Part shown: positions 1-64,000 of the stretch, piece after piece | How positions within the stretch are numbered: position 1 is the stretch's first letter | How the letters are laid out: every line of letters starts with the position of its first letter | Origin: Nitzschia sp. DOCU1 | Taxonomy: Eukaryota; Bacillariophyta; Bacillariophyceae; Bacillariales; Bacillariaceae | Direction of reading: 5' to 3' | Assembly (NCBI GenBank): GCA_951394045.1 | Contig: OX595990.1 | Span: 2,596,549-2,660,548 of the forward strand | DNA length: 64,000 nt | Notes under the pieces: model-generated | The model's database searches: none | The model's input: the letters and a program-made list of their open reading frames with translations, nothing else | What the model was told of the DNA's origin: nothing | Position numbers and translations under genes: made by a program

Positions 1-3000
1 TTCGTCTGGAATATCGCCATATCGCCACATACCAGAACGAGTGCGACGAGCTGTTTCTTGGGCCACATTAAGGTCGGCAGCCAACTTGAGGACTTGGGTC
101 GAATCGAGCATGCGAGCGGCCATGTTTTGTACAGCCGGGCCCTTGGCTACGCGGGCTAAACCAGCGGAGATAATCTTTTCATTCACCGTTTCGCCAGAAT
201 CCGTCACAATGGCTACGGCGACACGGCCATTGTCGTCGGTACCATGTGTGTGGATGGACAAGTCCTTGCCCCAGCATTCCGATTGGAACATGCGGGCAGC
301 GTCCATTCCGTACTCGTCGTTCAAGGGACGGGTGAGCGTCAAGGCCAAGCTGGCTTCCTTCGCAACTGGTGGAATACGATCGGGACCCAAACTCATGTCC
401 AGTGGACGCAAGTGAGTAGCAATGGGCACTGATGCGACGTTGCCGTGGTCGATGAAGAGGACAGTGGCTTTGGCGCCACCTTGCTTTTCAAGAACCTTGG
501 CGCGGTACCAGCTCTTTCCAGTTCCATCATCAAACAACGCAGCCACAACCTTGTTCACCTTGACATCGCAAGGACCTCCAGCCGTACCATTGTTCTTGGT
601 AAATAGTTTCATACTATCATCCATAACCTTGACGGCATCGTCATCCTTGATGTGGTAAAAGAAGTGGTTGCCACTTCGAATTTCGCTGACTCGGATCGTA
701 AACTTTTGATCCTTGAATTTTTCGGTGGCCTTGACGGGCCTGTTCTCGGCAGGCCTTTCCGTTGACCAAATGCCAACCCTATTCTGTTGAGCCGCCGCCT
801 GAGCTTCCACTAAATGCTTGGGAGCTTCACCGTACTCCATCTTTTTCGGGTCCACAGTGGCCAAACCAGCGCCGACCAACTCGACACTGTAATCACGACG
901 CTGTGCTCCTTGACCAATGTACATGTTTCCAGTAATGACACCTCCCATTGTCACACCAGTGCAATCGATTTCGACGGCGCGTTGGTGCACATTGATTCTG
1001 GCGTAGCGTTTGGAAGCATCGCCAAAGGGCTCAGCGGCCTTGCCTTGCTTGCTGCCTGGTGGCGGCGAGGGTTGGGGACATCGCAAGTAGGTAGGCGCAA
1101 ACATGATATAGCAATTTTCGGAAGGCACCAACATCTTGAAACGTGCTCCATTGAAGCAGTAATCAACAATGGCCTTCAGCTTGCCCGCACGCATGAGCGA
1201 GCCTGAGTAGGCCTTGGCCTTCTTCGGATCTGTGAGATCGTTGATGGCTGCTCGTTTGTACGGCGCATCAGAGTGGATACCTTTCTTGGCGGCCTTTGCC
1301 ACTGCTTCAGCCGCCCGTAGTTCATCGTAGCGCGAAGAGGTGATATCACCGTCCTTGTGGAATTGCGTGGTTGCAAGACCTTCCGAAACGAGAACTTCTC
1401 CGATGTCAGGCTTGTTCTTTACGGAAAGAGTACCGAACTGACGCTTCTCCGGAGTGTCTCCGAGTGGAATTTCTCGTTCATAATCAACGTCCACTGTGCA
1501 GGCTTTACCCACCGTCAGCACGCGCAATCGCTCTTTGCATTCGTATGAATATGGTTCATCTGCTCGTCCAGCACGTTCATTGCCCACACGAGGTGCTCGA
1601 ATCGAAGCGAGGGAAATCTTGATGAGTTTGTCTTCGGAATCATAATCATGGCCGTCCGGCAACACGGCAACCGTGTCCCCCGTCAGTACCTCCACGACGG
1701 TACCCGAGATTTGTGACGCCCCAGCCAATTGGGGAGGAGCATAGGAATGCCACACGCCGGTCTTTGTTCGTTTTGCATTTGTCTCTGCAATACGCAAGGC
1801 AGGGGCATCCGCTGGACTCATCAACCGAACGGACCAGTCGGAAATTTTTGCCAACCCAGCCTTGAGCAATTCGACTGCAATGTTGCCTTTGGGGTGATGG
1901 ATCGTTGCGACACCGCAAACTCCAGACTTGTCGGTACCATGCAACGTAATTTCCAGCTCTCTCTACAGAGACGGAGAGAGTCGCTTATGAGCCATGCACA
2001 TGATCATAAATCATTTTGTATCGACAGAAGAAACGTACCTGAAGGAGTCTCAATTCAACGAATTGTCTCGCTTCCTCTGCAAATGGTTCCGATGGTACAG
2101 GAGGGTCTGCCCGAGGATTTCCAACTCGCGGACTACTGACACCTGCCAGAAGGAGCGTAAAACTGGCAAACTGCAAATCTCCCATGACAGGGTCCGTGAC
2201 TTGGGCTCGAAACCGACTGCCATCGAAAATGTACTCAATTACGCACTTGATCTTTCCCTTGGAGCCAAGTTTGGCACTATTTTGAACCAAGCTCAACATT
2301 TCAAAGTCTTCACCAGCATTTTTATTCTTTCTCACCAGCGGGAGTTCGGCGTGGATTCCTTTACGTGCTAGTTTGGCTTCTTCATAGGCTTTCAAAAGAT
2401 TCTTTTTGTAGTCGTCTTCTTCAACCTCCACTTCTTCTGTAGTAGTAGTCGTAGGAGTTGTCTGCAGGGCTGCCTTGGGGGTAGCATGCCCATTTCTCAC
2501 GGCTTCGACGGCAATGTTGATTGGCTCTGCCGTGGGAGTTTCGGGAGGCGTAGAGGTCAACAAACCATAGACGCGATCCCCCGCCGAGGTACCTTGTTTA
2601 CGAGTCTCAAAGTTGACCATTTTTCCCACCACCAACTGACGCAGCCACTCTCTAGCAGGGAACGCACCGGGTTCATCCGTGTTGGCATTCGCCTTGGAAG
2701 CCATTCTATAATGTGGTATACAAAGAGTATAATAATGGCATGACAACGAGTGCAATGACAAGCAATGAAAAAAATAAAGTACGATAGAGGGAGATACAAA
2801 AATGTGAGACGTCGTCATCCATAAAGCCCAAAACTCGTAATTTTAGACTAGGAAATATGCCACTGGAATACGCAAATTCCACGCACCTTGGCGCGCTGAC
2901 ATTTTCCAGCGTAAAAACGACTTCAGGAGCTCGACCATTGACAGGCTTGCCCAAAAGAATGACAGTATCGCCACTCAAAACTTGTTTGACACGAGCAGCA

Positions 3001-3044
3001 CCTCGAGACGGGAGGATTGTAGGACGTGGAGCAACAGCAGCCAT
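1..3044 (-). CDS. SND1: Tudor-staphylococcal nuclease (SND1/p100), 3' end cut by window edge
   Basis: Multifunctional RNA-binding nuclease-like protein with repeated staphylococcal-nuclease (SN) folds and a Tudor domain, known in RNA silencing, splicing and stress granules. I read three exons: 3044-2887, 2705-2039 and 1962-1. The first intron starts GTGCGT after 2887 and the second GTACGT after 2039 (76 nt); both keep frame. Exon 1 opens with MAAVAPRP and the SN start VKQVLSGDTVILLGKP. Exon 2 has the SN motif EPGAFPAREWLRQ and ends VELRLLQ, which joins RELEITLHG as in animal SND1. Exon 3 carries further SN repeats (SGTVVEVLTGDTVAVLPDG), the Tudor segment (KVVAALFDDGTGKSWYRAKV) and the C-terminal signature SGMWRYGDIPDE. 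Only a few codons plus the stop should lie beyond base 1. An in-frame upstream start at 3176 is possible but adds a non-conserved hydrophobic leader. A copia retroelement begins 182 bp upstream of the start codon. Confidence 0.93.
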
Positions 3045-3220
3045 TTTTGTTTTTGTTTTCTTGACGATAAAAGCAAAAAGTATCCGATGATGATTGTGTG
3101 AGATGCTAATGAGAAGGCATTGTGCGGTTGCGAGAAAGCGAAAGATCAAGAACGCCAAAGATCTTGTGGGCGTCACGCTGGAGCGCCGGCTCGCTTGCGC
3201 GCCACAACGGCCGGTGCGTG

Positions 3221-3225
3221 CCTGC
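3221..3225. repeat. Target-site duplication (left copy)
   Basis: CCTGC directly precedes the 5' LTR. The same five bases directly follow the 3' LTR at 10461-10465. This fixes the insertion boundaries to the base. Confidence 0.93.
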
Positions 3226-3628
3226 AGTCAAGAGTCACACGAGTCGAACCGCTCGTACCAGTCGAAGAACTATCCACTCACGACTGTTACTACCTTCGAC
3301 CGTTGTCTCTCCATTTCCAATGTAATGCTCCTCTATGTGCTAGGTGACCTATCGAATGTTCTGGACAGTTGGGACACGCTGATGGGGATTATGCAAGAGT
3401 AAAGCTGTTGAACTACAATGTTTGGAAAGACGAATCTAAGGCGTTGAGAAAGATCGTCTCTCTACATTATTATAGCTAATAACTCATAGTTTGTTTTTGT
3501 CAAGGAAAGCACTCTGTCTACAGTTTTATCACTACTTGAATACGTTGCCTGCGCTCTACTAGTTGGATCGCTATTAGAGCTAAAACAGGCCTCGAAGTAA
3601 CGGACACTGCGTTCCGAACACTTTGACT
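3226..3628 (+). repeat. 5' LTR (403 bp)
   Basis: Starts AGTCAA and ends TTGACT, a perfect 6-bp terminal inverted repeat instead of the usual TG...CA. It is identical to the 3' LTR over its full length by direct comparison. It should contain the element promoter and polyadenylation signals, but I cannot place them individually. Confidence 0.95.
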
Positions 3629-3641
3629 GGTTGCTGAGCCC
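3628..3641 (+). promoter_or_regulatory. Probable tRNA primer-binding site
   Basis: The last LTR base plus the following bases read TGGTTGCTGAGCCC, which begins TGG as expected for complementarity to a tRNA CCA end. It resembles initiator-Met primer sites of plant copia elements only loosely, so I do not name the tRNA. Confidence 0.6.
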
Positions 3642-3862
3642 AAGTAACCTCTAACCCAGAACACGCTTCCCGGGGGACGCCCCACAGCCCAGAAGCCACC
3701 ACTGCAGTCGTTGACCCCGTCAACCCCGATCGATCGCCAGGCCTTGTCCAAGTCGCTGGCAACATTTCCGGATACGAGACTCCCGCTCGTAGCACTACTG
3801 GACCAGACGAAAGCTCCCCAGACTTCTCGCTAGTCAGTAACCTCTCGTACGTCATCGAAGCT

Positions 3863-6800
3863 ATGACCGACGAAGAAGAACAAGGAACCACCACTCCTCC
3901 CGTCGAGGAGTATTCCCCAGCGCGATCTGTCCCTCCGACTCCCGCCGAAGAGATCGCTAACGCCATCACCGATGCGCTGAAAGCCGCCAAGCTCCACAAG
4001 TCCTCCGGACCTGTACTCAAGCCACTTATGGGTGGCGTAAAGAAGGTCGCCGGCCACGATAACAAGTGGGTCGGAGGCAAACCCAAGCGCGATTGGTCCG
4101 GCCTCGACAAGAACGCCGCGACTGACCCCTTGTCTCCCCAGCAGTACCGTCCTGAGCACCTGGACACTGCTACAAAGAGTCATGCTCGCCGTACACAAGG
4201 ACTGAGTGAGAAGTTCAAGCGAACTGGCGACCTGACAACGTTCCAGCACGATGTCTACACTCACCTTAAGGACACTGGGATGGATTCGATCTCCTATGTC
4301 CCTGACCCAGTTGACGATACCCGCATGAGCAACTGTGTCACTGAGTCCTCCCGCTTCGACCTCGAGAGTGTCCGAACCGAGATCATGTTCCAACTCTGCA
4401 AGTACGACGAAGACGACTTCAACAACGACAACGCCGCCACCCAGTTCCTCATGAAGAGCCTTGACCCAATGCTGGCCAAGGACCTCCGCGACGTCTGCGA
4501 AGAAGGCAACCCCTTCCCTATCGTATGGATGCAGCTGATCAAGCTCATCCGTAGCATCTCCATCGAGCGCTACGAAATGAAGAAGACTTACATCAAGAAC
4601 CGCAAGGCCACGATGTACGCTGGCCAGAACCTAGAGGAAATGGCCCGAGACTACCGCGAAGCCGCCAAGGAACTCGACATCGCCGGCCAGTACTCCCACA
4701 GCCTAACTCTCCGCATGATGGACGGCTTCCTTGCCGCTGGAGGCCAAGGAAATGAAGACTTCCGATTCGAGCTGCGAATGAAGAAAGCTGAGCTTGAAAA
4801 AGCCCTGATGAAGGTCGCCTTCATGAGTCCAAGCGAAGCCACTGCATACATGGCCAAGAACGCTTTGACTTACCGTGATATCTGCCGCATCGCGACAGAT
4901 GCCTACAGGAATCAACTGGACAATGGTCGCTGGCCACCTGCCCGCCATGCATCGGACTCCAAGGCCGCCCCCGCCGCCTTCGGAGGCATGGCCTGCAGCG
5001 ATAACCCGGTCACCGCCGCCCAAGTCTATGCCCTGTTCCAACAGTACTCGAATGGAGGGGACAATAGCAAGAAGGAAGGAACTTGCCACAACTGTGGTAA
5101 GGCCGGGCACTGGTCACGCGAATGCCCCGAGCCCAAGAAGCCGAGGGCAGGAGGCCCGCCACGCCGCGGAAAGTTTGACAAGAAACCGCGCCAAGGCAAC
5201 AACAGCAAGCAAGAAGAAGGTTGGAGGAAGAAAGCACCTGGCGCCGGAGAACCCGCCACAAAGGACATGCAAGGACGCAAGTGGCACTGGTGTGCCAAGT
5301 GCACTCGCTGGTCCACCACTCATGGCACCGACGGCCACACTGGTGGCAAGAAAGCCGTCGCCAACCTCCTCATCGCCGAAGATCCCGCCGCTTGGACCTG
5401 CACCCCGGACTTCAGCGAAGTCCTCTCGTCGCTGATCGCACCACCAACCATCCCCTGGTACCTCCATCCCTACGTGCAGATTGTTGAGTACATCCTCATC
5501 GGGTTGATTGGTGGTTTCTGGATGGCATTGGTCCCACGCCACGCCTGGATCCTCATCCCCCAGTTTCTCTGCGCCGCAATCGCCCCCTTCTGGAATGACT
5601 GGTCGCTGCTCCCAGCCCCTTTCCTTTGGCTTCTCGCCTTCCGTGGAATCCGCACCCTCTCCAAACGCCACCGCCTCCGTCACTTCGGCTTCCGAGCCGA
5701 TCTGCCCAAGCCGCCCCCTCGTCCCAAACAACGTGGCGGCAACTCCTTTGGCATCAAGAAGAAGGTTCTTGAGCGCCGCCCCTTCGCCCATCGCCACCGC
5801 CATGAAATCCACGAGGTCATCAAACGCCTCGAGCGTTTCGCATCCGACCTTGACTTCTACAGTCATCGTGGCCACCAGGGCAAAGAGGGAGGAAAGAAGC
5901 AGACCAAGAAATTAAATGCGCGTCGATACAACAACACACCGTTGAAGTTTTCCCCTGATGGCCCCGAATTGACCGTTGGGCAGGCACGCTTGCTCCGTTC
6001 ACCAATCGCATTGTCCTTCCTCAACAGTGACGTCCTGCCGGAGTATCTTTCTTCCGCCGCCCAGGCCCTGCGCGCGGCGCTTACGTCACCGACAGAGACC
6101 TATTCCCTGCTAACTAAGGAAGAGCGCTACCCAGTGATCTTCGACTCTGGTGCAAGCCTCTCGATGTCCTTCTGTCGCAACGACTTCGTTGGCCCCTTGG
6201 AGCCTCCTACCGATGCTAAGACCGTCCAAGGCATTGGTCAGACCAAAGGCCTCGAGATCGTAGGAGTTGGCCATGTGGCCTGGACCTTCGTCGACACTAC
6301 AGGCATGCTGCGCACGCTGAAAATCCCGGCCTACTATGTGCCGGAAGCCAAAGTCCGTCTTTTGAGCACCACCAGCCTACTCCAAGCCTATCCAGACGAA
6401 ACGATTCACATGGAGGGAAGTCGCATGATCCTCAGCGGCAACCCGAACGACCACCTCCAGACCCGCCGCTCTATCGAGATTTTAACGAACTCTCGGACAA
6501 ACCTCCACATTGGCTTCGCATATGCCCCCGACGCCGGCCGAGCCGTCCAGCAAGCATTCCAGGCCGTCGTCACCACAGTTTCATCGAGCAACCACAACTT
6601 GAGTCCAGCTGACAAAGAGCTGCTACGATGGCACTACCACCTCGGCCACTTGGGATTCAGAAGGATTCGCTTTCTGATGCAGTCCGGAGTTCTTGCCCAC
6701 AGCGAAGGCACACGCCGTCTTCAGTCAATGGCGTGCAAAGCTGACCGGAAATTGCTGTGTGCCGCGTGCCAATACGGCAAACAAAGGCGTCGATCGGCAC

Positions 6801-9800
6801 CAGGAAGACGCACATCTGTTGTCAGGGACCGCGTCGGCGCTCTACGACAAGACAATCTGTTCCCTGGACAACGTATTTCAGTCGATCACTTTGTCTGTTC
6901 TACTCGTGGGCGACTACAAAACACGCGTGGAAAAGAAGACGCTAAGTTACAGTACTGCGGTGGAGCAATCTTTGTTGATCATGCTACAGGATATATCCAT
7001 GTGTCTAACCAAGTCTATCTTAACACCCATGAAACTATCAAGGCTAAAGACGAATTTGAGAAGCACATCCGCGATTTCGGCGTCGTGGCGACGGAGTACC
7101 TGAGCGACAACGGATCCGCCTTCACTTCCGCCGCTTACCGAGACCACTTGGAACAATTCGCCCAGATCACACGCTACGCCGGAGTTGGAGCCCACCACCA
7201 CAATGGGATCGCTGAAAGGTCTATCCAGACCGTAATGTCCGTCGCCAGAACCATGATGCTGCATGCCGCCATCCACTGGCCCGACGTCGCCGATCCTGCA
7301 CTATGGCCGCTCGCCGTCCAACACGCCGTCTATCTTCACAACCACATGCCGAACGAATCCAACGGTCTCAGTCCGCACGATCTCTTCTCCAAGTCCCGCT
7401 GGTCGCAAACGCAGTTCCAGAACTGCCATGTCTGGGGCTGCCCCGTCTATGTACTCGACAAGTCGATCGCCGATGGCAAGAAGTTGCCTAAGTGGACCCC
7501 TCGCTCATCTCGCCACATGTTCATGGGGCTGAGCAAGGATCACTCCTCAACTGCCGCCCTTGTCCTCAACCTTGCCACAGGAGCCATTACACCACAGTTC
7601 CACGTCGTCTTCGATGATTGGTTTTCGACGGTATCGTCGAGCGAAGCAGAAGTCGAAACCCTCATCCGATCGCCGGAATGGAACAACCTGTTTGGCGACA
7701 GCACCGTCCACTTCTCCCCAGATGACGACGAAGAAACCGACGAAGACGTGCTGATTGTTGACGACCCACACCACAACCGAGCAGAAGAAGTCGCAGCAGC
7801 AACCGAGCGCCAATCACCATCTCGCCCCCTGGAAGTTGAAATTGCCCCCACTCGATCGCCCGAAACCGAGGTAGCCTCTCCACCTCCTGCCACCGAGCCT
7901 GAAGACGATGATGATGGCCCCGCTATCGCCGTTTTCGACTCGCCGACGCCCCAGCAGATTACACCGCCGCCGCAGAGGGAGCTACCGACTCCGAAGCACG
8001 TCTCCTTCACTCCACTAAAATCGCCCTCACCCGTCCTTCAGAGGGAGCCATCACCGCTTCAGAAGGAGCCAACGCCGGCATTGCCACAACCTGCTGCTCC
8101 AATTGATCGCCCAACGCCGCATCAGAGGGAGATGAAGTCGGATGCCCCGCTAGCCGCAACTCGCCGATCATCCCGAACTATCAAACCACCAACCCGATAT
8201 GGATACATCGCCGATGTTGGCGACGACTTCTTCAGCGATGACTCCATCTTCATCAACGATGGGTCCACCACCTATGCACTCAAGGCTCGAGCGACGAAGG
8301 ATCCGGACACACTTTCGTTCGACGAGGCAATGGCATCAAAGGAACGCCACCTCTGGCAGGCCGCTGCACAAAAAGAGATCGACCAACTTGCCAGCCACGG
8401 CACATGGCTTGAAGTACCCCGCTCAGACGCCAAGACGAAAATCCTTCCCGGCACCTGGGTTTTCAAGAAGAAAAGGAATCCCAGCGGCGAAGTAACAAAG
8501 TACAAGGCAAGGTACTGCGTGAGAGGCGATCTGGAAGAAAATGACAAAGAAACTTTTGCTCCCGTCGTCGCATGGAGTTCGGTCCGCCTCTTCCTCGTAC
8601 TTACCTTGATCCTTGATTGGCACACCATCTCCATCGACTTCTCCAATGCCTTTGTCCAAGCCGACATCGACGAGCCAACCTGGATCCACCTGCCCCGCGG
8701 TTTCAAGTCGTCGAAAGGAAACGACACCTGCCTCAGCCTCCAAAAGAGCCTCTACGGAATCTCAGTTGCCCCACGCCTGTTCTGGCTCCACATTCTGAAA
8801 GCTCTGCTCGCCCTCGGGTTCACTCAGAGCCAGTTCGATCCATGCCTCTTCTTCAAGCGCGGCATTGTCCTTGTCCTCTACGTTGACGATGCAGGTATCG
8901 GAGCAAAGGACATTGGCGACATTGACCGGCTGATTGACGATTTGAAAAAGATGGGTTTCGAGTTGACCCGCGAAGGAAGTTTCAGCGAATTTCTCGGGAT
9001 CGATTTCACCAAGCGCAGCGACGGTTCCATCCACCTGACCCAGTCCGGACTCATCGATAAAATCATTGCTGCCTCCGGCCTCCAAGACTGCAAACCCAAC
9101 TTGATGCCGGCCCTCCAAGACGCCCTTGGAAGCGATCCTGATGGTCTCCCAATGGCCGAACTCTGGACTTATTCGTCGATCGTTGGCATGCTCCTCTATC
9201 TCTCGACTAACACACGCCCCGACATTGCATTTGCAGTCAGCCAAGTTTGTCGTTTCAGCTCCGCTCCGAAACAAAGCCACGCAACCGCCGTCAAGTCCAT
9301 CGTCCGATACCTGAAGCGCACCCGAGACAAAGGAACCATCATGAAGCCCGACGGAAAACTCGAGCTTGACCTCTATGTTGACGCTGACTTTGCCGGCCTC
9401 TTCCGCCGCGAACCCGACTCTGCCCCAGAATCCGTCAAGTCCCGCACTGGTTACGTCATCTTGCTGAGTGGGTGCCCCGTCCTCTGGAAATCCCAGCTCC
9501 AATCTTCGATCTCCTGCTCCACCCTCGAGGCCGAATACACTGCCTTGAGCTACGCCCTCCGAACTCTGCTCCCGCTCCGCCGAGCCCTCGATGAAGTTGT
9601 TGCCGCATTGCTGGTCCCTGGGCCCCTCTCTTACTCCATCCGATCCCGAGTCTTTGAAGACAACCAAGGGGCCCTCTACCTCGCCACCAACCAACGCCTC
9701 ACCAACAGGACCAAGTACTTCCTGGTCAAATGGCACTGGTTCTGGCAACACAGCGAGGAGTTCACCCTGATCAAGGTTGAATCGGTCAACCAGAGAGCCG

Positions 9801-9868
9801 ATTACTTCACCAAGGCGCTCTCTCGTGAGGCCTTTGAACACAACCGCCGCCTTGTCCAAGGATGGTAA
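3863..9868 (+). CDS. Ty1/copia Gag-Pol polyprotein, single 2001-codon frame
   Basis: Encodes capsid and all enzymes for reverse transcription and integration, with no stop or frameshift between gag and pol. Domains: Gag about 1-400; CCHC zinc knuckle at 408-421 (C-X2-C-X4-H-X4-C); a second Cys/His cluster (C477, C480, H487, H492); a strongly hydrophobic stretch about 532-600; aspartic protease DSGA at 761; integrase zinc region about 920-970 (HYHLGHLGF, then CAACQYG); integrase catalytic D1008, D1082, E1118 (35-residue spacing); a Pro-rich acidic linker about 1290-1430; reverse transcriptase with D1592 and YVDD at 1673-1676; RNase H about 1835-1990 (DADFAG, TLEAEY). All catalytic residues I looked for are present. 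The hydrophobic stretch between nucleocapsid and protease is unusual for copia. Confidence 0.96.
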   Translation: MTDEEEQGTTTPPVEEYSPARSVPPTPAEEIANAITDALKAAKLHKSSGPVLKPLMGGVKKVAGHDNKWVGGKPKRDWSGLDKNAATDPLSPQQYRPEHLDTATKSHARRTQGLSEKFKRTGDLTTFQHDVYTHLKDTGMDSISYVPDPVDDTRMSNCVTESSRFDLESVRTEIMFQLCKYDEDDFNNDNAATQFLMKSLDPMLAKDLRDVCEEGNPFPIVWMQLIKLIRSISIERYEMKKTYIKNRKATMYAGQNLEEMARDYREAAKELDIAGQYSHSLTLRMMDGFLAAGGQGNEDFRFELRMKKAELEKALMKVAFMSPSEATAYMAKNALTYRDICRIATDAYRNQLDNGRWPPARHASDSKAAPAAFGGMACSDNPVTAAQVYALFQQYSNGGDNSKKEGTCHNCGKAGHWSRECPEPKKPRAGGPPRRGKFDKKPRQGNNSKQEEGWRKKAPGAGEPATKDMQGRKWHWCAKCTRWSTTHGTDGHTGGKKAVANLLIAEDPAAWTCTPDFSEVLSSLIAPPTIPWYLHPYVQIVEYILIGLIGGFWMALVPRHAWILIPQFLCAAIAPFWNDWSLLPAPFLWLLAFRGIRTLSKRHRLRHFGFRADLPKPPPRPKQRGGNSFGIKKKVLERRPFAHRHRHEIHEVIKRLERFASDLDFYSHRGHQGKEGGKKQTKKLNARRYNNTPLKFSPDGPELTVGQARLLRSPIALSFLNSDVLPEYLSSAAQALRAALTSPTETYSLLTKEERYPVIFDSGASLSMSFCRNDFVGPLEPPTDAKTVQGIGQTKGLEIVGVGHVAWTFVDTTGMLRTLKIPAYYVPEAKVRLLSTTSLLQAYPDETIHMEGSRMILSGNPNDHLQTRRSIEILTNSRTNLHIGFAYAPDAGRAVQQAFQAVVTTVSSSNHNLSPADKELLRWHYHLGHLGFRRIRFLMQSGVLAHSEGTRRLQSMACKADRKLLCAACQYGKQRRRSAPGRRTSVVRDRVGALRQDNLFPGQRISVDHFVCSTRGRLQNTRGKEDAKLQYCGGAIFVDHATGYIHVSNQVYLNTHETIKAKDEFEKHIRDFGVVATEYLSDNGSAFTSAAYRDHLEQFAQITRYAGVGAHHHNGIAERSIQTVMSVARTMMLHAAIHWPDVADPALWPLAVQHAVYLHNHMPNESNGLSPHDLFSKSRWSQTQFQNCHVWGCPVYVLDKSIADGKKLPKWTPRSSRHMFMGLSKDHSSTAALVLNLATGAITPQFHVVFDDWFSTVSSSEAEVETLIRSPEWNNLFGDSTVHFSPDDDEETDEDVLIVDDPHHNRAEEVAAATERQSPSRPLEVEIAPTRSPETEVASPPPATEPEDDDDGPAIAVFDSPTPQQITPPPQRELPTPKHVSFTPLKSPSPVLQREPSPLQKEPTPALPQPAAPIDRPTPHQREMKSDAPLAATRRSSRTIKPPTRYGYIADVGDDFFSDDSIFINDGSTTYALKARATKDPDTLSFDEAMASKERHLWQAAAQKEIDQLASHGTWLEVPRSDAKTKILPGTWVFKKKRNPSGEVTKYKARYCVRGDLEENDKETFAPVVAWSSVRLFLVLTLILDWHTISIDFSNAFVQADIDEPTWIHLPRGFKSSKGNDTCLSLQKSLYGISVAPRLFWLHILKALLALGFTQSQFDPCLFFKRGIVLVLYVDDAGIGAKDIGDIDRLIDDLKKMGFELTREGSFSEFLGIDFTKRSDGSIHLTQSGLIDKIIAASGLQDCKPNLMPALQDALGSDPDGLPMAELWTYSSIVGMLLYLSTNTRPDIAFAVSQVCRFSSAPKQSHATAVKSIVRYLKRTRDKGTIMKPDGKLELDLYVDADFAGLFRREPDSAPESVKSRTGYVILLSGCPVLWKSQLQSSISCSTLEAEYTALSYALRTLLPLRRALDEVVAALLVPGPLSYSIRSRVFEDNQGALYLATNQRLTNRTKYFLVKWHWFWQHSEEFTLIKVESVNQRADYFTKALSREAFEHNRRLVQGW

Positions 9869-10048
9869 TTGTTGTGTTGGTTTGTGCCGCCGTGGCACTT
9901 GTTTGTTCCTCGTTTGCCAAGACGTAGGATGCTTTACCCAAGGCATCTGAACTTGTCTCACGTTGATTTGTAATTTCCATCCTTGTCCCTCTTCCACAAA
10001 CGGCCACTTTGAATTTCGGCATCCTCGGTGATTACGTCACCATCGTAT

Positions 10049-10057
10049 GAGAGGGAG
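10049..10057 (+). promoter_or_regulatory. Polypurine tract
   Basis: An all-purine run (GAGAGGGAG) ends exactly at the 3' LTR start. This is the expected plus-strand primer site for reverse transcription. Confidence 0.75.
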
Positions 10058-10460
10058 AGTCAAGAGTCACACGAGTCGAACCGCTCGTACCAGTCGAAGA
10101 ACTATCCACTCACGACTGTTACTACCTTCGACCGTTGTCTCTCCATTTCCAATGTAATGCTCCTCTATGTGCTAGGTGACCTATCGAATGTTCTGGACAG
10201 TTGGGACACGCTGATGGGGATTATGCAAGAGTAAAGCTGTTGAACTACAATGTTTGGAAAGACGAATCTAAGGCGTTGAGAAAGATCGTCTCTCTACATT
10301 ATTATAGCTAATAACTCATAGTTTGTTTTTGTCAAGGAAAGCACTCTGTCTACAGTTTTATCACTACTTGAATACGTTGCCTGCGCTCTACTAGTTGGAT
10401 CGCTATTAGAGCTAAAACAGGCCTCGAAGTAACGGACACTGCGTTCCGAACACTTTGACT
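10058..10460 (+). repeat. 3' LTR (403 bp)
   Basis: Identical to the LTR at 3226-3628, with AGTCAA...TTGACT ends, followed by the CCTGC duplication at 10461-10465. The next 295 bp up to the HEAT-protein start hold no gene I can support. Confidence 0.95.
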
Positions 10461-10760
10461 CCTGCCACAATATTTCAGAAGTTGACTCCTCAGACTCAAC
10501 TACCAGTCCTCGTTATCATACGTGGAGCGGAGCCTGCTTCCGCCATTCTAAAAAATGCGCGTAGAAAACTCACAGCCGTACGATAGTGGAAGCAAGAGAA
10601 CACGATTGCTCTTTCTCTTCCCGTTTGCAAAGCATTGTTGTTGGATCGTATACTCTAAACACACCGAGGCTTTAGCATCGTTGTTGTCGTTTAACGTATC
10701 GAAACCCCCTTCATTGTCAGTTTAACCTTTATCAAAAAGTAAACTTTCTCATAATCAAAC

Positions 10761-13085
10761 ATGGATTTTTCCAGCCCCACCCGCGCCCTGCAATCCCTGG
10801 AACGCCGCCGTCCGGCCCTTCCTGAAAACATTGTATCCACTTCCAAGGAACTCTTGCAGTGGGAATCGGGTTCATTGGGTGAAGACGAATATCTACAAGG
10901 TATTTCTACTCTTCTTCGTAGTGATGATATCGACCGCTGGGAAGGTTTGGCGGTCGGTTTGTTGCTAGCCACGGAAGTGCTGATCCAAGCTGCCGTAGAT
11001 CAAAATGCCTCGAGGGCTGTTTATATTGACGGACCCCGGGTTCCCGAAGAACGCAAAGAAGAATCCAAAACGGCTGGGAATCGGGACCTGACCCCCGCAC
11101 AACTCTCGCAAGTGGCCACCTGGTTGCATCAATCGAGCTTGAAGCATTTGGAGCACAATGAACCTCGGGTTCGTACCTTTGTCGCCAAGGCTGTGGGTGC
11201 TCATGCGACGTGGAGTGTGGGATTGTCCGACGACACTGTTCACTCGGTGGAACGTCAGGCGATTCACAATCAAATTGTCGCGTCCATTCAGGAACACATT
11301 CAAAAGGGACGTGATAATCCTGAAAAGTACAGCAAATCATCGACGGGTGCTCTCGATGATACTACGGGCTGGAGAGCTCTGGAGACGAACTGGCAATGTC
11401 TAGCGTGTTGGATTGCCAGTCTAGGATCCAACTATTATCATCAAGTTGTCAAGACCCCGGCGGATTTGGAGCCTCTCATGGCCAATCTCGAGTATTCGGC
11501 CGTCACTCATGTCAATCGTCACGTTCGAGCCGCGGCGATTGCCGTCCTAGAGCAATTAGTGGTGGCCGCTGGCAATGACAAGAGTCAGTGGGGTCTCCTG
11601 GAAGAAGGACTCTTGCGAACTACCTTGATCAAGGTCATCAAGGCTGGTCTGGCCGACAATTGGTCTCAAGTCCGCATGGCAGCGTCCGTCCTGAATCGCG
11701 TCTTTTGGACGACGTTGCAAAATTGCCAGTTTCCTCCCGAGAATTTACAGCAATTGTATCCCGCATTGATTCCTCGCATGTGCTTGAATCGATTCTACTT
11801 GGCGCAAGGCGTCAAATTGTACTCGCATCAAACTTGGAAAATGATCTTTCCCGAGAGTGGAGTGGCAGTCGTGGCTCAATCCATTGGTCCGATTGTGCGG
11901 TATTATGTACAAATGTGCGATGCCGACAACCATGTGGTCCGAGAAGCTGCCTGTCAAGCCGTCGCAGAACTTGCGGTCAAGATTGGGATGGACGAGACGT
12001 ATGCGTCCGAGTTGCAGCCGCATGTTACCGTGTTATTGCAGGCATTGCTCATGTGCTTTCACGACGAGTCCTGGCCAGTCCGTGACGAAGCCTGCTTGGC
12101 ATGTGGTACCTTTTGCCGCGCCTACCCCGAAGAATGCCGTCCCGAACTAGAGACTTTGTGGTCACGTTGGACTGAACAATTGACGGATCAGATTTGGAGT
12201 GTTCGTGCCGATGCCGCTGTGGCACTGGGGCAAGCTTGTCAGGCCTATGGAGAAGAATTCTTTCAGCGTCTACTCAAATTTATCAACGAAAATCTACCGG
12301 CTGCAAAAGATCAACCAACTATGACCATGGAAGAGTACAAGGCTCTGCAGAACAATATGGATGCTCACTCGGATTTGCAACTTTATTCGTGTGGATCGTT
12401 GGCGCCGAAACTCAAGAAAAAGGCAGGAGCCGGACGTATTGGATGCTCCAACTGTGGCATTACTCGCCCCAAGCAGCCTTGGGAAGCCACGGACGGATGT
12501 CTTTACTTGATTCGTGAACTGGTGGAAACTTGCAGCCAGCCCGATTCGACCATTCCTCCACTCACGGACGAGATCTTGTTGCCGCTCTTGCGACAAGTCG
12601 CAGATGTCTGCCGTGTTTCGCACTTTCCACAGGGAGATGACTTGAGAGCCACCTTGTGGAGACAACTCCCCAGCATGATGCAAGCTGTGGGAAAACAGCG
12701 ATGCAAAAATCTCTATCTCGAAGTCTTTATGGACTTGTTGATGCGCAATCTTGAATCTCGCACAGCATCCGCCATTTCGACTCATGCTGCTGGTACTTGT
12801 GCGTATGAATTGGGTCAATTGATTGGGCCCAACATTTTCCGTGGACGAATCTATGACGACTATCAACGCGAAACCTTGGACCGCGTTTTGAGGGAACGTC
12901 AGTTGGAAGAACAAACCATGGGATCCATGCGTCTGCAACAACAAAATCAAACACAATTCTCACCCTTTGAACCACCGGGTCTTTTGGATAATCTGGACAA
13001 TCCCTATTCGCACAAAATGTCGCCAGGGTTACCCGTGGAAATGATCAATCGTCATCCCGGCATCGACGATACCATGAGTATGTAA
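10761..13085 (+). CDS. HEAT/ARM-type helical repeat protein, function unknown
   Basis: A single-exon frame of 774 residues made almost wholly of alternating amphipathic helices typical of HEAT or armadillo scaffolds. Recurrent segments read like HEAT repeats, for example HVNRHVRAAAIAVLEQLV about 250, HVVREAACQAVAELAVKIG about 395, SWPVRDEACLACGTFCRAYP about 440 and IWSVRADAAVALGQACQAYG about 480. A short C-X2-C motif (GCSNCG) lies about 570. The C-terminal 60 residues are Gln/Pro-rich and probably disordered. Importin-like, phosphatase-scaffold or axonemal relatives are all possible; I cannot choose. It starts 301 bp downstream of the retroelement, so its promoter may now include LTR sequence. 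The start MDFSSPTRAL is the first ATG of the open frame. Confidence 0.8.
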   Translation: MDFSSPTRALQSLERRRPALPENIVSTSKELLQWESGSLGEDEYLQGISTLLRSDDIDRWEGLAVGLLLATEVLIQAAVDQNASRAVYIDGPRVPEERKEESKTAGNRDLTPAQLSQVATWLHQSSLKHLEHNEPRVRTFVAKAVGAHATWSVGLSDDTVHSVERQAIHNQIVASIQEHIQKGRDNPEKYSKSSTGALDDTTGWRALETNWQCLACWIASLGSNYYHQVVKTPADLEPLMANLEYSAVTHVNRHVRAAAIAVLEQLVVAAGNDKSQWGLLEEGLLRTTLIKVIKAGLADNWSQVRMAASVLNRVFWTTLQNCQFPPENLQQLYPALIPRMCLNRFYLAQGVKLYSHQTWKMIFPESGVAVVAQSIGPIVRYYVQMCDADNHVVREAACQAVAELAVKIGMDETYASELQPHVTVLLQALLMCFHDESWPVRDEACLACGTFCRAYPEECRPELETLWSRWTEQLTDQIWSVRADAAVALGQACQAYGEEFFQRLLKFINENLPAAKDQPTMTMEEYKALQNNMDAHSDLQLYSCGSLAPKLKKKAGAGRIGCSNCGITRPKQPWEATDGCLYLIRELVETCSQPDSTIPPLTDEILLPLLRQVADVCRVSHFPQGDDLRATLWRQLPSMMQAVGKQRCKNLYLEVFMDLLMRNLESRTASAISTHAAGTCAYELGQLIGPNIFRGRIYDDYQRETLDRVLRERQLEEQTMGSMRLQQQNQTQFSPFEPPGLLDNLDNPYSHKMSPGLPVEMINRHPGIDDTMSM

Positions 13086-14460
13086 AACTGCTTGGTTGAA
13101 ATGCGGTGGGGAGCAACTCCAGGAAAAAAGACAATCCAACAAGACACTTGCAGGTATAAAATGGGTGGTCATCTACTGCAGCTCCACTACTTAGTAGTAG
13201 CTGCGAAACTTGACCCCCAATACTTTAGTCTTTCAGTTCATAGTTAAAAGCAGATTCGAGTACGCACATAAAGTCTTTGTTCGTTTCATTTCTACTTGTT
13301 GTTGGTAGGAAGATCGAGACGCGTTGCGCCGACGACGTGAGCTACGTAGTAGAGGACCGCCAAGGTATTGCGGCTGTTGCTGCTAAGCAGAAGAGCAAGA
13401 GGAAAGCAAGAAAAGGTCTACTAGTAGTACATCACAGGCTCCTGTTGGGACACCTGGTGGTCTCAGATCCAGCGACTACTACGTCAAACTAGTACTAGAC
13501 TCCAGTAAGTAGGTAATAAGCAGTCGCAAGAGGTGGAGATCCCCCCAGTAGCTAGCTTCTACAATGTAGTATCTTTGCTGGTCTACGAGTGACGCTACCT
13601 GATGCGACTAACTACTAAAACAATCTTGGTACGATCCGGTTAGTCGCAATCTGGATCGTGTGCACCTGGTCCCACCAGATCTATTACCGCGAAGAGAAAG
13701 TCTTCTTGGGAACAGCAAGACCAAAATACTATCATTATTTTAGTAGTATCGCACTGTGACTGTTATGGCATGCTCTCCTCTACTAGTGCAGTGAAGTCGA
13801 GCCGACAAACAAAAATCCAAGGCTTCGACGCAGTTCCAACTTCGATTTGAGAAGGAATGTTTTATGTTGCTCCCCATGCTTGTTGCTTCTTTGTTCCTTT
13901 TCGATAGTATCCCTCCTTACCACTCCTCTCGCAACCTCAATCTCGGCATTTCTCTGCTCATGTTCCAACAGCGAATCGCAGCAAAAGTCATGCAACTTTG
14001 ATATTTCATCACATATGGCAACTCATTCGTTCCTGGATTTCGAATCTTGCATATTTTGGTAAAGGGCAATACTGGCTGTGCGAAAAAAGAACAATTTTCA
14101 GAACCAATTGATAAAAGTTGCCCGGACAACGAAAAACCACGCTTCGTCGAGGCGCTAATAACAGAACAAGTATACGTCGTAACAAGTAAGCTCAAGTACA
14201 GTCCAGCTCACTACCGGTACTCCAACGGCGAGCGAACGAGCCGAAAAATTCCTAGAAGGCATATATATTCTAGTGGGGCAATCAGATGAATTCTGATCCA
14301 AGATGTGTTTCAAGGATATATCGCTCTCTCGATTCCCGCATTGTTGTCATCGACAAAAATACGGTATATTGACAAAAAATGTATCAAATAGTTTATCAGT
14401 GGCATCTTTTCATGTGCAAAGTCCAGTGCTACTGTACTATCGAGGGCGGTATCCCAATAC
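13086..14460. other. Gene-poor intergenic stretch
   Basis: 1.4 kb without a convincing gene. Short frames lack family character. It contains several ACTAGT-centred palindromes (near 13423, 13489, 13779) and precedes the tandem duplication. Confidence 0.6.
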
Positions 14461-15767
14461 CGGGTTCGTAGCCTCAACTTTCTCTACCATATTATCTACC
14501 ATACAAACCGCAGTCGTCTATGTCGGAGGGGTTCGCAAACTGCGCACAAGCATTCGTTCGAGTCCAAGTCGTCGAGAATCAAGAAGACGAAGCGTGTTGA
14601 CCGACCGGATAGCCAGCAGCTACCATTCTCTAGCTAGCTACTGTAACTGTTTCTTGACATGGGTACTGTTTCACTATACTGCACACCATAAAGTACTGTG
14701 CTGTGTGTTCTAGCTCCTGGTAGTGGAATGTGCGGCAACGTACCGACGGACTTAATTTTAGTACTTACTAGTAGTGCACAAATGTGTGGTCGACCCTTTT
14801 ACTACTAGTTAACAAGTCTAGAATCTACTACAATGACAATTCTTGCACTGGAATAGCAGAAGTACGAGCAGGACCAGCTTTGAACTCAGGCATGGAGGGA
14901 TTCTCTGATTCTTGTTGAGTACATGTAGATGTTGCTGCTGTACTAACACCGTCGCCCCCAAGTCCAGCGACCCCTGATGATAATTGTCGCAGTAGGCAAC
15001 ATCATTGTGGAAGCCTTGCCCTTGATATTGGGCCGTCATCATCGTTTTTTTTCACCTCTTCTTGCACTCCGCTGCCAAGCTTCTTTTTCAGCCTCTCTCG
15101 TTGCTCTCGCTCTTCCAATTTTTGTTGAAAGGACTTGGCTGCAACAACTCTTCTTTTCTTGCTTGGGTCCTTGTTCTTCTTTTCTTTGGGTCGAAATGAA
15201 TCATTGGCACCGCAGTTGTACCGTCCAAGGTATTTGGGTTTGTTTCCTCAAGCTCACTGGCAGGTTGTTGTTTGCTGCTGGAGGGGGGCGCCTTTTTTGC
15301 ATCTTTTTGGCATGCAACTCGTTTGGCAAATCCAAAAATGACAAGGCATAATCCCATCATGCCAATGCATGCATTCTATCCGCTGTCGAAGTAAAGTGTG
15401 ACAGGAATCCGGCATTGGCACATGGGCCCAGGTGCATTGGTGTTGTTATTGTTGTTTGCGTCGCGAGTGTTTTCATGTGTTCAAGTAGTGTAGAAATTCT
15501 TTAGTACCGCCTGCAGGACTTGTGTGAGTAGACGGTGCATGACGGTATGGATTTGGCATGCCACGTGGGCTCGGAAGGAGTCCTTAGAGTCCTTAGAGTA
15601 GATGAAATGCCCTCAAAATATCTACTTTTTGGGCGACATCGCGGTAGAATCTACGTATGGGATACGGTGCAAATTCTACAAACTACAACGACCGTATCGG
15701 GGTTGCTACATACGGGAAAGGGGGATTCTGGTAGATAATAACTACTTCGGTAGAAATTTGAACATTA
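14461..15767. repeat. Tandem duplication, copy 1 (1,307 bp)
   Basis: First of two head-to-tail copies that match base for base wherever compared. The unit begins CGGGT; the same pentamer occurs at the junction (15768) and right after copy 2 (17075-17079). Near its ends are imperfect inverted sequences: TCTACCATATTATCTACC at 14483-14500, answered by GGTAGATAATA and GGTAGAAA at 15730-15756. This hints at a non-autonomous DNA transposon, but the ends are not clean. Confidence 0.9.
15002..15247 (-). pseudogene. Short open frame inside the repeat unit (possible exon remnant)
   Basis: The minus strand is open for 81 codons with no ATG, starting just after in-frame stops and ending in TGA at 15002-15004. 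The product is protein-like: a Lys-rich part (FRPKEKKNKDPSKKRR) followed by a helical, probably coiled-coil part (SFQQKLEEREQRERLKKKLG) and an acidic tail. Nothing upstream supplies a start, so it is either a terminal exon whose other exons I cannot find or a fossil captured in the element. The second repeat copy has the same frame at 16309-16554. I recognise no family. Confidence 0.35.
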
Positions 15768-17074
15768 CGGGTTCGTAGCCTCAACTTTCTCTACCATATT
15801 ATCTACCATACAAACCGCAGTCGTCTATGTCGGAGGGGTTCGCAAACTGCGCACAAGCATTCGTTCGAGTCCAAGTCGTCGAGAATCAAGAAGACGAAGC
15901 GTGTTGACCGACCGGATAGCCAGCAGCTACCATTCTCTAGCTAGCTACTGTAACTGTTTCTTGACATGGGTACTGTTTCACTATACTGCACACCATAAAG
16001 TACTGTGCTGTGTGTTCTAGCTCCTGGTAGTGGAATGTGCGGCAACGTACCGACGGACTTAATTTTAGTACTTACTAGTAGTGCACAAATGTGTGGTCGA
16101 CCCTTTTACTACTAGTTAACAAGTCTAGAATCTACTACAATGACAATTCTTGCACTGGAATAGCAGAAGTACGAGCAGGACCAGCTTTGAACTCAGGCAT
16201 GGAGGGATTCTCTGATTCTTGTTGAGTACATGTAGATGTTGCTGCTGTACTAACACCGTCGCCCCCAAGTCCAGCGACCCCTGATGATAATTGTCGCAGT
16301 AGGCAACATCATTGTGGAAGCCTTGCCCTTGATATTGGGCCGTCATCATCGTTTTTTTTCACCTCTTCTTGCACTCCGCTGCCAAGCTTCTTTTTCAGCC
16401 TCTCTCGTTGCTCTCGCTCTTCCAATTTTTGTTGAAAGGACTTGGCTGCAACAACTCTTCTTTTCTTGCTTGGGTCCTTGTTCTTCTTTTCTTTGGGTCG
16501 AAATGAATCATTGGCACCGCAGTTGTACCGTCCAAGGTATTTGGGTTTGTTTCCTCAAGCTCACTGGCAGGTTGTTGTTTGCTGCTGGAGGGGGGCGCCT
16601 TTTTTGCATCTTTTTGGCATGCAACTCGTTTGGCAAATCCAAAAATGACAAGGCATAATCCCATCATGCCAATGCATGCATTCTATCCGCTGTCGAAGTA
16701 AAGTGTGACAGGAATCCGGCATTGGCACATGGGCCCAGGTGCATTGGTGTTGTTATTGTTGTTTGCGTCGCGAGTGTTTTCATGTGTTCAAGTAGTGTAG
16801 AAATTCTTTAGTACCGCCTGCAGGACTTGTGTGAGTAGACGGTGCATGACGGTATGGATTTGGCATGCCACGTGGGCTCGGAAGGAGTCCTTAGAGTCCT
16901 TAGAGTAGATGAAATGCCCTCAAAATATCTACTTTTTGGGCGACATCGCGGTAGAATCTACGTATGGGATACGGTGCAAATTCTACAAACTACAACGACC
17001 GTATCGGGGTTGCTACATACGGGAAAGGGGGATTCTGGTAGATAATAACTACTTCGGTAGAAATTTGAACATTA
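15768..17074. repeat. Tandem duplication, copy 2 (1,307 bp)
   Basis: Exact direct repeat of 14461-15767 at an offset of 1,307 bp, followed by a third CGGGT at 17075-17079 before unique sequence. Lack of divergence means a very recent event or an assembly artefact. Confidence 0.9.
16309..16554 (-). pseudogene. Second copy of the short open frame in the repeat unit
   Basis: Identical to the minus-strand frame at 15002-15247, because the whole unit is duplicated. It has no ATG and no identified upstream exon. Confidence 0.35.
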
Positions 17075-17079
17075 CGGGT

Positions 17080-17410
17080 CGGTACACAAAGACTGCATGA
17101 ACGATGACCGTTGTTCGCCATCCATGTTTCACTTAAAGGCAAATGTCTTGCCACCTTGGCCGGATGGGCTTCGCGACTTGCATTTTCGCCCATATTTATG
17201 CCACTGGAAGCGCGGCCGTTTTGTCAAATGTGGGAACCAGTTCGTCCTCTTTCGAACGACGTCGTCGATCCAAGCTAGCAAGTGGGAGCCAAAGCCACAC
17301 GACCGCAGCTCATGCATCTGTCCCATAAATTCAAAGAGCGATACACTTGTTGCGTTTTCAAGTTTACTCTGCGTCCCCAATTTAGATTCACAGCACCTTC
17401 GTTCAACACC
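17080..17410. other. Short intergenic stretch
   Basis: 331 bp between the tandem repeat and the next gene. It holds an in-frame upstream extension of that gene from 17282, but nothing else is supported. Confidence 0.5.
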
Positions 17411-17908
17411 ATGGCTCCTCGTCTCTCCTTCGTCGAATCCTTCTCTGATTTGGTCGATACTAGATGCTTCGACAACAAGAACCAAGATTCCACCAGCGAT
17501 TTGTCGCGGACAAGTCGCGCCGTGTCGTTTGCCCTCCACGAAGATGTCTGCTTTTCAACACTCGAGGAGTCAACCCCAAGGGAGATCACCTGGTACACGA
17601 AAGCGGACATTGAGCAGTTCAAGAAAGAGAACTCTCGATGTGTCCAGGCGATGGTTTCAGGGAAGCACCGACAAATGGCAGACTTTTGTGAGCGAGGGCT
17701 CGAGGGAATGACTCGAGCTGGGTCGGTTCTTTCCAAGAACCGAAAGAAGTTTGCTTGCAAGGTTGTCTTGGACGAGCAGGGAAAGCAACGCGAGAATGGC
17801 CACATTGATGCTGATGCGATCGCTCTTGCCTACGAGAATGCTTCGATGAGATCGCGAATGGCAGCCGCTGCGCAAGGTCAAAACGACGCTCGAGAAGCGC
17901 ACTGCTAG
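17411..17908 (+). CDS. Small uncharacterised protein (165 aa), diatom-type
   Basis: I chose the start MAPRLSFVESF; an earlier in-frame ATG at 17282 adds 43 residues with little protein character. The chain has a compact segment about 60-80 (EESTPREITWYTKADIEQFK) followed by helices with conserved-looking CVQAMVSGKHRQMADFCERGLE. Many short diatom proteins carry a similar arrangement of W-Y-[TS]-x2-[DE]-[IL], then C...RGLE, and are annotated as hypothetical. No catalytic motif, signal peptide or TM segment is visible. The C-terminus is polar and ends in Cys. It is a single exon transcribed away from the tandem repeat. Confidence 0.6.
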   Translation: MAPRLSFVESFSDLVDTRCFDNKNQDSTSDLSRTSRAVSFALHEDVCFSTLEESTPREITWYTKADIEQFKKENSRCVQAMVSGKHRQMADFCERGLEGMTRAGSVLSKNRKKFACKVVLDEQGKQRENGHIDADAIALAYENASMRSRMAAAAQGQNDAREAHC

Positions 17909-18821
17909 ATCCTGAGTGTCTGTGTACAACAGTGGGGCCATTTTGTAACAAATTTTGAAACAACTATAATAGAATGAACTTACAACGCAACGAAAACTCT
18001 ATAGTAGAAGCTTGTTATAACCGGATTCAGCGTGCCATGGGAGTGGTCAATCATCTGATTCATTCTACTTTACGGGTCGTACGAGTTGTGATACATTACA
18101 TATACCGTAAACCTAGCAGCGTCGCATAGTGACGAAGATCCAAAATAGCCAAAAGTTCAGGCATGGTAATGCATAGCCGCCTACTATTATGGCAGTTTGA
18201 TTGCATCTCGAGTGCCGCCTCGTCTGCGTCAAAGGGAGTTACTATCTTCTATCGTACTGTCTATCATGCGTAGGGTAGCTAGATCTTTTCCTTTGAACTA
18301 TTTGGCAAGCTTTGGAGGCATTGGTGAACTAAAGAGACCCCCTGCCGGTGTTTGATGATGAATATCGGGGGAGTGGCGACTACTATCAGTAGTTAGACGC
18401 AGATGGCTTCGCTGCATTCGACTTCGGGCGACGGCGAGCGACCGGTTTGTCGAAGATCTTCGTCTGGCCGCATACCGGCTCCACGTGGGGGGAAATCCGA
18501 GAAGGCGGGGGTTCGCACCGACGCGGATGCAAACATCATCAAGCGTCAAACCGCGTAGCAGACGTCGCCAACGGTCCGCAAGAGAGACGTGTGAATCCAG
18601 CCTTCGACATGTCCACCAACCAATCAAAAATCTTCGATCAATACGGAGTGGACGTACTTTCACAAACAAGGCGTCGGCTTTCACACCGATGACCAACTAG
18701 ATTTGCCGACGGTCGTCATTTCATCACGAAAGATCCTCAAGGCAAACGTAACTTGTCGACGAAACATCACAAGCTCATTCTTCGCGACTGTGTTCTTCAT
18801 CACAACATAAAACAAATAACA
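17909..18821. other. Intergenic region upstream of enolase
   Basis: About 0.9 kb. Frames on both strands are short and lack family character. The promoter and 5' UTR of the enolase gene should lie at its right end. Confidence 0.5.
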
Positions 18822-20554
18822 ATGAAGTTCTCGGCTGTTATTGTCTCTCTTTGCATCGGCTCAGGTACGGAATGCTCGACGAGAATCTTATCTACGACAG
18901 AATTCTCCCCGACAAACTAAAACGCAGATCTGTCGCAATTGGCTTCGGATCTTTCAAATCATCATTGCCTCACCCCGTCTCCTGCTTCCGATTTTACCAG
19001 GATCGGCGTTTGCCCCCGCTCGTTCACTAAAGACCCCTGCCATGTCGACTTCGGCATTGAATATGGCGTCGATCCAAAAGATTCACGCCCGCGAAATTTT
19101 GGATTCTCGTGGAAACCCCACTGTTGAGGTAAGTGTAGAAAATGAGAACAATATTCATGGTGGAACTTGATACATTGTTCAAGGATGTGGAAGAAAGTTT
19201 CCGTGTTCTTTGGGTTGTAATGGCTGAATTCTCACTCGAATTCTTTGATTCTTCTCTTGTACCGTTCCTAACTTCGTCGAAAAACGTCTAGGTCGAAGTC
19301 ACCACGGAAGATGGTATGTTCCGAGCTTCTGTCCCGTCTGGTGCCTCCACGGGAGCTTACGAGGCTGTTGAGTTGCGTGATGGTGGCAGCCGTTACTTGG
19401 GAAAGGGTGTGCTTAAGGCCGTCTCCAATGTGAACGATATTTTGGCACCCGCCGTCAAGGGCATGGACCCCACCGACCAGGAGGGCATCGACAACACAAT
19501 GATCAAGCTCGATGGAACTCCCAACAAGGCAAAGCTTGGAGCTAATGCTATTCTTGGTGTGAGTCTGGCCGTTTCCAAGGCTGGAGCCGCTGCCAAGAAA
19601 GTTCCCCTCTACAAGCACTACGCCGATTTGGCGGGAAATAACCTTGACACGTTCACCATGCCTGTTCCGTGCTTCAACGTTATCAATGGTGGATCGCACG
19701 CTGGAAACAAGCTTGCTTTCCAAGAATATTTTGTGATCCCTACCGGGGCTAAGTCCTTCAAGGAGGCTATGACCATTGGATGCGAAGTGTACCACACATT
19801 GGGAAAGATCATCAAAGCGAAATTCGGAGGTGATGCTACCTTGATCGGAGACGAGGGTGGTTTTGCTCCTCCATGCGACAACCGTGAAGGATGCGAGCTC
19901 ATCATGGAAGCCATCGAAAAGGCTGGATATTCTGGCAAGTGCACTATCGGGCTTGATGTTGCTGCTTCGGAATTCAAGGTCAAGGGAAAAGACGCCTACG
20001 ACTTGGACTTCAAGTATGACGGAAATATTGTTTCTGGCGAGGGTCTTGGTGACTTGTACCAAAGCCTTGCGGCTGATTTCCCCATTGTTACCATCGAAGA
20101 TCCTTTTGATGAGGATGACTGGTCGAACTGGTCCAAGTTCACCGCCAAGAACGGCAAGCAATTCCAAGTTGTCGGTGACGATCTTACCGTTACCAACATT
20201 GAAAAGATTTCCCGCGCGGTTGACGAGAAGGCATGCACTTGTTTGTTGTTGAAGGTCAACCAAATTGGATCCATCTCTGAAAGTATTGCCGCTGTGAAGA
20301 AGTCGAAGCAAGCCGGATGGGGTGTCATGACCTCTCACCGATCTGGAGAGACGGAGGACACATACATTGCTGACTTGGCAGTTGGACTTTGCACTGGACA
20401 AATCAAGACTGGAGCCCCCTGCAGATCTGAACGTCTTGCCAAGTACAACCAATTGTTGCGAATCGAGGAAGAGTTGGGCCCTGGAAAGACTGTTTACGCC
20501 GGCGAGAAATTCCGCACTACCGCTTGGATGGGTGAAACCGCTGTCAAGGCTTAA
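18822..20554 (+). CDS. ENO: Enolase, plastid-targeted type
   Basis: Converts 2-phosphoglycerate to phosphoenolpyruvate. Three exons: 18822-18864, 19001-19128 and 19292-20554, both introns GT-AG and frame-preserving, giving about 477 residues. The short first exon encodes a signal peptide ([14 protein letters not shown]); exon 2 completes the cleavage motif GSAFAP, with Phe right after the cut at Ala17. That is the diatom plastid import signature. The mature enzyme is full length: [51 protein letters not shown], the metal and base region [18 protein letters not shown] and SHRSGETED are all present. Diatoms usually also have a mitochondrial or cytosolic enolase elsewhere; this copy fits the plastid branch. 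It is convergent with the gene at 20933-22132. Confidence 0.95.
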
Positions 20555-20932
20555 AACAATCTCGAAGCCGGCGGCAAATAACACCACGCATTACATTGAA
20601 CAAATATTCCTTTTTCATATATTACTAGCCAGAATCTTGTGATCGACCTCAGCTTTTACCTTGTACCGGTTATCAAGCATCGAGCATTTATGCCTGCGCT
20701 TGTCTTAACATGGGCTGGCAGCTCCATTGCACCAGGTACAATAAGGTTCTCCGATAATGCTATGGTACTTCCGCGCATGATGTGCAAGCTATTCGTCGTT
20801 GCAAATGTACTTGAGCAGCGCTAAGGGCAACTTCTATGATAAAAACGGAATTACACAAAAATATTCAGATTGCTTTAACTTACATCGTAAAAATCTATGG
20901 GGGTGAAAAGTTTGTAGCGGATCTTCCGGACT
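20555..20932. other. Convergent 3' intergenic region
   Basis: 378 bp between two convergent genes. Presumably 3' UTRs and terminators; no gene is supported. Confidence 0.5.
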
Positions 20933-22132
20933 CTATGGGGTAGCTGAAAAATAGTCTTCCATAGAACATTCTTCTTCATCGCCTGGGCAGGGGAATTGAT
21001 ACACGGCGTCCCAAACGAGATCGGTTAGATCGGGGGATAAGATAACATGTCCAGTAACATGCTTGGCGTCCCACCCGTTCTTCATTAGCATGTCGCCACA
21101 AACTGCGGCGGCTGTTACGAGTTTGTCCCAAGGCATGTTCAAGTCACCACTTTCCAAATCAGCCTTGGTGATAACACTGCCCAAATTGCCAAGCTCTGAT
21201 AGAGCTCGTGCGGCCACGTACGGCTCGCCTTGGTAAAAGTGACGACTGGCAATGCTGGCGAGCGCATGGGCTCGCTGTTTCAAAACGTCCTGACAAGATT
21301 GGTCGTGCAGGCACAAGCCATCCATTGGAAGACGCAATTCGTCTTGTAGGACTCCCCAACCTTGCTCCACCAGTCCAACTCGCATCAATCCTCGAACAAT
21401 GGCAGCCGATTCATAGGGTTGAAACGACGGGCGCTCATATTTGCGGCGAGTTTCAATAGCGCGAGTCGCAATCTCAATCTCGCCGCAGTGCAAGGCTGCG
21501 ACCGCAAGTCTGCTGAGAAGACTACCCCTGTATCCAAATCCCCAGTGCTCATCGCAAGCGTCCATGAGGAAGGCACCAATCGTTGCCACATCATGAACAT
21601 CGTGAAGGTTTTGAGCTCGCTTGATGGCGCGCCTGAGAAAAATGAATGAAAAGGAGAACGAGTGTGAGTGATCAGAAATGTCAAATAGAGGAAGAATGAC
21701 AGTATATCCAACAACTTACACAATGTCGTTCACAGGGGTATCCTTGGTTAAATGAGAGACTACCGATGAGTGAAGTGTATAGAAATCCAGATCGGGCTGT
21801 TCGAGCCGAACAGATCGAGCGGCGAAGTTGTGCTTGCGTCTTTTACGGCTGCTCTTTCGTTTGGATGGCTTGATCGGTTGAACAGTCACTGATGATGAAG
21901 TCTGGATCCCAGGCCCCTTGACCCCGGCACTCTCGGGTGTCAGGGTCTCGAATACTTCGAGCAATTTGGCATCATTGTCCTGGATGGCAGGTGAAGAAGA
22001 TTTCTTGTTAAGAAGAATGTCTCTTACCACAGAAACATGCAACGGTGATCCTCCTCTGCTGCGGCCAACTGCAGCAGGGGTAAAGGCGGCACATCCTGAG
22101 GATAACAAGAGGGAAAGCGCAACAGTCTTCAT
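20933..22132 (-). CDS. Plastid-targeted helical protein, function unknown
   Basis: Two exons, 22132-21720 and 21632-20933, with an 87-nt GT-AG intron that joins NDIV to RAIKRAQNLHDVHD in frame; about 370 residues. The N-terminus MKTVALSLLLSSGCAAFTP is a signal peptide with an A-AFTP cut (Phe17), typical of diatom plastid pre-sequences. A basic linker (KRKSSRKRRKHN about 105) precedes a C-terminal region of paired helices (LAVAALHCGEIEIATRAIE, SAAIVRGLMRVGLVEQGWGVLQDEL, ASIASRHFYQGEPYVAARALSELG) that looks like TPR or PPR-type solenoid repeats. I recognise no named family. Start chosen for the signal peptide; an in-frame ATG farther upstream would bury it. Confidence 0.75.
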
Positions 22133-23364
22133 GATTCGGATTGGTATTTTTGGATCGGTTGATGTTTTCATTGGCAAGATCTGCAAAGAATGAGAGGAAG
22201 GAAGGAAGTTTGGTCTCCGCGGGACATCGCGAGACTTGGGCGAAAGTTCTTGGCGCGAGAGCCGGCCTTGCCAATTCGGGTGACAGCTTGTACGGATCGC
22301 GAGTCTTCTAGAAACTTCAATCGAAAAGGTGACGTCGACTGAGAACGGCCAGGTCAAATTACGGATGTTGATTGGTTAATCCGTGTCGCAAGAATTGAGA
22401 ATTGACACCAATGCTGAGGCCACGTCAATCGTTTGACGTCATCCAAGGAATGCTTCTAAAGGAAGATTTCCCCAAACCTGCATCGGAAAATGCTGCAAGA
22501 TGTGAGTGGGCGAATGGAAGCTTTCGACTTGATTCTCCTATAGCCGCGATGTTCTCACCCATCATCAAGACTGGACAATTCTTACACAGAGACAGCTGGC
22601 GACGCTTGGTCAGCGGCTAACTTCGCTTATTTGGTCGTTGAAATTAAAACGAATAGTGGATGCATTGTACCAGGTACGATAGCAAAAGCATCACTGTCGT
22701 TGGAGACGAAAGGTAGGCCGAAACGTCTTAGTCATACGATGATGTGGTCTCTACTAGTAGACAAGTCCTCATCGGCGACGCTTAGTCAGCAGCTAACTTC
22801 GCTTGTCCAGGTGGCTCATCGTCGTTGAAATCATAACGAATATAGTGGCAAAGCCATCAAGTTCGCTGTTACAGCTGTACTATCGGGAGTCTCTGGAGAA
22901 GTTCGTCATTGCGCCGAGTGACCTACTAGAGACTAGTAGTGGCAGTTGCCGCTCTCCCTATGAATGACTTACGTAGTTCGACTGACACGGTAAAATAGCA
23001 AAAGACACCACACCGGCAGTAGCAGAGCGAAGGTGCATGGCATCTCATCCCACACACGGATTCAACAACAAATCGAACAAGTCCGTTCAATTTTTGGTCG
23101 CAGAAGTCAAAGATCGCATTCGATCCCAAACGCGACTGCAAACACGATCCAGAAGCAGAGAAAGGAAGACGACCATGACGCCCACCAGCATGATCCAGAG
23201 AGACCCACGATTTGACGGCCATCACACACTCTGTATGGAAACTCCTCTTTTTACAAACTTACAAGCCACTACAGACTCTACAGTCAACGTTAGTCCAATT
23301 GGTGCGACGACGACCATTCACAGTTGAAAAATTGTGTCACTGATTCCATCCAAAATATACAAAA
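22133..23364. other. Divergent intergenic region with degenerate repeat
   Basis: 1.2 kb between divergent genes. Apart from the diverged direct repeat at 22599-22850 I see no gene. Short frames near 23033-23327 lack family character. Confidence 0.5.
22599..22850. repeat. Diverged direct repeat pair
   Basis: About 60-75 bp occurs twice. Copy 1 starts 22599 (GCGACGCTTGGTCAGCGGCT) and copy 2 starts about 22775 (GCGACGCTTAGTCAGCAGCT). Both continue through CGTTGAAAT and AACGAATA with an insertion in copy 2. It is an old local duplication of unknown origin. Confidence 0.65.
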
Positions 23365-24795
23365 ATGGCAGACGATTCCCCCAGTTTTCAACGACGACAA
23401 GCACTCCGTCAAGCCGACGCTGGAAATTCGATTCGAGTCTTGGATTCGTATCCGCTCATGAAATATTTTGATATATCACAACGTTTATTGGATGCCTTTC
23501 AAAAGGCTGTGGATGGGCGGCGGCTCGATGAAGCCTACGTGTACGGATTACGCTTTGCCGCCTTTGGAGTCGAGTCGTTGCCCAAGCACAAGGACTGGCG
23601 CAAAACGACTTACACGAAACAAAAACGACGAAATGCCAAGCAAGTCGAAAAGGTAATTTCCATGATGGAAATTATCAAGCAACGAATGGATGCGGAAGAG
23701 TTAGTGTTGCAAGAGCAGCGGCGAGTCCAAGAAGAAATTCGACAAGGAGAAGAAATGGCGCGACAAAAGCAACGAGAATTGGAGCAGGAACGTGCGCGAC
23801 AAGAGCAGCAAAGAAAAGAGCAAGAAGTAAAAGCCACGGAGGAGGAACTATCGAAACGAATTGAACAGAGTGCAATGGCGAAATTGCTCGCGATGCAGAG
23901 TACGCTGTCGGCATCCAAAATGGTCGAGACGTCTGCTTCGACGACGCCACACTCGAAAAAGGAAGAAACTCCAAAAGAATTTCGAAACGATTCTTCCAAA
24001 GAGAAGAGACCGAGCACGGATGTTGAATCGTCCACGACAAAGGCTCCTGTAGAAGAGAAGAAGACCGACCATCCAGCAGCCCATGCGGTTGCTACGCCGT
24101 CCAAGCATCCAGTTGAGACTACCAGTGAAACGACCCACGCTCCATCCAAATCTCCAAAGCCACTTCCTCGGAAAATGACTCCAAGAACGTCGAAAGAGCA
24201 GCAGACGATTGATTTGCTACACTCTACCATCCGTGCTCAAGAAAAGCGATTGATAGAAATCGAAAGCATTCAGATCCCGGCTATGGTACGATTGGCAAAA
24301 GAATGCTTGCAGCAGAATGAGGGCAATCGCGAGGCTGCTCTCAAGTTTGTTGCCAAAAAGCGGTCACTGGAACGTCAAATGGATGTCATCAAGGCGGCAA
24401 TTTTCAATATGGAGACTCAAATGTTCATGATCGAGAATGCCATGGAAGATAGACAAGTCCAAAAGGCTCTGGTGGACGCATCCCAGGCAATGAAGGGCTT
24501 ACAACAAAGCGTAGGCGATAGCGAGGGCACGGTGATGGATCTGACGAATCTATCCGCGTCGTTGCCGTCCTCTTCGGCATTGCTCGGCGAGCAGGATGAT
24601 GATGAGGAACTCTTGGAAGAGCTTGAGGCTTGGTTGGGACAGAAAAAGACTTTGCAACACGATGACGATGACGTTTCCATTTTATCAATGCCGAATGTAC
24701 CGACCTCGCTCAACGCCGCCAACTCGTTAGCTGCAGATTCATCCAAGGCCGAGTCGTCCACTTTGGACAAGTTGTTGAAAGCTGTTCTAGGATAA
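23365..24795 (+). CDS. ESCRT-III-like protein: USP8-dimerisation-type N-terminus fused to Snf7/CHMP-like C-terminus
   Basis: Single exon, 476 residues. Residues about 25-80 (LMKYFDISQRLLDAFQKAVD...AYVYGLRFAAFGVESLPKHKDW) resemble the USP8/AMSH dimerisation domain, a MIT-like helical bundle used for endosomal ESCRT recruitment. Next is a long Glu/Gln/Arg coiled coil (about 95-170), a charged low-complexity linker (to about 275), then a helical region with Snf7 character: repeated Q..R/L heptads, NMETQMFMIENAMEDRQVQKAL, MKGLQQSVGDSEGTVMDL and an acidic C-terminal helix EELLEELEAWLGQ. Snf7 proteins assemble into membrane-remodelling filaments, so a membrane-trafficking role is inferred. Both domain calls rest on eye comparison; the linker is atypically long for CHMP proteins. 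Confidence 0.65.
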   Translation: MADDSPSFQRRQALRQADAGNSIRVLDSYPLMKYFDISQRLLDAFQKAVDGRRLDEAYVYGLRFAAFGVESLPKHKDWRKTTYTKQKRRNAKQVEKVISMMEIIKQRMDAEELVLQEQRRVQEEIRQGEEMARQKQRELEQERARQEQQRKEQEVKATEEELSKRIEQSAMAKLLAMQSTLSASKMVETSASTTPHSKKEETPKEFRNDSSKEKRPSTDVESSTTKAPVEEKKTDHPAAHAVATPSKHPVETTSETTHAPSKSPKPLPRKMTPRTSKEQQTIDLLHSTIRAQEKRLIEIESIQIPAMVRLAKECLQQNEGNREAALKFVAKKRSLERQMDVIKAAIFNMETQMFMIENAMEDRQVQKALVDASQAMKGLQQSVGDSEGTVMDLTNLSASLPSSSALLGEQDDDEELLEELEAWLGQKKTLQHDDDDVSILSMPNVPTSLNAANSLAADSSKAESSTLDKLLKAVLG

Positions 24796-25220
24796 TACTA
24801 GATCTGGATTTTGATGATCATGTCGTAACCAAGAATAGAATAAGTAGACGCAATGCCTTTTGCTGTTTGTGATTGACCGTAGAGCTGATCAAGCCTCATC
24901 ATGGGTACAAACAACAAACAAGGAGCATCGGAACGATATTTCCTGGGCCCGACACGCAAATACCAGCAACGCTTGTGTCGTCGTTTGTGCCTCTACAAGC
25001 GTAGAACTTAGAGCTTGTGGAAACTGATACGAGGAAATGACAGATGGGTGAAGTAGAAAGTCTATATTGGATATTTACTTCAGACAGAAGGGGAACATCA
25101 GGATGGACCCTCATCTATCGTAGCATATCAAGTCGGCGTTTTCGGTCGCCTGTACTAATAACACACCAGATCGCTCCCTGCGTTCTAGAGATCGAAGATT
25201 TGTCTGTCATCCGGATCAAT
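24796..25220. other. Convergent 3' intergenic region
   Basis: 425 bp between the ends of two convergent genes. It probably holds 3' UTRs; nothing else is supported. Confidence 0.5.
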
Positions 25221-25942
25221 TTAGAACATGGGGTTTCCGGTAAGGGCAGGGACGGATCCCGGGATGTTGGCGGCCGCCGCGAAAGACATAATAGCAATCA
25301 TGGCAAGACGTCCGTTGTTCAATTCACTGTCTTGCTTTTTCTTCAGTGTGGCGGCATCAACAGAGGAAAAATCGATAGGAGGGAAGATGATGGTAGGAAG
25401 GGGACCTCCCTTGGTGTAGTGGACTCCATTGGACTCGGAGATGATTTCGGCAAGGAAGATCAAACCGATAATTTGTTGCTTGCCTGCACGAGGTACCAAA
25501 AAACAGAATTGTGAATTGTGTGAGGAGACTGTGGTGGTGCATACGACTACTGGTCGAACATCAGAGGTAACTAAACGAACTTACCAGCCTCTGGAACGGC
25601 ATCCCATGCATCGAAGGGCTTCATGGTGGACAAGGACTCGAACGAAACGTCCTTGCTGAGCATACCAGGGAAGTGGACTCCAGCAGCTTGGACAAGGTAT
25701 CCAGTGGTGGCAAGCATGGCCACACGGGAGTGCTTGAGCTCGGAGGCACGGAACCAGGCGAGCGTCTCCTTGGATCCAAGAGTAGCAAGACCAAAGGGAT
25801 CGAAGCTCTTAATAGGCATGGTGCTTCCCGCCATGTCATCCAAAGCGGCCATGCTCAAGGCAGTGGACGACTTTTGGGACGCCGGGGCGAAAGCAGCAGC
25901 GCTGGAGGCAAGAGCGAGAACAAGACCGGCAACCTTCATCAT
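25221..25942 (-). CDS. Fucoxanthin-chlorophyll a/c light-harvesting protein (LHC superfamily)
   Basis: Thylakoid antenna protein binding chlorophyll and fucoxanthin. Two exons, 25942-25585 and 25483-25221, with a 101-nt intron splitting a Gly codon, giving about 206 residues, a normal FCP length. Start MMKVAGLVLALASSAAAFAP gives a signal peptide with cleavage before Phe18, the diatom plastid motif; an in-frame ATG 18 bases farther upstream is less likely. The three LHC helices are visible: helix 1 ELKHSRVAMLATTGYLVQAAG, helix 2 around QQIIGLIFLAEIISESNG, helix 3 ELNNGRLAMIAIMSFAAAA, with the paired Glu/Arg of helices 1 and 3 that ligate chlorophyll. I cannot decide between Lhcf, Lhcr and Lhcx subfamilies by eye. 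Its 5' end faces the Tic110 gene 500 bp away. Confidence 0.92.
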
Positions 25943-26442
25943 GGTGATTTTGCTATTCAAAAATAAACAGTTGCCGATGCGATCCGTCAGACCAACAACG
26001 TCGTGCGCCCTTTTCTTCTGGTCGGCGGGGTATCTTGTCGGGTTTGCACTTCATCTTGGCCTCTAGAGTCCACTACTACTACGTCACATGCATTATCGCG
26101 TTGCGTCTCATGGATGTTGGCAGGATCGCGAAAACGAAACCTCAACAAGCATGGAATCTGGAATCCAAAGAGATGGGAAGTATAATTTCCTAAAATGGCG
26201 TGCGTGCTCCTTGAACACTGTTCGCACGTCGGCAACCCAAATTTCCGCGTGGAATAATTTCCTCCTTCCAACACATCCACACACATCGAAGGCACTGACG
26301 CTCGACCCATCTTACCTCAACTTGGCTAGTAGAGACATCGCTACCTCTCATCGACGTCGGCCCTCTTTTCTTCAAAAGATTTGTCTCATTTCATCGGCTT
26401 TACCTTGATGTCTTCAGAGTTGCCGAATATTTTTCTTTAACC
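25943..26442. promoter_or_regulatory. Divergent promoter region between LHC and Tic110 genes
   Basis: 500 bp between two head-to-head genes whose products both act in the plastid. A shared bidirectional promoter is an inference from geometry; I did not find a specific motif. Confidence 0.4.
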
Positions 26443-29400
26443 ATGAAATTTACTGCCTCGACTGTGGCGGCTCTCGTGCTGGCAAACGCCAATGTCGCCG
26501 ATGCTTTCACCGTCCGAACACCGTTGGCGATGCCGAACCAGATGCATGCTAGCAATCCTTCTTACCAGAGGCTGTCACCTCTCAAATTTACTGAAATTTC
26601 CGGGGGCATGGAAGAGTTGCAGGAGCTAACTGAGGACAAGCGAGCCAACGCATTTGAGAAGCAAGTTAGAAAATCCCCTTCCTTCTGGAAGCTAGCTGGT
26701 TATGCTACTATTCCCGTTTCGGCTGCTTTGGGGTTTGGACTAGTGCCTAGCCGACGATTGGCAGCTCACGCTGCTGGAGCAATCGTTACTGGAGTTGCTG
26801 GGGCTATTGGCAAGTCACGCCTCGACGCAATCACAGAGTCTGCTGCAACCCCCGCCATTGCTCAAGCCATCATCGACCATGGAGTCGAAGATCCTACCAC
26901 GACAAATGGGTACATCCGAGAAATACAAACTACTTTTGGCATTGTTGACGATGTAGAGTTTGAGGCTATGTGCGCGGAAGTTTACTCCAAATATCTTTTG
27001 GGAATGGTCAAATTTAACCCCATTACCAAAACTAGTGAACCCAAGGAACTAGAGAACCTCAAAACGGCCCTCGGCCTGTCAAACTTGATGGTTGGAGAGG
27101 CTCACGGCGCGGCTGCAGCGGAATGGTATCGCACGACATGCCTTTTCACCCCCGAAGAAGACTTGGAGGACCCGGATCATCCTGACCGACAGGCCATGGA
27201 CAAATTCCTGTTCCTCACCGAGCGAGTGTTGCACCGAGGCGAAGAAACGCCCGAGGCGTTCAAGTTTGAAATGACGAGAGTTGCGAAAGCCATGAACTTG
27301 TCGCTTGCGGAAGCCTTGGATCGCGTGACGGATGTGAATGAACCCTTCTACCAACGGGCGTTGAAGTCTACTCGCGCCAAGCTTGGAACCAACCAGGTCT
27401 CGCAGTCCACGTTGGAAAAAGCAAGACAATCGCTAGGAATCTCCGAGGAGACTGCCTTTGATATGCACATCGCCTGCTTGAACGAGGAAGTTCGGGAACT
27501 CTTGGGTCTTAAGACGAGCGACGATGAGGATGCCCAAGAAGTGGACACTATGACTGCCAAGTTTAGCGAAGGAGCCAGAGAAAGAGTAAGTTTATATACG
27601 CATGTCTGTGTTGCGTACACGAAAAGCGAAGTTCCGTACTAACGAATATATCTTTTGCCAGTTGGACCAACTTGTGGATATCCTGGGACTCTCCGATTCA
27701 GACGCCGATTACGAGATTTCTGCGGAGGTGACTCCTCTGTACCAAGCAACCGCTTTGGCTGCCATTAAAGATGTCTTGTCGTCAAGTGCCACGGCGGAAG
27801 TGGCCTGGGAGAGGATAGAAACCCGACGAAAAGAGTTACTTTTGCCTGAGTCCAAGAGTCGAGGTCTCATATCTTCAATGGTGATGCAAGCTCTCGGTGG
27901 ACCACTCGAGGAAACCAACAAATTTGCCAAGGTCAATAATGAGGCCGCCGTCTACGACAACCTCCTTGAGGCACTTGAGGCAAAGAAGGCGTTGCTTGCC
28001 ATTTTGACAATGTCTGGATGGGATGAGTTTGAAAATTTTGATAAGACTTTCTGCGACCCTTGGAACCGACAGTCGGCCAATGGCTTCTTGCGATCGGACG
28101 AGCGCATCAAGCTGTACAAGATCTTCCTTACGCGAGCGGCCCGCAAATCCAAGGATGGCAGCCTTTCGGATGAAATGTACGAGAAAATCATGGAGATCAA
28201 GGGCCTGTTGGGAATTTCTGATGACCAAGCCGAAATCGAAGCCCGGGCTGCATTTGGTCCTGAAGTGCAAAAAGCTTGCCTTCGAGCGACAACAGAAATT
28301 GTCGCCGATTATACCGAAGAGTTGGCCAAGAACATGCAGAAGGATATTGATTCTGCTATGGAGAAATACCGACTCTCGGAGGATTTCCTTCGTGAACAAG
28401 GAGCCGTCTACTACGCCAAGGCAGTATCTCAAATCAGCGACAAATCACCTGCTGGCATCCCAACGAAAGAGATGAACCATGCCCTGGGAGCCCTTCAAAA
28501 GATGTTCCGTCTCGAGAAGGCCGACACCTACCCCGCCCATATGGAATATTTCGGTCACGTGTACAAGAAGAGCATTCTTGAAGCTATGGGCTCCACTGGC
28601 GTCATTCGACCAGAACTCAAGGGCTCTCTGGCGGATTTGCGCGATCGATTGGGCGTTCGGGAGGAAGACACCAAGGAGCTATTCTTGGAAGCCATCGAGG
28701 AGAAGTTTGTGCCGATGGTCAAGTGGATCAACAGCGAGATGGAACGTACTATGCTTAACCAAAAGCAATTGTCAGAGCGCCGAGGCAGAGACATGGGGGA
28801 GGACATGTTCCAGTCTGGAAAGGTCGCGGATGTAAGTATTTTGTGCCGTCGTCCCCAAGTGGTACGTTACGGCGACTCAGCTCACGTTTGCTTTCTATCT
28901 TTAGGGTGTATTGGGTCTTGGTGCTGAAGTCAATATCATGGGCGATATCATCAATTTGGTTGACTTCTATGCAGAGAATGAAATTGCCGAAGAAAAGGAA
29001 ATTGGCACCAAGGAAGTGGCTGGAGAAGAGGTCCCCGTGTTTGAAACCTCTTATCCTATCACCGCTATTGGAACAGGCTCGTTGGACCAAGAAATGGCGG
29101 AATACCTCTACCGTCAGTTTGTGGTGGGCGCCTTCACAGCCCAGGGCGAACAAGCCTCCCGTTACGAGGCCGCTCGAGCTAGCTTTGGCGGCATTCTTGG
29201 CCTTACTAGCGAAAAGATGGAAGAGATCAATGATACGATTGGAAGCTCGGTCTATGACAACTTTGTTTCGAGAACGATGGCGACAAAGGGCGCTTTGGAT
29301 CAACAGGACATGATGTTCCTCGCCAACATCAATGGTAAACTCGGATTGTCATCGGAGGTTTCTGAAAAGCTTTTGTTACAATCCCAGAAGAAGGTCCTCT

Positions 29401-29918
29401 CCGAGGAAATTAATGCTCTGATGGACGATCCCTCACCCGAGGGACTCAAGGCATTCCGCGAGAAATGCAACGCTATGGGAATGGATTTGGCGGAGGATGT
29501 AGGCATTTCCACTACCCGTATTGTCCGCATGTTCGAGAACGAAATTGTTCCCGGCTTGAAGAGTGGACAAATCACAGCAGAAACCAGTGAGATCTTGACA
29601 GAAATCCAGGAAAGTCTTAACCTGGATCCTGAAGAATGCGAGTCCATGTTCGAGGCGGCTCTCTTACGTCTTGCCAAGCAAGCCATGGACATGATCAATG
29701 CCGAGTTGCTTCGAGGAAGAGAAGAAAACACGGTGGATCTCATCAAGGAGCTGGTCCGATACGCCGCTTTCGTGGATGGCGATTTGGGACTTAACGTCGA
29801 AGAGTCGCAGGCCTACCAAGTCATTAATATCTATGAAGCCTTTGACTTTGAGGGCGAAGACCCGGCCCAAGTCGAGGCCAACAAGGAATTGCTGAAAACG
29901 GCAGTCGGGGTCAATTAG
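26443..29918 (+). CDS. TIC110: Tic110 homologue, inner-envelope protein import
   Basis: Scaffold of the TIC complex that receives preproteins at the innermost plastid envelope. Three exons: 26443-27585, 27662-28831 and 28905-29918. The introns (GTAAGT...CCAG, 76 nt; GTAAGT...TTAG, 73 nt) preserve frame, giving about 1,108 residues, similar to plant Tic110. The signal peptide ends VADA with Phe22 next (ADA-FTV), fitting plastid targeting. Residues about 90-130 contain a Gly/Ala-rich hydrophobic segment (RRLAAHAAGAIVTGVAGAIG) matching the N-terminal membrane anchor. The rest is repeated helical modules with Tic110-like motifs (LENLKTALGLSNLMVGEAHG, LDQLVDILGLSDSDADYE, IMEIKGLLGISDDQAEIEAR, LGLTSEKMEEINDTIG). 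Exon junction continuity (GARER/LDQLVD; KVAD/GVLGLG) supports the model. Confidence 0.88.
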
Positions 29919-31003
29919 TAGGTCTTTGACAACAAAAGTTAGATGTAAGATAGTTGTAAGTCACCGATGGCTCAAACTTTGGGCAAGACCACTAGCTACT
30001 TCTACTTGGATCACGCCAAGCAACGTCGTCGTTGCTCCCTCGTGGCGTCGTACCAATATATTTCACATTACTGCAATAATTCGGATGGTTGACTGGATCT
30101 ATCGCCTCCCAGGCTACTAGACGAATGAAAATAGTAGACAAAAAACAAACTTTTCCTTGCTATCAGTCCCACGTGCAAATTCCAAAAAGATAATCGTAGT
30201 CAGACGCCTTACCGTTGGGCCAACAGGACAGTAATTATCCCGCCTGGGAATCGAACCCAGAATCTTCTGATGACAACTGCTAATAGTTGGCCAAGTTAAG
30301 CTTATAAACTTAGTACATTTTGTGTACTTCAACGTGTTGGGGAAATTGGATTGCATCGATATCTTCGGGTATTAATAAACACATTTGAAAGCGTCACTTA
30401 AGTCATTTCCCGCATGATTGCCGACGGGCCATATTGTGATCGGACATTTCAAATTCTCCTTGCTGGTTCTCAATGGATTCCAGTAAGATAAATAGGTCCA
30501 ACGCTTGTCACAAATGAATGCCGTTGGAGCGCCCTTTCGCAATATAGCGTCTGCCCAGCGTCAATATTACGTTCAATTGTCTTCTTAAATACCAACATTG
30601 TTATGTGTATTTGTAAGCATGGAGTGCTCCACGAAATTTACACCCACTTTGTTCTTTCAAAGTGGAGTATTTGAAAACAGCTATGGGATTCGCGTGGTTC
30701 CGTGGCTGCACACGACTTCCGTCTCCGACCGAACGCGACGCGTCTTCCCGCCCAGATCGACAAAATTCGTTAGAAAACCACCACCAGCTTGTCGCGTTCG
30801 CGGGGACGCTCTTGCACCATCATCATCCTCCTCTTCATACGATCAGAACGACATCAACTGATTCTTCCCTTCTTGTTTCATCATTTGAGCAAGTTGTTAC
30901 ATCAATCGATCATTTACGCAAAGGGAACTGGTTCAGTGAACTCTGCAGTAGATAGCGACTGACGATTGAGTGGATACGTAGGTTCCACGAAAAACTGGAA
31001 AAC
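29919..31003. other. Intergenic region with a tRNA-like remnant
   Basis: 1.1 kb between Tic110 and the SLD-BTB gene. Apart from the tRNA-like fragment near 30235-30300 I see only short frames without family character. Confidence 0.5.
30235..30300 (-). pseudogene. tRNA-like remnant (B box and T arm preserved)
   Basis: The minus strand has a perfect T arm: CTGGG stem, TTCGATT loop, CCCAG stem, with the RNA polymerase III B box GGTTCGATTCC (complement at 30247-30257). Upstream is an A-box-like TGGCCAAC. The expected 5' acceptor strand complementary to the 3' GCGGGAT is missing and the anticodon arm does not fold canonically. This reads as a degenerate tRNA or the head of a tRNA-derived SINE rather than a working tRNA. 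Confidence 0.45.
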
Positions 31004-33074
31004 ATGGATAATTTGGAGCAACAGCTGCTGGACCAGATCATCTGGAATGAGGCTGGACGAGCCGCAAACAACAATAATGATAACTTTGACAACGAAAATG
31101 CGGAGGACGATGAAGACCGTGATGGAGATGGTACCTTGGATGGTGGTGTTGCTCGGGGTCCGGACGATACATCGGAGCGAAAGAGCAAATCGAAGTGCGA
31201 CCTAGTAAGTGCCGGCTACGTAGGCTCTGGTACATTTTCTACGCAGTTGGAAACTCATCGATGTTCGTTCTGTTGTTCAGATTTTCTTTTTGGCGTGCGA
31301 GGAAACCCTGGACTTTTGCCCCCAGCATCCTATTGTTCGACCAGGTGTAGTAGTAAGCATCGGCTTGGATAAGAGCACAAAGCTCTCTGCGGTGTTTCAG
31401 CGATATGTAGACTTTTGCAATGAGGCTGTTCCGAAGGCGGATAGGCAGATTGTTGTGTCCGACTTGGAGTTTGTACACTGCCATGTCTTGAATGGTTCTG
31501 ACACCGCAGAGTCTAGCGCACTGATGAAGAACGATAGAATCAGGGTTCGAAGAGAACGAACCACTGAAAGGGAGGCGGAGCTGGAGCGAAAGCGGCTGCA
31601 GAGAGAAGCCGATCGAAATTTCTTTCAGCAAATGCGGTACTTGATGCCCGATATGGCCAGCACAAAGTTTGCCGATGTCATCATAGATTGCATGGGCAAG
31701 CTAGCGGACGAGAGTGGGCGAAATCAGCAAGTGTTGAGAAGCACTGTCAAGGCGCATTCGGTGCTTCTGAAGAAGCGCTGCCCGTTTCTGGCGGGGAAGA
31801 TTGCTTCTGCTCGGATTCAGGCGGACATGGAAGCCCAGATGGAGGCCCGACTCACCCCCGAACGAGACGAAGGCATGAACGAGGACAAAGCGAATATAGT
31901 TAGCAGAGTTGAATCAGATGTTCGGTCCGTAGACGAAGAGTCAGACGGCGACATGGACGACGATGACGACAGCGCTGTCGTCTCGTTTCCACAGAAGGAG
32001 AAACAGGAGGCTCAGCTGGCCACTGGGGCAGCCGAGATTGAGATTGATGATGACGACGACGACGAGTCATTAGACGGATCGAGACCCCGAAACATCCCGG
32101 AAGATTCTCGACCGAGCTCTCCTGCTATCGTTCCCACCGACAAAGCCCCACGGCAGGCGAAGCAGCATCTACGGATTACGCTGAACCACTCCCCAGAAGC
32201 TGTCAAGCTACTTCTGGAGTACTGCTACACAAACCGAGTAGGGTGCCTTGGTCAGGAAGCGTTTATGCAGGCGTGTAAAACAAAGCCACAGAAGCACGCT
32301 GGGCCGATTGCTCCTTACCCGATCTCTGCGTCTGGTTCGCGCCGATGGCCCAAGAACGGATTCCCCACTGTACCCTTTGACGTCGCCATTGCCGGCATTG
32401 TACTAGCAGAGGAAGCTGGTCTCCCCCGCCTCTCTATCATGTGTGAAGTAGCAGCTTCACAGCTTTTGACGCACGCCAATGTTTTTGATGCGCTTGCACA
32501 GTGCGCTGCTCAGAAGAGCGCTACTGGAAACGACCTTCCGCGACTGCGTAAGGGTGCCATGTCTCTCATCTTCAGAAACGGAAAGCGGGGTGTTGGTGAT
32601 CTAGAACGCTTACAGCCCTTCCGACGGGGTTATCAAGCCCGACGGGCAGTCGTAATCCCTATACTGATGCAAGGAACGCTCGAAGCAGTGGGCTCCAACG
32701 AGAAGATTCTTGCCGCCAAGCGAGAACGCAATGATTGGAAGATGCTACAGTATGACGTGGAGGACAAGGAAGATAAGTTCCTCCGAGACCGGGAGCGAAA
32801 GAAGCGACGGATCGAACGTATCGAGAACGATCCAAGCCGACAGAACGAGCTCATTGATTACGAGATTGATGACATCTACGATGATTTCCGAGGTTGGGCG
32901 CAAGAGGCTCCCAAGCGATCGTTGAAGCGCATGGCAAAGCACTTGGAAGCCATGACGAATAGAACGATGGCACGATACTCGTACTCACACGGCGGAGGCG
33001 GGAGTTCTGGGAACCATCGACGGTCAAGCGGCAGCCGACGAAGAACATCTACGATTTCGGTCCCCAAGCATTAG
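31004..33074 (+). CDS. Ubiquitin/SUMO-like (SLD-type) plus BTB/POZ protein
   Basis: Two exons, 31004-31204 and 31281-33074, with a 76-nt GTAAGT...TTCAG intron in phase 0, giving about 664 residues. An acidic Asn-rich N-terminus is followed by a ubiquitin-like fold about 68-160 (VVVSIGLDKSTKLSAVFQRYVDFC ... DLEFVHCHVLNGSDTAESSALMKNDRIRVRRE), like SUMO-like domains of Rad60/Nip45. A BTB/POZ domain is split by a large acidic insert: first half FADVIIDCMGKL...TVKAHSVLLKKRCPFL (about 185-235), second half ITLNHSPEAVKLLLEYCYTNRVG (about 365) with a later helix (VAIAGIVLAEEAGLPRLS). The C-terminus has a basic helix and a Gly/Ser-rich tail. BTB proteins often recruit substrates to cullin-3 ligases; that role here is inference. 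Confidence 0.72.
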
Positions 33075-33278
33075 CCCATGTATATAGTCCTCTAGCTAGC
33101 AACAAAAGTTAGCATGAACTAGTTTGGAATACAAAAATCTCTCTACGTTAGCAGGAGTAGTAGAGGATTTTCCATCCATGACAGCCGTGACTTAACTTGT
33201 TATTGCTTCCTCGAAGCAACGGGATGTCGTGTACAACTTGCTACTATGAGTAGGTCAACCGCCAGTCACAGTGTCGTC

Positions 33279-35078
33279 TTAGGATACTGCTTGAAACAAC
33301 TTCATCGGATTGAGACAGAGCAGGCAACAGCCCAGGAAAATCAGGATTGGGTTGTCTTTTGTTTGCCCTTTGGCCAGTTGGGGCATCTCGGGTCGATAAT
33401 CCTCTTCCACCTCAACGGCGGGTTTCATCGTTTTGACCTTAGCTGGGGGTTTTACCTCGGGAATTGCTTCCATAGCACTAGGTTTTGCTGGCTTGATGGG
33501 TACTACCATTTCGCGCTCCACAAACGACGCCCTGTGCTCGCCTTCCCTCAAGCCTTCCTTCAGCATCTGAATGCGGCGTCGCTCGGCCCGTACCATTTCC
33601 ATGTGCGGAAATGTCACCTTTCGGAATTCCATTTCATTGCCATCTTCATACCTCGAATCGCCAATGAATTCAAATGGCAAGTCGAAGATGGTACCGGAGT
33701 GGCAGCAGTCAACAATGGCTGTCAACTGCAATCCGCGCGGAAGCGGCACTAACAGGATACGGAAGATCTCATCGTCAATAATGCTTCCCTTTGTCATTAC
33801 GTCAACGGGAAGTAAGGTTTGGTCCATGCCCGACGCCTCATCTCCTGATTCATCTTGTTTGGACGATCCGTGTCCCGAAAAATGGAAAAAGGCGGCATCG
33901 CCCGCCTTGACCGCGAATGAAAATCGATGAAATGCCTTGACAATATTCTCTCGAGTGGGCTCGGTGTGGACATCATCGTCCATAAGGATTGTAATGTCTT
34001 CATCTTTGAAATCGTGAACCTTTTTCAAATACTTTATCATGTTGTAGCAGTCATTATGGCAACCGGGTAATTCCCATGGCTTACCCTTGTATCGAATACC
34101 AATGACGAGGGCCCGCTTGTTGCCATTGTGGTTCCTTGGAATAATATTGAATTCATCCTTCATGGACACTGGACGAGAGGATGTCAAAACCGGAACCTGC
34201 TTGTAGCCTTTCTCATCAAGTTCGTCCCGGAGTCGATGCAATAGATCAATCCATTTGGGAGCCTGTTTTTTCTGTTCATGGTGTTCGTATAGCGTCTTGA
34301 GAAGAACAGAAGTGCAGGCACCTCCATCGTATCCCATGGCAAGAGATCCCCTATGCGACTGACGCAATCCAAATCGTACCAGGACGTTGCTGCAGTCGGA
34401 GGTCTGCTGCTCATCTTTGCATGCCGAGATTAATCGAATATCGGCATTCAGATACTCTCTTGCGTTTCTGAGAATATTTTTCCTCTCTTCTTCCGAAAGA
34501 GGTGGTGGTGCCTCCTTCTTGGGTTCCTCTGTTCCTTTGGTTTGGTCGTCCGCTGCATCTGTAAGGTCCATATCAATGACCCCGTCGTCACTTTCTTTTG
34601 AGTTTGATCGGGAGGCAACTGGAGATTTCTTTTCCTTATTACTTGTAGGCTTCTTCAACCCAATACCGGACTCTTCATCCGAGTCTTCGTCAACGGTTTC
34701 AACTACAACTGCTTCTTTCCCGGTGTGCAATGGTACATTTTTTGGAAGTTCAGAGGCAAGGTCCACTTTGCCTTTCGCCTTTCCCGGTTTGGGGGATTTC
34801 TTCGGAGATTTCTTTGGCGATTTGCTAGAAACTTTGTCCTTATTTTCTCGTTTGGGGCTTTTTGAATGTGCAACATGTTTCTTTTTCTCCGGAGACTTTG
34901 GGCTCGGCGCCGAACTCGCGTCAAACTTGGTGGGCGGCACCATGTCTTGTGGTATATCCCGTAATTTCGCATCAGAAACTGTCTCCTTCTTGTCACGCTT
35001 TGGGCTCTTGGAGTGTGGAGCATGTTTCTTCACTTTAGACGGCACCATATCGGCGTTGAAGGCAGTGGGGGGCTGCAT
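33279..35078 (-). CDS. Type III metacaspase (p10 before p20)
   Basis: Cysteine protease of the caspase-like clan cleaving after Arg/Lys, implicated in algal stress and cell death. A 599-residue single exon. Residues 1-200 are disordered, Lys/Ser/Pro-rich, with repeated HSKSPKR motifs. Residues about 214-302 match the small p10 subunit (IRLISACKDEQQTSDCSNV ... GGACTSVLL ... YKQVPVLTSS). The p20 catalytic subunit follows at about 321-470: RALVIGIRY, ELPGCHNDC, the His dyad residue in FHFSGHGSS (H403) and the nucleophile in VDCCHSG (C459). Having p10 N-terminal to p20 defines type III metacaspases, reported from algae with secondary plastids. The C-terminal 100 residues include a Pro/Lys-rich stretch and a hydrophobic Cys-rich end (ILIFLGCCLLCL). 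Convergent with the SLD-BTB gene. Confidence 0.9.
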   Translation of the reverse strand: MQPPTAFNADMVPSKVKKHAPHSKSPKRDKKETVSDAKLRDIPQDMVPPTKFDASSAPSPKSPEKKKHVAHSKSPKRENKDKVSSKSPKKSPKKSPKPGKAKGKVDLASELPKNVPLHTGKEAVVVETVDEDSDEESGIGLKKPTSNKEKKSPVASRSNSKESDDGVIDMDLTDAADDQTKGTEEPKKEAPPPLSEEERKNILRNAREYLNADIRLISACKDEQQTSDCSNVLVRFGLRQSHRGSLAMGYDGGACTSVLLKTLYEHHEQKKQAPKWIDLLHRLRDELDEKGYKQVPVLTSSRPVSMKDEFNIIPRNHNGNKRALVIGIRYKGKPWELPGCHNDCYNMIKYLKKVHDFKDEDITILMDDDVHTEPTRENIVKAFHRFSFAVKAGDAAFFHFSGHGSSKQDESGDEASGMDQTLLPVDVMTKGSIIDDEIFRILLVPLPRGLQLTAIVDCCHSGTIFDLPFEFIGDSRYEDGNEMEFRKVTFPHMEMVRAERRRIQMLKEGLREGEHRASFVEREMVVPIKPAKPSAMEAIPEVKPPAKVKTMKPAVEVEEDYRPEMPQLAKGQTKDNPILIFLGCCLLCLNPMKLFQAVS

Positions 35079-35636
35079 GTCGGATTTCGTGGGCGTTAGG
35101 GTAATTCACTTGATGGCGATCCCGTTGGATCTTCCAATTTATCGTCAACACAGGATCTCTGTCCACTAGCTTTTTTACTTCTACACCAAACAACAAGATA
35201 CGCAAAGGGAGTGACAGGCGAACGGTTGCTCTTATGGCGATGAATCGATATGGGTTCAACAAAAGCGAACTGATGATCTTTAGATGCTCGTCCCGCACAA
35301 GAAGTCCCAGTCATTCACGTCTGGCACCGCGATCTTGCTAGATCCAGTGAGTTTGTTTCCGCCTCCAAAACACGCAAAAGGTTCTCGTTTTACCTTATGT
35401 TATGTCGGCACGAACTTCTCGGGGGGAGGGGGAGACCCCTGCGCCCATTCTGTCGCTTCCCCCAATTTGAACTAGGAAGGACCGAGGACCGGTACAGTCG
35501 ATCACCACTATTTTAGCTAGTTAGATTGGAAAGCAGGTTCTGAACCTTGCGTGCAGTTTGACAAAAAGAAAGTACGTTACTAGGTGCAATTATTGCACTG
35601 AGATGACGGAACTTGATGATAGAGGCACATTTTCTC
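35079..35636. other. Intergenic region
   Basis: 558 bp between two same-strand genes, with no supported gene. It should hold the metacaspase promoter and the 3' end of the upstream oxygenase gene. Confidence 0.5.
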
Positions 35637-37710
35637 TCACTGAAACGACGATGGCTGAGTGAGATCATGGATCTCTTCCATCGATTTACCATTGCACTCC
35701 TCCAATAAAGGATTTCCTAGTGTACCGCCCAAGTATCGGTCAGGCAGCAGCTTGGTACCTGGTCTCCCTCTCAGAAGGATTGGCGCACTCAACCTAGCTT
35801 GCCCCTCTTTCGCGGCAACAACTCGGTGGACTGCGGCAGGAATTTCGTCCCGCGTTACCACCTGAAGGTACTCTCCAGGCATGATGGCGATATATCGGCA
35901 ATGCCATGGAATCTGAACACCTTCCCTGATTTCGTCTATAAGTTGTAATGGGTCCTTTCCTAGAGACTTTTGGTCTTCTTCCCATTGTACCCTTGCTTTC
36001 AGCTCGGGTCGGTACCACTTCTCGGCATCCTCGTCGTACACTTCCAAGCCACTGATTGCTGCAACGGGTACGGCAGTGACGAAAGAAGAATCAACATGGG
36101 CTCCAAAGACCTCACGTGCTGTTATTTGGACGTCCGTATTTCCTTCGGAATACCGACAAAGGCGGTGGGGGCTCAGACTCACAGGGCAATCGTTTTGTTC
36201 GATTCCCTCTGATTTTGCCAATGGCGTCCCATCATCTACCAACTCGTTCGCTAGTAACGCTGCTGCTTTTGAAGCTTGGGCAAGCTGAGCTTTCTCGTCT
36301 GATTTTTTCTCGCCAAATGCGCCGTACTCGACATTCGCTGCAGCTGTGGCAATGCGAACAACGTCTTTGCACACTTCTGCAACCACGGCAAATGCCGCTT
36401 GCATAGAGGCAACGCCATCTTCTCCCAAAATCTCACCAGCTTCTTTTGGCAGCATAGTTCCTGTACCGCGCTCCATGCGAGTCTCTAAGAACTTCATCGA
36501 GCCATTATCATAGCTAGCAAAGCCAACTTTGGCGTGCTTGGACCCTGTTTCAGCGACTGTTGTCATTCCGGGCAGCTTTTGAACAACGTTTTCATCTTCT
36601 ACCGCATTAAAGAAAGACTCAGCAGTCTTCCACATTTTTGACAATGTTTCGGCAAGGTCAAAAGAATTACCCCCGTCGGTTAAATCTACCAGCAGCACTC
36701 CATGGGCGACCAATGCGTTCATCACATGCATCAGGGCTAGAACAGAGTAAATACAAGGTGACATTAGAATCCTGCCAACAGACGGATCCTCCACAAAAAT
36801 TCAGCTCGGTTGACATACCGTTTTGATCCTCAGTCCCTTCGGGATTGCTTGAGTAATCCCGTCGCAAGTCGCTGCGCTTGATGACGCGGTATCCTCTCGA
36901 TGACGCCCCAGCATAAGCCTCGCTCTCCACAGTGGCCTCCTGCGGTGTACTCTCCGTACGCTTTACATTGAACGTGGCTAAATCGGCCAATGATTCAATG
37001 GGGTCGTCATCAAAGATGGACAGCAACGCTTCTTCCGTATCGGCTTCTCCCTTGAGTGCCCTCGCTTCTTCCCTTAAAGCACCTTCAGGGTCCAAGGCTT
37101 GAAGCAATTCATCAACTGATAATTCTCTGATTTTGGCAGGAACTTGGCGCACGACAAAGTCAAAAGGCTGCCCGGGAGTCCATTGGGGAACGGCATCCTC
37201 CAAACTATCATAGAGCGTATCAAAGGCAATCCCCGTCTTTTCATCGTACAGTCGAACTGCTTCCACATCACCCCACATGCCTTGATCTTCCTCCTCTTCA
37301 AGCAATACCATCTCTAGACCATTTTGGGACAAGGCAGCTCGAGTAGCTTCCTTGGCCGTAAAATCCATTGCATAGAGAGTGAACGCTTGTCGGATCTCGT
37401 CACTCATATCCAACGATGTCTTGGAAACAATCGCATCGAACATTCGTTTGCTGAGCGGACCAGTTTGAAAGGCTTCCCCCGAAATTCCTAGATTGTAGTC
37501 CTCCACTTTCTTGGTACTGATCTTCTCGTCCGTCTCCACTGGAAAAGACCTTTCAATCCAGTTCGGACCCTGCCCAACCTCCCCGTCTTCGTACTTGGAG
37601 GAACTTGCCGCCAACCATGCCTTTCCGCGCCACGAGGGAGCGATCATTTGAAACCCCAAAACATTAGAGGTGGCTACCCATAAAAAGACGAACCGGAAAA
37701 GAAGCTTCAT
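35637..37710 (-). CDS. 2-oxoglutarate/Fe(II)-dependent oxygenase family protein, signal peptide
   Basis: Two exons, 37710-36819 and 36736-35637, with an 82-nt GTATGT...CTAG intron splitting an Ala codon, giving about 663 residues. The N-terminus MKLLFRFVFLWVATSNVLGFQ is a signal peptide with Phe at +1, compatible with plastid or ER targeting. The C-terminal half has the double-stranded beta-helix signature of isopenicillin-N-synthase-like oxygenases: HVDSSFVTAVPVA (H-x-D iron ligands), a distal PAAVHRVV His and RLSAPILLRGRPG, where the Arg binds 2-oxoglutarate. The N-terminal half (to about 300) is acidic and unfamiliar. Substrate unknown. Starts farther upstream at 37818 would bury the signal peptide. 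Confidence 0.75.
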
Positions 37711-38666
37711 TGTTGTATCTTCTGCCCAAGTTGTTTTGGCACTCCCTTCCAATATTGTGACGACGCTTGCTCCTATTCCGCGAATGATGGACAGAACTTC
37801 TGGGCGGACGACTTGCAAAGATGCCCAAGGTTTGCAAACAGGCAGACAATTTGCAAACGGTGGAAGTTTGGCGTCGCGAGGGAATCCAACGCTTGGTGAT
37901 GGGTGCCCATTTTAGTGGTGGTCGGTCGCTCTCGTTTACTTCCCGCCGACGCGTGGCGATACGTTGGGGCGACGAGTGACTAGTTAGACTAATTTCACTC
38001 TTACGGGGTATAACATCTTTCGAGGGTCATGGCAGCTACTAAAGAACAAAGCCATATCTTGAATGCTAACATGACATCAAGCGTGAACGTCAATTGCTTA
38101 CCGGTACTATACTGTCTTTGTCTTTCTGCTTATGACGAGAGATACTACTGTGCTTTGAAAACGACATTACAACTATTCGGGGCAGACCTGCTCCCAAGCC
38201 CCTCTTTCCATTTTCGGTTTGAGGTCCCCCCTCCTCCAAACGAAGCTATGACCACTAACCAGTGTACGTACTTTATGTGCCATACTACCTGATTGAAGAC
38301 CTCGCAAGTGGGAAACTGGAGAGCACCCTCTCCACGACGCGACCGACCGCGGCTCGCGCCATCGAATGCGAAACGGTGGATAGACAGACAATAAAGCGAG
38401 CCTGCCAAACGTCGTTGTACTGTCGTAGGCTCGGGATACCGGTATTTCACTAAGAAATTAACTTATGGTGATGGCACCAAATTCCAGAATATCGTATCGG
38501 TGGGGCATAATCCACTTACACGGCTACGTGAGATTGTACGTGGAATGGTACGCATCGGATAGATCGCCTTCCTCGGGATCAAAAAAGTGGCAAGGGTTGC
38601 GCATCTGCGTCGTCGTGCTCAAAAAAAGTTTTCTGTTGATCAACTTTGCACCTCCCCATTACCATC
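37711..38666. other. Divergent intergenic region
   Basis: About 1 kb between the oxygenase gene and histone H1. Short frames only; it should contain both promoters. Confidence 0.5.
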
Positions 38667-39719
38667 ATGGCCACCATTACTCAAATCAAGGAAGCGATTG
38701 CCGCTCTCAAGGACCGATCTGGTTCCTCCATCCCTGCCATCAACAAATGGCTCGAAAGCGAGAAGAAAGTAAGTTGTTTTGATCGTTTTCGGGCTTGTTT
38801 TCGCGTTTTAGTCTTCGAGAGGAAAATCGCTTTTTTTGCAAAATTTTGAGTGCCGGCCCAAGTGGGAGCACCGAATATCTTTACAACCATTTGGCCAATT
38901 TCAGATCCAAATACACCATCGTACACCTTATTCATCAAGGTATACACCTGCAAAACACTGGCGTCTGGAAGTGTATAGGGCCGATGCTACACCCGGACAC
39001 ATTTTCGGGATGCTTCTACGACAACACACGTACGATTGTGTAGGAGGCGGCCATGACGGGGTATATTTTCTCTCACACGGGGTTTCAATGGATACTGCCA
39101 ATGACAACAGCTCAAAAACAACCAATACTCACCCCCTCTATCATTTATTTCAGGTTACCCTCAAGCCTCATGTCATGAAGGCCGCCCTCAAGAAGGGAGT
39201 CGAAACCGGAACGCTCGTTAAAGTCAAGGTACGAAGCAGAGAAAGAATGGACGTCGTGGGAAGCCTAGCGTCGCCGATCTCACCCCCTGCTTGCCTCTCT
39301 TTTACAACACAATCGACTTGTACTTTGCAATGCGTTGTTTGCAACTCTTGTTGACCTGATCCTTCCTATTCTGCTGTTGTATTGCTGCTTTGAACCGACA
39401 ACTCCGACTGCTGTAGGCGTCGTACAAACTTTCTGCCGAGGCTAAGAAGCCTGTCAAGAAGGCCGCGCCCAAGAAGGAAGCCAAGGCCAAGGTAGTAAAG
39501 AAGAAGACTGCGCCCAAGAAGAAGGCTGCCACTGGCGCCAAGAAGGCTGCACCGAAGAAGAAGACTACTACTGCCAAGAAACCGGCCACTGCCAAGAAGG
39601 CCCCCACCGCCAAAAAGCCCAAGGTTTCGGCAAAGAAACCCAAGGCAGCCACCAAGAAGAAGTCCCCCACCAAGAAGGCGGCTCCAAAGAAGGCAGCCAC
39701 TGCCAAGGCCAAGCAGTAA
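38667..39719 (+). CDS. Linker histone H1
   Basis: Chromatin-compacting linker histone. Three exons: 38667-38768, 39154-39228 and 39417-39719; all introns GT-AG and phase 0, giving about 159 residues. Residues about 1-65 form the winged-helix globular domain: ITQIKEAIAALKDRSGSS, IPAINKWLESEKK, then VTLKPHVMKAALKKGVETG and TLVKVK-ASYKLS. The last 90 residues are the expected Lys/Ala/Pro tail with repeated AKK, APKKK and TAKKP units. The opposite-strand frames over the tail are shadows of this composition. The first intron (385 nt) is long for this window. Confidence 0.93.
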
Positions 39720-40570
39720 ACTGTCTTTGTCGGGATTGTTGATCTGGGTTCTGGCATCACCTCGTAGTGTTGCCTCTTGTTTTCTGGCGGTGTTGCCATG
39801 AATTCTATGTAGACTGTATGAATACCATATTATAAAACGAAACATCAAATATCAATATATCTAGCATTGTCCTACAGCATTAACAGTTAGTAGGAGAGGG
39901 GGTGAAAGTCGCTCGTTACTAAAAGTGAAGTTCCACCTGCACTTGCGATGAAGCCCTGGGTGTTTGAAAGGCTTCTGCGAAGAGGGGTTTCGCTCAGAAC
40001 TGGCGAACACACGAAATGACTCAAAATGTGATGCTGGTTTTAAACCCCTTCGAGGCTCTCTTTCGCCCTAAATTTACACCAACAAGCAACATCAATGTCT
40101 TGGATAGTTGTTATTAGTATGGGTCAAGTCTCATGAGCTCCCGTAGCCATCACAATACGATCCAGTAGCTGCACCATGGTGACGCTGTATGTATGTTCCC
40201 GCAGAAGCAATTGGGAACTTTATATTGGTATACATGACTGTAGATATGGAAAATGTGCCACCAATCGTTCTCGGACACTCCGAAGATACCCGTCCGCTTA
40301 TTCGTGACCTGATGTTGACGTCGATGCGGGACCCCAAGCGAACCCAGATACGCTCGTATGCACTTGCGTAGGTATTACCACCGGGCAGGAAAGTAGTATT
40401 ATATGTACGTCAGCATCGCCGCCCTCCATCAATCTTTCCCCCCAAACATCATCAACCCGCCTTTTGCCACCATTTTCACCACTCATTTCTTTTGGCAAGG
40501 ATTGGATAGCAATAAGGCAAAGTGAGCCAGAGTCCATCTCCCTGCACATACTTGAATCCATTCTTATACA
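39720..40570. other. Intergenic region between H1 and hisA
   Basis: About 0.85 kb without a supported gene. The right part should be the hisA promoter. Confidence 0.5.
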
Positions 40571-40672
40571 ATGAAATTCCGACCGTGTATCGACCTGCAC
40601 AATGGCCAAGTGAAGCAGATAGTCGGCTCGACCCTTACCGACGAGACAGAATCGTCGTCGTTGAACACGAAT
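40571..40672 (+). pseudogene. HIS6: hisA (HIS6) 5' fragment, interrupted by insertion
   Basis: The N-terminal 34 codons of the ProFAR isomerase of histidine biosynthesis: [20 protein letters not shown] then [14 protein letters not shown]. This matches eukaryotic HIS6 proteins exactly where they begin and includes the first-strand catalytic Asp (CIDLHNG). After AAT (40670-40672) similarity stops abruptly and the frame enters unrelated DNA ([10 protein letters not shown]). The missing continuation (F-A-T-D-R-P...) is found 6.25 kb to the right at 46927. No GT donor lies at the break, so this is not a normal exon end. Confidence 0.88.
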
Positions 40673-43600
40673 CCGAGGCCACTCGCTATACCTGGGGGGG
40701 GTGTGGGGGGGGGGATTCAACCTTCCATTTTTTAGGTCGCGTTTTCGTTTTTACTAAGCCCTCACTTATAGAAGAAAAAATATCAGTGGATTTTCATTTA
40801 TCGAATTTCACTTTTTGGAGGCAAGGCATCCTCGCCGGCATCCTCGCATTAGTTACAGAAATGGATGACTTTTGCTGTCGTAATCTACTTTGGGTTAAAT
40901 AAAGTATGACTTTGGTTGTCGTGAGCTGCGTCAAAGACGTCGCTCGGACAGGATTGTGGAGAGAACAAAAAGGTGCTTGTGATTTTGATGGTACAAAAAT
41001 AGAGTGCGCAGTAGTGAGGCGCATTTTGGCTGCGCAGTATGTGCGCTTCCTATTTACTATACATCTACCGTTTCTAAATCTTCGTCGTCTGAATCGTCGT
41101 CTTCTTGGTTGTCATCTTCGTCGGCCAAGATTGACTGTCGTAGTCTTGTCATCATATTCAAATATTCTTCGTCAGGCTGAAAAGAGATATCGTCGGGCAA
41201 GGCAGAGGAGAGGAAAATGCCACTTAGTGTACGAACTCTGGAAAGGACGACATAGGCCCAGTTTCGCATCCGACACCAATCAACCACGACCAGATTGTCG
41301 ACAGATTTGCCTTGTAGTTTGTGGACCGTAGTAGCGTAATTTATCACGGCTGGAAAGTGAACCAGATCGATTGCCAGGCTCTCTCTTTTCTTCTTGCTTG
41401 GGTCAGTACTGCAAGGATATTGGACCTTCATCGTTTTCGATCTCGGATAAAGTTTGAAGATGCCTTCGAATGATGGGGAGTGCATTTTGTCGAAGCGCAA
41501 AACAATATGATCAACATCATCAATAGCCACCGTATTGACCCATCGCCCATGCATTTTCATTGGTTTTAGCTGCGCATTGGGCTTGAATACCGCTTTTTGG
41601 AATGCGCAGCAGGTTCCATTTGCGACTCCGAGTTTCACCGTTATATTCTCGCTCACCATCATCTCGCATCCGTGAAAAAGTGCCAGAAACGGATCTGCTT
41701 TGTAGGTTCTATTCGTGATGTGTGCATCGGAACACCTTTCCCACAACAATTTATGATGAAGCGGAGTGAGAGTCCGCTTATTGACTGACCATTTGCCGGT
41801 ACCTCGAATAATGATGGCGCCTTCTGGGATAGGATCCCCGCGCTGAGATGAGTGAAACTGATTGAGGTAAGTGCGAAAAACACTTGCGTTGATTTCAGAG
41901 CGTTTCTGGTTGGTGAATACCGCATACCGCGCATCCAAATTCTGAGGAATTTTTAGCTTGTTGGGGTATATTTCACGTTCGCGTAATAGGGTGCGCAGAA
42001 GTGCATCATCACCATCTCGTGCTTTACTCATTGCTTCGCCCAAAAGAGGATCGTCCTTGTACCTGTGCGTTCCATCTAGTTCCACCATTTGATTCAAGCA
42101 AAGTTCCCACAATGGACTTGGCTCTCCCTTGAAGATGGGTTCACCACCAATTCCATCCAATTGGCAGAAATCGCCAATGAATACAATTGGTATGTTTCCG
42201 TAAGCATATTGTCGACAATCCGTCAAGCTTTGCAAACGTGCGCTCAAATTGCGCAAAGTTGTCTGAGTTCCAAACGATATCTCGTCAACGATATTCATTC
42301 TAGTGTCGATGAAGGCTTGTTGTTCCTCGAAGGTAGCTGGTTTATTTTTGATCAACCCGAATTGTCGACAAGTTGTATCACCTGCAATCGAAATGGAAGC
42401 AGCACCGGTAATAGCCGTCAACCGAATTGTTGTTTCCGTGAAGTGATGGTGGATGTTGGAACTAAAAGCTTTAGCGTAAGCCATAAGAGAATCCAGAATT
42501 TTTGCTGTATTCGACAGTTAGGACTGTTGCGTTCTCATTATTCAAATAGCAGGATATTGCGACTTACATTTTCCGGCACCGGCTGGACCTGTGATGAACA
42601 TCGTCAGCGGTCCCACCCGCTGTCGTGATCCACACGCCATTCGTTTCAATCGAGCCTTTTCTCTCAAATTGCCAGGACCTTCTGCATCTTTATAGAACGT
42701 CGAGACATAAGTCGAAGCCAAAATTTCGAAGGCACGCTGTTGCTTTTTGTCAAGTTTGTCTCGCCTGCCCCATTGCTTGATGGATGCGCATGTGCCGTTT
42801 GCAAAACTGGTGATATTACCACTTCGTTCTGCAGCAGTGTTTGTAGAATACACTAGCGTGCTTTGGGTTGCGAGTCTGTTTAAGGTTTGCAGTTGGCATT
42901 TGAAACGCTCATTATGGACTGCGCCACCAGTCAATGAAGGCTCTTCTGCAGGAAGTTGATGTTCACTTATGACAGATACGGATTGATGGGGTGCTAAATT
43001 CGCTGTAGTAGACGAAATAGTAACTTCATTGCATGCTCCTTTCTGGGCGACGTTCGAAGGGTTGATAACCTCCGAAACGTAACTTGCATCAACGTTGTCA
43101 GCAGTGTCGAATTCTATGGAAGCTTGCGCTAACACTGATTCGAGATGCTGAGCTTCCATAAAGGGATCTGCTTCTTCCAAGTTTTCTTCTGCTTCTTCAT
43201 CCAGTGTCGTAGTATTCGTCAATTCATTCATTGGTAGTTCAACGCGCAGTGAATTATGAATATTCTGAATATTGTTGCCGTATTGGATTGCCTCTTCCGA
43301 AATGTACTGCGCATACTCGCGAAAAGCCTCTTGATAGCTCTCGTTGTTGCCAAGAAGTTCTTCAAAATTCTGGAATGGCTTGAAAAGCATCAAGAACCTC
43401 CGACAGTATGTTTCCCTGTTCTTGAAAATGGGGGAGGATGACGGCAAATCGCAAGGTTGAAGCAACGATCCACCGAATTCTGAAGAACTGACCAACCAAC
43501 TCCATCCGAAATTGCCCACACGTTTCTCGTTGCATTTGACAATAACATAACGTTGGTGCAGAGGATGGTCGGCAGTGAAATGATAGGCTTTTAGGTCTTG

Positions 43601-46600
43601 AGTTTTTGCCATAGCCGCTGGCACAACATCGGTTTGCCGATAGAACTTAAAAAAGGTCCAGTCCTTCAATCGGGCATCACGGTAGATATAATTCATAGCA
43701 GTATGACACCAAGTCGCTTTCCCGTTAACCATTCGCATCACACCAAGTGAATCTTTACCAAGCAGCCATGATTCCGATGAAACGACGGGTATAGCAACAT
43801 TAGGATGCGAGAAACGGAAGCGTGATTCTCGCAGAGCAAGATAATGCGCCATTGGCGCAGCGCAAATGTGTGCGTTCACGTGGGCATAAACTCCGGCTAA
43901 TAAGCGACGGAACCCTTCATGACGCGGTGTTCTTTCATTGGAATCCTGCTGTTCTTGGGCATTTATCAGATTCGAAATAACTTCAGCAACTTTGGCGTAA
44001 GCTTGCCGTTCTTCCTTTTGCTGACCTTTAGCTTGATATCCTGTGACATAGAAAACGCATGGTCCATTCATTGCGACTAACACGTTCGTGTTGTACCCGA
44101 GAGATTTGGTCAGAATTGGAGAATGCGTATTCATGAAAGCATCTTGTACGTTTCGAGCAGGGGTGAACCGAAACATTTCATACTCGGTAGATTCACCGAA
44201 CACGTTAAACCACAAATCCAAACAACCTTTAGTTTTCAACATATCCTTCTCGCACGTTTCCTCTGGTAGATTGAAACAACATTCGCAGCCTTTTGCGAAA
44301 CAGCGGTTGACATGAACACAACAGTGGGTATTATGGAATACGCTTGACATAAAGTAGCGACGTCCAGTTTGCTTAGGTTCCTGTGTGCACCAATCAGTGT
44401 TCATTTGTTCGTTGAACAAAAAATGATCAATTCGTTTGTTCTTGTCAGGAAATTCGTAGTTGTCTGAGTTCATAACGAAGTTGATTGCATTAGCATTCAC
44501 GTCGTCGATGCGCAGCTTATTTCCACACGTGTGGCACGTTGCGATGTGACCGTTGTGTTCTCGACATTTGCGCTTATGCCGCATTTCTCGCAGTACTTGT
44601 TTTGGTACAGGTGTGATGTTTCGTTCCTTTTGTCGTCTTGTAATATAAGACTGTGCATCCCTTTTCCTCTTTCGTACTCGTTGCTTAGGATTGCATTTTG
44701 GACACTGAAAAACACGGTAGTCTGAAAAGATCCCAGATTCCAGATCTTCATCTTGGAAAAGCTTTGCGCTGGCTATTTTGCCACAAAATGTAAGTAGTTC
44801 CTTTTTTGCAATCGATCTTGCGGATTTCGACACACTATCATCTTGACATTGCACGTTGTGCATTAACTTTCCCCAATCCTTAATAAACAGCAGAAAGTGT
44901 CCATGAAGCGTTTTTCTTCCTTGTTCTTCTGTCGCCAAGCACCACGCAGTCAACTCACCAAAGATTCCCGGTCCTTTAGCTTTATGCTCCTTGCAATCCC
45001 ATTGGAGCAGGTGTTCGATCACAAGAGTCGTGATACGATCGTATTCTTCGGCACAGAAACCAGGGTAACTGTTGCGAGTTGTCTGACGTTCCAGATATTG
45101 TTCATATATCAGTTCGTTTGACATGGCGTCTATGACTTCTGGCGGTTCATACTCAAAACGGTTCTCTTGAGGTAGGGCATAGCATGAGATGCGATAGTTG
45201 CGTTTATCGTCCGGGGTCAACGTAAGAAAGACAGCGGGAAGACCGAATTCCATAACGTATCCAAAATATTCGCGGCGCGCTTTTTGAGCGGCTTCATTAG
45301 TATGTGGCAAACTTCCGCATGTAGCATGAATGGATCGCAAGAACTGTGCGTTTCGCTGAGATGAATATTGTCTTGGATCATTAGACCTCACTGCTCTAAT
45401 CCCACTTTGTAGTTCATCCACCGTCATGGCACCAACTTGCTCTGCGAACGAGGTTCCTCGAGGATGTGAAAAATTCGCTCGTAAGCAAGTATCTTTGAAT
45501 ATCAGCTCTTTCATGAGGAGATTGAAGACAATCAATATGAACATTGCCCCATGGAACGCACGGTTACCAGATTGTAAATAACGGCGCAGTGTTTTTGTTT
45601 GATTCCTCTTGAAAGCAGTCGGAACTTGAAAAATCTTTGACAGCTGGCCCAATGCCGGATCTCCGGGTAACCCAGAATGACCGTACGGAAATATCAGAGG
45701 AAACGCACGTGAAACAGTGTCGTTGTTGTAGTCCACGACAATATCTGCACTAGGTCGTGCATGAATTCTTGCGTTGAAATTACCATTCTCAAACCGTTCC
45801 ATAACGAATTTGCGAAATTCTTCCTGATTTGCGAAACCACCATTCAAAGTAGTGGGATTGGAGCCATCTGGAAGTACGACTGTGACACTAACATGATTCT
45901 CCAGCACGACGTCCTGAGTTTGAAGAAGGTCTTCGTCGTCACTTTAAATGTTACTTGTTGTCAGCTTCATAATAAGTCGAATATTGGACAATAATTGACT
46001 GCGCACTCCACTTACCAATTTTGTGTCTCAATATATGGTTCCGGAACCGTGTCGGGGATGACAATATTTGCATAGTGACAGTTGTTCGCTTTCAACCAAA
46101 GGAGTGCGCGCTTCACTTTTGCGCCGTCCACCATTACTTGTTTTAACACTGTTGCTCGTTGATCAGTTGTGAAAGGCCCACACAACACGACTAGCAATTG
46201 TCCATTCATTCCCGCACTGTTGAGGTTGTCAATATGCGATACAATCGGTCCAGGTTTGTGATCGTAAAAAGTATGCCAGCCTTGAATATGCTGATGACAC
46301 CCTCCGAAAAAGATCCAACTCTGGCAAACGGTGCGCACTGTACTAACCAACGCCAGTTCCACTTCGTTCAGACAAGTCAGTTCAGGTGGCGGGTCGCCAA
46401 CAAGATATCCCATGATTAGTGCGTCGTCAGGCGGCCACCGTGTCTTCGGACTTTTATCAGAATTGTCTTCCAAATGCTTTTTGCAGCAATTGCAGATGGC
46501 TATGCGGTCCTGCAACTTGTTGTTGTTGTCGTCGTTGTGATTTCAGCTTGCAATTCAACGAATTATGACCTTTCGCACAAAAACCCGATCCATCGATGTC

Positions 46601-46926
46601 AGAATTTTCCACCACTCCACGCCGGCCGTTTTCACTACGCAACTGATGGCTGCCTACATATTTCGAGCATGCCAATAGCATACCACACGCGAGCTGTTGA
46701 AGTCAGCGCTTCCCAACTGACGCTTGCGCAGCCTCAATAAATGCGATTCCCCCACCATTCACCCTCATCCAGGCACGCAAGTATGTTCCGCATATACGTT
46801 ACTTACACGCGCGCCACACCAGCCATCCTCGACGCCCACCAGTTCCGCCATCACGCGTGCCAGCCACTCCCGGCATGATGCCCACAGAACCCAGCCACGT
46901 GTCCAGGCCGAGCCCTTCTTTGCAAT
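40673..46926. mobile_element. About 6.25 kb insertion splitting hisA, carrying a Helitron
   Basis: Everything between the two hisA halves. The triplet AAT occurs at both borders (40670-40672 and 46924-46926), so the exact ends are ambiguous by up to 3 bp. Most of the insert is a minus-strand Helitron Rep-helicase gene. Terminal TC and CTRR signatures of canonical Helitrons are not obvious; helentron/Helitron2-type elements lack these and often target TT or AT sites, which the AATTTT target would fit. An imperfect inverted sequence lies inside both borders (41018-41040 and 46721-46745). Confidence 0.85.
41057..46516 (-). CDS. Helitron Rep-helicase transposase (N-terminus uncertain)
   Basis: Rolling-circle transposase read as three exons: up to 46016, 45941-42568 and 42504-41057. 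The introns (74 and 63 nt) restore frame; the second falls inside the Walker A loop, giving GPAGAGKSKILDS after splicing. The first exon holds a C-x2-C motif (CNCC) and a DUF6570-like region (ALIMGYLVGDPPPELTCLNE). The middle exon holds the Helitron-like N and HUH nuclease region, with AVFLTLTPDD and the metal-binding KTLHGHFLLF (about 44897-44905), and a candidate Tyr region near 43900 (AGVYAHVNAH). The last exon is a PIF1-type helicase: IVDEISF, PIVFIGDFCQLD, HKLQGKSVDNLVVV and VLSRVRTLSGIFL, ending in an acidic tail. The first exon opens without a clear ATG, so at least one upstream exon or start is unresolved; I set 46516 as the provisional limit. Confidence 0.87.
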
Positions 46927-47613
46927 TTTGCCACCGATCGACCAGCGTCCGACTATGCCAAAATGTACGAGCGGGATCAATTGACGGGAGGCCACGTGAT
47001 CATGCTGGGGCCTGGGAATACTGAAGCTGCGACATCAGCCCTCAAAGCGTACCCGAAAGGTCTCCAAGTAGGTGGAGGCATCAATGATACAAACGCGTTG
47101 GAGTGGCTCGACGCTGGGGCGTCGCATGTAATTGTCACGTCCTTTGTGTTTGCGAATGGACAAATTCACATGGAACGCCTCAAGAATCTTGTTGAAATTT
47201 GCGGCAAAGAACGGTTGGTCTTGGATCTGTCTTGTCGGCGGAAACCAGATTCCGATGATAACGACTACTATGTCGTGACCAACCGATGGCAGTCGTTTAC
47301 GGACTACAAGGTCACGCCCGAGAATTTGAAAGAGCTCGCGAACTATTGCGATGAGTTTCTAGTGCATGGAGTGGATGTTGAAGGAAAACAGTGCGGTATT
47401 CTGGAAGATCTTGTAGAACTTCTGGGCGAACATTCACCGATACCTGTCACCTATGCTGGCGGCGTGCGATCGCTGGAAGATATGGAACTCGTTCGAAAGC
47501 TAGGAAGGGATAAGGTGGACGCAACGATTGGAAGTGCCCTGGATTGCTTCGGAGGGGCGCTAAAGTACGATGAAGTTGTCGCATGGCACAAGGCCCAGGA
47601 GGCACAATGTTGA
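46927..47613 (+). pseudogene. HIS6: hisA (HIS6) 3' fragment, interrupted by insertion
   Basis: The remaining 228 codons of ProFAR isomerase, from FATDRPASDYAKMYERD to the stop at 47613. Diagnostic segments: GGHVIMLGPGN, LQVGGGINDTNALEWLDAG, ASHVIVTSFVF, RLVLDLSCRR, EFLVHGVDVEGKQCG, VTYAGGVRSLEDMELV and DATIGSALDCFGG. It is in phase with the 34-codon fragment at 40571-40672; together they give about 262 residues, the usual eukaryotic length. The frame upstream of 46927 runs back through unrelated DNA to a stop and contains no start with HisA character. An ATG at 46963 could only make a protein lacking the first strand and its catalytic Asp. Confidence 0.9.
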
Positions 47614-47686
47614 AGATTATAATCGGCGGCTCCCATTTCAGTAAAATAGCTAACTACTCATGAACGTGATTCTGGTGAAATTGGTC

Positions 47687-48601
47687 CTAGTTATGATTCT
47701 TGAGGAGAGCCACCAGTTCGTCTTGTGATTTGCTTTTGTCATCGGCAAATATTAGTTCCACAAACGCAGAAATAAAATCGTCTTGGGTGAGATTCCCATC
47801 ATTGTCCTTGGCGAGTTTCATGACGCTTTTTCTAGCTTCATTTGCTCCCTTTGCCAGAGTTTTGTCATATTTTGCGACTTTTCCCACCCACGTCCGAAGA
47901 ATGTTGTCCCAGTTATGACTTTGATTTTGCATTGTCAATTGGCGGTCGGCTTCCTGTTGTTCTTCGTCGGCCTTTTCGGGTAGGTCCACAATTTCAGGGC
48001 ACGATTCCACAAAGGCAAGTATATCTCGAAGGGGCGTCTCATCGACCACTGAAATCCAATTGCTTTCCCAAGCTGCACGCGGGAGCTCCATGGTTTCATT
48101 TATTTTCTCGAGGACCGAATCGGGAACCTGCCGTTGTCGATCTCGATTGCGTTCCATGCATTTTTCCAGTGGAGCTTGCACCCAAATAATTCCGAAACTA
48201 ATTGGCTTATAATTCAGCAGCAAGCGATGAATTTGCTTTCTCATTCCTCGTAAATGAAAATTATCGTCCAGCAAAACCAGCAATGGAGGATGAGAATGGT
48301 CATTCGACGTCACCGCAGCAAATTGCTCTCGCAAACGTTCCTCGAGCTGATGCACAGCAACCTGACGAGCTTGATTCCATGCCTCCCGCCGTGCTTCTTC
48401 TGTTTTTTGCGAAACGATTGAGTCTTCAAGTTCATCGTACTCCAAGTGAATCGCTCGTCGGCCAGTCCCCTCGCCTCGTCGGCAATACTCTTCCTTCAAG
48501 CGACGTGCCAACGTACTTTTTCCGCTTGCGGGAAGTCCAGCCAGCAGGATCACGGTTGTCGATCGACTGCCATTGACTGCTTGTGATGCGTTTCCCTCCA
48601 T
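47687..48601 (-). CDS. PSTK: L-seryl-tRNA(Sec) kinase (PSTK)
   Basis: Phosphorylates Ser-tRNA(Sec) so that SepSecS can make selenocysteinyl-tRNA. About 304 residues, single exon; I prefer the start MEGNASQA, while an ATG 15 bases upstream is possible. Visible features: the P-loop LLAGLPASGKST, the family motif LLVLLDDNFHLRGMRKQIH, the substrate-binding segment APLEKCMERNRDR...VPDSVLEKI, and the helical C-terminal tRNA-binding part with NILRTWVGKVAKYDKTL. KTI12, a related ATPase, has a different C-terminus, so PSTK is preferred. It implies that this diatom makes selenoproteins, as others do. Convergent with hisA, 73 bp apart. Confidence 0.83.
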   Translation of the reverse strand: MEGNASQAVNGSRSTTVILLAGLPASGKSTLARRLKEEYCRRGEGTGRRAIHLEYDELEDSIVSQKTEEARREAWNQARQVAVHQLEERLREQFAAVTSNDHSHPPLLVLLDDNFHLRGMRKQIHRLLLNYKPISFGIIWVQAPLEKCMERNRDRQRQVPDSVLEKINETMELPRAAWESNWISVVDETPLRDILAFVESCPEIVDLPEKADEEQQEADRQLTMQNQSHNWDNILRTWVGKVAKYDKTLAKGANEARKSVMKLAKDNDGNLTQDDFISAFVELIFADDKSKSQDELVALLKNHN

Positions 48602-48616
48602 TGTCAGGGCGTGCAA

Positions 48617-49107
48617 GGCATATGGATAGTCAGAAGGAGTACCAGCTTCGTTATGAGCAATCGTCCCCCGACTCTTTGTTTTCGTCGGAACGAAAATGAG
48701 AGACGATGGAAAATGACGTCAGTCACGAATTGAGACATGTTTCGACTAAGACCTCGGGGAGAAAGGGTTTGCCCCGTTCTAATAGTACTTCCCCGGATAA
48801 GTAAGCAAGCCCCAAAGTAAAGCCCACCATATAGTTATCTATTCAAGAGTTCTCCGAATGGAGCGGTACCTCTACTAGCACGAAAGTACGCCGTCCACGG
48901 TAGTGGAGGCTCCCTTCAATACACTAGCTACCTGGCGCGACGAGACTCGCGCAGCTCATGGCACAGCAACATGCTGAAAGACCCTTGAAACTAATGCTAC
49001 TAACTAGTACCTGGTGCAGCCAAGTAGAATAATAGTTGCATTGTAGAAGCATGCATATGGAGTTCTAGTGATGACTTATATTCGGCCGCGACATAATGCA
49101 CGCCAAA
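48617..49107. other. Intergenic region
   Basis: About 0.5 kb upstream of PSTK and downstream of the next minus-strand gene. No gene is supported. Confidence 0.5.
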
Positions 49108-50064
49108 TTACTCCTCTTCGACGTCGTCGCGGAACTCGGCACTGCGTCTTCGAGTACCCGCCGACGCACCACCGGCTGTCTTGGATTTTCGCTTGCGAGC
49201 TTCAGCTGCATCTTGGCGTTTCTGCTTTTCCGCACCCTTGGGAACCCCCAAGAAGGGCTCCAGCACTGGCCAAACATGCTTTGTCCACACTTTCATAAAC
49301 TTCTTCCTGACAAAGAGCAAATTATATCGAATATTGCGAAAGGCTGTCTTGACCGGCTGGGGAGCATAGACGTTCCAATAGCTAGTAAGCCACACATTGT
49401 ATGTTTCCTGGAGTTGTTCCATGGCCAAAGCCAATGGTGCTTCGTCCTCTTCCCAACCCAAGAAATATCCATAGTCTTGGTACTTGCGTTCCAGCTTTTT
49501 GACAAGCTTGGGGTAATCACCATAATATTTAGAAAGAATCGTTGGCACCTCTTCAAGCTTGTTAGGATCATGCTTTTCATAGAAACTCAAAACACGCTTT
49601 CGGGGGACGGCGCCCATTCCTAGTCGAAACCCGATTTGACCGAGCACGTTGTTCTTTGCCATAAAGCCACCAATGTAGTCGCTGGCGTAAAGAACAACTG
49701 GCAAGAGCGTCGTTCCCGTCATGAGAATCAAAAAGACCAGCGGCAAAGTCTTGATTCCTTGAGACTTCTTTTTGGGTGGCATGGGCATACTGCCCACATC
49801 TTCTACACTACGAGCCTTGCTCTTCTTTTTCTTCTTCATGACAGGCTTGTCCTCCTCCTCTTCACTGTCATCGTCATCATCATCATCGTCGTCATTGGAC
49901 TTTGTAGTATGTCCAGCCAGCCCAGGAGGCAGTGGGATTTCCGCAAAGTCACTGGTGCCATTTTGCTCCTCTTCCCCGCTATCTGCAAAAATGCGATCGG
50001 CGACCTCCTGGTCCTCCTTTTTACGATTCCGACGACGAAGTTTAGCTTCTTTTCCGCGGGCCAT
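49108..50064 (-). CDS. Single-pass membrane protein of unknown function
   Basis: About 318 residues, single exon; start MARGKEAKLRRRN chosen because the 11-residue in-frame extension to 50097 is less basic and less typical. A basic N-terminus is followed by an acidic run (about nine Asp, then Glu) and a Lys-rich stretch near 80. One TM helix follows (LPLVFLILMTGTTLLPVVLYA, about 108-128). The soluble C-terminal part contains the motif RKRVLSFYEKHDPNKLEEVP then LSKYYGDYPKLVKKLERKYQ, a pattern seen in uncharacterised protist proteins, and a very basic tail. I would guess ER or nuclear-envelope location from the single TM and charged ends, with low certainty. Confidence 0.7.
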   Translation of the reverse strand: MARGKEAKLRRRNRKKEDQEVADRIFADSGEEEQNGTSDFAEIPLPPGLAGHTTKSNDDDDDDDDDSEEEEDKPVMKKKKKSKARSVEDVGSMPMPPKKKSQGIKTLPLVFLILMTGTTLLPVVLYASDYIGGFMAKNNVLGQIGFRLGMGAVPRKRVLSFYEKHDPNKLEEVPTILSKYYGDYPKLVKKLERKYQDYGYFLGWEEDEAPLALAMEQLQETYNVWLTSYWNVYAPQPVKTAFRNIRYNLLFVRKKFMKVWTKHVWPVLEPFLGVPKGAEKQKRQDAAEARKRKSKTAGGASAGTRRRSAEFRDDVEEE

Positions 50065-50537
50065 TTTGCTCAAATTTTGCTCTTGTAGGATATACAATCA
50101 ATGCTCTTCTCGCTGGATCGGCAACGTTAGTAGTGTTGTTGGAGTTGAGTTGGATGACGATGTGAGAGGACCAGCAACAAGATGGTGCGGACGCCATCAA
50201 GTCAAAAACCCTCAACTTGCTTTTGTCGTCATCCGAACGTATGACGACACGAAGTATCCGGGTTCCTAAAAACGTACAGTAGTTCCACGTGCCGGTAGTA
50301 CAAAAAATGAACGGCTAGCAATGACCATAGCGGTATGTCCGCCACCCGTGACTCCCGTATCATCGGGACTCGGGGGCAGCCAAGGATTTTTCGTCTGTGC
50401 ATGGCGTTTTTGTTCTGCCGTGGCAGCGATCATTCATTCTCGACGATGGAGGGAGAGAAGTATCCATGAAGCTGGCGTAGTATACTGTATCACCTTGACA
50501 ATAGAAGAAGAAGGTCTCATAAACACTGAAAGCCACA
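50065..50537. promoter_or_regulatory. Divergent intergenic region
   Basis: 473 bp between two head-to-head genes; it presumably carries both promoters. No specific motif identified. Confidence 0.35.
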
Positions 50538-52022
50538 ATGGCACCCGATGGTCCTGAGTACAACGAAAAACTTCCAACGACAAAGGAAGGTGATGCCGAT
50601 CCTTCCTCTACTGGTGCTGTTAGCACCGTACGACCAACGCCACCATGCCGTCCTCTGCACGAGAAGGAATTGCACATTGCCCCCATGCTCAATGTTTCCA
50701 AGCGAGAATTTCGAAAATTATTCTCCATTTTATCCACCAAGATCGTTTTGTGGACGGACATGATAGTGGACAGTACCATTGAATATTCGGACAAACTAGA
50801 CGACGTCGTGGAAGGGGACATGGATGTGCCCAACCTGCAAGTTTGTCAAATTGGAGGAAATTCACCCGACATGTGTGGCAGGGCGACGCGGATTGTCGTC
50901 CAAGACTATGGCTATCACGAAGTTAATTTGAATATTGACTGTCCCAGCGATAAAGTGAGCTTGGAACGAGAATTTGGAGCCGTTCTAATGAAAAAGGCGG
51001 ACAAGGCATTTGCCGTTGTTGAGGCCATGCAACAACATGTCCCGGAGGGAACACCCATCTCGGTCAAATGCCGAGTAGGAGTGGATGAATGTGACAATCT
51101 TGAATTTATCGAGTCTTTTGTGGAACGCCTTCGTCCCGTTTGCAAAAACTTTTACCTTCATGCTAGAAAGTGTGTGTTGACGGGACTCATGAACCCCCGG
51201 CAGAATCGAAGTATCCCTCCGCTCAACTTTCCACGAGTCTATGAGATTTGTCGGCGTTTTCCAGACTGTGATTTTTGGATCAATGGTGGTATTCGAACCC
51301 TGGACCATGCCAAGGCAGTATGTTACGGCAACCGGGAAGAGGAACCACCAAACGTTTGCCATGAGGTACCGTGCAAATGCTGCCAATATCCCAATGGATC
51401 TTGTATGGCTCCCCCATCCCCAGAACCTCCCTCCAACTTGAGAGGTTGTATGCTAGGTCGAGCTGCAATGGACAATCCCGCCATTTTCGCCGATGCAGAT
51501 CGCTACTTTTATGGTTTGCCAACAAATCCATGTCGGAATCGACGCCAAGTGTTTGAAAAATATTGCCAGTATTTGGAAGAAATGTACCCACGACGATGTT
51601 GCGACGACGATGAGCGAATCACTTATGCGATACCAGTACCTGACGTTCGACCCAAGGAAGGAGAGTATTGCCCGATTTGTCGTCCCGTGTACATCAAGGA
51701 AGCAAAGGAGGACGAAGATCGAGGGTCGAACGAAAACGAACCTTCTGAAGAGCCTAATAGTAAAAGGATTGAAGATGGAAAGGCAAAGATTGCGCCTCGC
51801 ATCATTTGGCGATCACTCATTCCCATCCGTGGCATGTTCTTTGGCCTTCCCAAAAGCAAACAATTCAACCACAGGCTCGATGTTTTGACCCGCGATGCGA
51901 CGTATCGAGAATGTGGGCCGGGATTCATTATTCGCAAGGCGTTAGAGGATATTATTCCACCCGACGTGCTGGATCAAGACTTTGTCACTTCCGAAGAATA
52001 CCGTCATCGCCGATTCAGTTGA
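50538..52022 (+). CDS. tRNA-dihydrouridine synthase, DusA-type
   Basis: Flavoenzyme that reduces uridine to dihydrouridine in tRNA D-loops. Single exon, 494 residues. TIM-barrel start HIAPMLNVSKREFRKLF, VCQIGGNSPDMCGRA, catalytic Cys in NLNIDCPSDKV (C135), substrate-site K177 (SVKCRVGVDE), FMN contacts in FYLHARKCVLTG (H208-K211), then NPRQNRSIPPLNFPRVY and FWINGGIRTLDHA. The segment following HARK with NR-x-IPPL is the DusA signature and differs from eukaryotic Dus1-4, so organellar or cyanobacterial ancestry is likely. A Cys-rich insert about 275-295 (CHEVPCKCCQYPNGSC) and a further C-x2-C (YCPIC) with an acidic stretch near 400 are unusual additions. No clear targeting peptide is seen. Confidence 0.88.
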   Translation: MAPDGPEYNEKLPTTKEGDADPSSTGAVSTVRPTPPCRPLHEKELHIAPMLNVSKREFRKLFSILSTKIVLWTDMIVDSTIEYSDKLDDVVEGDMDVPNLQVCQIGGNSPDMCGRATRIVVQDYGYHEVNLNIDCPSDKVSLEREFGAVLMKKADKAFAVVEAMQQHVPEGTPISVKCRVGVDECDNLEFIESFVERLRPVCKNFYLHARKCVLTGLMNPRQNRSIPPLNFPRVYEICRRFPDCDFWINGGIRTLDHAKAVCYGNREEEPPNVCHEVPCKCCQYPNGSCMAPPSPEPPSNLRGCMLGRAAMDNPAIFADADRYFYGLPTNPCRNRRQVFEKYCQYLEEMYPRRCCDDDERITYAIPVPDVRPKEGEYCPICRPVYIKEAKEDEDRGSNENEPSEEPNSKRIEDGKAKIAPRIIWRSLIPIRGMFFGLPKSKQFNHRLDVLTRDATYRECGPGFIIRKALEDIIPPDVLDQDFVTSEEYRHRRFS

Positions 52023-52411
52023 TCGTCGTTACCCAATGGCGACTGCGCCGACGCGCAAAATGCAAGGCGGGGCTGCTCTTGGCGATTCGACGAACATCTT
52101 CCTCGTTGACGGTTTCAGGCGTTCAATCCCATTCTTTTGTGGGTGCCGCGAAAGTAGATCTAGCGAGAGTCTTTCAACGGGAAAACATGGATAAAAGAAG
52201 GATTCTCAGATTACCAAATTATGGTTAAAATTCCATTTGGGACTGAAAAGATGGCAACTAAGTGATTCAAGCTTCTTTCTTACGCATACACGATTCTTGA
52301 AGTGCAGATTTTCTTTGAGGTGGCGAACACCAGCTTGTCAAATTTCTGTTGGTGATGAAGTTTGTGCCCGGCAAAAAGGATTTAATTTCTAAGGCAAGTA
52401 TATCAATCCTT
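52023..52411. other. Convergent 3' intergenic region
   Basis: 389 bp between convergent genes; no further gene supported. Confidence 0.5.
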
Positions 52412-53386
52412 TTACCATTGTCGAGGATTCACCCGGATCGTCATCTCGCCCTCTTTCATTCCAAATCCAACGATGGCCTTGCACGCCAGTCGCCATCGAG
52501 GATTATCCTGTAGCATTTGCTTTTCCGCCGGGCGTTGCTGGTTTAGTATGTCACTGCCACTGAGGACAGAAACGGCGCAAGTCCGACAGAGCCCACCAGC
52601 GCCGCAATTTCCACCTGATTTGGTGTCGAATCGCTTCGCAAAGGGATCGTTGAGCTTGACGCCCCGAACCAACATGCCCATTCGCAAGTTCTCTCCGGCA
52701 AACATTTCAATCTGAGTATCGGGCTCGTTCTGCTCTGGAGGATATTGCAAGTTGACCTTAACCTTGGGCTTTCGGCGTAGGCGCTTGATCGTCAATGTAA
52801 AATAGTCTTCAAACCCGGGAACTAACGGTGGCAAAGACTGGATCGCTTCAACCGTCTTATCGTAGGCGAAGCATTCCGTCCGAACTAAGAAATTCTGCTG
52901 CGTCTCTTCGAGTCGACTCCCATCCGCCTTCTCCACGCGTCTCCTAATGACACCCACCTCCGCAATTGAATCTCCGGGAAGAATATCCACGCCTTCTGCA
53001 GGACCTCCAGGTACGATCCCAGTCACAAGTGTAATTCCAAGGCCGTCGTCTCGTCCACCCGCCAATTCAGTCAATTCGAGGCCTAAACCGCGATTTGGCT
53101 GTCGCAGAAAGCTCACTTTCACCGTATCGACAAAATTAGTCCTGTCATCCTTGGGCCTAAGATAGACGCCTTCTTTTTGTTCTGTCGCCTTTTGCACAAA
53201 ATTGGCAGTCCACTCGGTTTCGATTTGATCCAAGGGCAAATTGTATCGATTGAGATCGACCGTCGCTGGTCCTGCTCCCTGCAGAACTTGCGTCGCAATG
53301 TTACGACTCGTCTGCCCGTAGGGGGATGACAAGGCATGGCTCAGGCCCACGAGGACAGAGACAACCAGGCAAATTGACTTTTTCAT
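52412..53386 (-). CDS. PDZ-domain plus [2Fe-2S] ferredoxin-like fusion, probably plastid
   Basis: Single exon, 324 residues. The N-terminus MKKSICLVVSVLVGLSHALS is a signal peptide, so plastid or secretory-pathway location is likely. Residues about 88-205 look like a PDZ fold (RGLGLELTEL, LGITLVTGIVPGGPAEG, LPGDSIAEVG). The C-terminal part is a plant-type ferredoxin: cluster ligands C261, C267 and C270 (NCGAGGLCRTC) and C302 (RWRLACKAIVG), preceded by GVKLNDPFAKRFDTKSG. The first spacing is C-x5-C rather than the classical C-x4-C. An electron-transfer function anchored through the PDZ module is inferred; redox partner unknown. All four Cys are present, so a cluster is expected. Confidence 0.8.
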   Translation of the reverse strand: MKKSICLVVSVLVGLSHALSSPYGQTSRNIATQVLQGAGPATVDLNRYNLPLDQIETEWTANFVQKATEQKEGVYLRPKDDRTNFVDTVKVSFLRQPNRGLGLELTELAGGRDDGLGITLVTGIVPGGPAEGVDILPGDSIAEVGVIRRRVEKADGSRLEETQQNFLVRTECFAYDKTVEAIQSLPPLVPGFEDYFTLTIKRLRRKPKVKVNLQYPPEQNEPDTQIEMFAGENLRMGMLVRGVKLNDPFAKRFDTKSGGNCGAGGLCRTCAVSVLSGSDILNQQRPAEKQMLQDNPRWRLACKAIVGFGMKEGEMTIRVNPRQW

Positions 53387-54110
53387 GGCAACAAAAGACA
53401 GACTTCAGAAACATGTAAATAACAATGGGGATGACATCTTCGTTTTGAAGTTTCTGCGAGCATCCAAAATACGAAAGAATCCTGCAGGATGCTGACGTCA
53501 TTCCCAAGCTTTTACCGGTACTTAATCAGTTTAGTCATGATGTCTAAAAAGTAGCGGCACCGTGCTTTAGTTTTGCTACGAGTACCATTCTACTTGCTAC
53601 CTTCGATCGCAGAGGAAGCTTACCAATGATCTCGTCTAGCTAGCGCTGTGAGGGGCGAGTTGCCAAGAACCACATTAGCAACATAGATTGGTTCGATCCA
53701 TTACAGCCGCGATCTCCCAAACGAACTCCTAGGAATGAGGATCAGCAATCAATGAAGGTATGGTTCTTGTAGTGGAAACTTTCTCGAGTAGTCATCAAAT
53801 ATAGCGGTCTAAATTGTTTTCTATGGCTAGCTTGCCGAATGGAACGGCATTTTGTAGTCTTGTAGTAACCTCCAATGTCGAGGCCTCGAAGCCAATTGAG
53901 AATTGAGGCGCAATGGCAAGTGTAGCCCTGCGCCCCGAGCTTTCTCCAATAGCTTTCCGCCACACCTTTACCCCCAAGTTTCATAACCACTTGGCCTCTT
54001 GCTTCATGCCAGCTCGACACGAATTCCTTCATGTGAAATCCGAACCCCGTCGATTAGCTGGTAGCTCTCTATGTAAGGAAGGACAGACCGTCTCCAGAGC
54101 AAAGCGTTCC
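53387..54110. other. Intergenic region
   Basis: 0.72 kb; a 96-codon minus frame at 53742-54032 has no protein-family character. Nothing else supported. Confidence 0.5.
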
Positions 54111-54770
54111 CTACTCTGCCGGGTCCAGCTCTTCATCAAGCTTGGGATCATCTAAAGAAAGCGTGCTCAACTTGCCCCCATCGAGCATGCCTTCATCCCA
54201 CTCGAATAATGTTAACTTTGTCTGGCCTGGCCCGGACAAGTTTCTAGCGTCGACGCCCTGGCGGCAGATACTTCGAGGTGATTTTAATGGGCTCACCCGT
54301 GAAAATCGATTACTCCATCTCCCACTAGGGGAGGATAACCGACGAGATGGAGAGTCCAAGTCGGCCCGAATACTGTTGGTATGACAGGAAGTGGAAGTTT
54401 CCCGTGTATGTTCCGTAATTTTTGTCAATGGAAGGTCCGAAAACGAACTGAAGAGTGTGCTAATGTAACTCAACCCCTCTCCAACTCTTCCCATTTTTCT
54501 AAGATCCGACTCGTCTCCTTCCTCGTCGTTCAAAGTATCTGAAAGGTTGTCGAATTCGTCGTTCTCAGCTTTCGACAGGAGAGGACTCTCAGTACTTTCC
54601 GTTTCCCAGTTGTTGGGCTTCCCAAGGCTTGTCCCACCAGTTGTCGAGTCAAGATCACTATCGTCGACCTCTAGACATTCTTCACAGCTGTGAAGCTCGC
54701 TTTCGATGCTGCTTTCTTCGTGCAAATCGTCCAGCTGCAAAGACCCTTCATCTTGCGGTCTGGACGGCAT
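54111..54770 (-). CDS. Acidic, mostly disordered protein, function unknown
   Basis: 219 residues, single exon, start MPSRPQDEGSLQL. The N-terminal two thirds are Glu/Asp/Ser-rich with a C-x2-C (HSCEECLEV). A short hydrophobic segment (VGEGLSYISTLFSSFSDL about 100) is followed by Ser/Arg/Pro stretches (RRLSSPSGRWSNRFSRVSPL) that look like kinase target sites, and an acidic C-terminus (DDPKLDEELDP). No domain or targeting signal is recognised. Coding status is inferred from composition and frame length only. Confidence 0.5.
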   Translation of the reverse strand: MPSRPQDEGSLQLDDLHEESSIESELHSCEECLEVDDSDLDSTTGGTSLGKPNNWETESTESPLLSKAENDEFDNLSDTLNDEEGDESDLRKMGRVGEGLSYISTLFSSFSDLPLTKITEHTRETSTSCHTNSIRADLDSPSRRLSSPSGRWSNRFSRVSPLKSPRSICRQGVDARNLSGPGQTKLTLFEWDEGMLDGGKLSTLSLDDPKLDEELDPAE

Positions 54771-56082
54771 GTTGATGCGTTTAATTTTCTAAGGGATATT
54801 GAAGTATTCTTCTAGGAGGGCCGGTCTTAGGCTAACAACCCCCCCTCTCCGCCAATCTTCTCACGGAAATGATTCTGTAGGTTTTCGGAGCTTTTATTGT
54901 CACAGCGGATGATGTTGCTGTTGCTGTGTTGGGTCGACAACGAAAGCCAATACTGTAGTGAAAGATGACAAATTCGTTGTATCTTGCTACGATCGATCGT
55001 GCCGCATAGGAAAGACAATGATATCGCGTTTCTTCGGAAGAATTACACTCTCTTTTGGGTTCCCTTCATGCGCTTGTTAAGCCCCGAAGCCAATAAAACT
55101 TAACGAAAAGGGTTGTCCATGACACAATGACCGATATTGTTATTGCCTTAATTTTTAGAATACCGCTGATCGTTCTGTTGACACGGGATTTTGGGTCTTG
55201 GGGTCTTCGCAGTTACCATATTTTCGAAGACCGACCTTGAACAAGTTATTGCTCCACAATCTCACGATCCACACGGATGCCGTCTTCCGGACGCCTTGGT
55301 CATGAGACGAGATGTTGAGAAGTGTAGACTGCAACGGTCTGCTCAGTAGAGGGACGCTTGAGTGATGTGGTTTCCACCAATGGATACTGCATGATAGGAG
55401 GCGAGACGTCGTAGACGATTACCGGTAGTAGTATAGTAGACCGACGTGCCACCGCCGAGAGGACGAGCCGCGTCATCGTCCCCCCGTTGGTGCTTTGTTG
55501 AGTTATTCTTATTTGTACTAGTACTAAACAGTGCCACTTCATCTCTCTATTTCGGTCACATTCTCGAGCTCACCCTATGCCAACTTAGTAAAGAGTAGTT
55601 GCTTCTGTCATTTTCTAAACATCTGTTGACGTAGAAATGAGAAATGTGTACAAATATTCGCTGCTTTAGTAATAGTGTAGGAGATGGTTCATAGTTTATT
55701 CTAACTCCGCTCCCTCCAAGAGCTCGAACCACGCATTGCGCATGCCACGTCACTGACGTCAGTCCCCCAACCGTCCGTCTCCATCGATGTCCTTATTCGC
55801 GAGAGGCAACGGTCCCCATTCCTACGTAAATTTTTGTACCAAGTTCTACACAAGAGGTCACTGCTGCCGATCTCTTCCGAGCCACGAAGAAATTCCACGA
55901 AAGAGCGTGCGCAACACACATCTCGCTCCATTCCCGTGCGAGCGACCGTCGTCGCTCGTCAAACGGACGACCGGGAAAAAAGATTGACGGGGGTCGACCA
56001 TTCACCGCTTTCTCCCAATAAGGTCTCATTGACGGTAACCAACCATCAGTTGAATATATATTGATAGTACAGCACAATCACC
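54771..56082. other. Intergenic region upstream of Hsp110
   Basis: 1.3 kb without a supported gene. Short frames on both strands lack family character. The right end should contain the Hsp110 promoter; I could not identify a clear heat-shock element. Confidence 0.5.
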
Positions 56083-58745
56083 ATGAGTAGTGTTGTTGGA
56101 GTAGATATTGGACTGCAAAACTCAGTCATTGCCGCTGCCGGACGAGGTGGCGTAGATGTCATTTTGAATGGAAACTCGAATCGACTGAATCCGTAAGTTA
56201 TTTGCATCGTGGCTAAGTCATTTGCGGCGATGAGGATCGTTGCAAGACAGATATTGCTTCGGTCAAGATCCACGTGGGGTTTGTCAAGGATTGCCTTCCT
56301 GTGCTTTTTGATTAGGGGATTTGTCATGGTTTCTGCAAAAATTACAAGTAGTCCAGTTTCAGGCGTCTCACATTTTTCTTGTGTCATTTTGACGATTTGC
56401 CTGATTTACGAACGTTCCACAGGACCATGGTCGCATTTGAGCAATCGAGAAAGGTGGGCGAGCAGGCGGCTACTGGCGCTATTTCTCAGTACAAAAACAC
56501 CATTATGAATATGAAGCGTTTGGTAGGGCTGGCCTTTGACGATCCTCGCGCCAAAAAGGAAATGAAACTTTGTCCGTTTCAATGCGTTCCAATGAAACAC
56601 TCCTTGGGAGGCCCGGACTCGATCGCGGTCAAAGTGAACGTGAATGGAGATGATAAGATCATCCCCGTAGAAGCTGTATCTGGTATGCTGATTCATCACA
56701 TGGGAATGATTGCGGCCAAGAAGGCCTCGGAGACTTCTGGAAACGCATCGACAGACACAATCCAGTTCTTTCCTCAGGACTGGGTCATTGCTATCCCCTC
56801 GTACTACACAGATGCTCAGCGACGTGCTTTGTTGGCGGGATGCGAAATGGTGGGCATGCCCCCGATTCAGCGTTTGATGCACGAGAATACGGCCACTGCA
56901 TTGGCGTATGGGATCTTCAAGGACATTCGAAAGGAATTTGAGGCTGAAAAGCCCACCAATGTCATGTTCATTGACTTTGGAGCGTCGTGCTACACGGTAA
57001 CTTTGGCAGCATTTGAACCAGGAAAGCTCACCATCAAGTCTTCCTACTATGATGCTGACCTCGGTGGTCGGTGCTTCGATGAAACTATCGCCAACTGGTT
57101 GGCAGATAAGTTTGTTGAGAAATATTCCAAAAAGTTGTCTTCCAAGCCCCACGGCAAGCCCAAGATCATGCTCAAGCTGTATGCGGCCGCCGAAAAGGCC
57201 AAAAAGACTCTCAGTCCTAAGGGGGTCAAGGAAGCCTCGATTAACCTGGAATGTTTGATGGAAGATTTGGATTTCCACATTATGCTCCAGGCAAACGAAT
57301 ATGAAAAAATGTGCGCTCCATTGTTGGCGCGACTCGAAGCCCCCATCAAGAAGGTTCTGGACGAGGCCAAGATCTCTGCAAAGGATTTGAAGTCTGTCGA
57401 AATTGTTGGTGGAAGCTCGCGTATTGGGTTTGTCAAGGCAAAGATTGAAGAAATCTTGGGTGGAGCCACACTCTCGACTACTATGAATGCCGACGAAGCG
57501 GTCGCTCGTGGTGCCGCTCTTCAGTCCGCTATTTTGTCCCCCCGTTTCAAGGTCCTTCCTTACGATATTGTGGAACATCAACCGCTGCCAGTTACTTTGT
57601 CCTGGGACGAAGACAAGGCTGAAGGCATTGAAGTTGGCCCCGATGGATCGGACATGCCGACCAACTCGGTCGTCATGTTTCCTCGCGGAATCAATTTCCC
57701 CATTGTGCGACGTGTTACGCTCAAGCGACAAGGTGCATTCCAAGTCAACTGTAGCTACGACAAATCCGCTACAGATTTTGGATTGGAGAAGGGATCTACT
57801 CAGGCCATTGCGTCATGGACTATTAAAGCTCCCACCGACGGCGAAAAGAAGGTTCGTGTCAACGTCAAGTCGGATTTGCACGGCATTATCCAAATGAGCA
57901 CTGCCCAAATGGTGGAAGAAGTTGAAGACGACGGAGAAGCCAAGGAAGAAGACGGAAAGGAAGATGGCGAAAAGAAGAAGAAGGTTAAGAAGACGAATTT
58001 GGAATATACCATGACCCGTCCGCTAGAATGGTCCAAAGAGGAAATCAACAAATTTCACGAAGCCGAAGTGGAAATGGCCAACCAAGATCGCATTGTTCGG
58101 GAGACTTCCGATATGCGTAACGAGCTGGAGTCGTACATCTTTGGCATGCGTGATAAGCTCATTTCGGAAGCTGATTTGGCCAATTATGGAACGGACGCCG
58201 AAAAGAATGCCTTCAGCAAGAAAAACGATGAGATTGAGAACTGGCTTTATGAGGATGGATTTGACGCTACCAAGTCGGTATATGCTGCCAAGCTGGCAGA
58301 ATTGAAGAAGATTGGCGGGCCCATCGAAGCCCGTGCTGCCGAGGCTCTTGCTCGCCCAGAGGCGGTGGCATCGCTTCAGAAGAATATCGAGAAGTACAAG
58401 ACTTGGCTGGCGGAGGCCCAAGGAAACGATAAGTATTCGCATATTACTGACGAGGAGTTCAACAAGTGCCACGCAAAATGCGACGAAGCCTCTAGTTGGG
58501 TCTACGACATGATGGACAAGCAAGGTTCCCGTGCTGCCAATGTCGATCCAGTATTCACGGCAGCTGATGTCCAAGCAAAGAGCACCGAGGTAACAACTGT
58601 ATGTGGTCCCATCATGCACAAACCCAAGCCGAAGCCACTACCGAAAGTCGACACACCAAAGAAATCAGAGGAAAAGCCCAAGGAAAACGGTAGTGAACCC
58701 ATGGAAACAGACGAAGGAGGCGAAAAGATGGATACCGAAGAGTAA
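56083..58745 (+). CDS. Hsp110/Sse-type chaperone (Hsp70 superfamily)
   Basis: Nucleotide-exchange factor for Hsp70 and holdase for unfolded proteins, cytosolic. Two exons, 56083-56192 and 56423-58745, with a 230-nt GTAAGT...CACAG intron splitting a Pro codon (RLNP/TMVAFEQ), giving about 810 residues. The nucleotide-binding domain starts VVGVDIGLQNSVIAAAG and contains VIAIPSYYTDAQRRALL, NENTATALAYG-like HENTATALAYGIF, FIDFGASCYTVTL and VEIVGGSSRIGFV. The substrate domain has the long acidic/Lys loop typical of Hsp110 (EVEDDGEAKEEDGKEDGEKK, about 520), and the tail has helical EEEINKF-like segments. No signal peptide and no ER-retention signal, so a cytosolic Hsp110 rather than Grp170. Confidence 0.93.
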
Positions 58746-58856
58746 ACTTTATTTCTTACGGCGTAGCTTGCTTAAAACTTGTAGATTGCCCTTCTACTGT
58801 TCCAGCTTTGAATTTCTGCGCAAATTAACACGCATTTTTTGTCTGATTTAGCGATT

Positions 58857-59246
58857 TTAAATGTCTTTGACTCTGGCAAGTGAAGCACGAAGGGATGCTA
58901 GAGCCACTGTATTCGATTCTAGAATGCCATTGTTGTGACTCTGGATTCCCATTGAATCCCAGGACGGATTCATCGCGACCGTCTTCATCACTCGAGCGCT
59001 TAGGTCGACGTGTTCTTTGTGCCGCTTACAAAAATCTTCATCGGCAAGGAGCTGCCGCCAGATGGACCGGACTTCTTCTCGGCATGACTCCAAGTTTTCA
59101 ATCGCTGCCACCAGGTCAGCAGCAGACGACGAAGACCTTTGCAAGGACGCATTGAGCAGTCGACTTTGCGCATTTGCCAAGGCCTCCACACTTTGGTATT
59201 GCGCGTCGATCAAGCTCAACACGTCGTTATTTGTTGCCACCGCCAT
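58857..59246 (-). CDS. Small helical protein of unknown function
   Basis: 129 residues, start MAVATNNDVLSLIDAQYQ. Predicted almost entirely helical, with a possible coiled coil (DLVAAIENLESCREEVRSIWRQLLADEDFCKRH). No signal peptide or TM segment. Size and pattern would suit a small subunit of a larger complex, but I recognise no family. Convergent with Hsp110, 111 bp from its stop. Confidence 0.55.
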   Translation of the reverse strand: MAVATNNDVLSLIDAQYQSVEALANAQSRLLNASLQRSSSSAADLVAAIENLESCREEVRSIWRQLLADEDFCKRHKEHVDLSARVMKTVAMNPSWDSMGIQSHNNGILESNTVALASLRASLARVKDI

Positions 59247-59496
59247 GTTACCGCCTGACGTTCACTAATGACAGAACAGTACCATTATAGACTTGGAAGG
59301 CTCTCCAAGGACTCCGTGCTCTCAATTGAAACGGTGTGGTCCAGCATGCACCGCTGCCGCACTAATTACTGTCGATGGTGCGGATGGCCACAATCGCATT
59401 TTCACCTCTGCTTCTCAACTTCTCGGTCCAAAAAGAAGGAAGTCAATCTTCCGATATTCGATGACTGGATTGACTGATGTGACCGTCCGTGCGTGT

Positions 59497-60890
59497 CATG
59501 GATAGGCCGCATCCCTAGTTTTGCGGAGCAGTACATTTTTCTACACGAGTCTACACAAAAACTGCCCTGTACAAGCTGTGTAGCATCAGTACCAGAACAG
59601 GGCGCGCCAAATTTCCTCAATTCAAATCCTCGTGCATCCACGGCGAAGCAAGCAGCAGCACAACGGGAAGCAAACAATGACCCTCGAGCATCCTACTCTT
59701 TTCATCTTCATCATCATACACTCGGTTCGGGGGAGTTCTTGGTAAAACAACTTGCACATCATCCCAAGTCAACAGCGGTTGATTTCGAGGCTTACTCATG
59801 TAATGCAGAATTGTCCATGTAAAAGAATGCAACAACAGAAGATTTTTATGTCCCCATACCACGCTTTATCGCTACAATGGGTCATTTGGCTATTCTGATA
59901 ATACAACAACCGTCAAGGACCAGAATAATGGAGTGTGAAGTTCTACAACCAGGCGACAACTCGTCTGGTCACAAAATCATGTGCAGATTGTGTGTATTCG
60001 TGGTGGAATATAGTTTCATGGCAAATGCTGAAAGGAAGGATTTGCCGAGGCATCCACCAAGCAATTCAAGGCGATGAGGGGGAAGCAATGAGGGGGAAGC
60101 AATACATTGACACGAGTTCAGCTCCCAGTGGCAACGGGAGCAGCAGCATCACCACTGGTAGATCTGTCAAATAGCCAGTTTCTTGGCTCTCAGTGTTATG
60201 GACGAGACGGCTGTGATAGCTCTCTTGCCTTTCAGTGTTGTGAAAGAGACGGTTGTGGCTTCTATCCAGAAAGTTATCGGCCTCACTGATTTCTATTCGA
60301 GGCTCACACTCCTACATGCCTCATGCCGGGGGATATACTTCGCCTGATCTAGGGGTCAACGCTAAGCTGCTTGCTACAATTCTTGACAACCCAGCATCGG
60401 CTCTCATCGCAGTAGGACTGGCAGTGGGTGGACGACCAGGGATTTCGGCCTGTCCCAACTCAGATGGCTCCAGGAGCTTTGAAACCTGCGGGCTGTTATG
60501 CTTTTACTTGATACTGTGTGGATACTTTGACTTGGGTGCAGGCACAGACGAGGTCATGGGCTATTAGGGCGACTTTCTGCAGAAACGAACGGAAAGCAGA
60601 ATGTAGAGATGCTCTATTATAACTACTAGTATCGATAAAAGCTAGGCGAGAATGGAAAAAGTAAAGTGGCACAGCGTATGTAGTTCTGAGCTCATGTAGT
60701 TTGACGATGCTTTCATAGTAGCTATTAGTAGTGGTCTACGCGCATCGGTAGTGGTGAATCGCATGGGTCGTCCAGAAAAAGAAGTCATTCGAGGGAGTCA
60801 TCCTGGTACAATGTATACACAGCATCTACGCTGTGTAGAACCTACGCAAAAGTGTACTGCTCCGCAAAACAAAAGATGCGGCCCATCCAT
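59497..60890. mobile_element. Candidate non-autonomous element with inverted terminal repeats
   Basis: Left sequence from 59497 (ATGGATAGGCCGCATC, then TTTTGCGGAGCAGTACA and CTACAC) reappears in reverse complement ending near 60890 (ATGGATGGGCCGCATC, then TTTTGCGGAGCAGTACA). About 35 bp match closely and weaker similarity (TCTACACA, GCTGTGTA, GTACCAG) extends to about 100 bp. The 1.4-kb interior has no transposase I recognise and only short frames. Fits a MITE-like or foldback element; no certain target duplication found. Confidence 0.5.
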
Positions 60891-61114
60891 CGTCGGCCGT
60901 AATCCACGACTACTTGGACTGTTGCACAACAATGCCGTCTCATCATTTTCAGGCCAGTCCATCCATGATGCTCTTCCGCGAAGAAAAGCTACTGTAGCGT
61001 ACACCTGCTGCATAACTGTACTCTTAAAATGCAATCATAACAGTTGCTTACGAAAAAAGATTGATTACATTGAATTGACATGATCCTTTCTGATTTATTC
61101 TATTTTTCGTAAAA

Positions 61115-61402
61115 CTAGCACTGGTTCTTAGACACTTGCTTCTTCCTCTCGGGCCGCCGAGACAAGATTCTCCAACTGCAGTTTAATGATATCTTCATCA
61201 GCCTTCTCAACTTCCGATGCTTCTTGGTCGGGACAGCGTCTTCTGGGGTAAAATCATTGCCACTGTCGCCGGAGGAAGACGAGGAGGAGCCATCACTGCT
61301 ACTGGGAGACGATGAATCGTCGCCCCCCTTCTCCAGATTGGAAGAAGCTACCGGTAGTTCAGCCGACTTTACGACTACCACCTGCTGCTGTAGAATCTCC
61401 AA
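61115..61402 (-). CDS. Possible Ser-rich frame, perhaps an exon of the His-rich gene
   Basis: A 95-codon frame overlapping the end of the His-rich gene in another phase, with Ser/Asp runs and a basic C-terminus (KKHRKLRRLMK). It begins from a non-ATG codon. It may be a downstream exon reached by alternative splicing from a GT at the CAGCAGCAG/GTGG site, or not coding at all. Confidence 0.25.
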   Translation of the reverse strand: MEILQQQVVVVKSAELPVASSNLEKGGDDSSSPSSSDGSSSSSSGDSGNDFTPEDAVPTKKHRKLRRLMKISLNCSWRILSRRPERKKQVSKNQC

Positions 61403-61797
61403 GCCGTAGAGGAGCTGTCACTCGACGAGCTGCTGGAGGAAGACCCTTTCAGCATGTCCGCCTGCCAAGACAGGTGGTGTGTTGGGGTTAGTGGGGGGAA
61501 ATCCAGATCAGGAAGGTCGTCATTCCTGCTGATATGGTCTCCTCTGACATGATTGTGATGGTGAGGGTGTTCTTTCGAAGAACGACCCCCCTGGTGTCTG
61601 TGGGAATGTTTTCGGTGGGCGTCATCATGAACCCCCTGGTGTCTGTCGGAATGTTTTCGGTGGGCGTCATCGTCATGGTGGTGGTGTACTCGATGGAGGC
61701 CCCGGACATGAGAAATTCGGGCATCAACGTTCTCGGCCACGAAAGCAAGTGCCAACAGGCAGGAGGCGGTCAAAGCAACAAAGGGAGGTGTCTTCAT
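61375..61797 (-). CDS. Secreted His-rich repeat protein
   Basis: 140 residues with a clear signal peptide (MKTPPFVALTASCLLALAFV, probable cut after VDA at about 26). The mature part is dominated by histidine (HRVHHHHDDDAHRKHSDRH) and contains two near-identical 15-residue units built on DDAHRKHS-RHQG, then HPHHHNHVRG, and ends in a Ser run. The DNA shows the same duplication as a 39-bp tandem repeat at about 61589-61672. His clusters suggest metal or silica association at the cell surface, but that is inference. Confidence 0.6.
   Translation of the reverse strand: MKTPPFVALTASCLLALAFVAENVDARISHVRGLHRVHHHHDDDAHRKHSDRHQGVHDDAHRKHSHRHQGGRSSKEHPHHHNHVRGDHISRNDDLPDLDFPPLTPTHHLSWQADMLKGSSSSSSSSDSSSTAWRFYSSRW
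61589..61672. repeat. 39-45 bp tandem repeat within the His-rich gene
   Basis: Two adjacent copies of a unit beginning CCCTGGTGTCTGT and running through GGAATGTTTTCGGTGGGCGT. Differences are few. It encodes the duplicated His-rich 15-mer. Confidence 0.8.
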
Positions 61798-62532
61798 GCT
61801 TCGTTGTATCCAGGATGCAGCAGGCAGCGGCTGCAGTTTAGAAAGCGAGGGGCGATTCTGAGATGGACTGTGACGAGCTTGATACTTCGATCTTACCTAT
61901 TTTCGGTTCGCACAGTCCGCTTTTCGCCAAATCCAGATGGGATTCTACAACTTTGGACACAAGGCGAGGACACAGGTAGGACGAAGATTCACCCCACTTT
62001 TGATGTAGGGTTAGTGCTGCAAATCCACTGGTTTCCGCTGCAGTGGCGCTGAATGAAGTTTCACAATATTCACAAACCAAAACTCGAGCCCTGCAAGAAA
62101 ACAAATGAAATGATGAATCTTCAAGATTCGGTGAGTCCCATAGCATCGAATCTTCGCCATAGCGCAGGGCGGTGTCATTGCGGCGCTCGCGCCACCAAAA
62201 CGTGAAACATGCGATCCTGGAGTACCGCAATAATCCAGATACCATCATCAGGTATGGCTGGTCACATCCAAAAGTGTCATACCGTAGGATGTGTAGACCT
62301 GGTAGGTGAAGGGCCGGCTTGCACACCAGCCCTCCGTTGCTCCGAGCTGACAGACAGACGGTTTATCGCGGTCTTTTCGGCAAATACAACAATCACAACA
62401 AAACCTTCATGGCATCGATCATATCGGAGCTGTTTTGGAGATCACCCAGGTGGCACCTTCCGTCATGACAGTATCAAATCGCTTCTAAATTACATTTGAA
62501 TTCCATTTGCATGGGTCATCCCGGAAGGCAAT
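61798..62532. other. Intergenic region
   Basis: 0.73 kb between divergent genes. Short frames only; it may include the left end of the transposase-like element. Confidence 0.4.
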
Positions 62533-64000
62533 ATGTATTCTGCAGCACAAGACAGGGTCGCATTGACGGTCCCAATTTTGGAGGCTGCCATTGATGGCAC
62601 TATCTCACATTCTGCCATTCGGAACGACATTAAAGGGAAATGGATCACTCCAGAGACACTAATTTGCGCCATTCAAGCTACAGGGACTATAGTCCCAGAA
62701 ATTGATTTGGGTGCTCCGGTAGTAAACAGGTTGCTAACCAGAATCAAGAGGTTCGGCTGCATGGATGTTTATGACGGAAGCAACAAGGTCGGTCTATTCA
62801 AGTTCCAATACAGTAGAAAAACATTCTACCAAGTGGTAGACCCCGGAGTCCAAGTCGCATATCCAGTGATCAATGCTCAAATATTCAAGATCTTTGTCAA
62901 GAAAGTTGAGGAAGATTCCAAGAAAATGCTGCAACTGCAGTCAAAAAGGCAAACTCGGTCAAGTACAAGTACAACGGAAGATTTTCCTGCATCTGGAGCA
63001 AACAACATCAGCAACAACAATGTAGAAGCGGCATCCATTGCGCCAATGCCTCCAACAAAGCGACAAAAGGTACTTTTAGAAACCTACTGGGATTCGGAGG
63101 AGGCTAGGAAATTGTTTCAACCGAGAGTTGGTGATAATTCCTGTTTGGAAACACTGCAGCGGCGCATCATAAAGCTCCAAGAGGTACAAAATGGGAAAGA
63201 TGGCTTTCGACATGCTATAAGGGGACGGGACCCAGATGACATTTGTTCAGAATCAGAGAAGAATGTTATTAGGCAAAAGTGTCAACTACTTTGTCTAGCA
63301 TACAAATTTGCAATCGATTTCATGAACCGTGAGACATGGCTTACCTGCTGCAACAAGGCGTGTGAAGTGTTAAATCCCCTTGGGATCAAGCAAGCCACAT
63401 CAGGACGAGTAGTTTCAATTTACAACAGGTTATTCCGAGATAGTGAGAGTTTCCTGCATCCTAACATTGATGTTCGGGCAGGCCGTCCACAGGCTCTTCC
63501 ACGCATGCTCCGCACCTACCAGAGCATCCGAGATGGAATACAGAGATACTGTGTGGCAAACCTCCAAGGCCTCACAGTCGAACACGTCCATGATTACACT
63601 CGGAATGTTTTGTTGCCAGATGCCCACCAAATTTGGTGCACAGAACAAATTCCTGGAACGGACCTATCGTTCAATGGGTTTCTGAAGGATAATGGCTTGT
63701 CAAAATTCTCTCCGATGACAACCTGGAGGTGGATGCGGCGGCTAGGCATGAAGTACGAATGCCACCGCAAAAGTTTCTATGTTGATGGGCATGAGCGCAA
63801 TGATGTTGTTGATGCGCGAGTTAAATTTTGCAACAGGTATCTATTGGAATACGAGCCCCGGTGCTTCCGGTGGGTGCACCTTTCGGAGGAAGAGTGCCTA
63901 ACAGTGCCGAAGCTAGATGTAGATCTAGGCGCCAAGTTTACTGCTCTGGATGGAACTGTCAAATATGAGTTTCACGAAGACTATCTTAATTTTTTATACA
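62533..64000 (+). CDS. Transposase-like protein with YVDGHER motif, cut by window edge
   Basis: Open from ATG 62533 to the last base without a stop: 489 codons plus. An in-frame TGA lies shortly upstream, supporting this start. Residues 1-100 are globular (VALTVPILEAAIDGTISHS, IVPEIDLGAPVVNRLLTRIKRFG); 130-175 are polar linker ending in a basic PPTKRQKV; about 190-400 are helical. Then comes FSPMTTWRWMRRLGMKYECH followed by SFYVDGHERNDVVDARVKFCNRYL (about 414-437) and FRWVHLSEEE. In fungi, oomycetes and algae the YVDGHER...RxxF signature occurs in large repetitive families with a downstream DDE nuclease, so a transposon origin is likely. The catalytic region would lie mostly beyond the window. 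Confidence 0.6.
   Translation, partial: MYSAAQDRVALTVPILEAAIDGTISHSAIRNDIKGKWITPETLICAIQATGTIVPEIDLGAPVVNRLLTRIKRFGCMDVYDGSNKVGLFKFQYSRKTFYQVVDPGVQVAYPVINAQIFKIFVKKVEEDSKKMLQLQSKRQTRSSTSTTEDFPASGANNISNNNVEAASIAPMPPTKRQKVLLETYWDSEEARKLFQPRVGDNSCLETLQRRIIKLQEVQNGKDGFRHAIRGRDPDDICSESEKNVIRQKCQLLCLAYKFAIDFMNRETWLTCCNKACEVLNPLGIKQATSGRVVSIYNRLFRDSESFLHPNIDVRAGRPQALPRMLRTYQSIRDGIQRYCVANLQGLTVEHVHDYTRNVLLPDAHQIWCTEQIPGTDLSFNGFLKDNGLSKFSPMTTWRWMRRLGMKYECHRKSFYVDGHERNDVVDARVKFCNRYLLEYEPRCFRWVHLSEEECLTVPKLDVDLGAKFTALDGTVKYEFHEDYLNFLY

Follow-up and report, generated by a model that had tools for sequence, protein, structure and literature searches.

How does a diatom come to carry a histidine-biosynthesis gene that is interrupted by more than six kilobases of other DNA, and how could it live with the result? 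The question arises from a stretch of 64,000 nucleotides of Nitzschia sp. DOCU1, here called the window, in which a first-pass annotation reported the gene hisA (HIS6) as cut in two by a Helitron-bearing insertion. The assembly searched comprises 52.08 Mb in 63 contigs, designated below by C and a number; the window lies on C6. Positions without a contig designation are those of the window, and its features are collected in Table 1.

A hisA gene in two parts

The two pieces had been described as lying on the same strand in compatible phase and having a normal summed length, and this description is right: joined, they translate into 262 residues, the 3' part beginning FATDRPASDYAK... and reading to 47613. 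The joined product matches at least 7,997 proteins. The best relative shares 91% identity with the query across 99% of the query's length, and the close relatives include the diatoms Nitzschia, Pseudo-nitzschia and other Bacillariaceae. In Pfam, the downstream part matches PF00977 with E=1.3e-23, and the 34-residue first part alone has no match. Whether that first part could be something other than hisA was a suggested check; it corresponds to the N-terminus of diatom HisA, with almost every residue agreeing. The gene thus combines PF00977 with an N-terminal stretch conserved among diatom relatives, as a eukaryotic HisA does, and sequence comparison confirms the two stretches as parts of one hisA gene rather than a chance resemblance.

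The break was said to fall within a TNF motif, and it does. An 18-row HisA alignment, the query among its rows, shows no variation at T33, N34 or F35. TNF occurs in 98 of the 120 relatives listed, with a different residue ahead of NF in the other 22; N34 and F35, the residues that meet at the break, are neighbours in every one of the 120. Adjoining hisA on the minus strand (47687-48616) is an open frame that matches the KTI12-like and AAA_33 kinase families in Pfam.

Table 1. Positions in the window of the hisA parts, the inserted element and the features within it
Feature	Position	Strand	Remarks
hisA (HIS6) 5' part	40571..40671	+	Start codon to second base of codon 34; holds first beta strand
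Helitron, 6,254 bp	40672..46925	+	TCCGAGG...CTTTGCAA; between A and T; borders from other copies
Possible terminal hairpin CGAG-GCCA-CTCG	40674..40685	+	Just inside TC end; read from sequence
First in-frame stop reading from hisA start into insert	40733..40735	+	54-residue product
Rep/helicase last exon	41057..42504	-	PIF1-like helicase
Rep/helicase intron	42505..42567	-	GTAAGT...ACAG
Rep/helicase middle exon	42568..45941	-	Helitron_like_N (PF14214); acceptor picked by longest open frame
Rep/helicase first intron	46015-45942	-	Acceptor picked by longest open frame
Rep/helicase 5'-most modelled exon	46016..46515	-	DUF6570 (PF20209); true 5' end may differ; scanned protein starts at 46491
hisA 3' part	46926..47613	+	Last base of codon 34 to stop; PF00977
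Open frame from first in-frame ATG past insert	46963..47613	+	216 aa; without first beta strand

Borders and relatives of the inserted element

DNA searches of the assembly with the two ends of the element return many near-identical copies, in which the similarity ends at identical bases. At least 17 members have both ends, 16 of them paired by their ends and one, on C1, added; the end searches scored the best 40 of 43 and all 19 candidates, respectively, so further members may exist. Copies of greater age, at 83-96% identity, are present as well. The members measure 6,254 bp (four), 2,491 bp (five), 6,632 and 4,975 bp (two each) and 4,986, 5,874, 6,729 and 2,691 bp (one each). Interiors were read for nine of the 17, from the window and eight fetched stretches, and the ends only for the remainder.

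All 17 members share their first 24 bases (TCCGAGG...) and their last 24 (...TTTGCAA). By a scripted recount, the base preceding the element is A in 15 members and G in two, and the base following it is T in every one. The first-pass annotation had ended the upstream part of hisA at 40672. The two T residues in question (40672 and 46926) can stand in for each other, and the other copies place the insert at 40672-46925; the proposed size of 6,254 bp is therefore kept and the borders are refined. The split is Helitron-borne, as had been reported, with the difference that the whole insert, from one end to the other, is the Helitron.

Several insertion sites have unbroken relatives, which confirm these borders. 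At the C1 site, the unbroken counterpart (C1:1455505-1455724) matches at 219 of 220 bases, the sole difference lying 28 bases ahead of the junction. Identity across the surrounding blocks is 99.3-100%, and in the unbroken copy two of these are separated by 1.4 kb of different sequence. For the site at C6:1670267, which is within a repeat, at least 12 other places at 98-100% run across the junction, and the three that were checked are exact over 60 bases. At both sites, taking the element to start with T, the target keeps every base and acquires no extra one. Because the element does start with T, and T follows it in all 17 members, duplication of a single T is indistinguishable from none. More distant unbroken relatives exist for the sites at C9:3796 (84%) and on C35 (81%), and for C3:3578296 there is one at no more than 91%, with a left side of only 36 bases. 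In total, an unbroken relative was found for at least five of the 16 other sites, among the best 40 of 89 and 40 of 42 candidates. All lie elsewhere in the one assembly, and none is a demonstrated allele that would make the family heterozygous. The C1 pair belongs to a duplicated segment (C1:1442687-1447886 and C1:1452000-1455949), one copy with the Helitron and one without, the insertion points being 10.75 kb apart. Two of the places resembling C6:1670267 lie 6.5 kb apart on a single contig, share 156 identical bases and might be long terminal repeats.

The insertion in hisA is young, because its 6,254 bases recur without a change in two other full-length copies, on C9 and C4; the C2 copy differs at two. 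For Phaeodactylum, PMC6604790 gives a mutation rate of 4.77e-10 per site per generation. As this copy has no private change in its 6,254 bases, that rate would put its age at no more than about one million generations (a loose 95% bound), presuming that the rate applies here and that gene conversion has not homogenised the copies.

Other members differ in structure. Two of them (C3:3573322-3578296 and C35:4809-9783) have two head-to-tail copies of most of the element's first 0.9 kb, and match positions indicate apparently three in another (C9:1608043-1613916). Just inside the TC end is a run of G (40694-40714, G8 TGT G10); it is kept in the 16 left ends compared, one of which has an additional repeat of it. 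The 6,632-bp and 4,975-bp members that were read contain interiors of about 3.5 and 2.7 kb, respectively, that are not shared with the 6,254-bp element. In the 6,632-bp member on C3, this alternative interior (3266-6734 of the C3 stretch) has open frames, the longest of 628 codons, that match nothing in Pfam. Captured host genes were considered for the alternative interior of the C3 relatives and rejected, the five frames scanned having no match in Pfam.

Widespread breakage of genes by the family was also rejected. Among the 17 sites, only hisA was recognised as an insertion within coding sequence, from a comparison of 20 flanking frames at the other 16 sites with Pfam, the joined site being read across for hisA only. 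At C6:1670267 the insertion precedes the first in-frame ATG of an alpha/beta hydrolase, and at C2:2272467 it precedes the likely start of a GHMP kinase, for which an earlier in-frame ATG is present.

A Helitron resembling Helitron2

The three modelled exons, on the strand opposite hisA, join into an open frame 1,765 residues long. A model begun at an ATG further upstream yields no long frame. Rep (HUH) and PIF1-like helicase occur in this one spliced frame, as in the Helitron superfamily: PF14214 matches with E=2e-15 and AAA_30 (PF13604) with E=1.2e-6, AAA_19 also matches, and the PIF1 match (PF05970, E=2.1e-5) is just under its cut-off. Residues 505-507 are HGH, which we take to be the Rep (HUH) signature. 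As for the two catalytic tyrosines expected of a Helitron Rep, the single Y-x3-Y pattern, at residue 790, lies beyond the PF14214 match (280-510) and was located by pattern rather than by alignment to proven Rep proteins. Endonuclease domains, a feature of Helentrons, give no Pfam match in this frame, even with E values up to 0.1 admitted. The element could be autonomous. Among 4,499 candidates, the middle exon has 118 relatives, the best of them 56% identical. One DUF6570/Helitron protein is attributed to a cyanobacterial metagenome bin; our guess is eukaryotic contamination of the bin.

From its sequence, we would class the element as a Helitron resembling Helitron2, with non-canonical ends. 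The Rep/helicase, the insertion between A and T, the lack of any longer target duplication and the 5'-TC all point to a Helitron. It shares with canonical Helitrons (Helitron1) the 5'-TC (all 17 members), insertion between A and T (A before 15, T after all 17) and the Rep with PIF1-like helicase. Unlike them, it ends in GCAA rather than CTRR (again in all 17), and its gene runs opposite to the TC-to-GCAA orientation. Non-canonical ends and a Rep/helicase gene in inverted orientation have been described in some Helitron2-like elements (PMC5148889).

Helitron2 elements (Fusarium FoHeli, Chlamydomonas Helitron2) have features also seen here: no CTRR end and a Rep/helicase without endonuclease. 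Helitron2 termini carry hairpins; the possible hairpin at the TC end here (Table 1) is not the fold of minimum energy that RNA parameters give for the first 60 bases. Helitron2 differs in ending with ATTTT instead of GCAA. It has asymmetric terminal inverted repeats; here, the terminal 200 bases share no exact inverted word of 8-14 bases, and shorter or imperfect repeats could remain. According to PMC5148889, FoHeli1 likewise starts with TC, the start of FoHeli2 is variable, and both are said to insert between TNAT and T, whereas our element inserts between A and T. The Helitron-Helentron intermediate of Phytophthora infestans (PMC4067079) is similar in inserting between A and T without duplication and in beginning with TT, as does our element in gene orientation; it differs in its 3' end, which is CTAG there and CGGA here in gene orientation.

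Consequences for hisA and for the diatom

Reading from the hisA start codon runs into a stop shortly inside the insert. Because translation halts after 54 residues and the downstream frame is without the first beta strand, the interrupted allele should be null. That strand presumably holds one of two catalytic aspartates, as in bacterial HisA.

A DNA search with the joined flanks finds no uninterrupted hisA in the 52-Mb assembly, and searches with the C-terminal protein and with the family (10 candidates scored in the latter) find no second hisA. The only other PF00977 gene among those 10, at C3:2068150-2069130, is taken to be hisF. A paralogue had been offered as one means of survival, and an uninterrupted allele in the same genome as something to look for; three kinds of search thus find no paralogue in the assembly, and no such allele is present there. 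Public prokaryote contigs contain no uninterrupted hisA junction, as expected.

Four other pathway genes are present, as expected of a retained pathway. They were sought as four families (hisG, hisD, hisB and hisF) and recognised by family match. Because hisG (profile positions 2-120 of 158), hisD (107-410 of 411), hisB (two matches side by side) and hisF are each found at one place, the assembly appears to hold one haplotype.

We consider it likely that the insertion is a recent null in one hisA allele of a diploid, the other allele being uninterrupted and outside the assembly. A recently active Helitron family would have copied a full-length element, presumably by a rolling-circle mechanism, between the A and T in codon 34 of hisA, keeping the target bases. 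This species being presumably diploid, the strain would be heterozygous and survive on its uninterrupted second allele, and an assembly that displays one haplotype only would lack that allele. Of the ways out listed in the first-pass annotation, this one is the most likely. In diploid Phaeodactylum, PMC7431573 reports, Cas9 knockouts of another histidine-pathway gene gave histidine-requiring strains that were complemented by a plasmid copy.

It is unlikely that the insertion is instead fixed in the strain, which would then be a natural histidine auxotroph dependent on bacteria or would splice out the 6.2-kb Helitron via element-borne sites. An auxotroph, with the insertion brought to homozygosity through mitotic recombination, selfing or haploidy and its histidine coming from the medium or co-cultured bacteria, would agree with the lack of an intact hisA in the assembly, and PMC7431573 reports loss of heterozygosity at Cas9-edited loci of the Phaeodactylum auxotrophs. 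Such a strain would, however, require a constant supply of histidine; the four other pathway genes are present, and the youth of the element fits heterozygosity without proving it. We find this reading quite improbable.

Intron removal, another of the earlier suggestions, would leave hisA functional with a short insertion. Enumeration of GT/AG pairs yields nine that keep the frame open, of which four retain all of codons 1-34 (donors 40701 or 40703, acceptors 46887-46912, products of 276-285 residues). Their donors, GTGTGG and GTGGGG, sit in the G-run, unlike the GTAAGT of both modelled Rep/helicase introns; the intron would measure about 6.2 kb, and the products gain 14-23 residues between N34 and F35, which no relative listed separates. 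The annotation's remark that there is no splice donor at the break is thus sound, in that no good donor is near and only poor ones keep the frame open. These poor donors and extra residues also disfavour the escape by splicing: removal of the element is unlikely, and a working enzyme made in this way very much so. As for an assembly error, identical element copies elsewhere are the usual setting for mis-threading and the interior could in principle be swapped, but a joining of unrelated contigs or of Helitron copies is scarcely credible when hisA abuts the element at exactly complementary points of one codon and the element ends match those at 16 other sites; mis-joins arising independently at the two borders would not fall in register.

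The phenomenon is an ordinary one, a young transposon insertion in a gene; what sets it apart is its precision and the gene that it struck. Helitron insertion mutations are known in plant genes (maize sh2, Ipomoea DFR-B). In each of those a Helitron breaks a single gene, as here; the host is now a diatom and the gene hisA. A literature search on Helitrons in diatoms, a weak test restricted to the titles and abstract openings listed, found no Helitron breaking a diatom gene among them. The locus offers a base-resolved case of a recently active diatom Helitron family breaking a core biosynthetic gene, and the family supplies identical full-length copies, short derivatives and unbroken targets for the study of algal Helitron ends and mobility. 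It is also a warning that an essential gene can look broken in a one-haplotype assembly. Elsewhere in the pathway, the hisB place (C6:1278319-1279461) consists of two adjoining full-length matches to imidazoleglycerol-phosphate dehydratase (PF00475), each in a 437-aa open frame.
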